NCBI RefSeq assembly: GCF_006517175.1
Contig: NZ_CP041186.1
Span: 5,297,074-5,361,073 of the forward strand
From: Persicimonas caeni
GTDB lineage: Bacteria > Myxococcota_A > Bradymonadia > Bradymonadales > Bradymonadaceae
Direction of reading: 5' to 3'
Length of the DNA: 64,000 nucleotides
Made by a program: the position numbers and the translations under genes. Each line of letters begins with the position of its first letter. The stretch's first letter is position 1. The notes under the pieces were generated by a model. It ran no database searches, was not told the DNA's origin, and saw nothing but the letters and a program-made list of their open reading frames with translations. This document shows positions 1 to 64,000 of the stretch, one piece after another.

Positions 1-2
1 TC

Positions 3-2141
3 GGGGGATGCGAGTCGGACGCCGGCAAAAAGTCGGCGGGCGACTCACAACCGTCGAAGGTCAAAGCGAAGCCTGCCTTGCCCGAGGGCGTCGACGGGCC
101 GATGCTCCCCGACGAGGGCAGCCGCTTCAGCCCCTCGCTCGCCCGCCTGGTCGAAGACACCCCGCATATGGCCGCGCTCACCGAGGTCGACAAGTGCGCC
201 GAATGCCACGCCGACATCGTCGCCCAGTGGCGCGACAGCATGCACGCCTTCGCCTCGTTCAATAACCCGCTGTACCGCACGGCCTTCGATGATTTTCAGA
301 GTGAAGACCAGCCCGAAAAGGTCCGCTTTTGCGCCGGCTGTCACGACCCGACGCTCTTGTTCGACGACAGCATCACCAAACCCGTCAGCCCCAAAGAGCC
401 GCGCGCGCATCTGGGCGTGACCTGCGGGGTCTGTCACGGGGTCAAAAAGGCGACCTACGACGGCAACGCGAGCTACGAACTGACTTCGGCGCCCATCCCC
501 ATCCCCAAAAACGACGACCCCGACAGCATCGAGAAGCATATCAAACGCGTGGTCACCTACCCGGTCGAAGACGACGAGCTGTGCGCCTCGTGCCACCGCG
601 GGTTTTTGACCCAGGCCACCGGCCACGACGTCTTCATCCAGGGCATCGACGAGCACAAGCCGTGGCGACGCTCGGGCTACGCCCAGAACCCGACCACCCG
701 CCTCGACGAGGCGGTCGAGGCGGCCGACTGCACCGACTGTCATATGCCCCGCACCGACGGGGGCGAGGCGTCGCACCGCTTCCCGGGCGGGCACACGACC
801 TTCGCGAAGATGCTCGGCTCCGAGGCCCAGCTCGAGGCGAACAAACGCCTGCTCGAAAACGCCGCGACCCTCGACATCGCCGCGGTCGGCAAGGGCGACG
901 AGGACCTCCCCTCGACGCCGGACGACTTCTCCATCGACGCCGGCGAGCGCCTCTGGTTCGACGTCGTCGTGCGCAACACCGGCACCGGCCACAACTTCCC
1001 GGGCGGGGTCAAAGACCTGCGCGACACCTGGCTCGAGGTACGCATGACGCGCGCCGACGGCTCGCCGCTGGCCCACGCCGGCGTCGACCACGCCGAGACG
1101 GGCGACGACCCCACCGCCCACAGGCTGCGCGTGCTTCTGCTCGACGAAGAGGGCAAAGACGAAGAGATCCACGCCGTCGCCCACTTTCGCACCCCCGTCT
1201 ACAACCACACGATCACCCCGCGCGACGCCGCGCTCGTGCGCTACACCTTCGCGCTCCCCGAATCGCTGGAGGCCGACGCCTTCCCGCTGGAGATCCACGT
1301 GAAACTCCGCCACCGCCGCCTGACTAAGGCTTTCGCCCAGGCGAGCTGCAAGGCGGCGTCGAGCGAGCGCGGCCAGCAATTCTTGGCCGCGACCAAAATC
1401 CAACTCGGCCGCGCCCCCGACCCGTGCGTCGAGCAGCCCATCTTCGACATGGAGACAGCACGGGCGACCGTGCGCAAAGACGGCTTCGACCTGCCCGAGA
1501 AGCCCGCCTGGAAGCGCTGGTTCGAGCGCGGCCTGGCCCTGCAGTCGACCTTGTCCGAGCGCCTCTACGAGGCCCACGACAGTTTCGACCGCGCCTTGTC
1601 CTCTATCGGTGAACACGGCGACGACCACCACCGCGCCATGGCGCTCGTGGGCAAGGCGCAAGTCTTCGCCCGGCAGGGAAGCCACCAAAAGGCGATCGAC
1701 CTGTTCGACGCCGCCGAAAAACTCGTGGGCGAGCACCCAGCGATCTTCTTCGGCCGCGGCAAGGCCTACGCGCGGGTGTGGCGCTTCGACAAGGCCGTCG
1801 AGGAGTTCGACAAGGCCGCCCAGCGCGTCGACGACGACCGCGTCTGGCGCAAGCTCGCCCAGGGGCAGGGCAGCCTGAGCCGCGCGGCCGCCTCGATCCT
1901 CGCCGCCCGCAGCGGACTGACCCTCGAGCCGCGCGATCCCGACCTGTTGCGCAGCCAAATGCTCGCCCTGCAGGCCCTCGACGCGCCCGCCGACTGGGTC
2001 GAAGAGGCGCTCGCCGCCTTCGACCGCTTCAAGCGCGACGAAGACGCGCATCTGATTCAGGCAAAGTGTGCCGACCGCTCGGCCATCTGTCGCAACGAGC
2101 GCATCCAGGTGCACGCCCACGAGCTTGTGGCAGTCGATTGA
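3..2141 (+). CDS. Pentaheme cytochrome c lipoprotein with C-terminal TPRs (5' partial)
   Basis: The frame is open to the left window edge and its first codons read Gly-Gly-Cys followed by an Asp/Ser/Lys-rich linker. This looks like the end of a lipobox, so the true start lies just outside and the protein is probably a lipoprotein. Five CXXCH haem c attachment motifs are visible at 195-209, 330-344, 423-437, 582-596 and 729-743. The region around 980-1030 contains a GTGHNFPGG motif typical of multihaem cytochromes of the c554 type. The last 200 residues (about 1530-2100) are helical TPR-like repeats. Likely role: periplasmic or surface electron transfer. Partner and substrate are unknown. An internal TTG at 78 is a possible but unlikely start. 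Confidence 0.85.
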   Translation, partial: GGCESDAGKKSAGDSQPSKVKAKPALPEGVDGPMLPDEGSRFSPSLARLVEDTPHMAALTEVDKCAECHADIVAQWRDSMHAFASFNNPLYRTAFDDFQSEDQPEKVRFCAGCHDPTLLFDDSITKPVSPKEPRAHLGVTCGVCHGVKKATYDGNASYELTSAPIPIPKNDDPDSIEKHIKRVVTYPVEDDELCASCHRGFLTQATGHDVFIQGIDEHKPWRRSGYAQNPTTRLDEAVEAADCTDCHMPRTDGGEASHRFPGGHTTFAKMLGSEAQLEANKRLLENAATLDIAAVGKGDEDLPSTPDDFSIDAGERLWFDVVVRNTGTGHNFPGGVKDLRDTWLEVRMTRADGSPLAHAGVDHAETGDDPTAHRLRVLLLDEEGKDEEIHAVAHFRTPVYNHTITPRDAALVRYTFALPESLEADAFPLEIHVKLRHRRLTKAFAQASCKAASSERGQQFLAATKIQLGRAPDPCVEQPIFDMETARATVRKDGFDLPEKPAWKRWFERGLALQSTLSERLYEAHDSFDRALSSIGEHGDDHHRAMALVGKAQVFARQGSHQKAIDLFDAAEKLVGEHPAIFFGRGKAYARVWRFDKAVEEFDKAAQRVDDDRVWRKLAQGQGSLSRAAASILAARSGLTLEPRDPDLLRSQMLALQALDAPADWVEEALAAFDRFKRDEDAHLIQAKCADRSAICRNERIQVHAHELVAVD

Positions 2142-2584
2142 CCATGGTCGCCGGTCTTCGCGGAGCGGAGCCTTTGCCCCTGCGGATCACTCGCCCGGTT
2201 TTGCGGAGCGGGGCCTTGGCCCCTGCGGATCACTTGCCCGGTTTTGCGGAGCGGGGCCTTGGCCCCTGCGGAGCACTCGCCGGTGCAGCCCCAAGGCTTG
2301 CCTTGGGGGAGGGAGCCTCAACAACCACATGTGTCGGTTCACGAGATGTCACGTGTTGCCGACTCGCGGCACTCGCGATTGTAACGAGTTCAGGGAGCGC
2401 ACGGTTTACCCCATGGCGAGCCATGGGGCTGCACTGGCGCTGGCTCCGCTCGGGGCAAGCCTCGGCTCCGCAGGGGGGCGCGTGCCGCTTGTATGCAAAT
2501 GAACCATACGCCAGTTCCAATCGCCGTAGTACGTTGCCCTCCTCGTTCTTAGATACAATTTATCGCCTGTAAAAGAGGTGCGAG
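2142..2584. repeat. Intergenic repeat element, copy A
   Basis: This 443-base spacer carries no convincing gene. It opens with about three units of a 43-base direct repeat starting at 2160, 2203 and 2246. A hairpin follows at 2289-2308 (CCCCAAGG/CCTTGGGG), then a core of roughly 100 bases, then a second hairpin at about 2409-2428 (CCCCATGG/CCATGGGG). The core is about three-quarters identical, in the opposite orientation, to the spacer at 6061-6474. A promoter for the following lipoprotein gene probably lies near 2500-2575 but no clear hexamers were identified. Confidence 0.75.
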
Positions 2585-3976
2585 ATGGACGCACGAGTGC
2601 TGGTACGTGGAATCGGTTGGAGTCTTCTGGTCCTCGGCATAGGAGCCTGCAGCGGGGTGCCGCTCGAAGGGGAGCCGCTTCGGCCGGGAGACATAGACGG
2701 GAGGCCGGACCAACAAGCCGTCTCGGCACAGCAAGCCGAGGGAGCCGAAGCCGCAGCGGAGCAGCCTGCGAAACCTGCCGTCGAGTGGTCTTATACCGAG
2801 GTGATCGAGGCCGTCGACACGCGACCGCTGCCGGAAGGGGCAGTCGGCGAGATCAACTGCAAGCCGTTCGAGAAGTTGCCCGATGCCATTGATGTCAGCG
2901 AGGTCCGCGAGAAAGCCTGCCAGCAATTGGTGGGAGCGCTCGATCAGCCTGGAAAGCTTGGGGCCGATGCCGTCAAAGGTGAGTTGTTCGAGGCGTCGAA
3001 ATCGTGCGGCGTCGATGGGCCGATGGGCAGACGGATGACCTGCTGGAGCGCCGAAGGCAAGCGGCTCGCCTCCTTTACCTTCCCCAACGGCATCGCGCCG
3101 GAATATGAGATCTACGACTACGACAACACGCCCGACTGGGCCGATGAGAAGAATGTCGCGGTCTCGGAGCTTCGCACGAAACGGGTACGGCCCGGGTCGA
3201 ACGAAGAGCCGCCCACTCCGTGTAGCCGCACTTTTTACGACGGCAACGTGCGCTACGAGGTGCGCGACACCGATGGCGACGGGCAGATCGATAAAGGGAG
3301 TCGACGGCTGCATGGGCCGCTCGGACAATTCGTTCGACGCGACGTACTCGACGCGAACGCCGGCGAGTACAAGCCCAGGTCCATCCGGGAATGGAACGGC
3401 ACTTCCTTCAAAGAGTACGATATCCGATCGGGTGGGAACAAAGATCTGTATCGAATTGGGCAGTCAGACGGTCGCGGCAATATCACCCGACGGCAGCTCA
3501 AGGGGATGCGTAAGTCGGTCCAAGAGATGAAATATGACGACGAAGGCCGCCTCATCTACCAGGCCCAAAAGGACACTCCGGACGAGGAGGGGTGGGACCA
3601 TGTCCAGACCTGGAAGTACGACGCTCGGGGCCGCCTGTTGAAAGAGACCGAAGAAGACCGCAATGGCCGAAGTGTCCGCACAATCGACTACGGCCCCCAC
3701 GGACCGGTCTCGGGGGTCTACACCGCCGCAGGCAACCCCCCCGTCCAAGAAGTCTGGGAGTACGACGAGCAGGGCCGCATGCTCTTTAGCGCCGAGGCTG
3801 ACGGGGCGAAGAAGTTGCGGGTTTTCAGCGTCGTCTGGAACGACGAGGAGAAGACGTATATCGCCCACAAAAAGGTCTTGAGAGGAGACGAGAGCGCCCC
3901 CTCCGTCGACACCGTGGACCGCAACCTGACCTCCAACTACGCCTTCGAGCTGTGGTACGGCTGCTTCATCGATTGA
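2585..3976 (+). CDS. YD-repeat-like lipoprotein, function unknown
   Basis: 463 residues. The N-terminus is a signal peptide ending in the lipobox GIGAC, with Cys about residue 22, so an envelope lipoprotein is expected. The linker after it is rich in Ala, Glu and Gln. The C-terminal third contains repeated Y-D-x-x-G-R-L segments (WKYDARGRLLKET, EYDEQGRMLF, KYDDEGRLIY), the hallmark of YD/RHS-type beta-strand repeats. There is no toxin tip or full RHS shell. It stands alone between a repeat-rich spacer and a hairpin terminator. The function cannot be assigned from sequence; carbohydrate or surface binding is only a guess. Confidence 0.75.
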   Translation: MDARVLVRGIGWSLLVLGIGACSGVPLEGEPLRPGDIDGRPDQQAVSAQQAEGAEAAAEQPAKPAVEWSYTEVIEAVDTRPLPEGAVGEINCKPFEKLPDAIDVSEVREKACQQLVGALDQPGKLGADAVKGELFEASKSCGVDGPMGRRMTCWSAEGKRLASFTFPNGIAPEYEIYDYDNTPDWADEKNVAVSELRTKRVRPGSNEEPPTPCSRTFYDGNVRYEVRDTDGDGQIDKGSRRLHGPLGQFVRRDVLDANAGEYKPRSIREWNGTSFKEYDIRSGGNKDLYRIGQSDGRGNITRRQLKGMRKSVQEMKYDDEGRLIYQAQKDTPDEEGWDHVQTWKYDARGRLLKETEEDRNGRSVRTIDYGPHGPVSGVYTAAGNPPVQEVWEYDEQGRMLFSAEADGAKKLRVFSVVWNDEEKTYIAHKKVLRGDESAPSVDTVDRNLTSNYAFELWYGCFID

Positions 3977-4001
3977 GGTGAGCCTGCTTTACTGCTAGAT
4001 C

Positions 4002-4034
4002 GGGGGCGTCCCCAGAATTAACGCCCCCGTTTCT
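4002..4034 (+). terminator. Hairpin terminator after YD-repeat lipoprotein gene
   Basis: A perfect 8-bp stem, GGGGGCGT (4002-4009) with ACGCCCCC (4021-4028), has an 11-base loop and is followed by GTTTCTC. It lies 25 bases after the stop codon and before the next start, which fits intrinsic termination with a weak T tract. Confidence 0.6.
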
Positions 4035-4046
4035 CGCGGTGATCTC

Positions 4047-5216
4047 ATGCTGTTACGTCGCTTCTGCACGCTCTGCGCACTCCTGCTGTGCGTTTCCGTG
4101 GCCAGCTCGGCCTTCGCTCAACAAGCCGAGCCCGATTCCAACAAACCCGATTCCAACACAGATAAGGCGGTCATGGGCGACGTCGTCCAGGGCTGGGAAG
4201 CCACCTTTCTGCCCAGCCGGGTCAACTCGCACGTCGACGACGACGGGTTGAAGTACGTGGTCGTCGCCGCCGGCGAGGCCGACGAGTCGACCGAGGAGGC
4301 CGCTGCGGCGCTGGCCGTTGCGCTGCGCGACGGAGAGGCTGCGCTGGTGATGGACGACGCCGCGTTGGGCGAAGTCGCCGGGCTCGACGACGACAAGGTT
4401 GTGGCCAAGGCCCAGGGGCTTCCGGTCGACCAGGTCGTAATCGTGCGCGTCTTTCCGGGCGGCGAGGGTAACCCCGACACCGCCGTGGTGACTGTGCGCG
4501 ACAAGGCCGGCGAGGCCGTGTGGGCCTTGAGCGGCACCTACGGCGAGCCGGTGGAGGCCAAAGAGGCCGAGGGCGGCGGGCTGGGCGTGTCGCGAAATGC
4601 CGCCGAGGCGGTCGGTGAGACGGTCGAGTCGGAGGCCGAGGCCGACGAAGAGGCGCGCGAGCAGTATGCCAAGCAGTTTATCTGGTTCCAGGACATGATC
4701 GGCGTCAACCAATACGGTGCGGTCGTGTCGAGCTGGTCGAACGCCTATCAGGGCAAGTACCGAAAGCTGCTCGGACCCGAGGAGTTCTACCGTGAAGTCG
4801 GCCGGCCGGACCTGGCCGCGGAGTATTCGTCCAATAGCAGCAAGATGGGCTGGGGCATCGCGATGACCACCGTGGGCATTGTCGGTGCTACCGTCGGCGG
4901 CTCGTGGTTGCTCGTGGAGGGGATCAGCAGCAACTACGACGCAGATGCCGACACGACCACGCCTCTGCTCGTCACCGTCGGCTCGACGCTCTTGGCGATC
5001 GGCGGCTATGTCGTCATGCCCGACAAACTCCACCCCATCGAGCCGAGCGAGGCGCGCGAGCTCGCTGACAAGCACAACCAGAAGCTCAAAGAGGAGCTCG
5101 GCCTGTCGAAGGACTACTCGCCGATGCCGCAGGCGTCGCGCAACTCGATCAAATACAATTTCGGTTTCGGGGCTGCCCCCGGAGGAGCTGCAGGTGTTCT
5201 GCGCGTTGAATTCTAA
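4047..5216 (+). CDS. Exported membrane protein of unknown function
   Basis: 389 residues. The N-terminus is a classic Sec signal peptide (MLLRRFCTLCALLLCVSVAS, cleavage after AFA). The middle is acidic and Ala/Glu-rich, with no family recognised. Near the C-terminus are two hydrophobic stretches, one starting IAMTTVGIVGATVGGSWLL and one around LLVTVGSTLLAIGGYVV, likely membrane helices. The stop codon lies 23 bases inside the next gene, a protease, so the two are probably translated together and may share a function in the envelope. What the protein does is unknown. Confidence 0.75.
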   Translation: MLLRRFCTLCALLLCVSVASSAFAQQAEPDSNKPDSNTDKAVMGDVVQGWEATFLPSRVNSHVDDDGLKYVVVAAGEADESTEEAAAALAVALRDGEAALVMDDAALGEVAGLDDDKVVAKAQGLPVDQVVIVRVFPGGEGNPDTAVVTVRDKAGEAVWALSGTYGEPVEAKEAEGGGLGVSRNAAEAVGETVESEAEADEEAREQYAKQFIWFQDMIGVNQYGAVVSSWSNAYQGKYRKLLGPEEFYREVGRPDLAAEYSSNSSKMGWGIAMTTVGIVGATVGGSWLLVEGISSNYDADADTTTPLLVTVGSTLLAIGGYVVMPDKLHPIEPSEARELADKHNQKLKEELGLSKDYSPMPQASRNSIKYNFGFGAAPGGAAGVLRVEF

Positions 5217-6060
5217 GTCGATTCGTCTGCTCACTGCCCTCGCGCTCACGCTCTGCGCCTCCACGGCCTACGCCCAGGACGGCGCCGCAGACGAGGACCC
5301 GCTCGCCGCGGTCGAGACCTACCAACAGAAGTTGTTCGAGAAGGTCGCCCCGTCGGTGATCTTCATCAGCCAAGGCAACTCCATCGGCTCGGGCTTCTTC
5401 GTCGACGCCCAGGGGCTGGCGCTGACCAACAAGCACGTGGTCGGCGAGGCCAAAGAGGTCAAGGTCGTCCTCCAAGACGGCCGCAAGCTGACCGCCAAGG
5501 TCGTCGAGCGCGCCAAAGGCGAGACCGACCTGGCGCTGGTCAAAGTGCCGGTGAAGTCGTCGAAGGCGTTGTCGCTCACCGGCTTCGACGACCTGCGCGT
5601 GGGGAGCTGGGTCGGCTCGGTGGGCCACGGCGTGGGCGGCGTGTGGACCTTCACCAAGGGGATGGTCTCCAATATCTACCCCTCCGACAAGTCGCGGCCG
5701 ATCTTCCAGACCCAGATCCCGCTCAACCCCGGCGCCTCCGGCGGCCCGGTCTTCGACCGCAAGGGCCGCGTGGTCGGGGTGGTCACCGCCGGCATCACCG
5801 ACTCGAATAGCGTCAACTTCGCCATCCGCAGCGACGTCGCCCTGGGTTCGCTCGACGGGCTCTCCGAGCAGTGTCGCTGCCTGGTGGTCACCGCCCCCGA
5901 GGGCGTGCCCGTGTTCGTCAACGGCAAGATGATGGGCAAGGGCCCCGAAGTGCGCGTGCAGTTGTCCGACGGCAAACACGAAGTGTTCGCGGTGATCAAG
6001 GGAAAGATGAAGAAGAAGAAGGTCGCCTTTCCGAAGACGAAGGCTGTGGAGTTGGAGTGA
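5194..6060 (+). CDS. Exported trypsin-fold serine protease with PEGA-like tail
   Basis: 288 residues from a GTG start chosen because GGAGGAG (5181-5187) sits 6 bases upstream and the result begins with a clean signal peptide (LLTALALTLCASTAYA then QD). The chain shows a DegP/HtrA-like catalytic triad: His in TNKHVVGE, Asp in ETDLALVKV and Ser in NPGASGGPVFD. No PDZ domain follows. Instead the last 60 residues (VPVFVNGKMMGKGP onward) resemble a PEGA domain, a small beta-sandwich common in surface proteins. It overlaps the upstream gene by 23 bases. The predicted role is periplasmic or surface proteolysis; the substrate is unknown. Confidence 0.85.
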   Translation: MFCALNSKSIRLLTALALTLCASTAYAQDGAADEDPLAAVETYQQKLFEKVAPSVIFISQGNSIGSGFFVDAQGLALTNKHVVGEAKEVKVVLQDGRKLTAKVVERAKGETDLALVKVPVKSSKALSLTGFDDLRVGSWVGSVGHGVGGVWTFTKGMVSNIYPSDKSRPIFQTQIPLNPGASGGPVFDRKGRVVGVVTAGITDSNSVNFAIRSDVALGSLDGLSEQCRCLVVTAPEGVPVFVNGKMMGKGPEVRVQLSDGKHEVFAVIKGKMKKKKVAFPKTKAVELE

Positions 6061-6474
6061 CGCCGTTGCGGAGCGGGGCCTTGGCCCCTGCGGAGCTCGC
6101 CCCGCTGTTTGGGGCGCCCGTGCAGCCCCGCGGCTTGCCGCGGGGTTAACCGTGCGATTTCTGAACTTCTTACAATCGCGATTGTCACGAATCGGCAACA
6201 CGTCACATTCTGAAAACCAACACATGTGGTCGTTGGGGATCAAACCCCCAAGGCAAGCCTTGGGGCTGCACCGGCGAGGGCTCCGCTCGGGGCAAGCCCC
6301 GGCTCCGCAAGAGGGGCTGCACCGGCGAGGGCTCCGCTCGGGGCAAGCCCCGGCTCCGCAAGAGGGGCTGCACCGGCGAGGGCTCCGCTCGGGGCAAGCC
6401 CCGGCTCCGCAAGAGGGGCTGCACCGGCGAGGGCTCCGCTCGGGGCGAGCCCCGGCTCCGCAAGAGCGGCCCGC
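6061..6474. repeat. Intergenic repeat element, copy B (inverted relative to copy A)
   Basis: This 414-base spacer holds the same modules as 2142-2490 in the opposite orientation: a GCGGAGCGGGGCCTTGG-type unit at 6066-6090, hairpins CCCCGCGG/CCGCGGGG (about 6126-6145) and CCCCCAAGG/CCTTGGGG (about 6245-6265), and a core of about 100 bases between them that matches the reverse complement of copy A at about three positions in four. Both edges abut stop codons of convergent genes. No promoter or gene is seen. Confidence 0.75.
6263..6466. repeat. Four tandem 51-bp repeats
   Basis: Four head-to-tail copies of a 51-base unit beginning GGGCTGCACCGGCGAGGG start at 6263, 6314, 6365 and 6416. They are almost identical; the last has GGGGCGAGC for GGGGCAAGC. 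Each unit contains a GGGCTCCGCTCGGGGC segment able to fold on itself. Because 51 is a multiple of three, the array is open in several frames, but nothing suggests it is translated. Confidence 0.85.
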
Positions 6475-8097
6475 TCAATCCTTCTTCGTCGGGTCAAAGC
6501 CCATCTGCTCGATGATGTCCGAGAGCATCTCCTGGGCGAAATCGCTGTACTCCCAATCGTCCGGGGCGAGCTCGAGCGCACGGTGCAGGTCGTGGGCGGC
6601 CTCGGCGTGCTGGTCGAGGATATTCCAGACGCCGGCGCGCTTGGCATACGGCATCGGGTTGTACGGGTCGATCTCGATGGCGCGGTTCCAGTCGTCGATG
6701 GCGCCGCGGAAGTCCTGGAGCTTCAGGCGCGCCAGGCCGCGGTTGAGGTGGGATTCGAGGTCCTCCTCGTCGAGCTCGATGGCCTTGGAGTAGTCGTCCT
6801 TGGCCTTCTCGTAGTTCTCGAGGCCGGCGTAGGCGTTGCCGCGGTTGTAGTAGTGCTCGCCGGCGTACGGCTGCAGCTCGATGGCGCGCGACAGGTGATT
6901 GATGGCCTCGTCGTAATACTCGGCGGACAGGAAGATAAAGCCGAGCGCCGACCACGCCTCGGCGTAGTTCTCGTCGATGTCGATCGCCTTTTCGTAGTCG
7001 AGGATAGCCTCGCGAACGTCGCCGCGGGCGCGGTGGACCATGGCGCGGTTCGAGTAGGCGATGACCGAGTCAGGGTCGAGCTGGATGGCGCGGTCGAAGT
7101 CTTCCTCGGCGCCTTCGAGGTCGTCGAGGGCCACGCGCACGATGCCGCGGTTGGCGAAGACCTCGGGGGCCTCGTCGTCGGCCTCGGCGGCGCGGTCGAA
7201 GTCTTCGAGCGCCTGCTCGAATTGCTCGGTGCCGTAGTAGGCCAGCCCGCGGTTGATGAGCGCGGCGACGTGGTCGGGCTCGCGCTGCAGGGCCTCGGTG
7301 AAGTCGACGATGGCATCCTGGATATCTTCGTGAGCCCCGCGCGCCACGCCGCGCTGCAGGTAGGCGTCGACCATGTCCGGGTCGAGCTCGAGCGCGGCGT
7401 TGCAGTCGGCCATCGCCCCGTGAAGGTCGCCCTCGGCGAAGCGTTTTTCAGCGCGCGCGACGTAGTCTTCGGGGCTGTCGAGCTCCTCGTATTCTTTGTC
7501 GTGGGCGTGGTCGTGGTCGTGGCCAGCGCTGTGCATCACCTCTTCGAAGGCCCCCGAGCGCGCGAGTTCGTCGAACTCCTCGACGAATTTGTCGGTGATC
7601 TCGGCGTACAGCTTTCGGAACTGCTCCTCGTTGGCGAGGATGGTGGCCACCGACTCCGACAGCGGCTTTTCGAGCTCGCGGCGACCCAACTCGTGGACGC
7701 GGTCGACGAGCTTGGCGTGCTTCTCGAAGGTGCTCAGGTGCTCGTCGAGGAAGTCGACGCTGATGTCGTGCGCGTTGTCCTCGCCGAGCTCGTTGTTCTG
7801 CTCGAGGCCGCGAATCTCCTCGACGAGCTCGTCGAGCGAGCGATCCTCGCCGACGACCAGGTCGAGGCTCATCGGGCCGATCAGAAAGTAGCGCACGTCG
7901 AGCGCCGGAGCGCGCACGAACAGCCACCAGGCCAGCCGGAACATCAGGTCTTCGTGCCCCGACAGCGGCGAGGTGACGTCCTGACGCCAGGCGGTGCTGC
8001 GAATCGCCTCGGCGATGGTCCGATCGGCCAGATCACTCTGCTCGCGTAGCTCGGCGAGTTGCGATTCGACGGCTTCCAGTGCTTTTTGCCAGCTCAT
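6475..8097 (-). CDS. Protein with nine tandem TPRs
   Basis: 540 residues from the ATG at 8097, chosen because AGGA lies 6-7 bases upstream and the chain then starts MSWQKALEAVESQL. The first 190 residues are helical and have no recognised family; they end in a His/Asp-rich stretch (HDHDHAHDKEYEE). From about residue 215 to 520 there are nine regular 34-residue TPR units, each with the pattern A-x-x-x-R-G and a closing A-x-x-L-D-P (for example AIELDEEDLESHLNRGLARL). No signal peptide is seen, so it is probably a cytoplasmic scaffold. The partner is unknown. Confidence 0.85.
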   Translation of the reverse strand: MSWQKALEAVESQLAELREQSDLADRTIAEAIRSTAWRQDVTSPLSGHEDLMFRLAWWLFVRAPALDVRYFLIGPMSLDLVVGEDRSLDELVEEIRGLEQNNELGEDNAHDISVDFLDEHLSTFEKHAKLVDRVHELGRRELEKPLSESVATILANEEQFRKLYAEITDKFVEEFDELARSGAFEEVMHSAGHDHDHAHDKEYEELDSPEDYVARAEKRFAEGDLHGAMADCNAALELDPDMVDAYLQRGVARGAHEDIQDAIVDFTEALQREPDHVAALINRGLAYYGTEQFEQALEDFDRAAEADDEAPEVFANRGIVRVALDDLEGAEEDFDRAIQLDPDSVIAYSNRAMVHRARGDVREAILDYEKAIDIDENYAEAWSALGFIFLSAEYYDEAINHLSRAIELQPYAGEHYYNRGNAYAGLENYEKAKDDYSKAIELDEEDLESHLNRGLARLKLQDFRGAIDDWNRAIEIDPYNPMPYAKRAGVWNILDQHAEAAHDLHRALELAPDDWEYSDFAQEMLSDIIEQMGFDPTKKD

Positions 8098-8212
8098 AAA
8101 TCGTCCTGAGATTGAGAAACGCGGTGCGCGACCCGCTGTAATAGGTGTGCGCACCGAAGGGCGTCAAGCAAAGTGTGACGTGGCCAGTATACTGTGCATC
8201 GTATTGTTGGCG

Positions 8213-8235
8213 GCATTGCCACGAATCGGCAATGC
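8213..8235. promoter_or_regulatory. Palindrome upstream of acyl-CoA oxidase-like gene
   Basis: GCATTGCC and GGCAATGC form a perfect 8-bp inverted repeat around ACGAATC. It lies 73 bases before the ATG at 8309 in the divergent spacer between two genes. The half CACGAATCGGCAA recurs in other spacers of this window, so it may be an operator or part of a dispersed repeat. Confidence 0.4.
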
Positions 8236-8308
8236 TTGCACCAACGCAACTCCGCTGCTAATTGCAATGGCACACAAACTTAACAACCCTCACAAACGGA
8301 CGACGCCG

Positions 8309-10645
8309 ATGGAAACCCCTGTCAGCAAGCCCGAAGCCCGTGCCCTCATCGACCACGAGCAGCTCCTCCCCATTGCGCCGATGGTCTACGTCGCCTGGGC
8401 CGACGGCGATTTGACCTCCGACGAGGTGCGACGCATTCGCCAACAGGCCGCCGAGCAAGATTGGCTCGACGAGTCGGCCAAGACGGTGCTGCGCGCGTGG
8501 CTCGACCCGGAGGACCCGCCCTCGGCGACCCAGCTCACGCGGCTGTGCAGGGCCATCAACGAGGCTGCCGACGAGCTTGCTGCCGAGCAGCGCCTGTCGC
8601 TGGCCGACCTCGGGGTGCGTATCGCCAAGCTCGATGGTCCCGGCGAAGAGCCCGAGTGGATGAACGAGCACGTCCACAAGGCCTTGCTCGACCTCGAAAA
8701 GGGGCTGGGCGTGGTCGGTGAGGACGCCACGCACGCGCTGCTGCACGGTCTCGACCGACGCGCGAAGGAGCGCTTTCACGAGGCGCCGGCGCGCTTCGAC
8801 GTCGAGCAGATGACCCGGCTGCTCGACGGCAACTGGCGCGATACCTGGCAGAAGGTCCGCGAGGTGCTCACCTCCGGTGGGTTCGACTACGCCTACGAGC
8901 TTCCCAAAGACGAATACCGCCAGCAGGTCTTCGAGTGGCTCCAGGTGCTCGCCGAGCACGGCATGGGCGAGATGAAGCCGGGGGGCGAAGAGGGCGTGGG
9001 CCCGCAGATGGGCCGGTTCATGGCGACCTTCGAGGCGCTGGGGATGTTCGACCTGAGCCTCGTCGTCAAGTTCGGCGTGCAGTTTGGGCTATTCGGCGGG
9101 AGCATCTTGTTTTTGGGCACGGAGCGCCATCACGAGGCGTACCTCGAGAAGGTCGGCAGCTTGGAGCTTCCCGGCGGCTTTGCGATGACCGAGCTCGGCC
9201 ACGGCTCGAACGTGCGCGACCTGCGCACCACGGCGACCTACGACGCCGACACAGGCGAGTTCGTCATTCACACACCCGACGAGTACGCTCGCAAGGAGTG
9301 GATCGGAAACGCGGCGGTGCACGCCAAGATGATGACCGTCTTCGCCCAGCTCGAAATCGGCGAGGATTCCTACGGGGTGCACGCCTTCTTGGTGCCCGTG
9401 CGCGACGACGACGGCAACACGCTCGAGGGCGTGCGCATCGAGGACTGCGGCCACAAGATGGGCCTCAACGGGGTCGACAACGGGCGTATCTGGTTCGATA
9501 AGGTGCGCGTGCCGCGTGAAAACCTGCTCGACCGCTACGCCAGCGTCTCGGCGGAGGGCGAGTACGACAGCCCGATTCCGAGCGCCACCAAGCGCTTCTT
9601 TACGATGCTCGGCACGCTCGTCGCCGGGCGCATCAGCGTGGGCGCCGCGGCGCTGACGGCGACGAAGTCCGCGCTCGCCATCGCCACGCGCTACGGCGCG
9701 AGGCGGCGACAATTCGGCCCGGCCGGCGAGCCCGAAAAGCCGATCCTCAACTACCGCACCCACAAGCGCCGGCTGATGCCGCGCATCGCCACCGCCTACG
9801 GGCTGCACTTTGCCATCGACGGACTGCGCGAGCTGTATATCGAGACGCGCGACCAGGAAGACACCCGTGAGGTCGAGGCGATGGCCGCCGCGCTCAAAGT
9901 CTTCAGCACGTGGAACGCCATCGAAGCGGTGCAAGAGGCGCGCGAGTGCTGCGGCGGCATGGGATACCTGAGCGAGAATCGCATCGCGCCCATCCGCAAG
10001 GACGTCGATATCTTCGCAACCTTCGAGGGCGACAACACCGTGCTGATGATGCTCGTCGCCCGCAATCACCTGAGTGAGTACAAGCAGCAATTCCAAGACG
10101 CCACGCCCTTTACGCTGGCGCGTTATCTGGCCAAGCAGGCGAGCTCGGTGGTCCAGAAGCGAAACCCGTTGGTCACCCGGGACACCGACAAGGCCCACCT
10201 TCGAAGCTCGAAGTTCCAGCGTCAGATCTTTCGGGTGCGCGAGAAGGACCTGCTCGGCTCGGTCGCGCGCCGACTCAAGGCGCGGCTCGACGCGGGCAAA
10301 GACGCGTTCACCGCGTTCAACGAAGTCCAAGACCACCTGTTGTCGCTGTCGAAAGCGACCGCCGAGCGCATGGTCATGGAGAGCTTCGCCGACCAGATCG
10401 ACACCCTCGAAGACGGCCCGCTGCACGACGCCCTGTCGCTGCTTCGCGACCTCTACGCCCTCGAGTATATCTACCGCGACATCGGCTGGTTCCTCGAGAA
10501 CGGCTACATCGAGCCGCCCAAGTCGCGCGCCATCCGCGACCTGCTGAACGAGCTGTGCGAGCAGGCCCGCGAGCAAGCCTTGCCGCTGGTCAACGCCTGG
10601 GGGATTCCCGACGAGGTGCTGGCCGCGCCTATAGCCTTTCCTTGA
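8309..10645 (+). CDS. Acyl-CoA oxidase-like flavoprotein with N-terminal TerB-like domain
   Basis: 778 residues. Residues 1-110 (MVYVAWADGDLTSDEVRRIR) resemble a TerB/DjlA-type acidic helical domain. The rest is an acyl-CoA dehydrogenase/oxidase fold: FAMTELGHGSNVRDLRTTAT (FAD/substrate loop), HKMGLNGVDNGRIWFDKVRV, the GGMGYLSENR segment and FATFEGDNTVLMML, whose Glu fits the catalytic base. These motifs match acyl-CoA oxidases better than short-chain dehydrogenases. The reaction would be FAD-dependent 2,3-desaturation of a fatty acyl-CoA. ATG 8309 is preferred over 8267 because GGA precedes it; neither ribosome site is strong. The spacing to the dehydrogenase downstream is 68 bases. Confidence 0.8.
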   Translation: METPVSKPEARALIDHEQLLPIAPMVYVAWADGDLTSDEVRRIRQQAAEQDWLDESAKTVLRAWLDPEDPPSATQLTRLCRAINEAADELAAEQRLSLADLGVRIAKLDGPGEEPEWMNEHVHKALLDLEKGLGVVGEDATHALLHGLDRRAKERFHEAPARFDVEQMTRLLDGNWRDTWQKVREVLTSGGFDYAYELPKDEYRQQVFEWLQVLAEHGMGEMKPGGEEGVGPQMGRFMATFEALGMFDLSLVVKFGVQFGLFGGSILFLGTERHHEAYLEKVGSLELPGGFAMTELGHGSNVRDLRTTATYDADTGEFVIHTPDEYARKEWIGNAAVHAKMMTVFAQLEIGEDSYGVHAFLVPVRDDDGNTLEGVRIEDCGHKMGLNGVDNGRIWFDKVRVPRENLLDRYASVSAEGEYDSPIPSATKRFFTMLGTLVAGRISVGAAALTATKSALAIATRYGARRRQFGPAGEPEKPILNYRTHKRRLMPRIATAYGLHFAIDGLRELYIETRDQEDTREVEAMAAALKVFSTWNAIEAVQEARECCGGMGYLSENRIAPIRKDVDIFATFEGDNTVLMMLVARNHLSEYKQQFQDATPFTLARYLAKQASSVVQKRNPLVTRDTDKAHLRSSKFQRQIFRVREKDLLGSVARRLKARLDAGKDAFTAFNEVQDHLLSLSKATAERMVMESFADQIDTLEDGPLHDALSLLRDLYALEYIYRDIGWFLENGYIEPPKSRAIRDLLNELCEQAREQALPLVNAWGIPDEVLAAPIAFP

Positions 10646-10713
10646 CACCACCTGCCTCGCCCCAAGGTTCAACCCCGCAACGACAACAAGAAGAAGATGC
10701 GGGAGCGAACCTT

Positions 10714-11703
10714 ATGCCGACGAACGACACTATGAAGGTGGCCGTGCTCGCCGAGCCCGGCCATTTTCGTCTCGAAGAGAAGCCAAAACCCGAGCCTGGT
10801 CCCAACCAAGTCCTGTTGGAGTTGGAGGGCTGCGGGGTTTGTGCGTCCAATATCCCGCCCTTCGAGGGCCGGGAGTGGTTCGACTACCCGTTCGAGCCCG
10901 GCCAGCCCGGCCACGAGGGCTGGGGTGTGGTCGAGGCCGTGGGCGAGTCGGTGACCGACTTCGAGCCCGGCGACCGCGTCGCCGCGCTCACCTACAACGC
11001 TTATGCAACCTATGATTTGGCCGACGCCTCGGCGTGCGTGAAGCTGCCCGAGGAGCTCGACGGGGTGCCGTTTCCCGGCGAGCCGCTCGGATGCGCGATG
11101 AATATCTTTCGGCGCTCCGACATCGAGGAGGGGCAGACCGTGGCCATCATCGGCGTCGGATTCTTGGGCTCGCTGATGTGTGCGCTCGCCTCCGACGCTG
11201 GAGCGCGGGTCATCGCAATCAGCCGGCGTGAGATCTCGCGGGACTTCGGCGAGCGCTTCGGCGCCTGGAAGACCATCCCGATGGAAGACCACCAGGGGAT
11301 CATCGACGAGGTCGAGAAGCTGACCGAGGGCGACCTGTGCGACCGGGTCATCGAGTGTGTCGGCAAGCAGTGGCCGCTCGATTTGGCCGCCGAGCTCACC
11401 CGCGTGCGCGGCCGGCTCGTCATCGCCGGCTACCACCAGGACGGCGCCCGCCAGGTGGACATGCAGATGTGGAACTGGCGCGGCCTCGACGTGGTCAACG
11501 CCCACGAGCGTGACCAGAAGATGTACGTGCAGGGGATGCGCGACGCCGTCGACGCCGTCCAGAACGGCCGTCTCGACCCGACGCCGCTCTTTACCCACGA
11601 GTTCGCCCTCGACGAGATGAACGAGGCGCTGCAGGCCGCCAAGGAGCGCCCCGACGGGTTCATGAAAGCGCTCATCAACACCCGGGAGGTGCGCAATGCC
11701 TGA
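10714..11703 (+). CDS. Zinc-dependent alcohol/polyol dehydrogenase-like protein (MDR family)
   Basis: 329 residues; the ATG at 10714 has GGGAG 8 bases upstream. The N-terminal GroES-like half holds a catalytic-zinc Cys in GCGVCASN and the GHEGWGVV motif. The Rossmann half has VAIIGVGFLGSLMC. The four-Cys structural-zinc loop of many family members is absent. The probable reaction is NAD(P)-dependent oxidation of a sugar alcohol or similar secondary alcohol. The last 8 bases overlap the start of the Gfo/Idh gene, so the pair is likely translationally coupled and may act on the same sugar. It opens the glycan cluster. Confidence 0.85.
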   Translation: MPTNDTMKVAVLAEPGHFRLEEKPKPEPGPNQVLLELEGCGVCASNIPPFEGREWFDYPFEPGQPGHEGWGVVEAVGESVTDFEPGDRVAALTYNAYATYDLADASACVKLPEELDGVPFPGEPLGCAMNIFRRSDIEEGQTVAIIGVGFLGSLMCALASDAGARVIAISRREISRDFGERFGAWKTIPMEDHQGIIDEVEKLTEGDLCDRVIECVGKQWPLDLAAELTRVRGRLVIAGYHQDGARQVDMQMWNWRGLDVVNAHERDQKMYVQGMRDAVDAVQNGRLDPTPLFTHEFALDEMNEALQAAKERPDGFMKALINTREVRNA

Positions 11704-12718
11704 CCAAAACTCCACGTCGAACGAGAAACCCCAGAATAAGAAACCAAGGATCGGATGCCTGGGCGTCGGCTGGATCGGGCGCCACCGCATGGAGCGGGTC
11801 ATCGACAGCGGCGCGGCCGAGGTCGTTGCCGTGTGCGACCCGAACAAAGAGGCGATCGACGAGGCCCTGGAGGCCGCGCCGAACGCCGAGGTCGCCGGTT
11901 CGCTCGATTGGATGCTCGGCATGGACCTGGACGCGGTGATGATCGCCACGCCCAGTGCCATGCACGCCGAGCAGGCGATCCGGGCGCTCAACGCCGACAA
12001 AGCCGTCTTCTGCCAAAAGCCGCTCGCCCGCAATGCCGAGGAGACCCACCGGGTCGTCTCGGCCGCCAAGGAGGTCGACCGGCTGTTGGGCGTCGACTTT
12101 TCGTACCGCCACACCGAGGCGATGCAGCAGATCGCGCCGCTCATCGAAAGCGGCGAGCTGGGCGACATCTACGCCGTCGACCTCGTCTTTCACAACGCCT
12201 ACGGGCCCGACAAGGACTGGTTCTACGACGTCGAGCGTGCCGGCGGAGGTTGCCTCATCGACCTGGGCATTCACCTGGTCGACCTGGCGATGTGGGCGCT
12301 CGACTGGCCGGAGGTCACCGGCGTGCAGGGCTGCTGCATGGCCGATGGGAAGCCCCTCGACCCGCAGAGCCCGCAGGTTGAGGACTACGCCACCGCCTGC
12401 GTCAACCTGGGCGACTCGGTCGTCGACTTGTCGTGCTCGTGGCGGCTCTCCGCCGGGCGCGACTGCGTCATCGAGGCGGCGTTCTACGGCACCGAAGGCG
12501 GCGCAAAGCTGCGAAATGTCGACGGGTCGTTCTACGACTTCGTCGCCGAGCGATACGATGGCACCTCCACCGAGGTGCTGTGTGAGCCACCCGACGCCTG
12601 GGGCGGCCGCGCCGCGAGCGCCTGGGCCGAGCAATTGGCCGAGGACGGCAGCTACGATCCGACCATCGAGAAGGCCGTCGAGGTCGCCAAGGTCGTCGAC
12701 CGTATCTACGGGCGTTGA
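11696..12718 (+). CDS. Gfo/Idh/MocA-family oxidoreductase
   Basis: 340 residues. The N-terminal Rossmann domain begins with IGCLGVGWIGRHRMERV. The Lys-Pro motif of the family appears as FCQKPLARN (consensus EKP, here QKP). The helical/beta C-terminal domain carries GGGCLIDLGIHLVDLAMWAL, which provides the usual catalytic His/Asp. It would oxidise or reduce a sugar or cyclitol using NAD(P). The start is set by GGGAGG about 6 bases upstream and by the 8-base overlap with the preceding dehydrogenase. The substrate is not deducible; the pairing suggests a two-step modification of a sugar building block. Confidence 0.87.
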   Translation: MPDQNSTSNEKPQNKKPRIGCLGVGWIGRHRMERVIDSGAAEVVAVCDPNKEAIDEALEAAPNAEVAGSLDWMLGMDLDAVMIATPSAMHAEQAIRALNADKAVFCQKPLARNAEETHRVVSAAKEVDRLLGVDFSYRHTEAMQQIAPLIESGELGDIYAVDLVFHNAYGPDKDWFYDVERAGGGCLIDLGIHLVDLAMWALDWPEVTGVQGCCMADGKPLDPQSPQVEDYATACVNLGDSVVDLSCSWRLSAGRDCVIEAAFYGTEGGAKLRNVDGSFYDFVAERYDGTSTEVLCEPPDAWGGRAASAWAEQLAEDGSYDPTIEKAVEVAKVVDRIYGR

Positions 12719-12848
12719 GTTTCGCTACGAACTGGGAATTGCCAAGCGAGGCGAAGAAGGGCGAATAGCCACCCAGTTGCTAGCCTGTAGCGCTTCCCTA
12801 CCTTTCGCGTGGGAGTACGAACCGACGACCACGCCAAAGGAGGTCATC

Positions 12849-13157
12849 ATGGCTAGCCATAAGACGAAGGCGACGACCGACCACGACGAGATTCGCCACT
12901 GGGCTGAAGAGCGAGACGGACGCCCCGCCACGGTCAAGCACACCTCGCGCGGCGAGTCCGCCGGGCTGCTTCGCTTCAAATTTCCGACCGCAGGGCGGGA
13001 CGAAAACCTCGAAGAGGTCTCGTGGGACGAGTTCTTCAGCAAATTCGACAACGAAGACCTCGCCATGATTTACCAAGAGGAAACCCAAGGCGGTGACACG
13101 AGTCGCTTCTTCAAGTTCGTCTCCAAAGAGACCGCTCGGGAAGCAACGGAGGAGTGA
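12849..13157 (+). CDS. Small conserved protein of unknown function
   Basis: 102 residues, cytoplasmic and charged. AAAGGAGG ends 5 bases before the ATG, a near-perfect ribosome site suggesting high expression. The sequence pattern HDEIRHWAEERDGRPATVK, then G-x-x-x-G-L-L-R-F-K-F and WDEFFSKF...YQEET, is one I remember as a short protein shared by unrelated bacteria and sometimes mislabelled as a glucan branching enzyme; it has none of that enzyme's domains. It sits inside the glycan cluster, 130 bases after the Gfo/Idh gene and overlapping the SDR gene. Confidence 0.8.
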   Translation: MASHKTKATTDHDEIRHWAEERDGRPATVKHTSRGESAGLLRFKFPTAGRDENLEEVSWDEFFSKFDNEDLAMIYQEETQGGDTSRFFKFVSKETAREATEE

Positions 13158-13879
13158 GTTTGGAGGACATGTCCCACAGACGGGCGCTGGTGACGGGTGG
13201 CGCCTCCGGCATCGGCCTGGCCGTCGTCGAGCGGCTGCTCGACGCCGGCGCCCGGGTCGCCGCCGTCGACCTTCGCCCGGTGCCCGTCGAGCACCACAAC
13301 CTGCTCTGCCTCGAAGCCGACATTACCGACGGCGACCAGGTCGATGCGTGCTTCAAGCGTGTCGTCGAGCACTTCGAAGGCCTCGACATTCTGGTGTCGA
13401 ACGCCGGCATTGGCATCCACGAGCGTCTCGACGAGGGCGACCCGGACAAGTGGCAACGCGTGGTCGAGACGAACCTCGTCGGCGCGATGCGCTGCGTGCG
13501 CGCCTTCGTGCCGCTGCTCGATCGCGAAAAGGGGCCGGGCGGGCCGCGCGACGTGGTCATCGTGTCGTCGGTGGCCGACCAGAAGCCGTACAGCTACGGC
13601 GGCACCTACGCGGCCAGCAAGGCGGGCCTGAGCGCGATGGCCGAGACGCTTCGGCTCGAGTTGCTCCCCCAGGTGCGCGTGACCACGGTGCGCCCGGGGA
13701 TGGTCGATACCTCCTTTTTCGAGCATTCCGTGCACGCTTCGTCGCCGACGCCGCAGGAGGTTGGCTTTACGGCGGTACCCGCAGGCGAAGTCGCCGAGGC
13801 TATCTTCTTTGCGCTCACCCGGCCGCAGAGCGTGGCCATCAACGAACTGGTGATTCGACCGGCTGACCAACCGTTTTAG
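13154..13879 (+). CDS. Short-chain dehydrogenase/reductase
   Basis: 241 residues from GTG 13154, which overlaps the previous stop codon (GTGA). A TTG at 13160 has GGAGGA at an ideal 6-base distance and an ATG at 13169 is also possible, so the start is uncertain by up to five codons. The classical SDR marks are TGGASGIG (NAD(P) binding), a VSNAGIG loop and the catalytic Ser (VIVSSVAD) and YAASK. The C-terminus has no extra domain. It most likely reduces or oxidises a sugar-linked hydroxyl or ketone. It closes the first block of the glycan cluster; 294 bases of noncoding sequence with no clear signal follow. Confidence 0.87.
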   Translation: MSLEDMSHRRALVTGGASGIGLAVVERLLDAGARVAAVDLRPVPVEHHNLLCLEADITDGDQVDACFKRVVEHFEGLDILVSNAGIGIHERLDEGDPDKWQRVVETNLVGAMRCVRAFVPLLDREKGPGGPRDVVIVSSVADQKPYSYGGTYAASKAGLSAMAETLRLELLPQVRVTTVRPGMVDTSFFEHSVHASSPTPQEVGFTAVPAGEVAEAIFFALTRPQSVAINELVIRPADQPF

Positions 13880-14173
13880 CCCGTTGGACCCTCTTGGCCA
13901 CACGCTGGCCGGGGGCGGTTGGGCTTCTTCTTTGACGGCTTGTCGTGCCGACCTAGGTTTCACCATTACATGGATGTAACAGCAGAAGCCCGAAGCTCCG
14001 TCGAGACGGAGCCGAGCCGGCTTCAAGTAGAGCCTCTCTAGGCAGTTGTTGGATGATGGTCCATCCCGTGGCCCGGCCGTCCGGCTGCAGTATGCCTGTG
14101 GTGGGGGACAAGCGGTACGCATACGCCGACTCGAGACGTATTCAACACTGACTTGGTTCGCAGGCGCAACGAC

Positions 14174-15292
14174 ATGTCCAAACAGATCTTGATCACAGGC
14201 GGAGCCGGGTTCATCGGCTCGCACCTCGCCGACGAATTGCTCGACCACGGCCACGCGGTGCGCGTGCTCGACAACTTCAGCGAACAGGTCCATGGGGGGA
14301 GACAGCCCGATTATATGGACGAGCGCGTCGAGATCCTCGAGGGCGATGTGCGCGACCGCGCTGCGGTCGAGCAGGCCCTCGAGGGGGTCGATGTGGTCTA
14401 CCACTTCGCTGCCGCGGTGGGCGTGGGCCAGTCGATGTACGAAATCGAGCAGTACACCTCGGTCAACAACGTGGGCACGGGCGTGTTGCTCGAGGCTCTG
14501 ATCGACCGGCCTGTAGAGCGGTTGGTGGTCGCCTCGAGCATGAGCCTTTACGGCGAAGGACTCTACAAGAGCCCGGGCGGCACGGTGCGCCAAGACGTGA
14601 GCCGAAGCGCCGACCAACTCGCCGAGGGGCAGTGGGAGTTGCACGATGAGGAGGGCCGCAAGCTCGAGCCCATTCCCACGCCCGAAGACAAGCAGCCGGC
14701 GCTGGCCTCCATCTACGCGCTGTCGAAGTACGACCAAGAGCAGATGTGCCTGATGATCGGCAAGGCCTACGACATCGAGGCGGTCGCGCTTCGCTTCTTC
14801 AACGTCTACGGACCTCGCCAGGCGCTGTCGAACCCCTACACCGGGGTGTTGGCCATTTTCGGGTCGCGCTATCTCAACGACAAGCCACCGCTGATCTTCG
14901 AAGACGGCCTCCAGCGCCGCGATTTCGTGCACGTCTCCGACGTCGTCCGCGGGTGTCGCCTGGCCATGGAGCGCGACGAGGCGGTCGGCGAGGTCTTCAA
15001 CATCGGCAGCGGCGAGTCGTTCACCGTGCGCCAGGTCGCCGACGAGATGGGCCGGGCGATGGGCAAAGAGCATCTCGAGCCCAAGGTCACCGGGGAGTAT
15101 CGCGTGGGCGACATCCGACACTGCTTTGCCGACATCTCCAAGGCGCGCGAGCAGTTGGGCTACGAGCCGCAAATGAGCTTCGAGCGCGGCCTCGACGAAC
15201 TCGCCGAGTGGATGACCCGCCAGACCGCCGAGGACCACGTCGACCAGATGCACGAAGAGTTGTCGGCGCGCGGCCTGACGGTCGGACGCTAA
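14174..15292 (+). CDS. NAD-dependent epimerase, dTDP-L-rhamnose 4-epimerase-like
   Basis: 372 residues. The extended-SDR NAD site is ILITGGAGFIGSHL and the catalytic pair is Ser (VVASSMSLYGEG) with IYALSKYDQE. The stretch FAAAVGVGQSMYEIEQYTSV and the SSMSLYGEG motif match, from memory, WbiB-type dTDP-L-rhamnose 4-epimerases, which make dTDP-6-deoxy-L-talose. UDP-glucose 4-epimerase is the alternative. The ATG at 14174 starts the usual N-terminus, though no strong ribosome site precedes it; TTG 14153 would add seven residues. It probably starts a second transcription unit of the glycan cluster. Confidence 0.8.
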   Translation: MSKQILITGGAGFIGSHLADELLDHGHAVRVLDNFSEQVHGGRQPDYMDERVEILEGDVRDRAAVEQALEGVDVVYHFAAAVGVGQSMYEIEQYTSVNNVGTGVLLEALIDRPVERLVVASSMSLYGEGLYKSPGGTVRQDVSRSADQLAEGQWELHDEEGRKLEPIPTPEDKQPALASIYALSKYDQEQMCLMIGKAYDIEAVALRFFNVYGPRQALSNPYTGVLAIFGSRYLNDKPPLIFEDGLQRRDFVHVSDVVRGCRLAMERDEAVGEVFNIGSGESFTVRQVADEMGRAMGKEHLEPKVTGEYRVGDIRHCFADISKAREQLGYEPQMSFERGLDELAEWMTRQTAEDHVDQMHEELSARGLTVGR

Positions 15293-15386
15293 GAAGCCGT
15301 ACCGAATATGCGACGAGAATTGACCCGCGCGCGGCCAGCCAGGTGCACTGTGCACCGGACGTTCGTGGGTCTACTGAGGAGTCTTC

Positions 15387-17468
15387 ATGAGTCAATCACC
15401 AGATGATGCACCAACACAGTCGAAGCAAGTCTTCGGCGTGCTGGAATGGTTTCATTTCGAGGATTATGACTTTGTCGAGCAGACCATCGCCGACCTGCGG
15501 CGGCTCGGAGTCGACCATCTGCGCACAGGCATCTCCTGGGCCGACTGGATGCGTGATGGGGGCGAAGAGTGGATCGACTGGTTATTCGAGCGGCTCACTC
15601 GAGAGGATTTCGACCTGCTGCCGTGTTTTCTGTACACCCCGCCCTCCGAAGGCGAGGTCGAGCGCACCTCCTCGCCGCCGCGCAACCTGAAGGCCTATGC
15701 CGACTTCCTCGACGAGATGCTCTCGCGCTACGGCGAGCATTTCGAGTACGTCGAGCTGTGGAACGAGCCCAATAACTTCGCCGAGTGGGACTTTCGCAGA
15801 GACCCGGAGTTCACCAAGTTCGCCGAGATGATCATCATGGCGGCGAACTGGGCCCAAAAGCAGGGTAAAAAGACGGTGCTCGGCGGCATGAGCCCCATCG
15901 ACCCGGGGTGGCTCGAGCACATCATCGGCCTGGGCGTGCTCGATTATATCGACGTGCTCGGGGTGCACGGGTTTCCGGGCACGTGGGAGAAGAACTGGTC
16001 GAGCTGGCAAGAGCAGATCGGCGAGGTCCATAACGTCCTCGACCGCTACGATTACGACCTTCCCATCTGGATCACCGAGGCGGGTTACTCGACGCGAAAC
16101 CACAGCGACTTCCAGCAGCTCGAGGTCTTCCTGGACGCCCTCGATGCGCCCGCCGAGCGCATGTACTGGTACGGGATGTACGACCTGCCGAACGAGCGCT
16201 CCTCGATTCTGGGCTTCCACCTCGACGAGCGCGAGTACCACTGCGGTCTCAAACGCGATGACGGGCGTGCGAAGCTGTTGTTTCGGCTGTTGTGCGATGG
16301 TGGAGAACAAACCGTGCGCGAGGTCTCGAGTTGGCCGACGGTCGACAAGCCCGCCCCCGACGACGCCGCGCTGATCACCGGCGGGGCGGGGTTCATCGGG
16401 TCGAACTTGGCTTACGAGCTTCTGTCTCAGGGCCGCGATGTCGTCATCTATGACAGCTTGAGCCGCCCCGGCGTCGAGTCCAACCTTGGCTGGCTCAAAG
16501 ACAACTTCGAGGACAACCTGTGGGTCGTGCTCGCCGATTTGCGCGACCGCCACGCGTTGCATCTGGCCATGGAGGGCGTCAGTGAGGTGTTTCACTTCGC
16601 CGGCCAGACGGCGGTGACCACCAGCCTCGACGACCCCGTCGACGACTTCACCGCCAATGCGCGTGCCACGCTCAATTTGCTCGAGGAGATTCGCGCCAGC
16701 GATCACTCACCGAGCCTGGTGTTCACGTCGACCAACAAGGTCTACGGCAATCTGGCCGACGTCGAGTTGGTCGAAGAGCAGACGCGCTACGAGCCGGCGA
16801 ACTCGGAGGTGCGCGAGCGAGGTATCGGCGAAGACCGCCGCCTGCAGCTGTGCAGCCCCTACGGATGCTCGAAGGGCGCCGCTGACCAGTACGTGCTCGA
16901 CTACGCCAAGACCTTTGGCATCGACGCCTGCGTGTTTCGGATGAGCTGCATTTATGGGCCGCGGCAATTCGGCACTGAGGACCAGGGCTGGATCGCCCAC
17001 TTCCTGATCCGCGCGCTCGAAGACGACCAGATCACCATCTACGGCGACGGCAAGCAGGTGCGCGACGTGCTCTTCGTCGAAGACCTCGTCGACGCGTTTT
17101 TGCGTACCCGCGACCACATGGACGAGCTGTCGGGCCGCGCGTTCAATATCGGCGGCGGACCCGACAACACGATGAGCCTGCTGGAGCTTCTGGACCTGAT
17201 CGTCGACGTCGACGGGCGCTCCCCGAAGGTAGAGTTCGACGAATGGCGCCCGGGTGACCAGCGCTTCTACGTCTCGGATATCTCGGCCTTTCGCGAGGCG
17301 ACCGGTTGGCAGCCGAAGGTCAGGCGGCGCCGCGGCGTCGAGCGCCTCTACGATTGGCTCGTGGAGTTTCGCGGCCGCCAGAGTCGCAGCCAACCTATCC
17401 CAGCGCTCGAATATGCGAGTGCGTCGCCCGAAGCACTGTCGGGCGTTCGCTCGGAGGGAACGCGATGA
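15387..17468 (+). CDS. Fusion: clan-A glycoside hydrolase-like domain plus CDP-paratose 2-epimerase-like domain
   Basis: 693 residues with GAGGAG before the ATG. Residues 13-320 look like a TIM-barrel glycosidase of clan GH-A (xylosidase-like): the acid/base is Glu127 in ELWNEPNN and the nucleophile Glu231 in WITEAGYS. From residue 328 an extended SDR begins: TGGAGFIGSN (331-340), FTSTNKVYGN and SPYGCSKGA with Tyr492 and Lys496. The STNKVYG motif is typical of CDP-paratose/tyvelose 2-epimerases. A hydrolase joined to a sugar-nucleotide epimerase is unusual. No signal peptide is present, so the glycosidase-like half would act in the cytoplasm or may be a binding module. The stop overlaps the next ATG (ATGA). 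Confidence 0.83.
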   Translation: MSQSPDDAPTQSKQVFGVLEWFHFEDYDFVEQTIADLRRLGVDHLRTGISWADWMRDGGEEWIDWLFERLTREDFDLLPCFLYTPPSEGEVERTSSPPRNLKAYADFLDEMLSRYGEHFEYVELWNEPNNFAEWDFRRDPEFTKFAEMIIMAANWAQKQGKKTVLGGMSPIDPGWLEHIIGLGVLDYIDVLGVHGFPGTWEKNWSSWQEQIGEVHNVLDRYDYDLPIWITEAGYSTRNHSDFQQLEVFLDALDAPAERMYWYGMYDLPNERSSILGFHLDEREYHCGLKRDDGRAKLLFRLLCDGGEQTVREVSSWPTVDKPAPDDAALITGGAGFIGSNLAYELLSQGRDVVIYDSLSRPGVESNLGWLKDNFEDNLWVVLADLRDRHALHLAMEGVSEVFHFAGQTAVTTSLDDPVDDFTANARATLNLLEEIRASDHSPSLVFTSTNKVYGNLADVELVEEQTRYEPANSEVRERGIGEDRRLQLCSPYGCSKGAADQYVLDYAKTFGIDACVFRMSCIYGPRQFGTEDQGWIAHFLIRALEDDQITIYGDGKQVRDVLFVEDLVDAFLRTRDHMDELSGRAFNIGGGPDNTMSLLELLDLIVDVDGRSPKVEFDEWRPGDQRFYVSDISAFREATGWQPKVRRRRGVERLYDWLVEFRGRQSRSQPIPALEYASASPEALSGVRSEGTR

Positions 17469-18598
17469 CCGAATCGCCCGCTGTCGAACATATTATGATG
17501 ACCACCGACACCATCGGCGGGGTCTGGACCTACGTGATGGAACTCTCCCGCGGACTTTGCGGGCGGGGGATGCACATCACGCTGGCGGCCATGGGCGACG
17601 AGCCCTCCGACGAGCAGCTCGCCGAGGCCGAGGCGATCGATGGCCTCGAGATGTTCGCTCGACCCTACGCGCTCGAGTGGATGCAGGACCCGTGGGAAGA
17701 CCTGGCCGAGGCGGCCGGCTGGCTCTCTGAGTTGGCCCACCGCCATCGTCCCGAGCTGGTGCACCTGAACACGCTCGCCCACGGCGGGCTTGCCTGGGAT
17801 GTGCCGGTGCTCACCGTCGGTCATTCCTGCGTGCTCTCCTGGTTCGAGGCGGTCAAGGGGCATCCCGCTCCGCCCGAGTGGGACCGCTACCGCGATCTGG
17901 TGCGAGACTCGTTTCGGGCCTCCGATATGGTCGCGGCGCCCAGCGCGTCGATGATGCAGACCTTCCAGCGCCACTACGGTCCGCTGGAGAATACCCGCGT
18001 CATCTACAACGGCCGCAACCCCGAGGAGTTTCCGCCCGGCGACAAGGAGCCGTGCGTGATGACGGCCGGGCGATTGTGGGACGAGGCCAAAAACGTGCAG
18101 GCGGTCGCCCAGGCCGCCAAGCAAATCGAGTGGCCGGTCTATGTGGCCGGCAGTCAGACCCACCCGGACGGGGGAACCGTCGAACTCGAGGGCGTCGAGC
18201 AGCTCGGTCGGCTCGACTCCGACGAGCTCGCCCGCTGGTACGGCCGCTCTATGATCTACGCCTTGCCGGCTCGCTACGAGCCCTTCGGATTGACCGCGCT
18301 GGAGGCGGCGTTGGCGGGCAACGCGCTGGTGCTGGGCGATATCGCCACCTTGCGCGAGATCTGGGGCGAGGCCGCGCTCTTTGTCGACCCGGAGCAGCCC
18401 GACCAGCTCGCCGAGACAATCAACACACTCATCGCCGACCCGGAGCGCCTCGAGTGGCTCGCCAACCGCGCTCGAAGCCGCGCCTTGCAGTTCTCGGTCG
18501 AGACCAAGGTCGACCACTACATGGAGCTGTATGGCGAGATGTGCCCCGACAGCCCCGCTCCCTATGACGAGTTTCCGCAGCCCGGAGGCCGAGCCTGA
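17465..18598 (+). CDS. GT4-family glycosyltransferase
   Basis: 377 residues starting at the ATG in ATGA shared with the upstream stop; this start is favoured by coupling. It has a GT-B fold pattern: an N-terminal acceptor domain opening with TDTIGGVWTYVMELSRGL, and a donor domain with VMTAGRLWDEAKN and the E-x7-E signature YEPFGLTALEAALAG. It would transfer a sugar from a nucleotide donor to a growing glycan on the cytoplasmic face. The stop overlaps the next start by one base (TGATG), so this gene, the fusion gene upstream and the CgeB-type genes downstream are one translational run. Confidence 0.88.
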   Translation: MTESPAVEHIMMTTDTIGGVWTYVMELSRGLCGRGMHITLAAMGDEPSDEQLAEAEAIDGLEMFARPYALEWMQDPWEDLAEAAGWLSELAHRHRPELVHLNTLAHGGLAWDVPVLTVGHSCVLSWFEAVKGHPAPPEWDRYRDLVRDSFRASDMVAAPSASMMQTFQRHYGPLENTRVIYNGRNPEEFPPGDKEPCVMTAGRLWDEAKNVQAVAQAAKQIEWPVYVAGSQTHPDGGTVELEGVEQLGRLDSDELARWYGRSMIYALPARYEPFGLTALEAALAGNALVLGDIATLREIWGEAALFVDPEQPDQLAETINTLIADPERLEWLANRARSRALQFSVETKVDHYMELYGEMCPDSPAPYDEFPQPGGRA

Positions 18599-19734
18599 TG
18601 CGCATCGTACTCTTCTACCATTCGCTGATTTCCGACTGGAATCACGGCAACGCACACTTTCTGCGCGGGGTGGTCACCGAGCTCTTGCAGGCCGGCCACG
18701 ACGTGACCGTGTTCGAGCCGCTGGGCGGTTGGAGCCTGGATAACCTGCTCGAGGAGCACGGCGACCACGCTCGTCTGGCATTTCACGACGCCTATCCGAA
18801 GCTGCAAAGTGAGTTCTACGAGCCCGAACGCCTCGACCTCGACCGCGCGCTCGACGGGGCCGACCTGGTGATCGTCCACGAGTGGAACGATCACGATGTG
18901 GTCGCGCGCATCGGCCAGTACCGGCACAGCAGCGGCGACTTTCGCCTGCTCTTCCACGACACCCACCACCGCTCGGTCAGCCAACCCGAGGAGATGCAGG
19001 CCTATGACCTGCGCCATTACGACGGCGTGCTCGCCTTCGGTGAGGTGATCAGCGAGATCTACCGGGAGCGCGACTGGGCCGAGCGGGTCTGGACGTGGCA
19101 CGAAGCGGCCGACGCGCGCAAATTTCGCCCACTGGAGGCCGACCGCACCGACGGCGAGTTGGTCTGGATTGGCAACTGGGGAGACGACGAGCGCACCGAC
19201 GAGTTGCAGACGTTTGTGTTCGAGCCGGTCGACGAGCTCGGCCTCGACGCGACCGTCCACGGGGTGCGCTATCCCGACGAGGCGGTCGAAAGACTCGAGC
19301 GCGCCGGGCTCGACTACCGTGGGTGGCTGCCCAATTTCGAGGTGCCGCGTGCGTTTTCGCGCCACCGGCTCACAGTGCACGTGCCGCGCCAATTCTACGT
19401 CACCTCGCTGCCGGGCATCCCGACGATTCGCCCCTTCGAGGCGATGGCGTGCGGCATCCCGCTGGTCTGCTCGCCGTGGGAGGACGCCGAGGGGTTGTTC
19501 CGCCGCGGCCACGACCACCTGGTGGCCCACGACAAAGCAGAGATGAAAGAGACGATCCGCGCGCTTTGCCACGACGACGACATGGTCGCCGAGCTGGCGC
19601 GAAACGGACGCGAGACAATCCTGGAGCGACACACTTGCGCGCACCGCGTCGAGGAGCTGATGGAGGTCTGCCGGGAACTCGGCATGGACGCTCCCGAACG
19701 CGACGACGCGCGCCTGTCACCGCCCCGAGCGTAA
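18598..19734 (+). CDS. CgeB-type glycosyltransferase, copy 1
   Basis: 378 residues. The GT-B layout matches CgeB-family proteins, named after the Bacillus spore-surface protein: N-terminal MRIVLFYHSLISDWNHGNAH, then a donor-side domain with LVWIGNWGDDERTDEL and the C-terminal RPFEAMACGIPLVCSPWEDA, which corresponds to the E-containing nucleotide-sugar loop. It is the most diverged of the three CgeB-type genes here. It starts one base inside the preceding GT4 gene. The donor and acceptor sugars are unknown. Confidence 0.83.
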   Translation: MRIVLFYHSLISDWNHGNAHFLRGVVTELLQAGHDVTVFEPLGGWSLDNLLEEHGDHARLAFHDAYPKLQSEFYEPERLDLDRALDGADLVIVHEWNDHDVVARIGQYRHSSGDFRLLFHDTHHRSVSQPEEMQAYDLRHYDGVLAFGEVISEIYRERDWAERVWTWHEAADARKFRPLEADRTDGELVWIGNWGDDERTDELQTFVFEPVDELGLDATVHGVRYPDEAVERLERAGLDYRGWLPNFEVPRAFSRHRLTVHVPRQFYVTSLPGIPTIRPFEAMACGIPLVCSPWEDAEGLFRRGHDHLVAHDKAEMKETIRALCHDDDMVAELARNGRETILERHTCAHRVEELMEVCRELGMDAPERDDARLSPPRA

Positions 19735-19747
19735 GCCCAAATTCCTC

Positions 19748-20836
19748 ATGATGAACGACGAGAGTTCAATGGAGATTGCGTTTTTCGGTTCGAGTCTGGT
19801 TTCGGCGTACTGGAACGGTGCGGCGACCTACTACCGCGGCATCATCCGCGCGCTCAGCGAGCATGGCCACAAGGTCACGTTCTATGAGCCCGACGCCTAC
19901 GACCGCCAGAAGCACCGCGACATCCCCGATCCCGACTGGGCCGAGGTGGTCGTCTATGAGGTCGACGACGGCACCGGCGAACTCGAGCGGATGCTCGAGG
20001 AGGCCCGCAGCGCCGACCTGGTGGTCAAGGCCAGCGGCGTGGGCGCCTTCGACGAGTTTTTGGAGCGCGAGGTGCCCAACCTCAAAGACGGTCAGACGCG
20101 TGTGGTCTTCTGGGACGTCGACGCCCCGGCTACGCTCGACCGCATGGGCGAAGATCCGGACGACCCGTTTCGCGAGCAGGTGCCGCGCTACGACGCCGTG
20201 TTCACCTACGGGGGCGGCGAGCCGGTCATCGACGGCTACGAGACCTTCGGGGCCAAGCGCTGCGTGCCGATCTACAACGCGCTCGACCCGCAGACGCACC
20301 ATCCCACCGAGCCGGTCGACAAGTTCACCTCGGACCTGTCGTTTCTGGGCAATCGCCTGCCCGACCGCGAGGAGCGCGTCGAGGAGTTCTTCCTCAAGCC
20401 GGCCGCCGAGTTGCCTCGACACAAGTTCTTGCTCGGGGGCAGCGGTTGGGACGACAAGGAGATGCCCTCCAACATCGACTATCTCGGCCACGTCTACACC
20501 CCCGATCACAACGCGTTCAACTGCAGCGCGCGCGCCGTGCTCAATATCAGCCGCGAGTCGATGGCGCGCTACGGCTTCTCGCCGGCCACGCGCGTCTTCG
20601 AGGCAGCCGGCGCTGGGGCGTGCCTGATCACCGACGCGTGGGAGGGCATCGACATGTTTTTGGAGCCGGGCAAAGAGGTGCTCGTCGCCGAGCGCGGCGC
20701 GGACGTCGCCCGCATGGTGCGCGGCCTCGACGATGATCGGGCCGCGCGTATCGGCCAGGCCGCCAAGCGGCGGGTGCTCTCCGAGCACACCTATCACCAC
20801 CGGGCCAAGCAGATTGAAGAGATTCTGGAGAACTAG
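19748..20836 (+). CDS. CgeB-type glycosyltransferase, copy 2
   Basis: 362 residues from ATG 19748; an ATG at 19769 (MEIAFFGSSLVSAYWNG) matches the family N-terminus better and could be the true start. Motifs parallel the neighbouring copy 3: YYRGIIRALSEHGHKVTFYE, DLSFLGNRLPDREERVEEF, NISRESMARYGFSPATRVFE and ITDAWEGIDMFLEPGKEVL. The pairing of SPATRVFEAA with DAWEGI is the donor-binding region in this family. It lies 13 bases after copy 1 and 25 bases before copy 3. Confidence 0.84.
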   Translation: MMNDESSMEIAFFGSSLVSAYWNGAATYYRGIIRALSEHGHKVTFYEPDAYDRQKHRDIPDPDWAEVVVYEVDDGTGELERMLEEARSADLVVKASGVGAFDEFLEREVPNLKDGQTRVVFWDVDAPATLDRMGEDPDDPFREQVPRYDAVFTYGGGEPVIDGYETFGAKRCVPIYNALDPQTHHPTEPVDKFTSDLSFLGNRLPDREERVEEFFLKPAAELPRHKFLLGGSGWDDKEMPSNIDYLGHVYTPDHNAFNCSARAVLNISRESMARYGFSPATRVFEAAGAGACLITDAWEGIDMFLEPGKEVLVAERGADVARMVRGLDDDRAARIGQAAKRRVLSEHTYHHRAKQIEEILEN

Positions 20837-20861
20837 TCACACGAGTTGAATGGGAGAACCC

Positions 20862-21974
20862 ATGAGCGAATCTTCGCTTCGCATTGTCATCCTGGGCCTG
20901 TCGATCACCTCGTCGTGGGGCAACGGCCACGCGGCGACGTACCGCGGGCTGGTGCGCGCGCTCGACGAGCGCGGCCACCGGGTGGTCTTCTTGGAGCGCG
21001 ACGTGCCCTGGTACAGGGCCCACCGCGATCTGCCCGACCCACCGTATGCCGAGACATTCTTGTACGAGGACCTCGACGACCTTCGGCGCCGGTTTTTGGC
21101 CGAGATCCGCTCGGCGGACGTCGTCATCGTCGGGTCGTATGTGCCCGAAGGGGTCGACGTGGGCCAGTTCGTGCTCGAGCAGGCCCGCGGGGTGACCGGT
21201 TTTTACGACATCGACACGCCGGTGACCTTGGCGAAGCTTCGTCGCCAGGACTACGAGTACCTGACGCCGGAGCTCATCGGCGAGTACGACATGTACCTGT
21301 CGTTCAGCGGCGGGCCGATCCTCGACGAGATCGAGGACACCTACGGCTCGCCGATGGCCCGCCCGTTTCACTGCTCGGTCGACAAGTCCGAGTACTATCC
21401 CGACGAGGCCCCGAACAAGTGGACGATGGGGTATCTGGGGACCTACAGCGACGATCGCCAACCGCGCGTCGAGTCGCTACTCAACGCACCGGCGCGTCAG
21501 CTCGCCGACCAGGACTTCGTGGTCGCCGGGCCGAGCTATCCCGAAGAGATCGAGTGGCCGGCCAACGTCGAGCGCATCGATCACGTCGCGCCGCCCGACC
21601 ACCGCCACTTCTACAATTCGCAGCGCTTTACGCTCAACGTGACCCGCGACGACATGATCGAGGCGGGCTTCTCACCGAGCGTGCGCCTGTTCGAGGCGGC
21701 GGCGTGCGCCACGCCGATCATCAGCGATGTCTGGGAGGGCATCGAGACGTTCTTCACGCCCGGCGAAGAGATTCTGTTGGCGGAGTCGACCGAGCAGGCT
21801 GTCGATTATATTCGAAGCATGAGCGACGAGGAGTGTAGCGCCATGGCGAAGAGAGCACGGGAGAGGGTGCTCTCGGAACATACGCCGGCGCATCGCGTCG
21901 ATCAGCTCGAGCAGTACGTAGCCCAGGCGCACACGCAGTCGGCCGCCGCGCGGCCCGTCGGGGCGAAGAATTAA
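20862..21974 (+). CDS. CgeB-type glycosyltransferase, copy 3
   Basis: 370 residues; GGGAG lies 5 bases before the ATG. It aligns end to end with copy 2: WGNGHAATYRGLVRAL, MGYLGTYSDDRQPRVE, NVTRDDMIEAGFSPSVRLFE and ISDVWEGIETFFTPGEEILL. The tail is Ala/Gln-rich. Copies 2 and 3 look like a tandem duplication, which suggests they add similar sugars in successive steps or use different donors. A cytoplasmic enzyme, no signal peptide. Confidence 0.85.
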   Translation: MSESSLRIVILGLSITSSWGNGHAATYRGLVRALDERGHRVVFLERDVPWYRAHRDLPDPPYAETFLYEDLDDLRRRFLAEIRSADVVIVGSYVPEGVDVGQFVLEQARGVTGFYDIDTPVTLAKLRRQDYEYLTPELIGEYDMYLSFSGGPILDEIEDTYGSPMARPFHCSVDKSEYYPDEAPNKWTMGYLGTYSDDRQPRVESLLNAPARQLADQDFVVAGPSYPEEIEWPANVERIDHVAPPDHRHFYNSQRFTLNVTRDDMIEAGFSPSVRLFEAAACATPIISDVWEGIETFFTPGEEILLAESTEQAVDYIRSMSDEECSAMAKRARERVLSEHTPAHRVDQLEQYVAQAHTQSAAARPVGAKN

Positions 21975-22038
21975 GGGACGGGGTCGCCCCGTGGCATGCC
22001 GCCAGGGGGGGACGCCATCCTATCAAGGGGAGGTAGAC

Positions 22039-22878
22039 ATGGGGACTTTGCAGTCACGGGGAAATAATAACGCAGGGGAGTTTTCCGAGGAGCTTTTGGA
22101 GCTCGGCCCCTGGTTTCATAACTTGCACCTGCCGGGAGGTGTGCAGACGGCGCCGAATCATCCGCTGGGAGACTTTCCGGCGTTCAAGTGGAGGGAGCTT
22201 CGACAGTCGCTGCCCGACGATTTGAGCGGATGGCGCGTGCTCGACATCGGCTGTAACGCCGGCTTCTATTCGTTCGAATTGGCCAAGATGGGGGCCGAGG
22301 TGTGCGGGATCGACATGGACCCGCATTATCTTCGCCAGGCGCACTGGGCGTGTGACGAGCTGGGTCTGGGCGATCAGGTCTCGTTTCGCCAGATGCAGGT
22401 CTACGAATTGGCGCGCTCGCCGGAGACCTACGACCTGGTGCTCTTTATGGGCGTCTTCTACCACCTGCGCTACCCGCTGTTGGCGCTCGACATCGTCTCG
22501 GAGCGCACCGAGCGCATGATGGTCTTCCAGTCGCTGTCGATGCTCGAGCAGAGCGTCGAGCCGCAGCCCGAGGACTTCGAGATGGAGGAGCGCGGGCTCA
22601 TGGAGCGGCCGGGGTGGCCGAAGATGGCGTTTGTGCGCCGCAAGCTGCAGTCGGACCCGACCAACTGGTGGATTCCCAACCGAGCGTGCATCGAGGCGAT
22701 GCTCACCGATGTGGGCTTCGACATCACCGACAACCCGGGCGAGTCGATATACGTCTGTGAACGAAACGCCGACTTGGCCGCAGCCTCGTTGCGAAATCCC
22801 GACGAGCTGAGCGAGGCGATTGGATACCACCATCGAGGAATTGACAATCCACCCACGTCACCTCGGGCGAGGTCCTGA
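22039..22878 (+). CDS. SAM-dependent methyltransferase, CmoB/TIGR04290-like
   Basis: 279 residues; GGGGAGG is 5 bases upstream of the ATG. The class I methyltransferase core shows motif I as VLDIGCNAGFYSFELAKMG, an acidic post-I residue in VCGIDMDPHYLRQAHW and a YDLVLFMGVFYHLRYPL motif. The leading segment (GPWFHNLHLPGGVQT) resembles CmoB-type and TIGR04290-type methyltransferases from memory. In this setting the likely target is a sugar hydroxyl of the glycan or its precursor. A tRNA role is less likely because the gene is inside a glycosyltransferase run. Confidence 0.82.
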   Translation: MGTLQSRGNNNAGEFSEELLELGPWFHNLHLPGGVQTAPNHPLGDFPAFKWRELRQSLPDDLSGWRVLDIGCNAGFYSFELAKMGAEVCGIDMDPHYLRQAHWACDELGLGDQVSFRQMQVYELARSPETYDLVLFMGVFYHLRYPLLALDIVSERTERMMVFQSLSMLEQSVEPQPEDFEMEERGLMERPGWPKMAFVRRKLQSDPTNWWIPNRACIEAMLTDVGFDITDNPGESIYVCERNADLAAASLRNPDELSEAIGYHHRGIDNPPTSPRARS

Positions 22879-22958
22879 GAGGCGAGGCGGCTCGAGCCGC
22901 CCGGGCGGATGATAGATGTCGTATTGGGGGAGTACCTTTTTTGAAGACGGAGGATGCC

Positions 22959-23996
22959 ATGGCACGCCGATCACAAAACGAGCGCGTGCTCCTGACGGGG
23001 GTTGCTGGATTTGTTGGAAGTCATTTGGCCGACCGCCTCATCGAGGACGGTTGGGAGGTCATCGGGGTCGATAATTTCCTGACCGGGCGCGCCGAGAATA
23101 TCGCGCACCTCGCACGCGAGCCGAACTTTCACTTTCTGGAGGCCTCGGTCGAGGAGTTGCCGGACATCGAGGCGGCGGTCGACTGGGTGATGCATTTTGC
23201 CAGCCCGGCCTCGCCGCCCAAATATCAGGCCTCGCCCATCGAATGTATGCGCTGCAACAGCGAAGGGACGCGAAGGCTGCTCGAGTTGGCCCACCAGAAG
23301 GGCGCGAAGTTCTTCTTGGCCAGCACGAGCGAGGTCTACGGCGACCCGGAGATCCATCCGCAGGTCGAGTCCTACGTGGGCAGCGTCAACCCGGTCGGGC
23401 CCCGCAGCATGTACGACGAGTCGAAGCGCTTTGCTGAAGCGATGACCGTGGCCTACCGCAACAAGTACGGCGTCGACTCGCGCATCATCCGTATCTTCAA
23501 CACTTACGGGCCGCGCATGTCGCCCGACGACGGGCGGGTCATCTCGAACTTCGTGTGCCAGGCGCTGGCCGGAAAGCCGCTGACGGTCTACGGCGACGGC
23601 ACCCAGACGCGAAGCTTCCAGTATATCGACGACCTGCTCGAGGGGGTCGTGCGTCTGATGCAGACCGACTACAACATGCCGGTCAACCTGGGGAACCCGC
23701 AGGAGTTCACTATCCTCGACCTGGCCGAGGTCGTGCGCGACTTGGTCCACGACGGCGTCACCGAGATCACGTTTTGCCCGCTGCCCAAGGACGACCCGAC
23801 CCGGCGCCGGCCCGATATCAGCCGCGCCCAGGAGTTGCTGGGCTGGCAGCCCGAGATCTTGCTCCGCGACGGGCTCGAGCGCACCGTGCCCTATTTTCGC
23901 GACCAACTCGGCCAAGACGAGCGGATGCCCGCCGGTCTCGAGCAGATCTCGAGCATCGAGTCGACCTCCGAGGGGCCGCCACTCGAAGCGAGTTAG
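22959..23996 (+). CDS. UDP-glucuronate decarboxylase (UDP-xylose synthase)
   Basis: 345 residues from ATG 22959, which has ACGGAGG 5 bases upstream; an upstream TTG (22941) is rejected. Motifs follow the UXS family closely: LLTGVAGFVGSHLADRLI, GVDNFLTGRAENIAHL, MHFASPASP, LASTSEVYGDPEIHPQ, GPRSMYDESKRFAEA and IRIFNTYGPRM. The reaction is NAD-dependent oxidation and decarboxylation of UDP-glucuronate to UDP-xylose. A UDP-glucose dehydrogenase is not in the window, so its substrate must come from elsewhere. This is the best clue that the glycan contains xylose. Confidence 0.88.
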   Translation: MARRSQNERVLLTGVAGFVGSHLADRLIEDGWEVIGVDNFLTGRAENIAHLAREPNFHFLEASVEELPDIEAAVDWVMHFASPASPPKYQASPIECMRCNSEGTRRLLELAHQKGAKFFLASTSEVYGDPEIHPQVESYVGSVNPVGPRSMYDESKRFAEAMTVAYRNKYGVDSRIIRIFNTYGPRMSPDDGRVISNFVCQALAGKPLTVYGDGTQTRSFQYIDDLLEGVVRLMQTDYNMPVNLGNPQEFTILDLAEVVRDLVHDGVTEITFCPLPKDDPTRRRPDISRAQELLGWQPEILLRDGLERTVPYFRDQLGQDERMPAGLEQISSIESTSEGPPLEAS

Positions 23997-24050
23997 CGCT
24001 CCGCTTCCGTCGACGCACGATTGGCCGGACCACGACCCCCGAGGTTTGCG

Positions 24051-24929
24051 ATGAAGATTCTACAGATCGGCGCACCGAAGAGCGGCAACTTCTGGACCTG
24101 GAATATCCTGCAGAACACGCTCGACAAGGCGGGGCTGCCCAACGAGAGCCTGGTGCGCAGCCACGCCATTCACGAGGTGGCCAAGAGCTGGGACTTGAGC
24201 CACGACGAGCAGGCCAATATCGACATGCTCGACATCGCCACGCTGGGGTGCTCTTGGCGCATCAGCTCGGTATTTCGCATGCCGGTCGAGGATGTCGGCG
24301 CCTACGTCGCCCAGAACAACCACGTGTGGACCCACTCGCGCTGGTGCGAGCGCACCGACGAGGTGCTCTCCCACTTCGACCGCGCCGTCTACGTGGTCCG
24401 AGACCCGCGCGACCGGCTCCTGTCGGCCGCGCGCTTCGCGTTCACGCCCTACATGCAAAAATACTGGCCCCACGACGAAGAGGACCCGCGCTCGTTCATT
24501 GAAAACCGCTTCGACGAGCACCTCGACGAGTGGCGCTGGCACGTCTACGACTACCTGCGCCACGCCGACGAGCACGATATCCACTTCGTCTTCTACGAGC
24601 GCCTGCTCCACGACTTCGACAACGAATTCGGCCGCCTCATCGACTACCTGGGCGTCGACCTGGGCGAGCGCGAGCGCAAAGACATCAAGCGAAGCGTCGC
24701 CTTCGAGTCGATGCGCGGCGAACACCCTGGCCACGTCAAAAAGGGCAAGGCCGGCAAGTGGCACGCCATGTTCGACTCGCGCCAAAAGGGCAGGGCGGTC
24801 GTCCTGTGCGGCGGGCTGCTCGACCTGCTCGACTACCCGCGCTACCGGCCGTTGACCGAAGACCGCCTGCCGTCGATGCCCGAGAACCTCTCCTCGACCA
24901 CCGTCGAGCGCACAGCTCGCGCGGGTTGA
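24051..24929 (+). CDS. PAPS-dependent sulfotransferase
   Basis: 292 residues; GAGG lies 6 bases before the ATG. The 5'-phosphosulfate-binding loop is near the N-terminus (IGAPKSGNFWTWNIL, with the Lys-Ser-Gly pattern). The 3'-phosphate-binding segment is VYVVRDPRDRLLSAARF. The enzyme would move sulfate from PAPS to a hydroxyl, here plausibly the glycan assembled by the cluster. No signal peptide or membrane helix, so it acts in the cytoplasm. Its stop codon directly abuts the stop of the convergent NRDE gene, leaving no room for a separate terminator. Confidence 0.85.
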   Translation: MKILQIGAPKSGNFWTWNILQNTLDKAGLPNESLVRSHAIHEVAKSWDLSHDEQANIDMLDIATLGCSWRISSVFRMPVEDVGAYVAQNNHVWTHSRWCERTDEVLSHFDRAVYVVRDPRDRLLSAARFAFTPYMQKYWPHDEEDPRSFIENRFDEHLDEWRWHVYDYLRHADEHDIHFVFYERLLHDFDNEFGRLIDYLGVDLGERERKDIKRSVAFESMRGEHPGHVKKGKAGKWHAMFDSRQKGRAVVLCGGLLDLLDYPRYRPLTEDRLPSMPENLSSTTVERTARAG

Positions 24930-25667
24930 TCAGTCAGGGGCGGTTAGCCCCTCCAGCAACACGGTCAAATCTTCGTAAGGAGTCGAGCAGGGCGGGCCGT
25001 CGGCGTGGAGGAGGCGGTCGGTGTCGCCCAGGCGGACGATCGTCGACGAGCGGGTGCCGTAGTCGATCGACGGGATGCGCACGCACGTGGCGTCGATCGA
25101 GCCGTCGTTGCATTGGCTGAGCACGTCCTGCAAGGCCGACTCGTCGAGCTCGCCGGCGTCGAGCAACGCGCGGCATTCGGCGAGCACGCGCTCTTTGCGG
25201 GCGTTGGCCGCGGCGCCGAGGCTCCGCTCGGTCAGGACGAGCAGGCCCGAGGCGAGTTCCGAGCGGCTCAGGATCTCACCGTCGCTCCACACCAGATACG
25301 CCCCTTCTCGATCCACACACAGCAAGTGAAAACCGTTGTAGTCGTGCGCCGAGAGCTTGGCGATCGCGCCGGCGGCCTCATGGGCCGACGAGGCTTCGAG
25401 CGCCATCGAGACGAGCTCGCCGCGCGAGCGTCGAGACGGGTCGGCGGGCTTGCCGAACCGGTTGGTGATCGCCACGAGCACGCCGCGCTCGTTGAGGCCG
25501 AGCCAGGTGCCGCCGGCCTTCAAGTCTTTGGGCGCGACCGTCTGCAACGCTCCGTCGGCGCGCACGCGGGGTGGCTCGGAGGGGCGGGCGAGGTGCTCGT
25601 CACGGTTGGCGCCGAGCAGGATCGGCGCGTCGTCGAGGAGGCGATAGGCGAGAATGACTGTGCACAT
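24930..25667 (-). CDS. NRDE (TANGO2-like) family protein
   Basis: 245 residues beginning MCTVILAYRLLDDAPILLGANRDE. The N-terminal Cys2 and the NRDE motif define the family, which shares an Ntn-hydrolase-like layout. GTWLGLNERGVLVAITNR and a GFHLLCVDREGAYLVWSDG segment are also typical. The biochemical activity is unsettled; animal TANGO2 affects membrane and haem or lipid handling. It converges with the sulfotransferase gene and has its own start region near 25670, so it is unlikely to belong to the glycan cluster. Confidence 0.87.
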   Translation of the reverse strand: MCTVILAYRLLDDAPILLGANRDEHLARPSEPPRVRADGALQTVAPKDLKAGGTWLGLNERGVLVAITNRFGKPADPSRRSRGELVSMALEASSAHEAAGAIAKLSAHDYNGFHLLCVDREGAYLVWSDGEILSRSELASGLLVLTERSLGAAANARKERVLAECRALLDAGELDESALQDVLSQCNDGSIDATCVRIPSIDYGTRSSTIVRLGDTDRLLHADGPPCSTPYEDLTVLLEGLTAPD

Positions 25668-25742
25668 TTCTTGATGGTCCGTATGCGGTGTTTAACGTTG
25701 GGCTGCACTCAACACAACACAAACAAAGCCATGGAGGCAAAC

Positions 25743-25946
25743 ATGTCCGTAGCGAAAGTTACCGAAATTACCGCCCGCTCCAACAAGAGCTTCGACGACG
25801 CGATCCAGCAGGGCCTCAATCGTGCCAAGAAGACGCTCGACAACATTCAGGGCGCGTGGGTCAAGGAGCAGAAGGTGATCATGGATAACGGCAATATCAG
25901 CGGCTATCAGGTCGATCTGAAGCTCACCTTCGAGCTCAAGAACTGA
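25743..25946 (+). CDS. Dodecin flavin-binding protein
   Basis: 67 residues, the typical dodecin length. GGAGG lies 6 bases before the ATG. The sequence MSVAKVTEITARSNKSFDDA, followed by RAKKTLDNIQGAWVKEQKV and the closing YQVDLKLTFELKN, matches the dodecin strand-helix-strand pattern, with the conserved Trp that stacks on flavin. Dodecins form hollow 12-mers that store and buffer FMN, riboflavin or CoA in the cytoplasm. The gene stands alone, followed by a strong terminator. Confidence 0.93.
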   Translation: MSVAKVTEITARSNKSFDDAIQQGLNRAKKTLDNIQGAWVKEQKVIMDNGNISGYQVDLKLTFELKN

Positions 25947-25973
25947 TTGCTCGCGTTGTCGCAGCAAGCAGCA

Positions 25974-26011
25974 AAAAAGGCCGCCCGGCGCTGATGCCGG
26001 GCGGCCTTTTT
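25974..26011. terminator. Strong bidirectional terminator between dodecin and Cys-rich lipoprotein genes
   Basis: A perfect 11-bp GC stem, GGCCGCCCGGC (25979-25989) with GCCGGGCGGCC (25996-26006), has a 6-base loop, an A run on the left and TTTTT on the right. It can stop transcription from both convergent genes. Confidence 0.93.
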
Positions 26012-26042
26012 GTGTGGCTACGGTATCGCTACGCGGCGCGCG

Positions 26043-28049
26043 TTACTGGCAGATACCCAACGTGCTGCCCGACGAGACCGCATAGCAGCTCTGGCTGCTC
26101 GGGCAGGTGCCCGGGATGGTGGTGTCGCACGGGATTTCGCACGAGTAGCTGAACGAGCCGAACCAATCGAGGCACAGCGTGTCGTCGTCGCACCACTTGC
26201 CCTCGTCGCTCGACGAGCAGGTCGAGCCCTGCGGCAGGGTCGTCGAGGTGGTGTTGCTCGTGCAGAAGCCGAGCCCCAGGCTCAGGTAGCGCGACGCGCA
26301 GACCTCGCCGGTGCCGCAGCGCGAGCCGGTCGAGTTGTAGTCGAACGACAGGCAGTAGCGCGTGCAGTTGCCGCTGCCGGTGCTGCCGCCGCCGAACGGG
26401 TCGGTGGCGTCGTTGCCGACCACGCACAGCGAGTCGGGGCTGCAGGTAAGCGGCTCGTCGAGCTGGCAGCCGGCGCCGGTGGCCAGGTTGCCGGCCACCG
26501 AGCAGGTGCCGCCGGTGGTGGTGTTGTCGAGGGGCAGGCAGCGCGGCCGGCCCGTGCCGCAGGCGTTGGCCGAGGCTGTGAGCGAGGCGTCACAGGTCGT
26601 CTCGCACAGGCCGAAGGCCGGGTCGTCGCCCAACTGGAAGCAGTCCTGGCCGGTCGGGCAGGTCGTGGTGGTAGCCGTCGGATCGCAGTACGCGTTGCAG
26701 ACACCCTGGGTCGGGTCGGTCGGCGCGTCGGGGCCGGTCGGCAGGCACGCGTTGCCCGCCTCGCAGTAGGCCGAGCCGTCGAAGGCGCATGCGCCGCCCT
26801 CCTGGACGGTGCCCTGCGGCACGCACAGCCCGTCGGTCGACGAGACCGGCTGGCAGCTCTCGCCTGTGGCGCACAGCGTGTCGTCGGTCGCGCCGAGCCC
26901 GCCGCAGTCGGTCTGGCACAGGCCGGCGTTGTTGGTCGCGTCGTCGCTGTCTTCGAAGATCTCGTAGCAGAACTCACCGCTGGCGCAGCCCGTCGAGCCG
27001 CTCGCCGTGCAGAAGCTCTGGCAGGTCTTGGTGCCGCGTCGCTCCGAGCAGAAGCTTCCGGCCTGGCAGCCGTTGGCCGAGAAGTCGGTCTCGCACGAGG
27101 CGCCCGGCGCGTTTTCACCCACGCCGCGGCAAAGCCCGCCGGTCGTCCCGAAATAGGGGACGCACTGGGTATCGGGAGCGCACAGGTTCGTGGGATCTTG
27201 CAGGCCGTCGCACAGCGCGACGCACGCGGTCGTCGACGAGTCGAATTGGACGCATGTCAAACCACTGCCGCAGCTTCCCTGCGTGCAGCCGGTCGTCGCG
27301 CATCGACCGTCGAAGCAGACTTCGCCGGTGGCGCACTGGCTGTCGTCATCGCAGGTCGTGCGCGCGTCCTCGCAGCGACCGATGGAGGTGTTGCAGGTCT
27401 GGTAGCCGGCGCAGTCGATGTTGGCCGTGCAGCCCGAGAAGGTGCTGGGCGTGCCGGTGTCGGTGCCGACGTCCGTCCCGACGTCGGTGCCGGTATCGGT
27501 GGTGCCGGTATCGGTACCGACGTCCGTACCCACGTCGGTGCCGGTGTCGGTGGTGCCAGTGTCGGTCGTGCCGGTGTCGGTGCCCACGTCCGTCCCAACG
27601 TCGGTGCCGACGTCAGTCCCGGTATCTTCGGGCGTGCCGGTGTCCTCGGGCGTGCCGGTATCTTCGGGCGTGCCGGTGTCCTCGGGCGTGCCGGTGTCCT
27701 CGGGCGTGCCGGTGTCCTCGGGCGTGCCGGTGTCCTCGGGCGTGCCGGTGTCCTCGGGCGTGCCGGTGTCTTCGGGCGTGCCAGTGTCTTCGGGCGTGCC
27801 AGTGTCTTCGGGCGTGCCAGTGTCCTCGGGCGTGCCCACGTCTTCGTTGCCGCCGATGTCGTACCGGTTGTCGTCCTGCGTCTCTTCGCGGCAGAAGCCA
27901 TCTTCCCCGCACACGCGCCCGAAGCCGCACTCGTAGTTCGTCTCGCACGGGTCGCGGTTTTCGGTGTTGGCGTCGTCGCTTCCGCAGGCCGGCAACACAA
28001 AGCCGGCGCACACCACACAAAGAAGCATCAAAATTCGTCGTAATCGCAT
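26043..28049 (-). CDS. Cys-rich surface lipoprotein with GTPEDT repeats
   Basis: 668 residues from ATG 28049, with GAGGG 5 bases upstream. The signal peptide ends in LPAC, so the protein is lipid-anchored. After a short Cys-containing segment come 12 copies of Gly-Thr-Pro-Glu-Asp-Thr and a further Thr/Asp/Val/Gly-rich stalk. The remaining 450 residues are packed with paired cysteines in a repeated pattern like CDDDSQCATGEVCFDG, probably disulfide-bonded small modules. Such stalk-plus-Cys-rich lipoproteins are common on myxobacterial and related surfaces. The ligand is unknown. Downstream it ends at the shared terminator. Confidence 0.85.
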   Translation of the reverse strand: MRLRRILMLLCVVCAGFVLPACGSDDANTENRDPCETNYECGFGRVCGEDGFCREETQDDNRYDIGGNEDVGTPEDTGTPEDTGTPEDTGTPEDTGTPEDTGTPEDTGTPEDTGTPEDTGTPEDTGTPEDTGTPEDTGTPEDTGTDVGTDVGTDVGTDTGTTDTGTTDTGTDVGTDVGTDTGTTDTGTDVGTDVGTDTGTPSTFSGCTANIDCAGYQTCNTSIGRCEDARTTCDDDSQCATGEVCFDGRCATTGCTQGSCGSGLTCVQFDSSTTACVALCDGLQDPTNLCAPDTQCVPYFGTTGGLCRGVGENAPGASCETDFSANGCQAGSFCSERRGTKTCQSFCTASGSTGCASGEFCYEIFEDSDDATNNAGLCQTDCGGLGATDDTLCATGESCQPVSSTDGLCVPQGTVQEGGACAFDGSAYCEAGNACLPTGPDAPTDPTQGVCNAYCDPTATTTTCPTGQDCFQLGDDPAFGLCETTCDASLTASANACGTGRPRCLPLDNTTTGGTCSVAGNLATGAGCQLDEPLTCSPDSLCVVGNDATDPFGGGSTGSGNCTRYCLSFDYNSTGSRCGTGEVCASRYLSLGLGFCTSNTTSTTLPQGSTCSSSDEGKWCDDDTLCLDWFGSFSYSCEIPCDTTIPGTCPSSQSCYAVSSGSTLGICQ
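27621..27836 (-). repeat. Twelve in-frame 18-bp repeats coding GTPEDT
   Basis: Twelve tandem 18-base units, differing only at a few third positions (tcc/tct, ggt/agt), encode the repeated hexapeptide of the lipoprotein stalk. Being a multiple of three, expansion or loss of units would change stalk length without breaking the frame. Confidence 0.9.
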
Positions 28050-28178
28050 AGCAGCCCTCGACGGCAAACGTTCGTCTACATCGGTCAAATGATGAGGGCT
28101 AACTACCAAACAGGTTGGATGATGACAACGGATGACGCTGATGTGCGGATGGGGGGATGGAGCGGATGTGCTGATGAC

Positions 28179-28329
28179 GCTAATCGCGGATGCGGTGATG
28201 ATAGGCGAATCGCCGAGCGGATGGGGGTGATGATGGGCGGATGCCTCCATTGCCAGGACCACGGCATCCGCCCATCATCCCGCAAATTCGTGCCGAAATT
28301 CGCCTATCATCACCCTATCCGCGATCAGC
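28179..28329. repeat. 151-bp nested imperfect palindrome in spacer
   Basis: The outer arms (28179-28210 and 28298-28329) pair at 29 of 32 positions. The inner arms (28229-28245 and 28263-28279) are perfect over 17 bases around a 17-base centre. The two gaps between arms are each 18 bases. It lies about 130 bases before the start of the Cys-rich lipoprotein. Flanking sequence from 28080 to 28400 is dominated by short GGATG/CATCC motifs. No gene is seen in the spacer 28050-28739. Confidence 0.8.
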
Positions 28330-28429
28330 TGAATCTGATTCATCCGATACATCTGATTCATCCGATGCATCGGCGTCATCCGAGGATCATGGCATTCATC
28401 AACGCGAGGTCGCATTTAACGGGCTCCAT

Positions 28430-28712
28430 CGACCCCTTGCGCTCGCGCAAGCGTCGAATTCGACCTCGTTACCCCACCTTGCGCTAACGCAGACGCCATT
28501 TCGCCCCTCCGAACCCCACCTTGCGCCAACGCACACGCCACTTGAGGGGGCTCAACTCAGCCCTTACGCGGATGAAGACGCCACTCGAGAGGGTTCGATC
28601 GCGACCTCGCGCAGATGAACACGGCATTCGACAGGTCCGATCATAACCTTGCGCTGACGCAGACGGGGTCTCCAGACGCAAAAAACGCCCTTGCGCGAAC
28701 GCGAGGGCGTCT
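28430..28712. repeat. About seven degenerate 43-bp direct repeats
   Basis: A motif close to ACCTTGCGCTAACGCAGACG returns at roughly 28436, 28477, 28522, 28563, 28608, 28650 and 28690, a spacing of about 41-45 bases. Units are diverged from each other, and several contain a small GCGCAAGCG-type dyad. The last unit forms the terminator of the minus-strand gene next to it. Confidence 0.6.
28681..28710 (-). terminator. Terminator of helical-protein gene
   Basis: Read on the minus strand, CGCCCTCGCG (28710-28701) pairs with CGCG and AGGGCG (28698-28687) across a 2-base loop and a 2-base bulge, and is followed by TTTTTT (28686-28681). It lies 30 bases after the stop codon at 28740. Confidence 0.8.
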
Positions 28713-28739
28713 TGGCGAGCCTCGAGGGCGGCGTTGCGT

Positions 28740-29474
28740 TTACGCGACCGGGGTGGGCTCGTCTTCAGGCTCCGGCTCGTTGGCCGGTTGGGGCGTGCCG
28801 CGAAGCACCCGCCAGATCGACGGCATCAACGTGTCGAGCCGGTCGATGCGTCCGCTCTGGCGCAGCGCGGCGCGCAGCAGGTCGCGCGCGGAGGTATAGC
28901 CCGCCTTGGCCTCCTCGCGGGCCGCCTCCAGCTCGGTGAACGCCGCGTTCGCCTCGCCTTCCTCGCGGCTGGCGGCCTCGCGCGCGGCCTTGACCTTCGC
29001 CAGGGCGTCGTCGACCCGCTGGTTGATCTGGTCGCGGTAGCCTTCCGGCAAGAATCGGTCGCCATAACGCCGGGCGCGCTCGACCGCCGACACCGCCATC
29101 TCGATGTCGACCCCGTTGAACTCAGACGGCGGCATATTGCTCAGGTACTCGCCCAACTCCATGGCCGTGTCGTCGAATTCACCAGTGAGGTTGAGCTCGG
29201 CCAAGCGCATCTGATAGCCATCGGCCATTTTGCGGAAGCTCGTGTTGAGTTCGACGCGCGCGCCGGCGACCTGCGCCTGCGTCTCGGTCGCCTCGACCTC
29301 CTGGGCGTCCTCATTCTGCACCGCCTGCGTAAACTTGACGTACACCCCATCGAGCACACTGACGGCCTCGTCGGCCCATACCTTCGGCCGTCCTTCGAAG
29401 CTGAATGCGGCGATGGCGTCGCGCCGCTCCTTGAGCGCCTTCTGCAGGCGCGTGTCCGTTTCGGCAATAGTCAT
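28740..29474 (-). CDS. Soluble helical protein of unknown function
   Basis: 244 residues; the ATG at 29474 has GGAG 6 bases upstream. No signal peptide or membrane segment. The chain is almost entirely predicted helical and highly charged (FTELEAAREEAKAGYTSARD, INQRVDDALAKVKAAREAAS), consistent with a long coiled coil or helical bundle. The C-terminus is Pro/Glu-rich. No family was recognised. A strong terminator follows and no neighbour is close enough to share an operon. Confidence 0.75.
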   Translation of the reverse strand: MTIAETDTRLQKALKERRDAIAAFSFEGRPKVWADEAVSVLDGVYVKFTQAVQNEDAQEVEATETQAQVAGARVELNTSFRKMADGYQMRLAELNLTGEFDDTAMELGEYLSNMPPSEFNGVDIEMAVSAVERARRYGDRFLPEGYRDQINQRVDDALAKVKAAREAASREEGEANAAFTELEAAREEAKAGYTSARDLLRAALRQSGRIDRLDTLMPSIWRVLRGTPQPANEPEPEDEPTPVA

Positions 29475-30084
29475 CTCGTTCTCCAGACATACTTCGGGTG
29501 GAAGTGACTGGCGACCAGGGCTCGGTTCTGCCGAATCCGAGCGCATCGGCCCCCGGACGAATTGTAAATGGTGCTCGTCAACCCTAGCGCAGGCGTGGGT
29601 GGGGCTCAAGACTCGGATGCGTCGATGGAGCCGCGGGTAGCGGATACGTTTACGGTTCCGGTCGCGGTCGCGGATACGGTCACAGTCACGGGGTAAATCG
29701 ACCGTGGTAGCTGTCCTGTGTGGGCCTCGATGTGAGAAACGCCTGCTACATAAGCAATTAAGGACATAGGGGCTGCGAGTCGCGAGGTGGTTCCAATTCG
29801 CAGGTCGGCAACTTGGAACCTCTCGCAGCACGCAGCCCCTATGTCCTTAACGCCCGCAGTTCAGGGCGCCCTATGTAGCAGGCGTCGCTCGCTTGCAAGG
29901 CCACCAAACTCGAATGTCCCCATGCCTCCTCGATGATTCGGATCGAGTGGGCATCGCCGCGAGTCGGCAATGCCTGGTGATCGCAACCTCCCTGTCATCG
30001 TCTACGTCCAAACGACCGACTAAAAAGGCCTCGCGTCGCGTGGTCGAAGAGTCCGCGAAAGTGAAGCAAGGTCACTGGTGTGAC
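29475..30084. other. 610-base spacer without a gene
   Basis: Both flanking genes are on the minus strand. The spacer contains the 147-base nested palindrome at 29739-29885 and a copy of the dispersed motif CGCGAGTCGGCAA at 29958-29970. Nothing else coding or regulatory was recognised. The region just above 29474 should hold the promoter of the helical-protein gene. Confidence 0.6.
29739..29885. repeat. 147-bp nested palindrome, MITE-like
   Basis: Perfect outer arms of 14 bases (29739-29752, ACGCCTGCTACATA, with 29872-29885) enclose perfect inner arms of 20 bases (29758-29777 with 29831-29850). A third pair (GCGAGGTGGTTCC near 29782 and GGAACCTCTCGC near 29815) closes the centre. It has no coding capacity. 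Size and structure suggest a miniature inverted-repeat transposable element or a large RNA hairpin. Confidence 0.75.
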
Positions 30085-31674
30085 TCAAAAATCCATGCTC
30101 AACCCGGCGCCGATGGAGCCGCGGGTGGCGGGGACGGATACGCCGCCGAAGCCGCCGGTGAGGTCGACGCCCTCGGGGGCTTCGAATTGGCCGGTGGCTT
30201 GGCCGGCGGCGATGAGGTCTTCGGAGATGGCGGGGACGCGGAAGCCCTGGGTGAACTCGCCGTCGCCGCCGTAGGTGACCGAGCCGTAGGCGAACACGCG
30301 CATGTGGGTGAGCACGTTGATGCTGTAGTCGAGGCGGCTCAAGAACGACCGGTCGCTCAGGTTGCCCAGGGTGGACAGCGAGAAGGTGACGTCGTCCCAG
30401 TCGCCGGGGGCGGGCAAGAGCGTGTAGAGGGCGGCGTAGTGGCGTCCGGCGTATAGCGGGCGGTAGGCGCCGTTGAAGATGAGCCAGGGGTAGATGTCCG
30501 AGTCGGCGTAGCCGGCGTCGTTGTAGAAGTACTCGGCGCCCACGAAGATCGTGTCGTCGTCGCCGTAGGGGATGCTGACCTCGCCGCCGACGACCGCGCG
30601 CGGGATCCAGTCGTCCTCGCGCGAGAATTGCTCGGGGACCTGCAGCTCGGAGATATTCTGCAGGGTGAGCTCGTCGAAGTCCTGGAAGTTGGACTCGCCG
30701 CGGAAGAACGGGTCCTGGACGTTGTGCAGCAAGGCGACGGCGGCGCGCAGGTCGAACCAGCCGATGCCCGTGGAGATGTCGAAGCCGAGCTGCAGGGGGT
30801 CGTCTTTTTGGTAGGCCGCCGAGAAGGCGAATTCGGTCAGGCCGGCCAAAAACTCGGCGCGCGCCGCGCCGCCGACCTGCTCGGGGGAGTCGGCGCCCTC
30901 GAGGTTGCCCACCGCGTAGAAGTTCCAGCCGAGCGACTCGACCGGGTAGTGCAGTTTGACGATGTCGACGCCGGTGCGCACGTCGAAGAGCGCCAGCGGG
31001 TCGCGGCGCTGCTCGAACAGAAAGTCGTTGGGGAACCAGAACCGGCCCACGCCCCAGCGCAGGTGCTGGCGGCCGGCGGTGACGTAGACGGCGCGGTCGA
31101 TGTCGAATTTGACCCACAACTCGTCGAGCAGGGCGTCGACCTGCTCGCGCTGGCCGGTCGTGGCGGCGGTGCCGGCCACGCCGGTGAGCGCGTCGCTGGT
31201 CGTGGGCGTGTAGGTGACCCGCCCGTCGGCATACACGCGCAGGCGCTTGTTGGGCCGCGCGTCGAGGTAGACGTCCAGGAAGTTGGGCTGGCTGAAGGGA
31301 AATTCCTCGGGGTTGCCCCGCTCGAGGATGGAGTATTGCAGCTGGCTGAAAATCCCGCCGCCGATGCTGAGCACGTTCTCGTCGCGCGCGGCGATGCGCG
31401 CTTCGAATTGCTCTTCGAGCAGGGTGGTCTGTGAGGGTTTGTCGGCTTCGGTCTCTTGCGGATCTAGATTTTGCGGCTCGCCGAACATTTCGGCTTCGCG
31501 GTCGGTTTGTTCGGCGGGTGCGTCTTGTTCGGCGGGTGCGTCCTCGTCGTCGGGTTCGTCTTCGGCGGGGGCGCCGAACATCTCCGACTCGCGCTCGTCG
31601 ACGCTCTTCGTTTGTGCAGAGGCGGTCGAGGAGCTCAGTACAACCGCGACGATCACCAGCCAACGCATCAACAT
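30085..31674 (-). CDS. Outer-membrane beta-barrel protein (DUF1302-like)
   Basis: 529 residues with a signal peptide (WLVIVAVVLSSSTASAQ). The next 70 residues are acidic, with repeated DAPAEQ and EMFG motifs. From about residue 95 alternating strands appear (IFSQLQYSILE, RLRVYADGRVTYT, VYVTAGRQHLRWGVGRFWFP), and the chain ends in Phe, as outer-membrane barrels do. The AGRQHLRWGVG segment resembles DUF1302-type barrels. It is last in a minus-strand series with a LolA-like protein and two permeases, so it may be the outer-membrane part of that export system. Confidence 0.8.
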   Translation of the reverse strand: MLMRWLVIVAVVLSSSTASAQTKSVDERESEMFGAPAEDEPDDEDAPAEQDAPAEQTDREAEMFGEPQNLDPQETEADKPSQTTLLEEQFEARIAARDENVLSIGGGIFSQLQYSILERGNPEEFPFSQPNFLDVYLDARPNKRLRVYADGRVTYTPTTSDALTGVAGTAATTGQREQVDALLDELWVKFDIDRAVYVTAGRQHLRWGVGRFWFPNDFLFEQRRDPLALFDVRTGVDIVKLHYPVESLGWNFYAVGNLEGADSPEQVGGAARAEFLAGLTEFAFSAAYQKDDPLQLGFDISTGIGWFDLRAAVALLHNVQDPFFRGESNFQDFDELTLQNISELQVPEQFSREDDWIPRAVVGGEVSIPYGDDDTIFVGAEYFYNDAGYADSDIYPWLIFNGAYRPLYAGRHYAALYTLLPAPGDWDDVTFSLSTLGNLSDRSFLSRLDYSINVLTHMRVFAYGSVTYGGDGEFTQGFRVPAISEDLIAAGQATGQFEAPEGVDLTGGFGGVSVPATRGSIGAGLSMDF

Positions 31675-31699
31675 TTAATACCCAACATCCAAAGATTTA

Positions 31700-32038
31700 C
31701 GAGGGCAAGATGCCCCCGCACCGAATGCGAGGGCAAGATGCCCGCGCACCGAGCGAATCACGAGGGCAAGATGCCCGCGCACCGAATGCGAGGGCAAGAT
31801 GCCCGCGCACCGAATGCGAGGGCAAGATGCCCGCGCACCGAATGCGAGGGCAAGATGCCCGCGCACCGAATGCGAGGGCAAGATGCCCGCGCACCGAATG
31901 CGAGGGCAAGATGCCCGCGCACCGAATGCGAGGGCAAGATGCCCGCGCACCGAATGCGAGGGCAAGATGCCCGCGCACCGAATGCGAGGGCAAGATGCCC
32001 GCGCACCGAATGCGAGGGCAAGATGCCCGCGCACCGAA
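31700..32038. repeat. Array of twelve 28-bp hairpin repeats
   Basis: Twelve copies of the dyad GGGCAAGATGCCC recur, the last nine or so at exactly 28-base spacing. Units are virtually identical, with CGCGCACCGAATGCGA between dyads. The first unit reads GCCCCCGCAC and the second is followed by an altered spacer. The array fills the gap between the LolA-like gene stop (32062) and the barrel gene start (31674), inside what looks like one operon. Confidence 0.92.
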
Positions 32039-32061
32039 GAAACCCCGAAACCCCCGCCGCG

Positions 32062-32856
32062 CTAGCGGCTTTTCGACTCCAACCACGCCTTCGTAAAAAT
32101 GTTGTCCGGCAGCGGCTTCAGGTCGACGTCGCGGAACAGCACGATGGTGCGGTTGCCCTTCTCGACCTCGTCGTAGATGCGGATCTCCTTGGGGAAGTAG
32201 ACCCAGTCGCCCTTCTTCTTGCTCTTCACCTTGCGCCACTTCGGGTAGTAGGTCGTGCGCATCAGGCGGCCCGACAGGGCGAATTCTTGCAGCTTGAGCA
32301 CGTTGTCCGACTTCGTGTCGATCCACATCTCCATGACCGGGTAGGCGACGTCGTTTTTGTCCTTGGCGGTCAGCTTGAGGTGGTGGACCTCGAACTTGCC
32401 GAGCTTCTCTTTGCCCTCGTACGACGGCACGAAGTCGTCGGCGAGGCGCCACTCGTCGAAGTCGCGCCGCTGGGAGCCGGTGCCGCCGATGCGCTCGCGC
32501 TCGGTGCGCCGCTCCCATTTGCCCACGTTCGGGTCGTACATGAACATGTTTTTGTCGATGCGCAGGTAGCCCTTGCCCGCCTCGGCGCGCGGCGCGGTGA
32601 ACAAGATGACCATCTTGTCGGCCTCGTCGCGCCGATAGATCGTCGCCTGGTACAGCAGCTCGCTTTTGTCCTTCTCGCGCTGGTCGATGTAGACCTCGGC
32701 CTGATAGTCGCCGGTGCTGCGCTGGCGCTCGTCGATCTTTTCGAGCAGATCGACCATCTGGGCCTTCGACAACTTGTCGCCGCCTTCCTCTTCTTGGGCG
32801 AAGGCGGGCGTGGTCGTGAAAATTGCGAGTAAGGTTAGAAGAACGAGTTTCTTCAT
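32062..32856 (-). CDS. LolA-like outer-membrane lipoprotein-sorting protein
   Basis: 264 residues; AAAGGAG lies about 6 bases before the ATG. The signal peptide MKKLVLLTLLAIFTTTPAFA is clear. The mature part has the LolA-like half-barrel pattern: YLRIDKNMFMYDPNVGKWER, RDFDEWRLADDFVPSYEG, EMWIDTKSDNVLKLQEFALS and TYYPKWRKVK. This family is often found with FtsX/MacB-type permeases and is thought to carry lipid or lipoprotein across the periplasm. Directly upstream lie the two permease genes, supporting that role. Confidence 0.85.
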   Translation of the reverse strand: MKKLVLLTLLAIFTTTPAFAQEEEGGDKLSKAQMVDLLEKIDERQRSTGDYQAEVYIDQREKDKSELLYQATIYRRDEADKMVILFTAPRAEAGKGYLRIDKNMFMYDPNVGKWERRTERERIGGTGSQRRDFDEWRLADDFVPSYEGKEKLGKFEVHHLKLTAKDKNDVAYPVMEMWIDTKSDNVLKLQEFALSGRLMRTTYYPKWRKVKSKKKGDWVYFPKEIRIYDEVEKGNRTIVLFRDVDLKPLPDNIFTKAWLESKSR

Positions 32857-32874
32857 TATATATCTCCTTTTGTC

Positions 32875-33077
32875 ATTCCTTGCTTTTTTGCAGAGGCCCC
32901 TCCGTCGCGCTCGAACGCGCGACACCTCCCCCCGGCTACACGCCGCGGGGAGGAGCCCCTCGCCAAGCTGCCACTCGACGATCTGCGAAGAGGCTCCTCC
33001 CCGGCGCGTTCAGCGCGGGGGAGGTGGCGGCGAAGCGAAGCCGAGCCGCCGGAGGGGCCCCACAACAAGCAAGGAAT
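32875..33077. repeat. 203-bp inverted-repeat element between permease and LolA-like genes
   Basis: The ends are ATTCCTTGCT (32875-32884) and AGCAAGGAAT (33068-33077), a perfect 10-bp inverted repeat. Inside, GGCCCCTCC pairs with GGAGGGGCC and ACCTCCCCC with GGGGGAGGT, and CGGGGAGGAGCC pairs with GGCTCCTCCCCG. A similar GGGGGAGGTG block occurs near 55175. It could be a transposable remnant or a hairpin that tunes expression of the next gene. Confidence 0.7.
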
Positions 33078-33085
33078 TCCATTCA

Positions 33086-34429
33086 CTACTCCGCATGTCG
33101 AATCGCATCGACGGGCTGCATCTTGGCAGCCTTCAAAGAGGGCCACAGCGCGGCGAGCGCGGTGAAGACGGTGATCGCGGCAATCGCCACGGCGACCTGC
33201 ATGGGCGCGACGGCCAAATTGAGCGTGTCGCTGAGCAAGATCGCCTGCACCGCCTCCACGGGAATGTGGATTTGGGCGGCGTCCAGGCTCAAGGCGACCC
33301 CGGCGCCCACAAGCGCGCCGAAGGTGGCTGCGCCCAGTCCGAGCATCATGGCTTCGAGCATAAATAGGAGCAAAATCTGGCGGCGCGACATTCCCATGGC
33401 GCGCATGGTGCCGATCTCGCTGGTGCGCTCGCGCACCGACATCAGCATCGTGTTGATCATGCCGACGCCGATGATGACGCCGAGCACCGACACGATGAAA
33501 AATGAGACGGTGTTGATGGCCGTTAAAATCAAATCGAGGAAAGAAATCTGGTCTTTCCAGGTCGTCAGGTCGAGCTTCTGGCCGGTCCAGTCCTCGCCGC
33601 GCACCTGCTCGAATTTGGCGAAGTAGGGCTGGGCCTGGTGGTCCATCAGGTCGTAGCCCTCGTCTTCGAGGGCCTTTCGGATGCGGGCCAGCGCCTGGCG
33701 AGCCTCCTCGGGCTCTTCGACGTAGGCCATGACCATGCCGGTGGTCGTCTCGTTGAGCCCGTACAATTCGCGCAGGGTCTCTTTGGGGACGAAGAGTGCG
33801 AACGTGCTCAATAGCCCGACGTCCTCGGCGATGGCGACCACGGTGACGTCGGCGGTGTTGGCCACTCCCGAGAACGTCTCGGCGCGGATGGTCAGCGGGT
33901 CGCCCACGTCGACGCCCAGGCGCTCGGCCTGGCTGGCGAAGATGAGCGCGGTGTTGGGCTCCTCGAGGCGACTCGGGTCGCCTTTGAGTTCGCTCGAGCC
34001 TCCTTCCTTGTAGGCCGACTCGGGGGCGAGGCGGACTACGTCGAGGAACTCGGTCTCGTCTTCGACGTCGATGCCCATGATCAGCGTCTGCAGGGTGTCG
34101 GTGGGGCTGATCACCCGCGCGAAGCCCTGGGTGCGGTCGACCACGCTGGTGACCCCGGGGGTATTCTCGGCGACGATCTCTTTGATGTCGGGGGCGTCGA
34201 GCACGATGGGCTCGATGTCCGACGGGGTCGCCTTGAAGAAGCCGGCCACGTTGACGTGGCCCGACAGGAGCACGGTCGCCGAGCGGACCACGCTGGTGCG
34301 GATGCCCTCGGTCAACGAGAGCATCATGACCACCAGCATCGTGACGCTGGCGATGGCCACGGAGAGCAAAATAGTGCGCCGGCCCGCCTTGATGAGGTTT
34401 CGCAGCGCGATGATGGAGAGCATTCGCAT
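33086..34429 (-). CDS. ABC transporter permease, FtsX/MacB type (1)
   Basis: 447 residues. One N-terminal membrane helix (TILLSVAIASVTMLVVMML), a large periplasmic MacB-PCD domain, then three helices in the C-terminal FtsX domain (IGVGMINTMLMSVRERTSEI with the typical GTMRAMGMSRRQI). This is the layout of LolC/LolE and MacB, which use ATP energy from a separate ATPase to move molecules out of the inner membrane. It starts 4 bases after the stop of the other permease, so the two are coupled. Confidence 0.88.
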   Translation of the reverse strand: MRMLSIIALRNLIKAGRRTILLSVAIASVTMLVVMMLSLTEGIRTSVVRSATVLLSGHVNVAGFFKATPSDIEPIVLDAPDIKEIVAENTPGVTSVVDRTQGFARVISPTDTLQTLIMGIDVEDETEFLDVVRLAPESAYKEGGSSELKGDPSRLEEPNTALIFASQAERLGVDVGDPLTIRAETFSGVANTADVTVVAIAEDVGLLSTFALFVPKETLRELYGLNETTTGMVMAYVEEPEEARQALARIRKALEDEGYDLMDHQAQPYFAKFEQVRGEDWTGQKLDLTTWKDQISFLDLILTAINTVSFFIVSVLGVIIGVGMINTMLMSVRERTSEIGTMRAMGMSRRQILLLFMLEAMMLGLGAATFGALVGAGVALSLDAAQIHIPVEAVQAILLSDTLNLAVAPMQVAVAIAAITVFTALAALWPSLKAAKMQPVDAIRHAE

Positions 34430-34433
34430 TGGC

Positions 34434-36608
34434 TTAGTTCCTCATGGCGACGATCGGTTGGATGCGCGTGGCCAATCGCGCCGGATACAGCGTCGAGATG
34501 GTGCTCACGGCGACGATGGCGGCGAAGGCCCACAACACGTTGTCGACGCTGAGCGTCGGGTAGAGGTGGTCGCCGGCGAAAAGGAATCGCAAGAAGTCGG
34601 TCGTTGCGGGGATGCCCGTGTGCCCGGCGATGGCCACGATGAGCGCGCCGAGCCCGCAGCCGGCGAGCCCGGCGGCGAGGCCCAAGATGAGCGTCTCGAG
34701 CAAGAAGAGCGCCATGACGTACCAGCGCTGGGCGCCGATGGCGCGCATGGTGCCGATCTCGCCGGTGCGCTCGACGGTGGCCATGACCATCGAGTTGTTG
34801 ATGATGACCAGCGCCACCAAAAAGATGATGCCGATGGCCACGAAGAGCGCCAGGCGGATGACGATGACGAATTGGCCGACGATGCCGGCGGCCTTCTGCC
34901 AGTCGACCACGGTCAGCCCCAGGTCGTGCTCGTCGATGACGGCGCGGACGTCGGCCATCGTCTGCTGCAGCTTGGAGGAGTCCTCGAGCAGAATGGCCGC
35001 GTTGCGGGCCAGTCCGTTGTCGATCTGGGCGGGGTCGTAGGTGCTGTCGGTCTGGCGGTCGATCTCGATGGTGTCGTCGGGCTCACTCGGCTCACTTGGC
35101 TCGGTCGGCTCGGTTTGCCCGGCGATCCCGGCCTCGTCGGTGTTCTGGGTCTCGTCGGTATTCTGAATCTCGTCGGCGTTTTGGGCGACCTCCTCGTCAT
35201 CCTCCTCGACGACGAGCGAATCGCCGCCGCCAAAGAGCGCGTCCTCGGCCTCGTCGCGGCGGATGTCCTCGACGCCGACCTCGTCGCGCATCTCGGCGAT
35301 CTCTTGCTGCGCCTCCTCACTCATCGCCCCGTAGAGCGTGCGGAAGGTGGGCATGTCGATCAGGTTGACGCTGCCCGACAGGTCGGAGTCCTCCATGCCC
35401 TCGAACTGGAAGGTCCCGTAGAACTTGGTGTTGCGCGAGCGCGGAAAGCCCCGGTCGGTGAACGCCTGCAGGGTGATCGTCTCGCCGACTTCGAACTCGT
35501 GCATGCGCATCAGCGGGGCGAGTTCGTCGTAGAAGAAGGTGTAGCGCTCGTCGAAGTTGTCGTCGGTCAGGGCCAAAAACTCGGTCAACAGATCCTTGGC
35601 GTCGTCCGACTCCGAGCCCAGGTAGTCGGCCACCCGCTCTTTGATGGTGGCGACCTTGTCGGGCTGCAGCCCGAAGATGACCTGGCGGTACTGTTTTTGA
35701 AGGCGTTTGACGTCGTTTCGCAACAGCTCGTCGTCGGCCAGCACGCGCTCCTCTTCGTGAATCTCCTCGTGGAGCTTATCGAGCTCGCGGGCGACGTTGT
35801 TCTTGAGCCACTCCTCGTAGGCGCGGTTGCTCACCAAGAGCCCACGCTCGCCGGGCGGAATCATCTCGCCTTTGACGATCTCGAAGCGGTCGAAATACGT
35901 GGCGAAGCGCTGCGGGTCGGTGCCCAGCACGCGCATGAACACGAGGCGCCCGTCGGAGGAGAGCGGGGCGATCTTGGTGTCGAGGAAGAAGAGCGCCTCG
36001 CGCGGGTTCTCGCGCAGGTCCTCGTCCCAGAAGGTGTCGTCGAGCACGCGCGACAGCCGCTCGACGTTCTCGCGGTAGGTCTCGGCGTTGGAGGCGATCT
36101 GGGCGCGCGCCTCGTTCTCGGCCTTCAGGTCCTCGGCCATCGCCCGAAGCTGGTCGGCCAGCGGGTCGACCTCCTCCCAGTTTTGGTTGTCGACGGCGTC
36201 GCGCAGCCCGGCGATGACCTCGTCGATGCGGTTGCCCATCACAAACCGCGCCTGGGTCATGCCCATGGGCACGACCGCCTTGACGTTGTCGATCTTCTCG
36301 ATGGGCTCGCGCACCTTCGAGAAGTCCTCGATCTCGCCGATATTATCGCCTCCGAGCATCACGTCGCCGAACAGGGCGAGCTCGTCCTCGGCGTCGGCCG
36401 AGTAGATCTGCAGGTGGCCCGCCAGGCTCTGGGTGACCGTCTTCTCCATGGAGCGCTCGACGCTGTCGAGCAGCGACGTCCCCAGCACCAGCAGGGCGGT
36501 GCCGAACATCAGGATAAAGCCCACGATCAGGCTCTTCATCCGATGGTTGACCACGCTGCGCGCGGCGGTGAGCACCAGGAGGCGAAATGTGGCTAGGAAA
36601 TTACTCAT
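34434..36608 (-). CDS. ABC transporter permease, FtsX/MacB type (2), with enlarged periplasmic domain
   Basis: 724 residues, much larger than the usual 400. It has an N-terminal helix (SLIVGFILMFGTALLVLG), about 500 residues of periplasmic domain and the C-terminal FtsX region with VERTGEIGTMRAIGAQRWYV and two further helices. The periplasmic part includes an Asp/Glu/Thr/Pro-rich linker (NTDETQNTDEAG) near residues 485-515. It would form a heterodimer with the smaller permease. Both lack an ATPase domain; the matching ATPase is at 38172. Confidence 0.87.
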   Translation of the reverse strand: MSNFLATFRLLVLTAARSVVNHRMKSLIVGFILMFGTALLVLGTSLLDSVERSMEKTVTQSLAGHLQIYSADAEDELALFGDVMLGGDNIGEIEDFSKVREPIEKIDNVKAVVPMGMTQARFVMGNRIDEVIAGLRDAVDNQNWEEVDPLADQLRAMAEDLKAENEARAQIASNAETYRENVERLSRVLDDTFWDEDLRENPREALFFLDTKIAPLSSDGRLVFMRVLGTDPQRFATYFDRFEIVKGEMIPPGERGLLVSNRAYEEWLKNNVARELDKLHEEIHEEERVLADDELLRNDVKRLQKQYRQVIFGLQPDKVATIKERVADYLGSESDDAKDLLTEFLALTDDNFDERYTFFYDELAPLMRMHEFEVGETITLQAFTDRGFPRSRNTKFYGTFQFEGMEDSDLSGSVNLIDMPTFRTLYGAMSEEAQQEIAEMRDEVGVEDIRRDEAEDALFGGGDSLVVEEDDEEVAQNADEIQNTDETQNTDEAGIAGQTEPTEPSEPSEPDDTIEIDRQTDSTYDPAQIDNGLARNAAILLEDSSKLQQTMADVRAVIDEHDLGLTVVDWQKAAGIVGQFVIVIRLALFVAIGIIFLVALVIINNSMVMATVERTGEIGTMRAIGAQRWYVMALFLLETLILGLAAGLAGCGLGALIVAIAGHTGIPATTDFLRFLFAGDHLYPTLSVDNVLWAFAAIVAVSTISTLYPARLATRIQPIVAMRN

Positions 36609-36996
36609 TGCAGTTCTCGTACGGCGCGCATCGGTCCTTACATGAGATGCTACTTAAGTAACTACACGAAGATTCTGTCGGTCATCTCGGCGGTTCTGAG
36701 CGCCAATGACTGCGTTGCTCCTTCTCGACGATGCGTTGCATCGCCTCGGCGTCGCGCCTTGTCCTTGACACTCAGCCCTCGCCGAGCTTTTCCGCACAAT
36801 CTCCGTGCAGTTACTTAACGAGCGTTCGGTGCGCCGCCGCAACAGTATGCGCCGAGCCCGCAAGGTTCAACTTCATTATGGGGAGCGATGTTCCAGGGCC
36901 ACACCGGAGCGCGATGACCCGGGGTGAATATCTGCGGGTTTGCGCCCGTCGCACCTACGTACCAGATGACTCCTCACGTCGAGAAATGGGCCAAAA
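36609..36996. other. 388-base divergent spacer with inverted repeat
   Basis: It lies between the start of permease 2 (minus) and the start of a lipoprotein gene (plus), so it should contain promoters for both, though none was identified with confidence. Its main feature is the inverted-repeat element at 36655-36817. A 69-codon minus-strand frame over that element shows no ribosome site and no protein-like features. Confidence 0.55.
36655..36817. mobile_element. 163-bp element with 20-bp terminal inverted repeats
   Basis: TAAGTAACTACACGAAGATT (36655-36674) matches the reverse complement of 36798-36817 at 18 of 20 bases. The interior has no gene. The structure fits a miniature inverted-repeat element or the joined ends of a lost insertion sequence. 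It sits beside the point where the export operon appears interrupted. Confidence 0.55.
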
Positions 36997-38124
36997 ATGA
37001 ACCTCCGTGTTCCGATTTCGATACTCGTTGCATCCCTGATTTGCACGGCCGCCGCCTCCGGCTGTGTGGTCCAACACCATCACCACTACAAGCAAGAGCC
37101 GTCGGGCCAACCCATCGCCGCACAGACGGCGGATGAAGCTCGCAGCGGCGGTGACGTCGGCCTCGACATCGCCTCGCCTCCCCAAGAGCCGGCGGCCGCA
37201 CAATCTCCGAGAGTCGCCGAAGCGAGCTCGGCTGCACCAGGCGCGCAGGCTTCAGATGCAACGGCGCGCGCCGGCGCGCTCGGCGACTGCGCGCTGACTA
37301 ACCACCCCACCGGCTGGGTCGACGCCGACTGCGGAGCGATGAAGCTCGTGTTGCAAACCGGTCCGGCCATGCGCGGCAAGATGCACCGGACGTTCTCCTA
37401 CGCCGGGACGTATGCGAACAGCTTGGTCGACGGCAAAGTCTCCTACTGGGGGACTCGCAAGCAAGTCGAGGTCGGCAGCAAGACGCGAGAGTCGGTCGAC
37501 TTCGTGCTTCGCAAAAACAAGATGATCGGCTTTGGCTCCTCCTCGCCCGATCGTGATGGCGAGGTTGTCGCCCATGGTCTGTACACCATTGCGCCCACCG
37601 CGCGCGGCAGAATGGGCATGCTGTGCATGCAGGAGGCCGAGTTCGACCGCGACCGATGCCTGGCGTACTTCGACCAGCTCATCGAAGCTCAAAGCCTGGA
37701 GGGCATTGGCCTCCAGCACGGGGCCAAGGTCGAGGTGGCCGGGGTCGAGCTCACCTCCAAGGGCGCCTGCTACTTTTCGAGACCTCATGCCCTTTCGTGC
37801 CCCAACGGCGGCATCAAGTTCGCGGCGGACTCGCCTGCGGGCGTGCGCACTGCGCTGAGAGAGAGAGTGGCCATGCTTCAAGACGGAGAGGGGATCGAAG
37901 GCTTCCACAACCCGCATCGTTCAGTCGACTGCCGAGTGGGCGACTACAGCACGACCTGCCATGAAATCTCCTACCAGGGCGTGCTCTCCAAGCCCATTTC
38001 CATGTACTACGATGCCGTGGTCGACGCGGCCGAGTCGTCCTATCACTGGACGTGCAGCTACTCGACCCGGGACGGGGCACCGGCACCATGCAAAGCAGTC
38101 TTCGGTAAGTTCGTCAGGCACTGA
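36997..38124 (+). CDS. Lipoprotein of unknown function
   Basis: 375 residues. The lipobox is AAASGC, with Cys23 followed by a His-rich patch (VVQHHHHYKQE). About 70 residues of Ala/Pro/Ser/Gln-rich linker lead to a 280-residue globular domain with ten or so scattered cysteines (TSKGACYFSRPHALSCPNGG, HWTCSYSTRDGAPAPCKAVF), probably disulfide-bonded. No family was recognised. It is on the opposite strand to the export genes on either side and stands between the permeases and their ATPase. Confidence 0.75.
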   Translation: MNLRVPISILVASLICTAAASGCVVQHHHHYKQEPSGQPIAAQTADEARSGGDVGLDIASPPQEPAAAQSPRVAEASSAAPGAQASDATARAGALGDCALTNHPTGWVDADCGAMKLVLQTGPAMRGKMHRTFSYAGTYANSLVDGKVSYWGTRKQVEVGSKTRESVDFVLRKNKMIGFGSSSPDRDGEVVAHGLYTIAPTARGRMGMLCMQEAEFDRDRCLAYFDQLIEAQSLEGIGLQHGAKVEVAGVELTSKGACYFSRPHALSCPNGGIKFAADSPAGVRTALRERVAMLQDGEGIEGFHNPHRSVDCRVGDYSTTCHEISYQGVLSKPISMYYDAVVDAAESSYHWTCSYSTRDGAPAPCKAVFGKFVRH

Positions 38125-38171
38125 GTCGAGGCGGCCGACGTCCATCGTCCGCTCGGTCTGCTCAGACGAGA

Positions 38172-38885
38172 TCAGGCGGTCGCCTCTTCGAGGACTTCGC
38201 GGTGCTCGTCGTGGCTGACCTGGCCGTCGACCAGCTCGATGACGCGCTCGGCGCGCTCGATGATCTTGGGGTCGTGGCTCGAGAAGATGAACGTGGTGTC
38301 CATCGTCTGGTTGATGTGGCGCATCAGGTCGATGATGTTGCGCCCAGTGGTCGAGTCGAGGTTGGCGGTGGGCTCGTCGGCCATGACGATCTGGGGCTGG
38401 GTGACGAGCGCGCGGGCGATGGCCACGCGCTGGCGTTGGCCGCCGCTGAGCTCGTTGGGCCGCTGGGTGAGTTGCGGGGTCAGGTCGACCTTCTCGACCA
38501 TTTCCTCGACGCGCTTTTTGCGCTCGGCCTTGCTCAGCTCGCCCTGGAGCAGCAGGGGGAACTCGACGTTGTGGAAGACGTCGAGCACGTCGATGAGGTT
38601 GAAGCTCTGGAAGATGAACCCGAGCTTGTGCAGCCGCAGGTCGGTCAGCTCGCTGTCGGACAACTCCGAGGTCGACTGCCCGTCGATGAGCACCTGGCCC
38701 CGGGTGGGGATATCGATGCAGCCGATGAGGTTGAGCACGGTGGTCTTACCGCTGCCCGACGGGCCGGCGATGGTGGTGAACTCACCGCGACGAATGGTCA
38801 AATCGATGCCCTTGAGGGCTTTGACGACCGTATTACCCAGTGGGTAATCCTTGTCGACACTTCGAAGCTCGACGATCGCTGACAT
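38172..38885 (-). CDS. ABC transporter ATPase, LolD/MacB type
   Basis: 237 residues. Walker A is GPSGSGKTT (41-49), the signature LSGGQRQRVAIARAL, Walker B IVMADEPTANLD, and the H-loop FIFSSHDPKII. The Q-loop region LGFIFQSFNLIDVLDVFHNV is typical of the LolD/MacB/FtsE subfamily. It is the natural energiser of the two FtsX/MacB-type permeases at 33086-36608, although a plus-strand gene separates them. GGAGAAG lies about 8 bases before the ATG. Confidence 0.9.
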   Translation of the reverse strand: MSAIVELRSVDKDYPLGNTVVKALKGIDLTIRRGEFTTIAGPSGSGKTTVLNLIGCIDIPTRGQVLIDGQSTSELSDSELTDLRLHKLGFIFQSFNLIDVLDVFHNVEFPLLLQGELSKAERKKRVEEMVEKVDLTPQLTQRPNELSGGQRQRVAIARALVTQPQIVMADEPTANLDSTTGRNIIDLMRHINQTMDTTFIFSSHDPKIIERAERVIELVDGQVSHDEHREVLEEATA

Positions 38886-39093
38886 GGGTGGACTTCTCCA
38901 AAAAAGTACGACAGCACTGCGCGCCCGACAGTGGGCCGCGCTGTAGAGTAGGCGCGAGGGGAGCGACCTTCAACCAACTTTCGTGTTACAGGGCGCGGCG
39001 CATATTGCCCAGTCGTGCTTTGCGCCGCGGTCGCCCTCCATGTAAGCTGGCGCGGCCACGATTTTATTCAGATTTTGCCCTGACGGAGGGGGA

Positions 39094-41013
39094 ATGAAGT
39101 ACTGCATCTCGATTTTTGTCGCCCTAGCGAGCGTCGCGTTGTCCGGTTGTGCCCAAGAGAAGCTCGAGATCAAGAACCCGTTTCCTACGCGTCAGGAGCT
39201 CGTTCAAATCTCGGCGAAGAGCGTCGAGCTCGACGCCGTCGAGCAGCCCGAGGTCGCCCAGGTCGAGACCTGGGAGCTGACCGGGCCGCTGCCCGACCAG
39301 ATCGGCTACCGGGCGCACACTCCGGCCGACGCGGTCGAAGAGGCGTTCTACAACGCCATCGGCTCCGATACTAAGACGCTCCAAGGCTCCGAATCGATGC
39401 ATTGCGCCGCGCGCGAGGTCGGCCATTTCGTGCTCGAGCACGACAAGCTTCCCTACGAGAGCCTCCAACAATTCATCTTCGCGCGCTGCGGGGTGATGAC
39501 CACGGCCCACGGGGTCCAGTACCGCACGCGACCGGGGGCCACGCAGGCCGATGGGATCGCGCAGGCCGAAGGGGCGGTCGAGTCGGTGCGCAAGCACGCC
39601 GACCAGGTGCAGCACACCGTCGACGCCGGCTTCTGGCGAGGACAGAAGGGCGATCAGGTGATCTTCGTGACCACGACCGGTCGGAAGATCGTCGAGCTGC
39701 AGCCTACGCCGATGGAGGCCGCGCCGGGCGGCAAGGTCGTGCTGCAGGGGCGCGTGCTGCTGCCGAAGATGAGCTACGCCTACGGGCTGATCAACCAGGG
39801 TGATTTCGGCTACGAGCGCTGCAAGACCGACCCGAGCGTGCCCATGCCGGCGTTTCGCATCGAATGCGCCGCGAACACGGCCGACGAGCTCGCCTACTTC
39901 CAGCTGGCCGCGAAGGCCAAGTCGTCGGTGATGGCGCGCTCGTTGCTCGTCCAGCTCGTCTGGCCCGGCGGTGAGCTCTCGAAGGTGTATCGCTCTCCGG
40001 CCACGCGCCGTGCGCTCGTCAAGGCGCAGCGCGAGCAGCGAGCTGCTGCGTCTCGGGCCGAGGCCCAGCAGGAAGGCGGTAAGCCGGCTGCGGGCAGTGA
40101 GTTGGAGGGCGGTGAGCAAGATGGCAGTGAGCAAGATGGCAGTGAGCAAGAAGGCGGCGAGCAGGCCGAACAGGCGCAAGCCGTCGAGCCCGTGCCGCTG
40201 GTCGCTTCGTCGGGCGGCGCCTCGGGTGATTTCCCCGACTACTTCGTCACCCTGCTCAACAAGGTTCGCGAAGAGGCCAACATGAATCCGGTCGACCACG
40301 CAGCCAAGCAGTCGGCGTCGATCCAGTCGGTCACCAAGCAATACATCGCGGCCAACCGCGAAGACGACGAGGCGACCGCCAACAAGCTCATCATGGGCGT
40401 GATGGCCGGCTGGGACGTCGACGGTCCCGTGGTCGACGCGGGGATTTCGAGCAGCTGGATCATGAGTCGTGACCCGGTGCAGCTTCTGGAGTCGATGCTC
40501 GAGACGCCGGGCGGCCGCCAGACGCTCATGGACCCGATGGCCTCGCAGGTGGCGCTGGGCATCCACGACCACGAAACCTCGATGAGCAGCATCGTCGCCT
40601 CGTACGCGTTCGTGCCCGACGAGCACCCCAACCGACGCACCAAGCGGGTGCTCGACGCGCTCGAAGAGCAGCGCGAGGCCTTCGGGTCGCGTGCGCCCAA
40701 GGAAGACTCGCGACTGCGCTCGGTGAGCCGCAAGCTGGCCGAGAAGATCGAGAAGGGCGACGTCGGCGTCGTCGAAGCGCGCGACTTGCTCATGGACCGC
40801 GTCTCCCAACGCTACCGCAAGCCGGTCTACGGGTCTGCGTTCGTGACCCATTCGCTCGACGAGATCGATTTTCCCAAGCAGCTTTTGACGCCCAAAAACC
40901 TGCCCGTGTCGATCATTGTCGCCCCGTTCACCAAAAAGGGGTTTCCGTGGACGATGTACGCGGTCGTGATCGTCTTCCCGCAGCAGCCCAAGGCGAATAT
41001 TGCCGGGCTGTGA
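39094..41013 (+). CDS. Large lipoprotein, possible CAP/SCP-like C-terminal domain
   Basis: 639 residues; GGAGGGGG directly precedes the ATG. Lipobox LSGC, with Cys19. Residues 30-320 form an unrecognised domain with several cysteines. A Glu/Gln/Gly/Asp-rich linker (GSEQDGSEQEGGEQAEQAQA) at about 345-370 leads to a domain starting DYFVTLLNKVREEANMNPVD that weakly resembles CAP/SCP-type secreted domains. This assignment is tentative. The first part of the divergent spacer is shared with the ATPase gene. A hairpin terminator follows. Confidence 0.75.
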   Translation: MKYCISIFVALASVALSGCAQEKLEIKNPFPTRQELVQISAKSVELDAVEQPEVAQVETWELTGPLPDQIGYRAHTPADAVEEAFYNAIGSDTKTLQGSESMHCAAREVGHFVLEHDKLPYESLQQFIFARCGVMTTAHGVQYRTRPGATQADGIAQAEGAVESVRKHADQVQHTVDAGFWRGQKGDQVIFVTTTGRKIVELQPTPMEAAPGGKVVLQGRVLLPKMSYAYGLINQGDFGYERCKTDPSVPMPAFRIECAANTADELAYFQLAAKAKSSVMARSLLVQLVWPGGELSKVYRSPATRRALVKAQREQRAAASRAEAQQEGGKPAAGSELEGGEQDGSEQDGSEQEGGEQAEQAQAVEPVPLVASSGGASGDFPDYFVTLLNKVREEANMNPVDHAAKQSASIQSVTKQYIAANREDDEATANKLIMGVMAGWDVDGPVVDAGISSSWIMSRDPVQLLESMLETPGGRQTLMDPMASQVALGIHDHETSMSSIVASYAFVPDEHPNRRTKRVLDALEEQREAFGSRAPKEDSRLRSVSRKLAEKIEKGDVGVVEARDLLMDRVSQRYRKPVYGSAFVTHSLDEIDFPKQLLTPKNLPVSIIVAPFTKKGFPWTMYAVVIVFPQQPKANIAGL

Positions 41014-41027
41014 GGTGAGCTGTGAGC

Positions 41028-41053
41028 AAAGTGCGCTCGAAAGCGCTCTTTTC
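41028..41053 (+). terminator. Terminator after large lipoprotein gene
   Basis: Ten-base arms (41028-41037 and 41042-41051) pair with one mismatch around a CGAA tetraloop, AAAGTGCGCT with AGCGCTCTTT, and are followed by TT. A second, T-less hairpin GCCGGGGG/CCCCCGGC lies at 41091-41111. Confidence 0.7.
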
Positions 41054-41164
41054 GCAGTGAGTTGACTCGTGGTAGCCAATAGGCGTTTGCGCCGGGGGGG
41101 ACACCCCCGGCGACCAGACCTGGAAGGTCTGCCTCCGATTGGTTGGTTCCGACACGCGAGCTTT

Positions 41165-42958
41165 ATGACGACTGCAGTACTGGTGGTGCTGGGGATTCTG
41201 CTGTTGGCCGTGGTGCTCTTCATCACCGAAGTCATCCCCGTCGACCAGACCGCGCTCGGCATCATGGTGCTCCTGGCGCTGTTGGGCCCGTGGACCGGCA
41301 TCAGCCCCCAGGAGGCCATCTCCGGGTTCTCCAATCCGGCGACGATCACCGTCTTGGCGATGCTCATCTTGAGCGAAGGCGTGCGGCGCACAGGCGCGGT
41401 GCAGCTCTTGGGGCAGTGGTTGTCGGGCTTCGCCAAAGACAGCGAGATGCGCCAACTCGGCGTGACCATCGCCTTGCCGGGGCTCTCCTCGGGCTTTCTG
41501 AACAACACACCCATCGTCGCCCTGATGGTGCCGGTCGTCTCCGACATGGCCCACCGGGGGCGCGTGTCGCCCTCGAAGCTTCTCATTCCGCTCTCGTACG
41601 CCTCGATGCTCGGCGGCATGCTCACCGTGGTGGGCACGTCGACGAACCTGCTGGCGAGTAACGTCAGCGAGCGGCTGCTGGGGCATCCCTTCTCGATGTT
41701 CGAGTTCTTCGAGCTCGGCTTGTTGGTGCTCGTCAGCGGCGCCATCTTCATGATGACGCTCGGCCCCAGGCTGTTGCCCGAGCGCATCAAGCCCGACGAA
41801 TCCTTCCTCGATGAGTACGGCATGATGCCGTACCTGGCCAAGCTGCAGGTGGCCGAAGGGGCGGCGGTGCTGGGTCGTACGATTCGCGTGGTGCTCGACG
41901 AGAGCGAACTCGACGTCGATATCCTGCAGTTGATTCGCGACGACAAGGTCTTTCGCCAGCCGTTGGGCGCCAAGCAGTTCGCCGCGGGCGATATCCTGGT
42001 GGTGCGAGCGCGTCGACAAACCCTCGATCGTCTGTCGGCGATGTACGGCCTCGAGATGATGCCGGCGGTGCTCTCCGAGGAGGATATCGAGATCAGCGAC
42101 GAGCCACACGAGCTCGCCGAGATCGTCATCCCCTCCGGGTCGACGATGGTGGGCAAGCCGCTGAGCGAGTTGGCGGTGCTCGAGCAGCTCAACGCACGCC
42201 TGTTGGCCATTCGCCGGCGCGCCGAGGTGTTGCACGACCGCATCGAGAACGTGCCCTTGGCCAGCGGCGATACGCTCCTGGTCCAGGTGCCTAGCGGCGC
42301 GTGGAAGGATAGCGAGAGCACCCACGACTTTCTGCTCCTCAAGAGCGACCAGCCCAAGCAGTACCGCTACGACAAGATCCCGGTCGCCGTCGCCATTCTC
42401 GTCGGCGTGGTGATCGCCGCCTCGATTGGCCTGGCGCCGATCGTCATCAGCGCGCTCGCCGGAGTGGTGCTCATGGGGCTCTTCGGCGTACTTCGCCCCC
42501 AGGAACTGTACGAATCGGTGCGCTGGGACATCATCTTTCTTCTGGCGGGGGTCATCCCGCTGGGCATGGCGCTCGAGGAGAGCGGCGCGGCGAGCCTGCT
42601 GGGCCACGCCGTCGCCGAGGTGGCCACGGTGCTGCCCGCGTTGGGCGTGTTGTGGGTGCTCTACATGATCACGAGCCTGGTGACCGCGTTTATCAGCAAC
42701 AACGCCAGCGTGTTGTTGCTGCTGCCGGTGGCCTTCGAGACGGCCGTCGAGATCGGTGCCGAGCCCTTTAGCTTCATTCTGGCGGTTACCTTCGCCGCCA
42801 GTGCCGCGTTCATCAGTCCGCTGGGATACCAAACCAACCTGTTCGTGTACGGGCCGGGCGGCTACAAGGTCACCGATTACGTGCGCCTGGGCTTGCCCCT
42901 GCAGCTTGTGTGCAGCGTGGTGACGGTCTTGGGAATCTGGATGATCTGGGGCGTGTGA
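41165..42958 (+). CDS. SLC13/DASS-family anion transporter with TrkA-C domains (1)
   Basis: 597 residues from ATG 41165, which begins directly with a membrane helix (VLVVLGILLLAVVLFITEVI). The family motifs are SGFLNNTPIVALMVPVV and VVGTSTNLLAS in the first half and TAFISNNASVLLLLPVA with FISPLGYQTN in the second. Two TrkA-C-like domains occupy the central cytoplasmic region (about 215-400). Family members carry sulfate, phosphate, dicarboxylates or silicate with Na+ or H+. The substrate here is not proven. A GTG at 41069 would add 32 basic residues and is rejected. It is convergent with its paralogue. Confidence 0.87.
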   Translation: MTTAVLVVLGILLLAVVLFITEVIPVDQTALGIMVLLALLGPWTGISPQEAISGFSNPATITVLAMLILSEGVRRTGAVQLLGQWLSGFAKDSEMRQLGVTIALPGLSSGFLNNTPIVALMVPVVSDMAHRGRVSPSKLLIPLSYASMLGGMLTVVGTSTNLLASNVSERLLGHPFSMFEFFELGLLVLVSGAIFMMTLGPRLLPERIKPDESFLDEYGMMPYLAKLQVAEGAAVLGRTIRVVLDESELDVDILQLIRDDKVFRQPLGAKQFAAGDILVVRARRQTLDRLSAMYGLEMMPAVLSEEDIEISDEPHELAEIVIPSGSTMVGKPLSELAVLEQLNARLLAIRRRAEVLHDRIENVPLASGDTLLVQVPSGAWKDSESTHDFLLLKSDQPKQYRYDKIPVAVAILVGVVIAASIGLAPIVISALAGVVLMGLFGVLRPQELYESVRWDIIFLLAGVIPLGMALEESGAASLLGHAVAEVATVLPALGVLWVLYMITSLVTAFISNNASVLLLLPVAFETAVEIGAEPFSFILAVTFAASAAFISPLGYQTNLFVYGPGGYKVTDYVRLGLPLQLVCSVVTVLGIWMIWGV

Positions 42959-43038
42959 TTTTCGGCAGGGTGTCGGCCTTGCAGGAAAGATGGCGTTTCT
43001 GGCTCTGCAGGGCTTGCACCTCATAGCACGCCAGGACC

Positions 43039-44817
43039 TCACATCGGCCAGAACACCGGCAAGAGCCATACCGCGATCGCCGCGAAGATGAAGGTCAGCG
43101 GTGAGCCGACCTTGATGAAGTCGGCGAATTTGTATTGGCCGGCGCCGTAGACCAGCGTGTTCGTCTGATAGCCGATGGGGGTGATGAAGCTCGCCGAGGC
43201 CGCAAACGTGATCGCCAGGGCGAACGGGCGCGGGTCGAGGCCTAAGGCGTTGGCCGCGTCGATGGCCACGGGTGCCAGCAAGATGGCCGTAGCCTGATTC
43301 GACATGATGCTGGTGAGCAGCGTGGTGGCCACGTAGAACCCCGCCAGAATCGCGGTGGGTCCCCAGTTGCCTAAGGTGCCGGTGATGAACTCGGCGATGA
43401 GGTCGACCCCGCCGGTCTTCTCGAGGGCGACGCCCAGCGACAAGATGCCCGCCAGCAAGAAGATGACCTGCCAGTTGATCGCCTCGTACGCATCTTTGAC
43501 TGACACAATCCGGGCGACGACCAGCAAAACCGCGCCGCACACGGCGCTGACCACGATCGGAAGCAGCTCGAAGGCGGCCGTGAGTACCACCGCCGCGACG
43601 ATGATGAGCGCCGGGATGAGCATCTCGCGGTGGTACTCGGGCAGGCCGAGCTCGGAGACAACCAGAAAGGCGGAGTGGCGTTGGAGCTGGGCGATCTTGT
43701 CGGTCGGCGTCTGCAGCAGGAGCACGTCGCCCGCCTCGAGCTTCTCGTCGAGCAGGTTGTCGTGCAGCAGCTCGCCCTCGCGGCGGATGGCGAGCACGTA
43801 CGCAGTGAACTGCTCGGCGAAGTCGATCTCGTTGAGCGACTTGCCGTCGATGACCGAGTCGGGGGCGACGACCGCCTCGATGAGCGAGCTCTCCTCGGCC
43901 TCGAGCTCGGTGTCCGACAGCTCCAGCTCGGGGCGAATCTTGAGGTTGACGTTGCGCTCGATGTCCCGGATGGCCTCTGCCGAGCCACGGATACGCAAGA
44001 TATCGCCCGGCTCGAAGACCAGGTCCGGATCGGGGCTGCCCAGCGAGGTGCCGTCACGAAAGACCTCGAGGATGTCGATGTCCTGGGACTCGCACAGTTT
44101 GGCCTTTCCGCACGCCACATACGCGCTCTGGGCGGTGGGCATGATCTCGATTTCGGTCAAAAAGGGCGCCACCTCGAACGATTCGGTCAGCGACTCGTCG
44201 CTCTCGCGCTCGGGCATAAGCCGGTCGCCCACCGTGAGCATGTAGACGACGCCGACGCCAAAGAAGACCAGCCCCAGCGGGGCCATCTCGAACATGCCGA
44301 TGGGGGCCATGCCGTGGTCGTCCATGATCGAGCTGACCAAGATATTGGTCGAGGTGCCGATCAACGTGCAGACCCCGGCGAACATGGCGGCGAACGACAG
44401 GGGCATCAACACCTTGGTGGCGCTGATGCGTGCGTCGCGCGAGGCGCCGGTCATGATGGGCAGGAAAATGGCGACCACGCCGGTGTTGTTGATAAACGCC
44501 GACAGCACGCCCACCCCGCCCATCATGGCGGACATCGCTTTTTTGTAGCTCTGTTTGAAGAGTTGGGAGAGTTTGTCGCCCAGCAGGCGCACCAGGCCGG
44601 TCTGGCGCAGCGCTTCGCTCAACACGAACATCGCCGCGATGGTGATCGTCGCCGAGTTGCTAAAGCCGCGCAGGCCCTCTTCGGGGGTGAGGATGCCGGT
44701 GACCATGAGCAGGGCCATGACCAGAAGCGCGACCAGGTCGATGCGCAACGCCTCGGAGACGAAGAGCACGACGGCTAAGACCGTCAGGGCCAAGACGACG
44801 ATGAGTTCCCAGGACAT
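43039..44817 (-). CDS. SLC13/DASS-family anion transporter with TrkA-C domains (2)
   Basis: 592 residues. It shares the plan of the convergent paralogue: LSAFINNTGVVAIFLPIM, LIGTSTNILVSSIM, two central TrkA-C domains (roughly 210-395) and TSIMSNQATAILLAPVA with FITPIGYQTN. About 12 membrane segments are expected. It lies 127 bases downstream of phoU on the same strand, after a strong terminator, so it probably has its own promoter. Because of its position a phosphate or sulfate role is plausible but not shown. Confidence 0.87.
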   Translation of the reverse strand: MSWELIVVLALTVLAVVLFVSEALRIDLVALLVMALLMVTGILTPEEGLRGFSNSATITIAAMFVLSEALRQTGLVRLLGDKLSQLFKQSYKKAMSAMMGGVGVLSAFINNTGVVAIFLPIMTGASRDARISATKVLMPLSFAAMFAGVCTLIGTSTNILVSSIMDDHGMAPIGMFEMAPLGLVFFGVGVVYMLTVGDRLMPERESDESLTESFEVAPFLTEIEIMPTAQSAYVACGKAKLCESQDIDILEVFRDGTSLGSPDPDLVFEPGDILRIRGSAEAIRDIERNVNLKIRPELELSDTELEAEESSLIEAVVAPDSVIDGKSLNEIDFAEQFTAYVLAIRREGELLHDNLLDEKLEAGDVLLLQTPTDKIAQLQRHSAFLVVSELGLPEYHREMLIPALIIVAAVVLTAAFELLPIVVSAVCGAVLLVVARIVSVKDAYEAINWQVIFLLAGILSLGVALEKTGGVDLIAEFITGTLGNWGPTAILAGFYVATTLLTSIMSNQATAILLAPVAIDAANALGLDPRPFALAITFAASASFITPIGYQTNTLVYGAGQYKFADFIKVGSPLTFIFAAIAVWLLPVFWPM

Positions 44818-44870
44818 CGTTGGTGCTCGCGTGCTCTATCCACACTTAAACAAAAAATACCTGCATTCGC

Positions 44871-44919
44871 ATAAAAGGCGGCGATGCCGGAGCTATTACT
44901 GCTCCGGCATCGCCGCCTT
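44871..44919 (-). terminator. Terminator after phoU
   Basis: A perfect 19-bp stem (44875-44893 with 44901-44919) around a 7-base loop, read on the minus strand and followed by TTTTATG. It ends the phosphate operon 25 bases after the phoU stop. Confidence 0.9.
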
Positions 44920-44944
44920 CAAGATGTTTAAGCACACGACTGAG

Positions 44945-45664
44945 TCAGTCCAGCTCGAGCTTGTTGTGGTGGCGGATATCCTTGCCGCGCACCATGAAGA
45001 TGACCTGCTCGGCCAGGTTGGTGGTGTGGTCGGCCATGCGCTCAAGATGCTTGGCGATCGACTGCACGTGGGCAGCCGCTTGGACGATGTCGTCCTCTTC
45101 GCGCATCATGACGATGAGCTCGCGGTTGACCTTGTGGTAGATCTCGTCGACGCGATCGTCGCGCTCGATGACTTCCTGGGCTTTGACCACGTCCCGATCG
45201 ACGAACGCGTCGATGGCGTCTTTGACCATCTCTTTGACGTGGTCGGCCATCTCCGGGATATCCTGGTAGGGACCCAGCTCGGGCAGACTGCTCAAATCGA
45301 TGGTGCGCTGGCAGATGTTGACCGCCAGGTCGCCAATGCGCTCCAGGTCGGTGACCATTTTGAGCGCGATGGTGATAAAGCGCAGATCACCGGCCATGGG
45401 CTGGCGCTTGGCCAAGATCACCAGGCAGAGCTCGTCGATCTCCATCTCGTCGCGGTTGACGCGGTGGTCCGAGGCGATGGTCTTCTCGGCCAAATCGACG
45501 TTGCGCCCAATGAGCGCCTTCATCGAATTGGCGATCATCTCCTCGACCCGGCCGGCCATCTTCAGCAGCCGCTGGCGGAGATCATCGAGCTCCTCTTCGT
45601 AATCTTTGTGAATATGCGTGTGCGATTTTGCCTGACTGCTCATTCTTTGAATCCGACCTTGCAT
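44945..45664 (-). CDS. phoU: Phosphate signalling regulator PhoU
   Basis: 239 residues from the ATG at 45664 (GAGG 5 bases upstream); ATG 45643 is an alternative. Two PhoU three-helix repeats are visible with the metal-binding patterns of the family: HRVNRDEMEIDELCLVILAK and DRVDEIYHKVNRELIVMM, followed by LERIGDLAVNI and LERMADHTTNLAE. PhoU links PstSCAB to the PhoR kinase and keeps the Pho response off when phosphate is plentiful. A 381-base gap from pstB is longer than usual. Confidence 0.93.
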   Translation of the reverse strand: MQGRIQRMSSQAKSHTHIHKDYEEELDDLRQRLLKMAGRVEEMIANSMKALIGRNVDLAEKTIASDHRVNRDEMEIDELCLVILAKRQPMAGDLRFITIALKMVTDLERIGDLAVNICQRTIDLSSLPELGPYQDIPEMADHVKEMVKDAIDAFVDRDVVKAQEVIERDDRVDEIYHKVNRELIVMMREEDDIVQAAAHVQSIAKHLERMADHTTNLAEQVIFMVRGKDIRHHNKLELD

Positions 45665-46045
45665 GTTGTTCCTCGCAGTGGCTCTCTTCCTTGTTGCCGT
45701 TATGCGCCGCCAAAACTGCGTAAACGCGTTTTGCGACGTGCGAGGCAGTGCCACTGGCGTGGGAACTCTGGTGTTGCAACCGAATTGCGGGCACGCCCTA
45801 TCCGTGGGCGAGCTTCTTGCGCACCCCTTACAACATTGGCGAGGACTCGAAAAGTCCCCGAGCGCCACACACTGCCTTCTGGTGAACCCTCAGTGTGACG
45901 TAAATCTACTCAGGTTTCAACCAGTTTCCAGCGAAGGCGCCAAATTGTCTTCGGTGCCGAGCGCTCTCGGCACGGGGCGCGTCCCCCCGCCGCGGGGCAA
46001 GAGGGCGGGATGGCGCGCCATCACAGGGCCAAACGGCCCATGCGT
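45665..46045. other. 381-base spacer between pstB and phoU
   Basis: Both neighbours are on the minus strand. Close to the pstB stop are a palindrome GATGGCGCGCCATC (46009-46022) and a hairpin GTGCCGAG/CTCGGCAC (45954-45973) without a T tract. The rest shows no open gene. A phoU promoter could lie near 45670-45800, but no clear hexamers or pho box were found. Confidence 0.55.
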
Positions 46046-46813
46046 TCACCCGAACTTACCGGTGATATAATCTTCGGTGCGCTGATCGTCGGGTTGGGTG
46101 AAGATCTTGTCGGTGTTGTCGAACTCGATGACCTCTCCCATCAGGAAAAACGCGGTCTGCTGGGACACGCGCGCCGCCTGCTGCATGCTGTGGGTGACGA
46201 TGACGATCGTGTAGTCGCGGCGCAACTCGGCGATCAAATCCTCGACGCGGGCGGTGGCCACCGGGTCGAGCGCCGAGCACGGCTCGTCCATCAAGAGCAC
46301 TTCAGGCTCGACGGCGAGCGCGCGGGCGATGCACAGGCGCTGCTGCTGGCCGCCCGACAATCCGGCGCCGGGGGCGTCGAGTCGATCGTTGACCTCGTCC
46401 CACAGGGCGGCGCCCTTGAGGGCGCGCTCGACGATGGCGTCGGCCTGGCTCTTTTCGAGCTGACCGGTCAGCTTCAGTCCGGCGAGCACATTGTCGCGGA
46501 TCGACATGGTCGGAAACGGGTTGGGCTTCTGGAAGACCATTCCGACTTTGCGACGCAGCAACACCGGGTCGATATTGGGGCCGTAGACGTCCTTGCCGTC
46601 GAGCTGGATGCGCCCGCTCATCCGAGCGATCGGCACCAACTCGTGCATCCGGTTCAGGGTGCGAATAAAGGTCGACTTGCCACAGCCCGACGGGCCGATG
46701 ATCGCAGTGACACTGCGCTCGGGGATGCCCATGTTGATGTCGAACAGGACTTGCTTGTCGCCGAACCAGGCGCAAAGGTCGTTGGCCGAAATTTTGGGGT
46801 TGGCTACTTGCAT
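46046..46813 (-). CDS. pstB: Phosphate ABC transporter ATPase PstB
   Basis: 255 residues, normal for the family. Walker [10 protein letters not shown] (40-48), Q-loop [16 protein letters not shown], signature [16 protein letters not shown], Walker [14 protein letters not shown] and the H-loop [15 protein letters not shown]. The FPM/FPT-type [10 protein letters not shown] motif is diagnostic of PstB. It powers high-affinity phosphate import through PstC and PstA. It follows pstA by 40 bases. Confidence 0.95.
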
Positions 46814-46853
46814 GGATCTCTTGGTTGGCTCTGATGGAGGCGCTTGGCGCCGA

Positions 46854-47717
46854 TTAGCCGTTTCGCTTCTGCAACTTGTTACGCAGCACGATGGCCACGG
46901 CGTTGAGCAACATCATCACGGCGAGCAGCACCACGATGCCGGCTGCCGCGTTGATAACAAACTCTTCCTGAGGGCGGGACACCCAGTTGAAGATCTGGAT
47001 GGGCAGCACCGTAAACGGGTCAGTAAGCCCTTCGGGAAGAAAGGTCATGTAGGTCAGCGCGCCGACGACCAAAAGCGGGGCGGTCTCACCGATGGCGCGA
47101 GAGATCGACAGGATCGTGCCGGTCAAAATGCCGGGCATCGCCATGGGCAGGACCACCTGGCGGATCGCCTGCCAGCGCGTCGAGCCCAGGCCGTAACACG
47201 CCTCGCGGAGGTCGTAGGGCACTGTGCGGAGCGCCTCGCGCGAAGCCATGATGACGATCGGTAGCACCAAAAGCGCCATCGTCGCCGAGCCGGCCAACAG
47301 GCTGCGGCCCATACCGACCACGCGCACGAAGACTTCGAGGCCCAGCAATCCGTAGATAACCGACGGCACGCCGGCCAAGTTGGCGATATTGACCTCGATG
47401 AGGTTCGACAGCCAACCGGAGTCGGCGTACTCCTCGAGGTAGATGGCCGCACCGACGCCGATGGGCACGGCGAGCACGGCGGTCAGACCAACCAGCAAGA
47501 TGCTGCCGACGACCGCCGGGTAGATGCCGGCCTCGCCCGGGTTGCGCGACGGGAAGCTGGTGATGAACTCCCAGTCGAGGCGTTGGACTCCGTCGATGGC
47601 GGTGTCGATGACCAACACCGCCAGCAGGGCCAGCGGAATGATCACGGCTGCCAAGCAGACGTATTCAAAGAGCTTTTCGGCGAGCGCGCCGCCTTTTCGT
47701 TCGTCTTTCTTCATCAT
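46854..47717 (-). CDS. pstA: Phosphate ABC transporter permease PstA
   Basis: 287 residues with six hydrophobic helices. The EAA-type loop that contacts PstB appears as [21 protein letters not shown], followed by [20 protein letters not shown], a signature of PstA/Pst[21 protein letters not shown] is also typical. The ATG overlaps the pstC stop by one base, so translation is coupled. Confidence 0.94.
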
Positions 47718-48670
47718 TACATCCGGGAGCGTCGCGCCATAAGTTGACTGATCATGTTCATGACAAACGTCATGGCGAACAGGGTCGCTCCGACGACGAA
47801 AATGGTCTTGTATTCCAAGCTGCCGGTGGGAACGTCACCCATGCTGACCTGCACAATGTAGGCGGTCATCGTCTCGATGGGCACGCGCGGATCGAAGGTC
47901 AACTGCGGCTGCATACCGGCAGCCACCGTCACGATCATCGTCTCACCGATCGCCCGGGAAATGGCCAGGGTGGTCGCCGCGAGGATGCCCGAGCGCGCCG
48001 AGGGGAGCACGACGCGAAAGATCGTCTGCAGCTTGCCGGCGCCCAGCCCGTAAGCGGCTTCGCGCAGGCTGTTGGGCACTGCGTAGATGGCGTCTTCGCT
48101 GAGCGAGGAGATCATCGGGATGATCATGATCCCCATGATGATGCCCGGGCTCAGTGCGTTGAATCCGGCCAGCCCCGGGATGAACGTCTGCAAAAACGGG
48201 GTCAGCACGATGAGGGCGAAGAAGCCGTACACGATCGTGGGGACACCCGCCAAGATCTCGAGCGCCGGTTTCAGAATCTGGCGCGCACGCGGTGAGGCAA
48301 ACTCGCTCAGGTAGATGGCGGCGAGCAGCCCGAAGGGCAGGGCGACCGAAATGGCGATCGCCGAGGTCAACAGCGTGCCGGTGATCAGCGGCCAGACCCC
48401 GAAGTGCTTGTCCAAGAACAGGGGCGTCCACTGGGTGTCGCCGAAATACTCCAGCGGCGACACTTCCTGAAAGAACTCCCAGGTCTCGACGGCCAGAACC
48501 GACAAGATGCCCAGAGTCGTCAGGATCGAGAGAGCACCGCAGGCGAGGAGCGCCATTTCGACGGCGCGCTCCTTGCCCCCGCGGATTTTGGACCTGCCGA
48601 GCTCGTTGGAGCTCGGCCCGTCCGGACCGCCCGGAGTGGCCCCGTTTACTGCTGAGGGCTCGTTACTCAT
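47717..48670 (-). CDS. pstC: Phosphate ABC transporter permease PstC
   Basis: 317 residues. A polar 35-residue N-terminus rich in Gly/Pro/Ser precedes the first helix. The EAA loop is [20 protein letters not shown] and the next segment [39 protein letters not shown] matches the family. It pairs with PstA to form the channel. Its start overlaps the pstS stop by four bases (ATGA). Confidence 0.94.
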
Positions 48671-49848
48671 TCAGCTGCTTCCTCGGCTTTGGCAGCCTTT
48701 TCGGCTTTGTCGCCAGCTTCGGCGTTCTCTTCAGCGGCTGCTTTGGTGCCCTCGGCGGCATTCTTGCCGTCGGCTTCGGCCTTGGCCTCACCGTCTTCGG
48801 CCGGGGCTGCTTCAGCAGCCTCGTCGCCACCTTCGGCTTTCAGAAGCTCTTCGACGGTCACGCCCACTTTGGAACCGCCGGTGAAGACGGTGCCCGTGGT
48901 CAGGCTGTCGGCGCGCTCCTTGGCCAGCGTGTAGGCCTTCTCGGGCAGCGGGATGAATCCGACCTCTTTGACCAGCTTGGAGCCTTTGGTCATGTAGAAG
49001 TCGATGAAGTCTTTGAGGTGCTTGTTGTTCTCGAGCGCGTCTTTGCGCACGTAGATGAACAGCGGGCGCGACAGGGGGGTGTAGGTGCCGTTGGCGATCG
49101 TCTCCATGCTCGGAGCGACGGCCTTGGCGTCATCGGAGGCCTTGATTTCGACCGCCTTGAGCTTGTCGCGGTTCTCGTCGTAGTAGGCGTAGCCCAAAAA
49201 GCCGAGCGCGTTCTTGCTGCGCGAGACGCCCGTGACGATGACGTGGTCGTCTTCGGAGGGGCTGAAGTCGCCGCGGCTAGCCTGCTCCTCACCGTTGATC
49301 GCTTGGGTGAAGTAGTCGAAGGTGCCCGAGGCGGTGCCGGGGGCGAAGAGTTGGATGTCCTGGTCGGGCCAGCCGTCGCGGACTTGGCTCCACTTGGTGA
49401 TCTTGCCCTGCGCCTCCGGGCCCCAGATGGTGTTGAGCTCGTCGACGGTCATCGTGTCGGCCCAGTCGTTATCCGGGTGGATGATGACGGTGATGCCGTC
49501 GTAGGCGACCGGAAGCTCGACGAACTCGACGCCGGCTTTCTTGCACTTCTCGATTTCGCTCTGCTTGACCGGGCGCGAGGCGCCGGTGAGCACCGTTTCT
49601 TTGTTGCAGAACTTCTGGAATCCGCCGCCGGTGCCCGAGACACCGATGGTCACTCGTGCATCGCTGTTCTTCTGGAACTCCTCGGCCATCGCTTCTTGGA
49701 TCGGGTAGACCGTGCTCGAGCCGTCGACCTTGATGATGGAACCATCGTCGGAAGCGGCCTCGCCGCCTTCGCCATTGTCGTTCTTGCAACCAGCCGCGGT
49801 GATCAAACCGGCAGCTAGGAGGAGTGTCAGCAGAGTTTTAAGCTTCAT
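48667..49848 (-). CDS. pstS: Phosphate-binding lipoprotein PstS
   Basis: 393 residues. The lipobox is TAAGC, with Cys21, so the binding protein is lipid-anchored. Phosphate-contact motifs are [44 protein letters not shown] and [16 protein letters not shown]. The last 60 residues after LLKAEGG are a low-complexity Ala/Glu/Lys tail not found in typical PstS. First gene of the pst operon, with a pho-box-like site upstream. Confidence 0.93.
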
Positions 49849-49900
49849 GGAATGCTCCGTGTTGGCTACTTCGAGACAGCTTGCAGGGTAAGCGCGGCGT

Positions 49901-49919
49901 GCGACAGTCAGGTGACAAA
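49901..49919 (-). promoter_or_regulatory. Putative pho box before pstS
   Basis: Read on the minus strand, TTGTCACCTGACTGTCGC holds two TGTCA/TGTCG half-sites 11 bases apart, the spacing of the PhoB-binding consensus. It lies about 53-70 bases before the pstS ATG. Confidence 0.6.
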
Positions 49920-50046
49920 GGGGTTACGTTTCCACCGCGACTCGCAAACGGTCAAATACCCTTGGTTTTGCACACCGCTTTCTTCGATCAGATGCCCCGA
50001 TTTGTAAAGGGTGCGAGCTGTTTCGGGGCACCCGGATGTCTTGTAC

Positions 50047-51261
50047 TCAGAATGAAAGTGTCAGCTGCGTGCGCAGGCGATAAGCCGTGTCCGTGTCGTT
50101 GGGCGTCTCGACGATGATTGCGCCTGCGTCGGTCTGCCATTTGAGACTGTGTCCCCAGAAATAGACATTGAGGCCACCGAGGGCTTCGTGGACGAGCTCG
50201 TCGTCTCCCTCGTAGTCGACGCGACTGTAACGTGCAGCGGGCTGAATCATTTCACTGAGGAAATAGCCTGCCTGCACGAAGAGGCCGGTCACGAACAGGT
50301 TCTGGTCGGTCAGCGCTTCGCCATCTTGGTTGGTGGCGAGCATGAAGGCTCCGCTGGTCGAGAAACCGTGTGCCTTCAGGATATAGTCCACCGTGGCCTT
50401 CGTGGCGGACTCGTTGTCACGCTGCAGTCCGAACTGGGTCATGCCGCTGGCCCCCAGCGAAAAGCGTAGCGGTCCTCCTTTCAAATCGCCGGTGCTATAG
50501 CCTTTGATATCTCCGTAGTTGTAGGCCACGCGGCCGACGACCGACGGGTAGAAGAAGGTGGGCGTGTTCGCATCGTCGAACGAGACCACTTCGAGGTCGG
50601 TCTGTGTGCCGTTGAACACGCCGAAGAACCACTCGAAGGGGGGCGACTTCTTGTAGTTGTTGTGAATGCCCATGCCTGCGTCGAACCCTTCGCCGAACAC
50701 GCTCGTCGTCAACGATCGGTCGACCAGAAGAAGCGAGCCGCTGGAGTTGATCTCGGTGCGAAGAAACGGCACGCGCCATTGACCCAGGCGCCCTTCAAAG
50801 GTGCCCGGCTCGAAGGCGTAGTTCACAAAGTAGTCGAGCAATTCGGGGTTGCCACGGTCGAAAGCGGCCTGCATGGCGTAGGTGAAATCCGGGCTTACGA
50901 AGTGGCCCGTGACATTGAGGCGTGCGCGGCGAATAAGAAAGCGCGACCGGGCCAGGTCGAGATCTTCGCCCTCCTCGGCAATCAGAAGGTCGTATTGCGT
51001 CTGCAGTCGACCGCCGATCTCGAGGCGGAAATGGCGGGTCTTTTCGTTGCCGTCATCGTCGGTTTCGTCGAGTTGACCGGCGATGAAGAAACCGTCGTCG
51101 TAACCAGCAACGCCGGTGGATTGAGCGTCGTTCGACTCGACGGTCTCTTTGGGATCATTTCCCTGAGCCGAGGCGGACGAACTGACGAAGAGAAGGGCGA
51201 GCAGCACCACCAGAGATCGGGTGAGGCGCTTGGGGCACACAAGGCATACATCCGGATACAT
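50047..51261 (-). CDS. Phosphate-selective porin (OprP/OprO family)
   Basis: 404 residues from ATG 51261 (GAGG 6 bases upstream). A signal peptide (RSLVVLLALLFVSSSASAQ) precedes the barrel. Strand-rich sequence includes RLEIGGRLQTQYDLLI, RFLIRRARLNVTGHFVSPDF and GRLGQWRVPFLRTE, all hallmarks of porin O/P proteins, and the C-terminal residue is Phe. It should let phosphate or polyphosphate through the outer membrane. It lies between phoR and pstS with its own pho-box-like site. Confidence 0.9.
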   Translation of the reverse strand: MYPDVCLVCPKRLTRSLVVLLALLFVSSSASAQGNDPKETVESNDAQSTGVAGYDDGFFIAGQLDETDDDGNEKTRHFRLEIGGRLQTQYDLLIAEEGEDLDLARSRFLIRRARLNVTGHFVSPDFTYAMQAAFDRGNPELLDYFVNYAFEPGTFEGRLGQWRVPFLRTEINSSGSLLLVDRSLTTSVFGEGFDAGMGIHNNYKKSPPFEWFFGVFNGTQTDLEVVSFDDANTPTFFYPSVVGRVAYNYGDIKGYSTGDLKGGPLRFSLGASGMTQFGLQRDNESATKATVDYILKAHGFSTSGAFMLATNQDGEALTDQNLFVTGLFVQAGYFLSEMIQPAARYSRVDYEGDDELVHEALGGLNVYFWGHSLKWQTDAGAIIVETPNDTDTAYRLRTQLTLSF

Positions 51262-51356
51262 CGACAGCCTCGACAGTTCATAAAAACGTAACGGCCACGT
51301 GACGATAAGACGCGCGATCGTTACCGCAATGTCACCTCTTTCGCCCAGCAGAACCG

Positions 51357-51376
51357 TGTGACAATTTTGTAACAAT
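51357..51376 (-). promoter_or_regulatory. Putative pho box before the porin gene
   Basis: On the minus strand TGTTACAAAATTGTCACA has half-sites TGTTA and TGTCA 11 bases apart, close to the PhoB consensus. It lies about 100 bases before the porin ATG and about 40 bases past the phoR stop. Confidence 0.55.
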
Positions 51377-51408
51377 GCGTCACACAGCCCATTTTCTAAT
51401 CAAATGGG

Positions 51409-53172
51409 TCAGCAGGCGGGGAGGGTGAACCAGAAGATCGAGCCGCGGGGAGTGGCCGCTTTGTAGCCGATCTGTCCGTTCATGCTGGTCACCAGGTGTT
51501 TGACGATCGAAAGTCCCAGCCCGGTGCCGCCGACTTCGCGGGAGCGACCGGAATCGACCCGGTAGAACCGTTCGAAGATGCGGTCGCGGTGGGCGGCAGG
51601 AATGCCGGGGCCGTCGTCGACCACTTCGAGCACGACGTGCTCGTCGAGGCTTCGGCCGCGGATGCTCACCTGGCCGCCCTCGTGGCTGTACTTGACGGCG
51701 TTGCCGACGAGGTTGAGCAAGACTTGGTCGAGGGCGTTGGCGTCGGCGACGGCGCACAAGTCGTCGGTGATGTCGATACTGATGTCGATGCTTCGCGATG
51801 CGGCGTGAGCGGCCACCGCATCAACCGCGCGCTCGGCGGCGCGTTGCAACGGCAGCTCGCCGGCCTCGAGGGCGTACTCGCCGGCTTCGATACGCGAGAT
51901 ATCGAGTAGATCGGAGATGAGTCGGCCGAGGCGCTCGGAGTTACGGATCAACGCATCCAGAAAACGCTTGGCGTGCTTGGGGTCGTCGAGCGCCCCCTCT
52001 TGAAGGGTCTCGGCGGTGGCCCGAATGATGCTCACCGGGGTGCGCAGCTCGTGTGAGACATTGGCCACAAAGTCGCGGCGCATCGTCTCGAGGCGGCGAA
52101 GCTCGGTCACGTCGTGCATGACGACGACGGTGCCGACGGTCTCTTGGCGAGGGGATGCTTGCGCGAGCACAAGCTTGGTCGACGACACGGCGACCTCGAA
52201 CTCCTCACCGCCCGGACGGCCCTTTTCGGAGGCATCGAGCAACTTCTGGAGTCCGGGGGCGCGTACCACTTCGACGAGAGGACGTCCGACCGGGTTGCTC
52301 TGGAGCTCGAGAAGTTCGACCGCCGCGCGGTTGACCAGGGTGACTCGCCGTTCGTCATCGACGGCCACGACCGCCTCACTCATATTTTCCAAGACGGCTT
52401 CGAAGCGGTCCCGCTCCCGTGCGAGTTCGTCGACCGTCCGGCTCAGCTCGTCGGAGAGCCGGGTCATCGAGCCGGTCAGCCCGCTGACGATCTCGTCGCT
52501 CTCGTCCAACGGCGGACGGCCGCTCGATTCTCCGCGCGAAATGCTGCGCGCGTAGTTGACCAGCTTGCGCAGGGTGCGCGCCAGAAGGTGGGAGGCGAGT
52601 CCGCTCATGAAGATCGCCACGCCCAGGCCGAGCAGTGAGGCGACGAAGATCATCCAGCGCAGCGTCTCGACGCTGTCGTCGACCTCTCGAAGTGGCACCG
52701 ATGCACGGACCACCCCGCGCACCTTCTCGGTGCGGAAGGGCAGGGCGACGTACATCATCTTTTTGTCGACGGTGGTGCTGTAGCGCTGAGAGACGCCGAT
52801 CCCGGAGGTGAGGGCCTCTTGGATTTCGGGGCGATTGGCGTGGTTTTCGACCGCATTGACCTCGTCGACCGACAACTCGGAGTCGCCAAGGACAACGCCG
52901 TCGGTGCGAATCACGGTCACCCGCGAATCGGTCGCCTCGCCCATACGGTCGGCGAGAGGATCGATGGCGGCGATGTTGGAGGGGTCGTCGGCGTCAATCG
53001 CCGAGACGAGCAGAGCATCGGCAGCGCGTGCGCTGTGCTTGAGCTCGCTCTCAATACGCGAGACGAGCCAGCCACGAAGGGCATTCTCCAGATAGGCCGC
53101 GCTCGACAGACCGACGACGGCCATCAGCACAAGCGAGACCAAGAAGAGTTTTGCCCGCACGCCCAGTTTCAA
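51409..53172 (-). CDS. phoR: Phosphate-regulon sensor histidine kinase PhoR
   Basis: 587 residues from a TTG start (GGGAG 6 bases upstream). Two membrane helices (about 8-27 and 173-196) bracket a 145-residue periplasmic domain, longer than in E. coli PhoR. HAMP follows, then a PAS domain (about 255-360), HisKA with His374 in VSHELRTP, and an ATPase domain with NLVGNAVKYS, VDDGPGIP and GGTGLGLSIVKHL. It would phosphorylate PhoB when phosphate is scarce. A 10-base repeat tract separates it from phoB. Confidence 0.92.
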   Translation of the reverse strand: MKLGVRAKLFLVSLVLMAVVGLSSAAYLENALRGWLVSRIESELKHSARAADALLVSAIDADDPSNIAAIDPLADRMGEATDSRVTVIRTDGVVLGDSELSVDEVNAVENHANRPEIQEALTSGIGVSQRYSTTVDKKMMYVALPFRTEKVRGVVRASVPLREVDDSVETLRWMIFVASLLGLGVAIFMSGLASHLLARTLRKLVNYARSISRGESSGRPPLDESDEIVSGLTGSMTRLSDELSRTVDELARERDRFEAVLENMSEAVVAVDDERRVTLVNRAAVELLELQSNPVGRPLVEVVRAPGLQKLLDASEKGRPGGEEFEVAVSSTKLVLAQASPRQETVGTVVVMHDVTELRRLETMRRDFVANVSHELRTPVSIIRATAETLQEGALDDPKHAKRFLDALIRNSERLGRLISDLLDISRIEAGEYALEAGELPLQRAAERAVDAVAAHAASRSIDISIDITDDLCAVADANALDQVLLNLVGNAVKYSHEGGQVSIRGRSLDEHVVLEVVDDGPGIPAAHRDRIFERFYRVDSGRSREVGGTGLGLSIVKHLVTSMNGQIGYKAATPRGSIFWFTLPAC

Positions 53173-53186
53173 GCACGCTCCCTTAC

Positions 53187-53226
53187 CAAGTAACCCTAAG
53201 TAACCCTAAGTAACCCTAAGTAACCC
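53187..53226. repeat. Four 10-bp repeats across the phoB-phoR junction
   Basis: On the minus strand GGGTTACTT(A/G)G is repeated four times. The first copy contains the last two codons and the stop of phoB. The others fill the gap up to the phoR ribosome site. Slippage here would change the distance between the genes without altering PhoB. Confidence 0.85.
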
Positions 53227-53929
53227 ACTTATCCGGCCGCGCCTTGAACCGATACCCGACCCCGCGGATCGTCTCGATATAGTCGCCGGCCGAGCCGAGC
53301 TTCTCGCGAAGACGTTTGACGTGGGTGTCGACCGTACGGGTCATCACGTCGGCGTTGATGTCCCAGACGTCCGAGAGGAGCACCTCACGAGTCTGCACGC
53401 GCCCCTTGCGACGCATGAAAGTGGTGAGCAGCTTGAACTCCAGGGCGGTCAGGCGGATTTCCTCGTCGTCGACCCACACCCGATGGCCGGGCACGTCGAC
53501 GCTAACGTTGCCGAATTCGAGCTCGTCCCCGACTTCTTCGGGTTCCTCGGCGTGGTTGGAACGACGCAGGATTGCGCGAATGCGCAGCGTCAGCTCACGC
53601 ACGCTGAACGGCTTGACCACATAGTCGTCGGCGCCGACCTCGAAGCCGACCACCCGGTCGATCTCTTCGCCCTTGGCGGTCAGCATGAGCACAGGCGTCT
53701 CGGCGGTCTCCGCGGTCTGGCGAATCTTGCGGCACACCTCGGTGCCCGACATATCGGGCAGCATCAGGTCGAGGATGACGAGGTCGAAGTCCGGCTCGCG
53801 ATCGAGCAACTCGAGAGCGTCGGCGGCGTTGAGCGCGCTGCGCGTCTCGTAGCCCTCTCGCTCCAAGTTGTACTCGAGCGTATTTACGAGGTCTTGTTCG
53901 TCGTCGACAATCAGGATGGTCTCGGCCAT
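53216..53929 (-). CDS. phoB: Phosphate-regulon response regulator PhoB
   Basis: 237 residues from ATG 53929, preferred because AAAGG lies 7 bases upstream; ATG 53944 would add five residues. The receiver domain has VDDEQ, the phosphoacceptor Asp54 in LVILDLMLPD and the Lys in VVKPFSVREL. The OmpR/PhoB winged helix follows, with LTALEFKLLTTFMRRKGRV and TRTVDTHVKRLREKLG plus IETIRGVGYRF. It should bind the pho boxes before pstS and the porin gene. Confidence 0.94.
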   Translation of the reverse strand: MAETILIVDDEQDLVNTLEYNLEREGYETRSALNAADALELLDREPDFDLVILDLMLPDMSGTEVCRKIRQTAETAETPVLMLTAKGEEIDRVVGFEVGADDYVVKPFSVRELTLRIRAILRRSNHAEEPEEVGDELEFGNVSVDVPGHRVWVDDEEIRLTALEFKLLTTFMRRKGRVQTREVLLSDVWDINADVMTRTVDTHVKRLREKLGSAGDYIETIRGVGYRFKARPDKWVT

Positions 53930-54121
53930 GATGGCACCTTTCATTCAGCAAGCACGCGATAACTCAGCAAGCACGTGCGTTTACAGCATTTCGGCTCGAT
54001 TGCGCCGAGTTTTGGTGTGTGTAACACGCGCCGGGAACTGTGCACATCCCGAACGTGTGACATTTTGGTGAATGTGGACACCGGATGCTTGCCTGACACG
54101 CTCTCGGGTATCGGAAGGGTC

Positions 54122-55162
54122 TCAATTCCTCGCGCGGCCTCCCAGCAACGCCAAGCACCCATCGAAGAGCGGCGGCACCCGGTCGAGCATATCGATCATC
54201 GTGCCGTGGAGCCAACGTCGGCGCGAGATTTCGAGCAGAAGCCCTGTCATCCAGTAATACTCGCGGGTCAATGAGCGGTAGCGGCGTTCGTAGGCATGGG
54301 GAGCGTCGGCTGCGATTGCTTCGACCGCCGCGCAGGCCGTGGCGACGCCCAGCGCGACGCCCTCGCCGGTGAGCGGGTCGAGATAGCCGGCGGCGTCGCC
54401 CACAAGAAGCACACGCCCGACCACCCGGCGCTCGACGCGTTGCTCGAAGGGGCCGCCTCCACGCGCTTTGGAGACACTCTCGGCGCCGTGAATGCGTGCG
54501 GCGAGCACCGGGAAGTGGTCGAGGAGCTCGTCGAAGCGGCCACCGTCGGGCACTAAGAAGGCGACCCCGACTGTTTCGGGGCCCACAGGGGTCACATACG
54601 CTTCGCCGCGGCTGCCCCAGTGGACCTCGACGCGGTCACACCAAGGAGGGCGCCGGAAGTGGCGGCGCACGCCGAAGCGCGAGGGGCGGCGCGGCTCGAG
54701 CGCGACGTCGAGTTGTCGGCGTATTTGGGAGTGGAGCCCGTCGGCGGCGATGAGGTAGCGAGCGAGGTGGCCGGCGGCCGACACGTGGCTGGCGCGTTGG
54801 TCGACCTGGTCGACGTGGCCCTGGATGCGCTCGACGCCGGCGCGGTCGGCGGCTTGGGACAGACGCCGATGCAGTTCGGTGCGCCGCACGCCGAGGCCAG
54901 GGCGTGCGAAATCTCCGGTGGCGGTGCGGGCGGGATCATAGGCGTCGACGTAGCGAATGCCCGCGAACGGATGGCCGTCGATGTCTCGGACGCCCAGCGC
55001 CTCGAGCCGCTCGAGCGCGGCGGGCATCAGGCCCTCGCCGCACGCCTTGTCGATAGGCGCAGGCTTGGGCTCGATGATCGCGCAGTCCAGGCCGAGTTGG
55101 GCGGCGCGAATCCCTGCCGCAAGTCCCGCGGGGCCCCCTCCGGCTATCAAGATGTCGCGCAT
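54122..55162 (-). CDS. FAD-dependent oxidoreductase, geranylgeranyl-reductase-like
   Basis: 346 residues from ATG 55162. The FAD fingerprint IAGGGPAGLAAGIRAAQLG is at the N-terminus. The middle has the DG-type motif LIAADGLHSQIRRQL, and VGRVLLVGDAAGYLDPLTGEGV is the second FAD motif of the GGR/PHBH group. It ends soon after. It lies 84 bases downstream of a type III polyketide synthase gene, so it probably hydroxylates or reduces the polyketide or a related lipid. Its substrate is unknown. Confidence 0.83.
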   Translation of the reverse strand: MRDILIAGGGPAGLAAGIRAAQLGLDCAIIEPKPAPIDKACGEGLMPAALERLEALGVRDIDGHPFAGIRYVDAYDPARTATGDFARPGLGVRRTELHRRLSQAADRAGVERIQGHVDQVDQRASHVSAAGHLARYLIAADGLHSQIRRQLDVALEPRRPSRFGVRRHFRRPPWCDRVEVHWGSRGEAYVTPVGPETVGVAFLVPDGGRFDELLDHFPVLAARIHGAESVSKARGGGPFEQRVERRVVGRVLLVGDAAGYLDPLTGEGVALGVATACAAVEAIAADAPHAYERRYRSLTREYYWMTGLLLEISRRRWLHGTMIDMLDRVPPLFDGCLALLGGRARN

Positions 55163-55246
55163 AACGGCTCCCCGCGTGGGGGAGGTGCCGAGCGGAGTCC
55201 GCGAGGCGTAGGGGTGTTCGCCGCTCGACAACCTCCAAGACACAAA

Positions 55247-56332
55247 CTAACCCAACAACACAAACTCCGCCGAAAACCCGGGGCCCATCGCCATGAGCAC
55301 CGCCGGCAACTCCATGTCGCGATCAATCTCCTGTTGGAGCACATGCAGCACCGAGGCGCTCGACATGTTGCCGACCTGGGAGAGCGAGCGCCATGCGCTC
55401 TCGAGTTCATCGTCTTCGAGGGATAGCGCCGACTCGATTGCCTGGAGCACCTTCGGACCTCCCGGGTGTGAGATCCAAGTCCGGATGTCGGCACGGCCGA
55501 GGTTGTGGCCGTCCAAAAAAGCGTCGACCTCGGCGGCGAGTTCGGTCTCGATGACCTCGGGCAGATCGCCCGAGAGCACCAGCCCGAAGCCGTGCTCGTC
55601 GATCTCCCAGCCCATCACCCACTCGGTGTCGTGATAGAAGGCGCTGTGGTTGGCGACCAGGCGTGCCCCGTCGTGACCGTTGGCGTTGGCTTTGTCGGCG
55701 CCCACCCCCACCACGGCGGCGGCTCCGTCGGCGAAGAGCGCCGCGGCGATATAGTCGGCGATGGAGGTTTCGTGGCGCTCGACCGTAAGCGAGCACAGCT
55801 CGACCGACAGGAGCACCGCAGTGTGGTCCGGGTGCGCGCGAAGATACTCGGACATGCGCGCCACGCCCGCAGCGCCGCCCACGCAACCCAACCCGAACAT
55901 CGGGGTGCGCTGGATGGTGCGCGGAAGCTTCATCTTGTTGATGATCTTGGCGTCGATGCTCGGGCTGGCGACCCCGGTCACGGTGGTAAAGAAGATCGCG
56001 TCGAGATCGTCGCTGGACACACCGGCCGCCTCGAGTGCGTCTGCGATCGCGCGCTCACCCAGCTCGCTCGCCACCTCGATGAAGTGGTTGTTGGCCGTGC
56101 CGAAGTCGCGAAACTCGGCATAGCGATGCGGAGCGAGCGCCAAGTGGCGGGTCTCGACGCCGACGGCGTCGAAGAAGTAGTCGACCCACTCACCGTCGTA
56201 GTCGACACCGTGCGCATCCCACAGCGCGCAAAGCGCCTGTCGGGCCTCGGCTTGGTCGACCCGGTGGGGCGGAAAGGCGACGCCCACGCCTGCGACGGCT
56301 GGAGCATCTGTATGCTTGGATGGGCTTGTCAT
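55247..56332 (-). CDS. Type III polyketide synthase (chalcone/stilbene-synthase-like)
   Basis: 361 residues from ATG 56332. The Cys-His-Asn triad is visible: Cys150 in PMFGLGCVGGAAG, His289 in ISHPGGPKVL and Asn322 in GNMSSAS. The C-terminal MAMGPGFSAEFVLL is the family's GFGPG-like loop. Such enzymes condense a starter acyl-CoA with malonyl-CoA units to make alkylpyrones, alkylresorcinols or tetrahydroxynaphthalene. The neighbouring FAD enzyme suggests a tailored product. Ketoacyl synthase III is excluded by the triad context. Confidence 0.87.
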   Translation of the reverse strand: MTSPSKHTDAPAVAGVGVAFPPHRVDQAEARQALCALWDAHGVDYDGEWVDYFFDAVGVETRHLALAPHRYAEFRDFGTANNHFIEVASELGERAIADALEAAGVSSDDLDAIFFTTVTGVASPSIDAKIINKMKLPRTIQRTPMFGLGCVGGAAGVARMSEYLRAHPDHTAVLLSVELCSLTVERHETSIADYIAAALFADGAAAVVGVGADKANANGHDGARLVANHSAFYHDTEWVMGWEIDEHGFGLVLSGDLPEVIETELAAEVDAFLDGHNLGRADIRTWISHPGGPKVLQAIESALSLEDDELESAWRSLSQVGNMSSASVLHVLQQEIDRDMELPAVLMAMGPGFSAEFVLLG

Positions 56333-56374
56333 GTCGGTCGTCCTCAAAAAGGCCTGTTAGTAAGCATCGGCAAG

Positions 56375-57832
56375 CTAGCGGTCTTCGTTAAGATGGGTTT
56401 TGCGGGCCGTTTGGAGCGTGCGATCGCGAAGATCGCGCATCTGTTCGCTCAAGCCGACCTTATAGACATGCGGGTTCTGAAAGCGCTTGTGCTCGCCGGG
56501 CAATCGGTCGAGGCGCTCTTGGGCGTACGCGGCCGCATCGTGTGCGCTCGGTCGATCGACGAGCACCTCGCCGTCGTTCATCACCGGCCGCAGCAGCGTC
56601 TCATTGTCGAACCCCTCGATGGCCACGTGCTTGTCGTCGTCGAACGGGTGGTGCATGTGGTCGGGCTCGGTTTGCCCATCGACCACGACACAATCACCAT
56701 AGAACATCCCCTGCTCGTCGATGAGCCGGAGCACTTGTTTGTGCCCCGGGAAGTTCACTTTGACTCGGCTCTCCGAGAGCTTGAGGCGTGGCTTGTCGTC
56801 GACCTGACTCAACTTGTAGACGCCGTCGAGGGCCGGACAATCGTAAGAGGTGACCAGCCGGGTCCCCACGCCGAAAGCGTCGATGGGGGCGTCTTGGTCG
56901 AGCAGCGACTTGATCACGTGCTCGTCGAGCTGGTTGGACGCCGCGATCTTGACGTAGTCGAGGCCGGCGTCGTCGAGCATCTTGCGGGCGCGCTTGGCCA
57001 GCCACGCCAGGTCCCCACTGTCGAGTCGGATGCCGTCGAGGCGCTCGCCGCGCTCCTCCATCTCTTTGCCCACCGTGATCGCGTTGGGCACGCCACTTTC
57101 GAGGGTGTCGTAGGTGTCGACGAGAAGGATGCACTTTTCGGGGAACGCGTCGGCGTAGGTTCGAAACGCCTCCAACTCGGTGTCGAAGCTCTGAATCCAA
57201 GAGTGCGCCTGGGTGCCCGTGATCGGGATCCCGTCGCGATAGCCTGCGAAGACGTTGGAGGTCGAGTCGCATCCGCCGACGACCGCCGCACGGCTCAATT
57301 GCATGCCTGCAAATCCCTGGGCGCGGCGAAGCCCGAAGTCGATCACCTTCTTGTCGGGGCCGGCCGCTTCGCGAAGCCGCGACGCTTTGGTGGCGATCAA
57401 CGACTCGAAGTTGAGCACGTTGAGCAGGGCCGATTCGACAATCTGTGCCTCGAGCAAACCTCCGCGTACTCGCACGACTGGCTCGAAGGGAAAGACCAAT
57501 TCGCCCTCGCGAGGGGCGAGCACCTCGGCCTCGAAGCGAAACGCACGCAGATGTTCGAGGAAGTCGTTCGCGAATCCCTGTTCGGCGAGGTAGGCGATCG
57601 CCTCGTCGTCGAAGCAAAGATCGCTCAGAACCTCGAGGAGCGTGTCGAGCCCCGAGAAGACGACATAGCCTCCGTCACATGGCACCTTGCGAAAGAAGTA
57701 GTCGAAGCAAGCTTGTTGCTCGTACTTGCCCGACTTGAAGTAGCCCTGCGCCATCGTCAGTTCGTATTGGTCCGTGTAGATGGAGCCGAGGGCGCCGAGC
57801 GGGTTTTTGACAGTTTGAATGAGATCGGTCAT
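56375..57832 (-). CDS. pncB: Nicotinate phosphoribosyltransferase
   Basis: 485 residues, typical length. N-terminus LGSIYTDQYELTMAQGYFKSG and the motifs DFGLRRAQGF, GGCDSTSNVFAGYRDGIPI and GTQAHSWIQSF, then RLDSGDLAWLAKRARKMLD and FGVGTRLVTS, are characteristic. It makes nicotinate mononucleotide from nicotinate and PRPP in NAD salvage. The PKS gene begins about 43 bases downstream on the same strand; shared transcription is possible but a functional link is not obvious. Confidence 0.95.
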   Translation of the reverse strand: MTDLIQTVKNPLGALGSIYTDQYELTMAQGYFKSGKYEQQACFDYFFRKVPCDGGYVVFSGLDTLLEVLSDLCFDDEAIAYLAEQGFANDFLEHLRAFRFEAEVLAPREGELVFPFEPVVRVRGGLLEAQIVESALLNVLNFESLIATKASRLREAAGPDKKVIDFGLRRAQGFAGMQLSRAAVVGGCDSTSNVFAGYRDGIPITGTQAHSWIQSFDTELEAFRTYADAFPEKCILLVDTYDTLESGVPNAITVGKEMEERGERLDGIRLDSGDLAWLAKRARKMLDDAGLDYVKIAASNQLDEHVIKSLLDQDAPIDAFGVGTRLVTSYDCPALDGVYKLSQVDDKPRLKLSESRVKVNFPGHKQVLRLIDEQGMFYGDCVVVDGQTEPDHMHHPFDDDKHVAIEGFDNETLLRPVMNDGEVLVDRPSAHDAAAYAQERLDRLPGEHKRFQNPHVYKVGLSEQMRDLRDRTLQTARKTHLNEDR

Positions 57833-57974
57833 TTGAGTTCGCAGCGTCGGGTGTACATTGTCGACGTCGGTCGATTAGTGTCGCTCCACAAGCTAGAGCC
57901 AAAGCGGGGCCGATCAACTCGGCGGCGCCGTTCACCGTGCCCTTCGAGGCACTCCTTTTGCCATTAGAGATAAG

Positions 57975-58610
57975 ATGCTCGAACTAATCTGGCGGTTACG
58001 CTTGCCCACGCTGGACGATGAATCCGTGGTGCTTCCATTGATCTCGGCGATCGCCCAGACGCCGGGTTTCTCCGCCGGAAGTTATGACCTGAATCAAAAG
58101 GAGCAGTGGCGCAGCTTCGAACTCGAGCGCGCCGTGGTCGACGCGCTCACCCAGCGCACTCAACTGATGCGCATTCGCGGCGACGAGTCCGGGGCGATGG
58201 CGATGATCGCCTTCGGGAAGCGCGAAGAGCAGCCGACGGCGATCATTCGGCTGCCCGACCCACCAGAACTGACGGAGCTCGTGTCGGGATGGCCCGAGCT
58301 GTACGAGGACTTGCCTGTCGAATCGACGGTGATCTCCGACGCGACCTGGCGCCACGCCCTGCAGAGCGCGGGACTCGCCACCGAGATCACGGGCGGACTC
58401 TTGGGAATGGTCTTTGGGTGGCGGCGTGGCACGGAGCCTCGCGAGTTGGCAGAAATCGTGAGCCACGACTCGGTCGTGGACACCCCAATCCGCCTCGACC
58501 GGGAATCAAACCATCTGGTGCTGTGGCTCTCGGAGACGCCCGAGATCAGCTCCGATGCCCACCAAAAGGGCCTCGAGCACGTCGCACGCCGGCTCATTCG
58601 CTCCTCCTGA
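57975..58610 (+). CDS. Protein of unknown function
   Basis: 211 residues, soluble. The start ATG is 15 bases after the divergent spacer's AGAG patch; the ribosome site is weak. The N-terminal half reads MLELIWRLRLPTLDDESVVL with an ELERAVVDALTQRTQ helix; the C-terminal half is beta/alpha (AIIRLPDPPELTELVSG, RRGTEPRELAEIVSHD, NHLVLWLSETPEI). No family was recognised. It is divergent from pncB and upstream of the tRNA gene. Confidence 0.7.
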   Translation: MLELIWRLRLPTLDDESVVLPLISAIAQTPGFSAGSYDLNQKEQWRSFELERAVVDALTQRTQLMRIRGDESGAMAMIAFGKREEQPTAIIRLPDPPELTELVSGWPELYEDLPVESTVISDATWRHALQSAGLATEITGGLLGMVFGWRRGTEPRELAEIVSHDSVVDTPIRLDRESNHLVLWLSETPEISSDAHQKGLEHVARRLIRSS

Positions 58611-58676
58611 ATTGGTACGAATGAGGAGCGAAAACGGGGGCGCGAAAAAGATTCCCAAAAAACTTATGAAAGGCGC

Positions 58677-58705
58677 TTGACAACCCGGTGGGCCAGGCAT
58701 ATAAA
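58677..58705 (+). promoter_or_regulatory. Consensus sigma-70-type promoter of tRNA-Phe
   Basis: TTGACA (58677-58682), a 17-base spacer and TATAAA (58700-58705). Transcription should begin about 58712, leaving a leader of about 48 bases before the tRNA. Confidence 0.85.
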
Positions 58706-58759
58706 CCCTCTCCCGCGACGGAGACCAAACGCTCCGAAGCGAAGAGCAGAACGGCACAT

Positions 58760-58832
58760 GCGTAGGTAGCTCAGTCGGTAGAGCACGGCCCTGAAAAGGC
58801 CGGTGTCGGCGGTTCGATTCCGTCCCTACGCA
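58760..58832 (+). tRNA. tRNA-Phe (GAA)
   Basis: The 7-bp acceptor stem is GCGTAGG with CCTACGC. The D arm is GCTCAGTCGGTAGAGC. The anticodon stem CGGCC/GGCCG encloses CTGAAAA, with anticodon GAA at 58793-58795. The T arm is GGCGG-TTCGATT-CCGTC. The discriminator base is A (58832) and CCA is not encoded. 73 bases in all. Confidence 0.97.
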
Positions 58833-58839
58833 CTACAGC

Positions 58840-58878
58840 AAAAGCGCGATCGGAGCTCATCCGATCGCGCTTTTCTCG
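58840..58878 (+). terminator. Terminator after tRNA-Phe
   Basis: AAAAGCGCGATCGG (58840-58853) pairs perfectly with CCGATCGCGCTTTT (58861-58874) around a 7-base loop. Confidence 0.92.
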
Positions 58879-59180
58879 TTCTTGCCCCCTCCGCCTTCCA
58901 AACCCTCATCCACAACCCCTCCCAACACGTCACACTGACGTCATACTTGCATCGACTGATAATTACGGGTACAACGTCGTGCCTGATTGGGATGAATAGG
59001 GCAACGCGGCGATTCATCGCCATATTTCAACGCCTTGCGGCGTCCAAAGCGTTGTCGTTGCACGTCTCTTTGGTTCTCTAGTAACCTGTTGGGCGGGCAG
59101 AATAAATCACGAATTCTGCCGCGGTCTGGGAAGGCTCGGCGGCTTGTGTTGAATTCGGACAGTCTCGAGGAAAGCGCAAA
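58879..59180. other. 302-base spacer upstream of VWA-like lipoprotein gene
   Basis: No gene is supported. A small inverted repeat (CGCCTTGCGGCG) lies near 59031-59042. GAGGAAAGCGCAAA precedes the next ATG. A promoter is expected near 59080-59140 but was not identified with confidence. Confidence 0.5.
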
Positions 59181-60884
59181 ATGACGAAACGGCAGGACGT
59201 AGGGTCGAGTTGGATCAGCAAGATCCGTCGTGGCGGCACCGCCTTGGCGGCCATCGGTCTTTTGGGATCGCTGGGAGTTGCAGCATCCGGCTGTGACACC
59301 GTGGCCCTGATCAGCTTCTCGGAGCGCAGCTTCACCAATATTCACTCGTCGGGCTTCACCGCCCCTCCGGGCTCCTGCGGGGGCGTGCAGAGCGGTGACG
59401 GCGAGATGCGGCTGCGCTTTGTGGTCACCGACGACGAGAACCGACCGATTCGCCTGGGCGAGGCGGTCGACAACCAGTCGGTCGAGCTGGACAGCGACTC
59501 GGTGGTGCTGAGCAACGGGGCGCTGATGCAGGTCGACGAGCTGCAAGCCCCGTGTGCCGACAGCACCTGCGACGCGAGCAACGGCTTTACCTGCGGGACC
59601 GCGCCCGGGCTGGAGTCCTCTAGCACCGACGACATCACGCAGTGCGTCAAAGTCGATCAGGGGCTGACCGTGAAGAGCGAGTCCAGCGCCGTGCAATTTG
59701 TCGCCGATAACGACGAGCACCAGGTTTTCGGTGTGCTTCTGGAAAATGCGGGCAGCCTCGACGGCGCCCCGCCTCCCGGCAGCCGCGGCTACTGGGATAA
59801 GAACGGCAACGGCGTGACTGGCGACTCCGAAGATCTCGGGACGGCCAGCTTCGCCATTCGCGAAACGGCTACCGACGCTGACTACGAGCGTACAGGCGCG
59901 GTCTCCGGCGTCTACACCGCTTGGCAAGAGGCCTACAAGCTGGCCTTTGGCGAGCGCCGCAAGACCTATTTCGGCCTGTGGGGCTTTGACGAGTCGACCA
60001 CCGCGAGCCCGACCTCCTACATCGAGCAGGCCCGCGGTGGAGGCAGCGAGTGGAGCAACGACAAAGGTGAGATCGAGTCGGCCGTTTACCTCGAGTATTC
60101 GGACGCGTCGCCTGCACGTGAGCAGCGCGCCAACGTCTACGAGTCGATCAACTCGGTCATCAACAACCAGTACTCCACCGACAAGATGAACGAACTCGGG
60201 TTGGACCGCGCCGATTCGGTCGACAAGCAACTCGTAGTCTTCGTCGACGGTTACGACGAGATGCGCGAGAACGACGGCGTCGACATCGAACAGGTGATCC
60301 AGACTGCCAAAGAGAATAACGTTCGTCTCTTCGTCGTCCACCTCGACCCCAAGCTCGAGGATCCGGAGTTGCTTCGCGAAGACCCGATGTATCCCGAAGG
60401 TCAAGACCCCTGCTCGGACAACTCCGAGTGCAAGAACTACGAGGAGTGCCGCCAGCCGCGAGGCTACACGGATAACCCGGGTGAGACTCCCACCTCGCCG
60501 GGCACCTACGCGATGGATCAGACCTACTGCATCCCCAAGCGTGACGAATTTGGCCGCACCGGCCCCATCCACGACTACTCGCGAATCGCGTGCGAGACGG
60601 GCGGCGGCTATATCTACGTCAGCTCGACCAAGTCGCTGCGAAGCCGCATGGAGTGGACCCCCTACGCCCTCGACGGGTTGTGGGAGGCGCGCGTGACCTC
60701 GGGTGAGATTTTCCGCGGTAAAGTTCCCTTCGGTGAAGCGCTTCGCGTGCACTCCGACATGACCGTGACGGTCTCGGGTGACAGCCGTACTTACTCGTTC
60801 AGCCAGATCGGCAGCTTGGAGACCGGCGGCGACTCGAACGCCGACGATTTCGATACCCGAGGCGTCGTGTTCGCGACTGAGTAA
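59181..60884 (+). CDS. Lipoprotein with von Willebrand A-like domain
   Basis: 567 residues. An N-terminal basic stretch and hydrophobic run end in the lipobox VAASGC (Cys about 38). An early Cys-containing region (SCGGVQSGDGEMRLRFVVTD) may bind calcium or a partner. The VWA-like core spans roughly 190-470: KTYFGLWGFDESTTAS, QLVVFVDGYDEMRENDGVD and VRLFVVHLDPK; the usual DxSxS metal motif is not seen clearly. The C-terminal 70 residues are beta-rich. It heads a row with two barrels and a TPR protein. Confidence 0.78.
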   Translation: MTKRQDVGSSWISKIRRGGTALAAIGLLGSLGVAASGCDTVALISFSERSFTNIHSSGFTAPPGSCGGVQSGDGEMRLRFVVTDDENRPIRLGEAVDNQSVELDSDSVVLSNGALMQVDELQAPCADSTCDASNGFTCGTAPGLESSSTDDITQCVKVDQGLTVKSESSAVQFVADNDEHQVFGVLLENAGSLDGAPPPGSRGYWDKNGNGVTGDSEDLGTASFAIRETATDADYERTGAVSGVYTAWQEAYKLAFGERRKTYFGLWGFDESTTASPTSYIEQARGGGSEWSNDKGEIESAVYLEYSDASPAREQRANVYESINSVINNQYSTDKMNELGLDRADSVDKQLVVFVDGYDEMRENDGVDIEQVIQTAKENNVRLFVVHLDPKLEDPELLREDPMYPEGQDPCSDNSECKNYEECRQPRGYTDNPGETPTSPGTYAMDQTYCIPKRDEFGRTGPIHDYSRIACETGGGYIYVSSTKSLRSRMEWTPYALDGLWEARVTSGEIFRGKVPFGEALRVHSDMTVTVSGDSRTYSFSQIGSLETGGDSNADDFDTRGVVFATE

Positions 60885-60964
60885 TTATCGGTGGTAGTCA
60901 GGGCGAACGATTTTCGTTAGTTTTCATGAAGTTACAAGCTCTTCGGCGTAAGCAGGAGAAAGTG

Positions 60965-61729
60965 GTGAAGTTTCACACCCAGTCATCCAGACTCATCGGC
61001 CTGCTCGTTTTCGCGGCCCTTCTTGTCACCCTGTCGCCGGCTTCGGCGCAGGAAGAAGGGGCCAGCGAGGGCGATAGCAGCGAGGCCGCGGCGACCGAGA
61101 CCTCCCAAGAGGAGGCGCTCGATCCGAACGACCCCGACTACTGGGCCAAGACGCGCGACATCTTTACGGTGCAGAAGCGTCCGTTCCAGAAGCAGGGCCG
61201 TTTCGCGGCGACCGTCTACACGGGCATCATCCCGAACAATATCTTCGAGCAGTATTTTCCGGCCGGTGTGCGCCTGAACTACTACGTGCTCGAGAATATC
61301 GGCCTGGAGTTGTCCGGCTCGTACGCCTTCAAGGTCGACACCGGCCTGCAGGACACCATCGAGGAGAAGGACGGCGTCGGCGCTCAGCAGGTGCTGATCG
61401 GCGACACCCAGGTCTTCCACAGCAACTTCGGCGTGGTCTGGAGCCCGTTTTACGGCAAGACCGCCTTTTACAACACGGTGCTCAACTACTTCGACCTGTA
61501 CCTGATGGGCGGGGCGGGGCTGGTGATCACCGAGACGCAGACCGACTTCAACGCCGAGACCTCGGCTGACTACAAGCCCGAGGGCGTCCTCGGCGCCGGC
61601 CTGGCGTTCTACTTTGGCGAGAACGCTTCGGTTCGCGCCGACTTCCGCCAGTTCGTCTTCCAGAAGACCAACGGCGGCGGCGTCGCCAACCCCTCCGAGG
61701 TCAGCCTCGGGTTCGGTTGGTTCTTTTAA
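60965..61729 (+). CDS. Outer-membrane beta-barrel protein, myxobacterial type (1)
   Basis: 254 residues from GTG 60965, favoured because AGGAG is 6 bases upstream and the chain begins with a signal peptide (LIGLLVFAALLVTLSPASAQ). ATG 60926 has no ribosome site. After an acidic linker comes a small barrel: QGRFAATVYTGIIPNN, PAGVRLNYYVLENIGLELSG, YFDLYLMGGAGLVITETQ and EVSLGFGWFF ending in Phe. It resembles the outer-membrane beta-barrel domain common in Myxococcota and related deltaproteobacteria. Confidence 0.82.
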   Translation: MKFHTQSSRLIGLLVFAALLVTLSPASAQEEGASEGDSSEAAATETSQEEALDPNDPDYWAKTRDIFTVQKRPFQKQGRFAATVYTGIIPNNIFEQYFPAGVRLNYYVLENIGLELSGSYAFKVDTGLQDTIEEKDGVGAQQVLIGDTQVFHSNFGVVWSPFYGKTAFYNTVLNYFDLYLMGGAGLVITETQTDFNAETSADYKPEGVLGAGLAFYFGENASVRADFRQFVFQKTNGGGVANPSEVSLGFGWFF

Positions 61730-61777
61730 AGCTTAAAAGCAATCCTCCACGATAGATTCGCATAAGGGTTTGCAGTA

Positions 61778-62572
61778 ATGATTTCGCTCAATTCCAAACG
61801 TCGGTCGGCAAAGGCTTCCGGACGCCTGCGCGCACTGCTCGTCGCGCTGGTCGTGGCCCTCGTGACTCTGGCAGGCGCCACTGCGTCCGCCGAGGACAAC
61901 AAGGGCGAGGACAAGTCGCTCGACGAGAAGCTCGACACCTACTGGTCGGTCGATCGCGAACTGCCGGCGGTCCAAGAGCGCACTTTCACGCGTGAAGGAC
62001 GCATTGGCCTCGGATTGTATGCCGGACTGCTCTCCAGCGAGCCGTTCTACTACTACTATCCGGTGGGCCTGCGCGGCTCGTATTTCTTCAATAACTTCCT
62101 GGGAATCGAGGTCGAGGGCTCGTTCATGGACGCCCCGGGCGTCCTGACCCACGACACCGAGTTGACCGACTTTCTCGAGATCGCTCGAGAGGACTCGTTC
62201 GACAAGGCGATCGACACCGAGGATCGGTTTTTGTGGCGAGCCAACGTGCTGCTGACCTGGCACCCGCTATACGGCAAGCTGGCGTTTTTGCAGCGCAAGC
62301 TGACGCATTTCGATTTCAACCTCGCCCTCGGTGCCGGGCTGGTCGGCGTCGACCGTCCGGACGATCTTCGCCAGGACCACAGTTCGTCGGTGGCTCCGGA
62401 GCTCGTCTTCGGCGGCGGCATCCAGTTCTTCGCCACCCACGACATCGTGCTGCGCCTCGAAGGTCGCGGCTATGTCTACCAGGGAGCCAAGACGCCCTCG
62501 AACGAAGATAGCTTCGTCAAGCAGCTGCAGGTCCCCACCGAGTTTCTGCTCGGTGCGTCGTACATGTTCTGA
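61778..62572 (+). CDS. Outer-membrane beta-barrel protein, myxobacterial type (2)
   Basis: 264 residues, paralogue of the preceding gene 48 bases upstream. A basic N-terminus and signal peptide (LLVALVVALVTLAGATASA) lead into the barrel: EGRIGLGLYAGLLSSEPFYY, GLRGSYFFNNFLGIEVEGSF, HFDFNLALGAGLVGV and a final FLLGASYMF. As in copy 1, aromatic residues flank the strands and the last residue is Phe. The pair probably works together in the outer membrane; the function is unknown. Confidence 0.83.
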   Translation: MISLNSKRRSAKASGRLRALLVALVVALVTLAGATASAEDNKGEDKSLDEKLDTYWSVDRELPAVQERTFTREGRIGLGLYAGLLSSEPFYYYYPVGLRGSYFFNNFLGIEVEGSFMDAPGVLTHDTELTDFLEIAREDSFDKAIDTEDRFLWRANVLLTWHPLYGKLAFLQRKLTHFDFNLALGAGLVGVDRPDDLRQDHSSSVAPELVFGGGIQFFATHDIVLRLEGRGYVYQGAKTPSNEDSFVKQLQVPTEFLLGASYMF

Positions 62573-62672
62573 GAGAACCCCATTCGCCGGCCACCATCGG
62601 TCGGCGCCGTTGATACTCGTGCCGCACTCGTCGCCTATGGCGGCGGGTGGCTGTACCTAACGCAAGTCGGGA

Positions 62673-64000
62673 ATGATGTTTATGCGATCGCAGATTCAGA
62701 AAGCTGAGACCGGACGGGCCGTTCGTCGGCGGTTTCGCCTTCTCAAGCGCGTGCTGATGTGCCTTCTGGTCGCGGCCATGTGGACCGCTCCGGTGAGCAG
62801 CGCGCACGCGCTCGACAAAAACCAGATCATCCAGATGAGCAAGCTCGGGATGGAGACCAATGCCATCAAGGGCGCCATCGATGGTGCTGGCAGCGAGCTC
62901 AAGCTCAGCCCCGAAGAGGTTGGCGAGCTGCGCGCGGCGGGTGTCGATGAAGAGGTCATCAAGTACCTCGAGGCGACCGGCCATGTCGAAGGCGGCGATG
63001 AAGCCGACGGCGGCGAAGAGGCTCCGGCCCCGGCCGACGACGAGGCCAGCGGACCGGCTCCGGCTCCTGCTCCCGGCGAGGAAGAGGAGTCCAAGGAGTA
63101 CACCGAGGAGGAGCTCGAGAAGCTCGCCGAGGAAAAGGCCAAGGAGATCAACGAGGAGAAGAAGGCCGAAGAGGCGCGTCAGCGCAAGATTCAGGCCGAA
63201 GCTCGCAAGCTCCCACAGGCCAAGCGCGCGGTCGAAAGCGGCGACAACATGTCCGCCGCCAAGACCTACCTGAAGTTCCTGTCGCTCAACCCCGATCCGG
63301 AGGGCGACGACTTCTACGCAGCCAAGTTCGGCTTGGCCAAGGCGCTGTACCAGGAAGGCATCTTGTCGGGAGCGGCTAACCCGCTGCTCGACGTGATCAT
63401 GGCCGGCGCCCAGCGCCCGCACTTCAAAGAAGCCTTCTACATGCTCGAGGAGCTCACCAAGCGCATCGGCTTCCAGCCGCCGCTTCTCGAGGAGATGACC
63501 AAGTTCTACGTCGGCGACATGAACGCCAAGTTCAAGAACGACTTCCACTACTATCTCGGGAAGTTCTTCTTCGACTACGGCCGTGGCGACCTGGCGATCG
63601 AATATCTGGACAAAGTCGAAAAGGGTGCCGCCGATTATCCCGAGGCGCTGTACCTGAAAGGCGTCGCGCAGCTCGAGCAGCAGAAGCAGGGTGAAGCCCT
63701 CAAGAACTTCGAGCGCGCCATCGTCGCCGGTGAGCAGGAGCCGGGCGGTAACGAGGAGATCTTGCAGCTGGGCTACATGGCTCTGGCTCGTGTCTTCTAC
63801 GAGGTCGGCTACTACGACGTCGCGCTGTACTACTATCAGAAGATTCCGTCCAAATCGGCTCGCAACGCCTCGGCGACCTTCGAGACCGCTTGGACGTACT
63901 TCATGAAGAACGACTACAAGCGTGCCCTGGGTACCTTCCACACGCTGCACAGTCCGTACTACTCGGAGTGGTACTTCCCCGACCTCTACATCCTGGAGTC
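62673..64000 (+). CDS. Exported TPR-repeat protein (3' partial)
   Basis: Open to the right window edge. Three possible starts (ATG 62673, 62676, 62682) are within nine bases. A signal peptide (RVLMCLLVAAMWTAPVSSA) gives a periplasmic or surface protein. An acidic Pro/Ala/Glu linker and a charged coiled-coil stretch (EEELEKLAEEKAKEINEEK) precede TPR-like helical pairs (AKRAVESGDNMSAAKTYLKF, YYLGKFFFDYGRGDLAIEYL, ALYLKGVAQLEQQKQGEALK). It follows the two barrels and likely interacts with them; the partner is not shown by sequence. Confidence 0.85.
   Translation, partial: MMFMRSQIQKAETGRAVRRRFRLLKRVLMCLLVAAMWTAPVSSAHALDKNQIIQMSKLGMETNAIKGAIDGAGSELKLSPEEVGELRAAGVDEEVIKYLEATGHVEGGDEADGGEEAPAPADDEASGPAPAPAPGEEEESKEYTEEELEKLAEEKAKEINEEKKAEEARQRKIQAEARKLPQAKRAVESGDNMSAAKTYLKFLSLNPDPEGDDFYAAKFGLAKALYQEGILSGAANPLLDVIMAGAQRPHFKEAFYMLEELTKRIGFQPPLLEEMTKFYVGDMNAKFKNDFHYYLGKFFFDYGRGDLAIEYLDKVEKGAADYPEALYLKGVAQLEQQKQGEALKNFERAIVAGEQEPGGNEEILQLGYMALARVFYEVGYYDVALYYYQKIPSKSARNASATFETAWTYFMKNDYKRALGTFHTLHSPYYSEWYFPDLYILE

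Follow-up and report, generated by a model that had tools for sequence, protein, structure and literature searches.

The nearest solved relative of the barrel described in this work is PslG of Pseudomonas aeruginosa (GH39; structures 5bx9 and 4zn2), a retaining endo-β-glucosidase encoded in the Psl biosynthesis cluster as a stand-alone protein with a signal peptide and a mature periplasmic form (PMC11912335). Among glycoside hydrolases, a catalytic TIM barrel known to be circularly permuted in nature is that of the GH70 glucansucrases, permuted relatives of GH13 (e.g. PMC11299179). A third described system is CDP-tyvelose (paratose) 2-epimerase, represented by the structures 1orr and 9rl0.

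Here we analysed a stretch of 64,000 nucleotides from Persicimonas caeni (hereafter the window), in which a single gene, GH-EPI2, joins a barrel to an epimerase of this kind. Both this barrel and PslG are clan GH-A barrels, here a predicted retaining one, within a glycan biosynthesis cluster, but the barrel of the window has no signal and is fused to an epimerase, whereas PslG bears a signal and stands alone. The GH70/GH13 case belongs to another clan; in the present system a GH-A barrel is found in permuted and non-permuted forms in the same kind of cluster. The parts of the fusion gene are the following:

15387..17468, + strand: GH-EPI2 fusion gene, 693 aa, with the barrel at residues ~15-318 and the SDR at residues ~327-660
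15429..16340, + strand: GH39/PslG-like (β/α)8 barrel, with putative acid/base E127 after β-4 and putative nucleophile E231 on β-7
16365..17366, + strand: extended SDR half, CDP-tyvelose 2-epimerase-like, with GGAGFIG, Y492 and K496 and a structural match to 1orr

The reading frame begins with ATG, is preceded by GAGGAG ~7 nt upstream and contains no internal stop. An earlier sequence-only reading had proposed one polypeptide holding a clan GH-A barrel and an extended SDR, and the intact frame confirms it, with all four named residues as placed: E127 lies in WNEPNN (125-130), E231 in ITEAGY (229-234), GGAGFIG starts at residue 332 and SPYGCSK at 490, which gives Y492 and K496. The same reading saw no signal peptide; by inspection the N-terminus indeed has no hydrophobic signal-like stretch, so the protein is presumably cytoplasmic.

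A sequencing frameshift or misassembly could in principle have fused two adjoining genes, and the rarity of the combination is all that speaks for it. A search for the same domain architecture, however, found the fusion in over 20 further genomes and plasmids, with barrel identity mostly of 45-57%. These include Telluribacter (Bacteroidota), Chelativorans, MAGs of Phycisphaerales, deltaproteobacteria, Acidobacteriaceae, Chloroflexi and Armatimonadota (L116), plasmids of Rhizobium, Agrobacterium, Geminicoccaceae and Tistrella, and, from whole-genome searches, additional members of the Alphaproteobacteria and of the phylum to which the window belongs. In Rhizobium etli CFN42 the fused gene is RHE_RS22270, located on p42b. 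The identical junction thus recurs in unrelated genomes and plasmids, and a frameshift is therefore excluded, the probability of an artefact being practically nil.

In the AlphaFold2 model, the barrel has eight strands alternating with helices in canonical order (15-19, 44-50, 76-82, 121-124, 162-168, 190-195, 227-232 and 258-262), with a mean pLDDT of 82 and values mostly above 80 across residues 21-260. The catalytic positions of clan GH-A are occupied, strand 121-124 being followed by N126-E127-P128 and E231 lying on strand 227-232, as the earlier reading had anticipated. In the barrel family alignment (A5) the N-E-P Glu and the nucleophile Glu are invariant, and W21, R46, T47, W51, H194, W228, W261 and Y262 are kept around the active site. 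A barrel fold lacking a sugar pocket was rejected on sequence, given the conservation of both Glu and of the surrounding invariant residues.

None of the Pfam or NCBIfam models covers the window barrel (PF01229 gave no match), so that this is a glycosidase family without a model in either collection. Single-sequence searches see it weakly (PF11790, E 0.0058, below the cut-off; PslG, E 0.038), and a fold search with the full-length GH-EPI2 model returned match lists filled by the SDR half. The barrel family profile searched against solved structures found PslG at E 1.3e-11, in an alignment spanning both catalytic Glu, along with GH1 enzymes (E 1e-5) and GH39 β-xylosidases (E 2e-4). Judging from this kinship to PslG, the barrel is most likely a retaining GH39/PslG-like β-glycosidase; we infer hydrolytic activity on the same grounds.

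The SDR half has its best sequence matches in CDP-tyvelose 2-epimerase (9rl0, E 3.8e-84; 1orr, E 4.1e-83; 42-43% identity). It has the extended SDR fold, shares with these enzymes the motifs GGxGFxG and Y-x3-K, and its model superposes best on 1orr (Z 38.7, rmsd 1.9 over 322 residues). The label "CDP-paratose-2-epimerase-like" given to it earlier therefore stands as regards the branch of extended SDRs to which it belongs, but probably not as regards the CDP route. Unlike the known epimerases, the SDR here carries a fused barrel, and the enzymes that form CDP-glucose and dehydrate it at positions 4,6 are missing above cut-off: in the P. caeni genome, estimated to be 96% complete, the best score for glucose-1-phosphate cytidylyltransferase was 37 bits (cut-off 300) and that for CDP-glucose 4,6-dehydratase was 94.5 bits (cut-off 278). 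Because both upstream enzymes are absent above these curated cut-offs, a CDP-paratose/CDP-tyvelose route is disfavoured, and CDP-tyvelose is an unlikely product of the SDR half in this organism. The CDP label comes by homology only, and the substrate is probably another nucleotide sugar.

The gene lies in a run with the following members:

10714..11703, + strand: zinc-type dehydrogenase (ADH), conserved cluster member
11696..12718, + strand: Gfo/Idh/MocA oxidoreductase (GFO), conserved cluster member
14174..15292, + strand: EPI1, extended SDR of GalE/LegB type, directly 5' of GH-EPI2 (alternative start TTG at 14153)
17465..18598, + strand: GT4 glycosyltransferase, its ATG overlapping the GH-EPI2 stop
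18598..19734, + strand: CgeB-like glycosyltransferase A (Glyco_trans_1_2)
19748..20836, + strand: CgeB-like glycosyltransferase B
20850..21974, + strand: CgeB-like glycosyltransferase C
21991..22878, + strand: TIGR04290 family methyltransferase (328 bits, cut-off 300)
22941..23996, + strand: UDP-xylose-synthase/UDP-glucuronate-decarboxylase-like SDR, relatives of which are annotated as UDP-glucuronic acid decarboxylase
24021..24929, + strand: sulfotransferase (PF00685), last of the gene run

From GH-EPI2 through the sulfotransferase, the genes overlap or nearly abut. The set common to the loci comprises EPI1, EPI2 (with or without the barrel), ADH, Gfo/Idh/MocA, GT4, three CgeB-like glycosyltransferases and the TIGR04290 methyltransferase, and the UDP-xylose-synthase-like SDR is often present as well. 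The window has a cluster of this TIGR04290 type, and the order EPI1, EPI2, GT4 and three CgeB-like genes is kept in most of the 80 loci; three loci with an EPI2-like gene and no cluster (L076, L078 and L086) served as outgroup. Between GFO and EPI1 the window also has two overlapping genes, for an acidic protein of ~102 aa (12849-13157) and a classical SDR oxidoreductase (13154-13879), and classical SDRs are annotated close to the cluster in L108-L110 too. The sulfotransferase is not annotated in the relatives inspected.

In some relatives the cluster has additional genes, which encode a TIGR04295 B12-binding radical SAM protein or the pair of inositol-3-phosphate synthase and histidine-family phosphatase. 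The first is located between EPI2 and GT4 (L109 18034-19329; L112 10693-12021), and the product might therefore carry an uncommon methylation or rearrangement. The second pair adjoins the permuted barrel described below in Sinorhizobium and Azospirillum (L111 16230-17929; L112 13484-15192). The glycan may contain an inositol, because the best match of the cluster GFO is inositol 2-dehydrogenase (below cut-off) and inositol-3-phosphate synthase is encoded nearby. Within the clusters inspected, no flippase, polymerase or polysaccharide exporter is annotated, which suggests a small or intracellular product. The alphaproteobacterial clusters are flanked by many stress-type genes (DUF1003, YsnF/AvaK, ferritin-like, Mn catalase, glgA/treZ), from which one might guess at a stress-protective oligosaccharide. 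In the library searched, no paper turned up for TIGR04290 or "rhizo-twelve", searches on CgeB clusters, CDP-paratose 2-epimerase with β-xylosidase, domain fusions and circular permutation with clan GH-A found nothing relevant, and a paper on stress in Ensifer aridi does not mention the cluster genes. This is thus a widespread glycan pathway for which we found no published function.

The gene neighbourhood also bears on whether GH-EPI2 could be a catabolic pair that degrades an oligosaccharide after import and then converts the sugar set free. The free permuted form of the barrel is annotated as β-xylosidase in public records, as would suit such a role, but the genes around GH-EPI2 encode four glycosyltransferases, one methyltransferase, SDRs for nucleotide sugars and, in the window, a sulfotransferase; furthermore, a sugar importer is absent from the conserved cluster core and the SDR family acts on nucleotide sugars rather than free sugars. 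We consider a catabolic pair very improbable. Our preferred reading is biosynthetic: the C-terminal half would be an NAD-dependent nucleotide-sugar epimerase, probably acting at C2, that supplies the GT4 and the three CgeB-like glycosyltransferases.

The cluster containing the fusion occurs across many phyla. Matches to the barrel query were found in 6 of 297 genomes sampled from Acidobacteriota, 8 of 379 from the window's own phylum, 3 of 246 from Planctomycetota and 10 of 251 from Chloroflexota; for the alphaproteobacteria, they were found in 14 of 385 genomes of one class sample and 31 of 327 of one order. Since the barrel is absent from all 20 sampled genomes of the window's family, the cluster was probably acquired horizontally.

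In most of the clusters found, the fused barrel is absent and a separate, circularly permuted barrel of ~300 aa is present, with query residues 119-300 placed first and 15-116 second. The permuted protein starts with a Met directly before strand 4 (MIEAxxxWNEPNN, with the acid/base Glu) and has strand 3 and helix 3 as its last elements, and the start of its gene overlaps the stop of the TIGR04290 gene (16001 versus 16004 in L112). Its model is a complete eight-stranded barrel of order 4-5-6-7-8-1-2-3 (pLDDT 83.6, pTM 0.86). A fold search with this model gave TIM barrels in general (GH20, GH84 and designed barrels, Z 12-14), and no GH-A family came at the top, as is to be expected when a permuted chain is aligned by an order-dependent method. 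Proteins of this kind are those annotated as "β-xylosidase" next to TIGR04290 methyltransferases in Azospirillum, Sinorhizobium and Roseomonas, while the Bradyrhizobium loci have the same protein without annotation. They share with GH-EPI2 a homologous barrel, the same cluster and the same catalytic residues, but are encoded by a separate gene and run from β4-β8 to β1-β3. The earlier suggestion that the joining of the two domains is functionally special finds no support, as the domains are encoded apart in most cluster relatives.

When the permuted sequences were rotated to canonical order, the unrooted barrel tree showed three groups: the permuted barrels as a single clade (100/100, 40 rows), the fused barrels (100/98, 20 rows), and L011 and L020, two stand-alone barrels without permutation. 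The permuted barrels forming one clade, the permutation looks like a single event. Rows with and without the fused barrel are intermixed in the SDR tree, with 12 changes, at least 5 of them forced. Together with the single fused-barrel group, this indicates one fusion followed by repeated loss of the barrel, a direction that we infer, the barrel tree being unrooted. A module of TIGR04290 methyltransferase and permuted barrel also occurs apart from the main cluster (L245 10361-12057; L248 9457-11579), at ~640 kb in G1881 and on another contig in G1677.

The fate of the catalytic Glu in the fused barrels largely follows the presence of the permuted copy. In whole-genome searches, both Glu were kept in 17/17 genomes in which the fused barrel is the only copy (G000, G058, G059, G063, G064, G065, G092, G685, G724, G742, G804, G868, G871, G969, G1650, G1712 and G1878), several genomes being incomplete MAGs for which the lack of a second copy may be false. 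By contrast, among the seven genomes with a complete fused barrel and a permuted one, six have a fused copy without one or both Glu (G061, E231A; G062, E127H/E231Q; G396, E127R; G641, E127P; G1057, both, with strand 4 eroded; G1677, E127). The exception is G1881, where the fused barrel is intact despite a permuted barrel ~640 kb away. In G060 the second barrel is of canonical order and both barrels are intact; G914 was left outside the count, as a contig end cuts the gene. Fisher's exact test of Glu loss against the permuted copy gave p 5e-5, uncorrected for kinship; taking kinship into account, the first five losses gave between 2 independent pairs (starred branches) and 5 (best tree), which all point the same way but are too few for significance. 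At least one barrel is present in 35 of the 36 genomes with the cluster, and E127, E231, N126, H194 and Y262 are kept in 98/98 permuted barrels examined.

Decay is also seen in other features. L017 has only a scrap of the barrel C-terminus in front of EPI2, and its genome (G066) has a permuted barrel. The end branches of three decayed barrels are long (3.33, 1.98 and 1.96), their SDR halves having ordinary ones (0.60, 0.66 and 0.46), and the SDR motifs of decayed fusions are intact, with many alphaproteobacterial rows reading TPYGCSK.

This loss pattern bears on the idea, raised in the sequence-only reading, that the barrel serves only to bind sugar. As a non-catalytic binding or scaffold domain for the epimerase, it could persist after the loss of catalytic Glu, as it does in six fused proteins (L012, L013, L159, L160, L179 and L221). 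Such losses, however, are seen only beside a second intact barrel, the Glu being otherwise kept in all sole and permuted copies, and many SDR relatives work with no barrel attached; we regard a purely binding role as quite improbable. Since sole copies keep the Glu and loss comes alongside a permuted copy, the pathway most likely requires the barrel as a catalyst, one that works in trans. Read most simply, a single catalytic barrel would be needed, the fused and permuted forms would supply the same activity and physical fusion would be dispensable.

We hold with fair confidence that the two barrels catalyse the same step, that the permutation arose once and that the permuted gene repeatedly displaced the fused domain; a common substrate for both forms is part of this proposal. 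Under displacement, the fused barrels would represent stages of decay: intact, with a point-mutated active site, with deleted strands, reduced to a C-terminal scrap, and gone. Such a series would show, in nature, the replacement of a fused, unpermuted enzyme by a circularly permuted homologue. From the pattern of loss it can be predicted which residues are important and that either barrel form could take the place of the other. The finding is in our view genuine, and the permuted counterpart together with the decay series makes it more interesting than the fusion would be by itself, although all parts are of known folds. The fusion, the fold, the catalytic positions, the cluster, the permutation and the loss pattern are computed results; the hydrolytic activity, a common substrate and the place in the pathway, and with them the biochemical role, are deduced.

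Retaining GH-A enzymes are capable of transglycosylation, and the barrel could instead be a transglycosidase that uses the same two Glu to transfer glycosyl groups between intermediates in the cytoplasm, thereby building the product. Its cytoplasmic site in a biosynthetic cluster and the strict need for an intact active site would fit building equally well. Against this, PslG is an endo-hydrolase (PMC11912335) and an acceptor-site signature was not identified, so we see transglycosylation as rather unlikely. Overall, with moderate confidence, we favour GH-EPI2 as a cytoplasmic enzyme with two functions in a pathway of TIGR04290 type, the product of which would be a glycan, probably an oligosaccharide. 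In it the epimerase would feed the glycosyltransferases, and the N-terminal half would perform one step that the pathway requires, acting on its product or an intermediate by trimming, release or turnover. Catalysis in the barrel would be retaining, E127 serving as acid/base and E231 as nucleophile. This activity would operate in trans, being supplied also by the separate permuted homologue encoded beside the methyltransferase, in whose presence the fused barrel would usually lose its active site or be deleted.

Two minor observations concern individual barrels. In the record of a Xanthomonas sacchari R1 plasmid (L113 14828-18084), a frame change lies within the barrel of the fused gene, and it is either a sequencing error or a broken gene. 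The Chloroflexota permuted barrels L200, L201, L203, L204 and L206 form a divergent subclade, with EWVYW or EWVFW in place of QWFHF in strand 1, and possibly act on another substrate.
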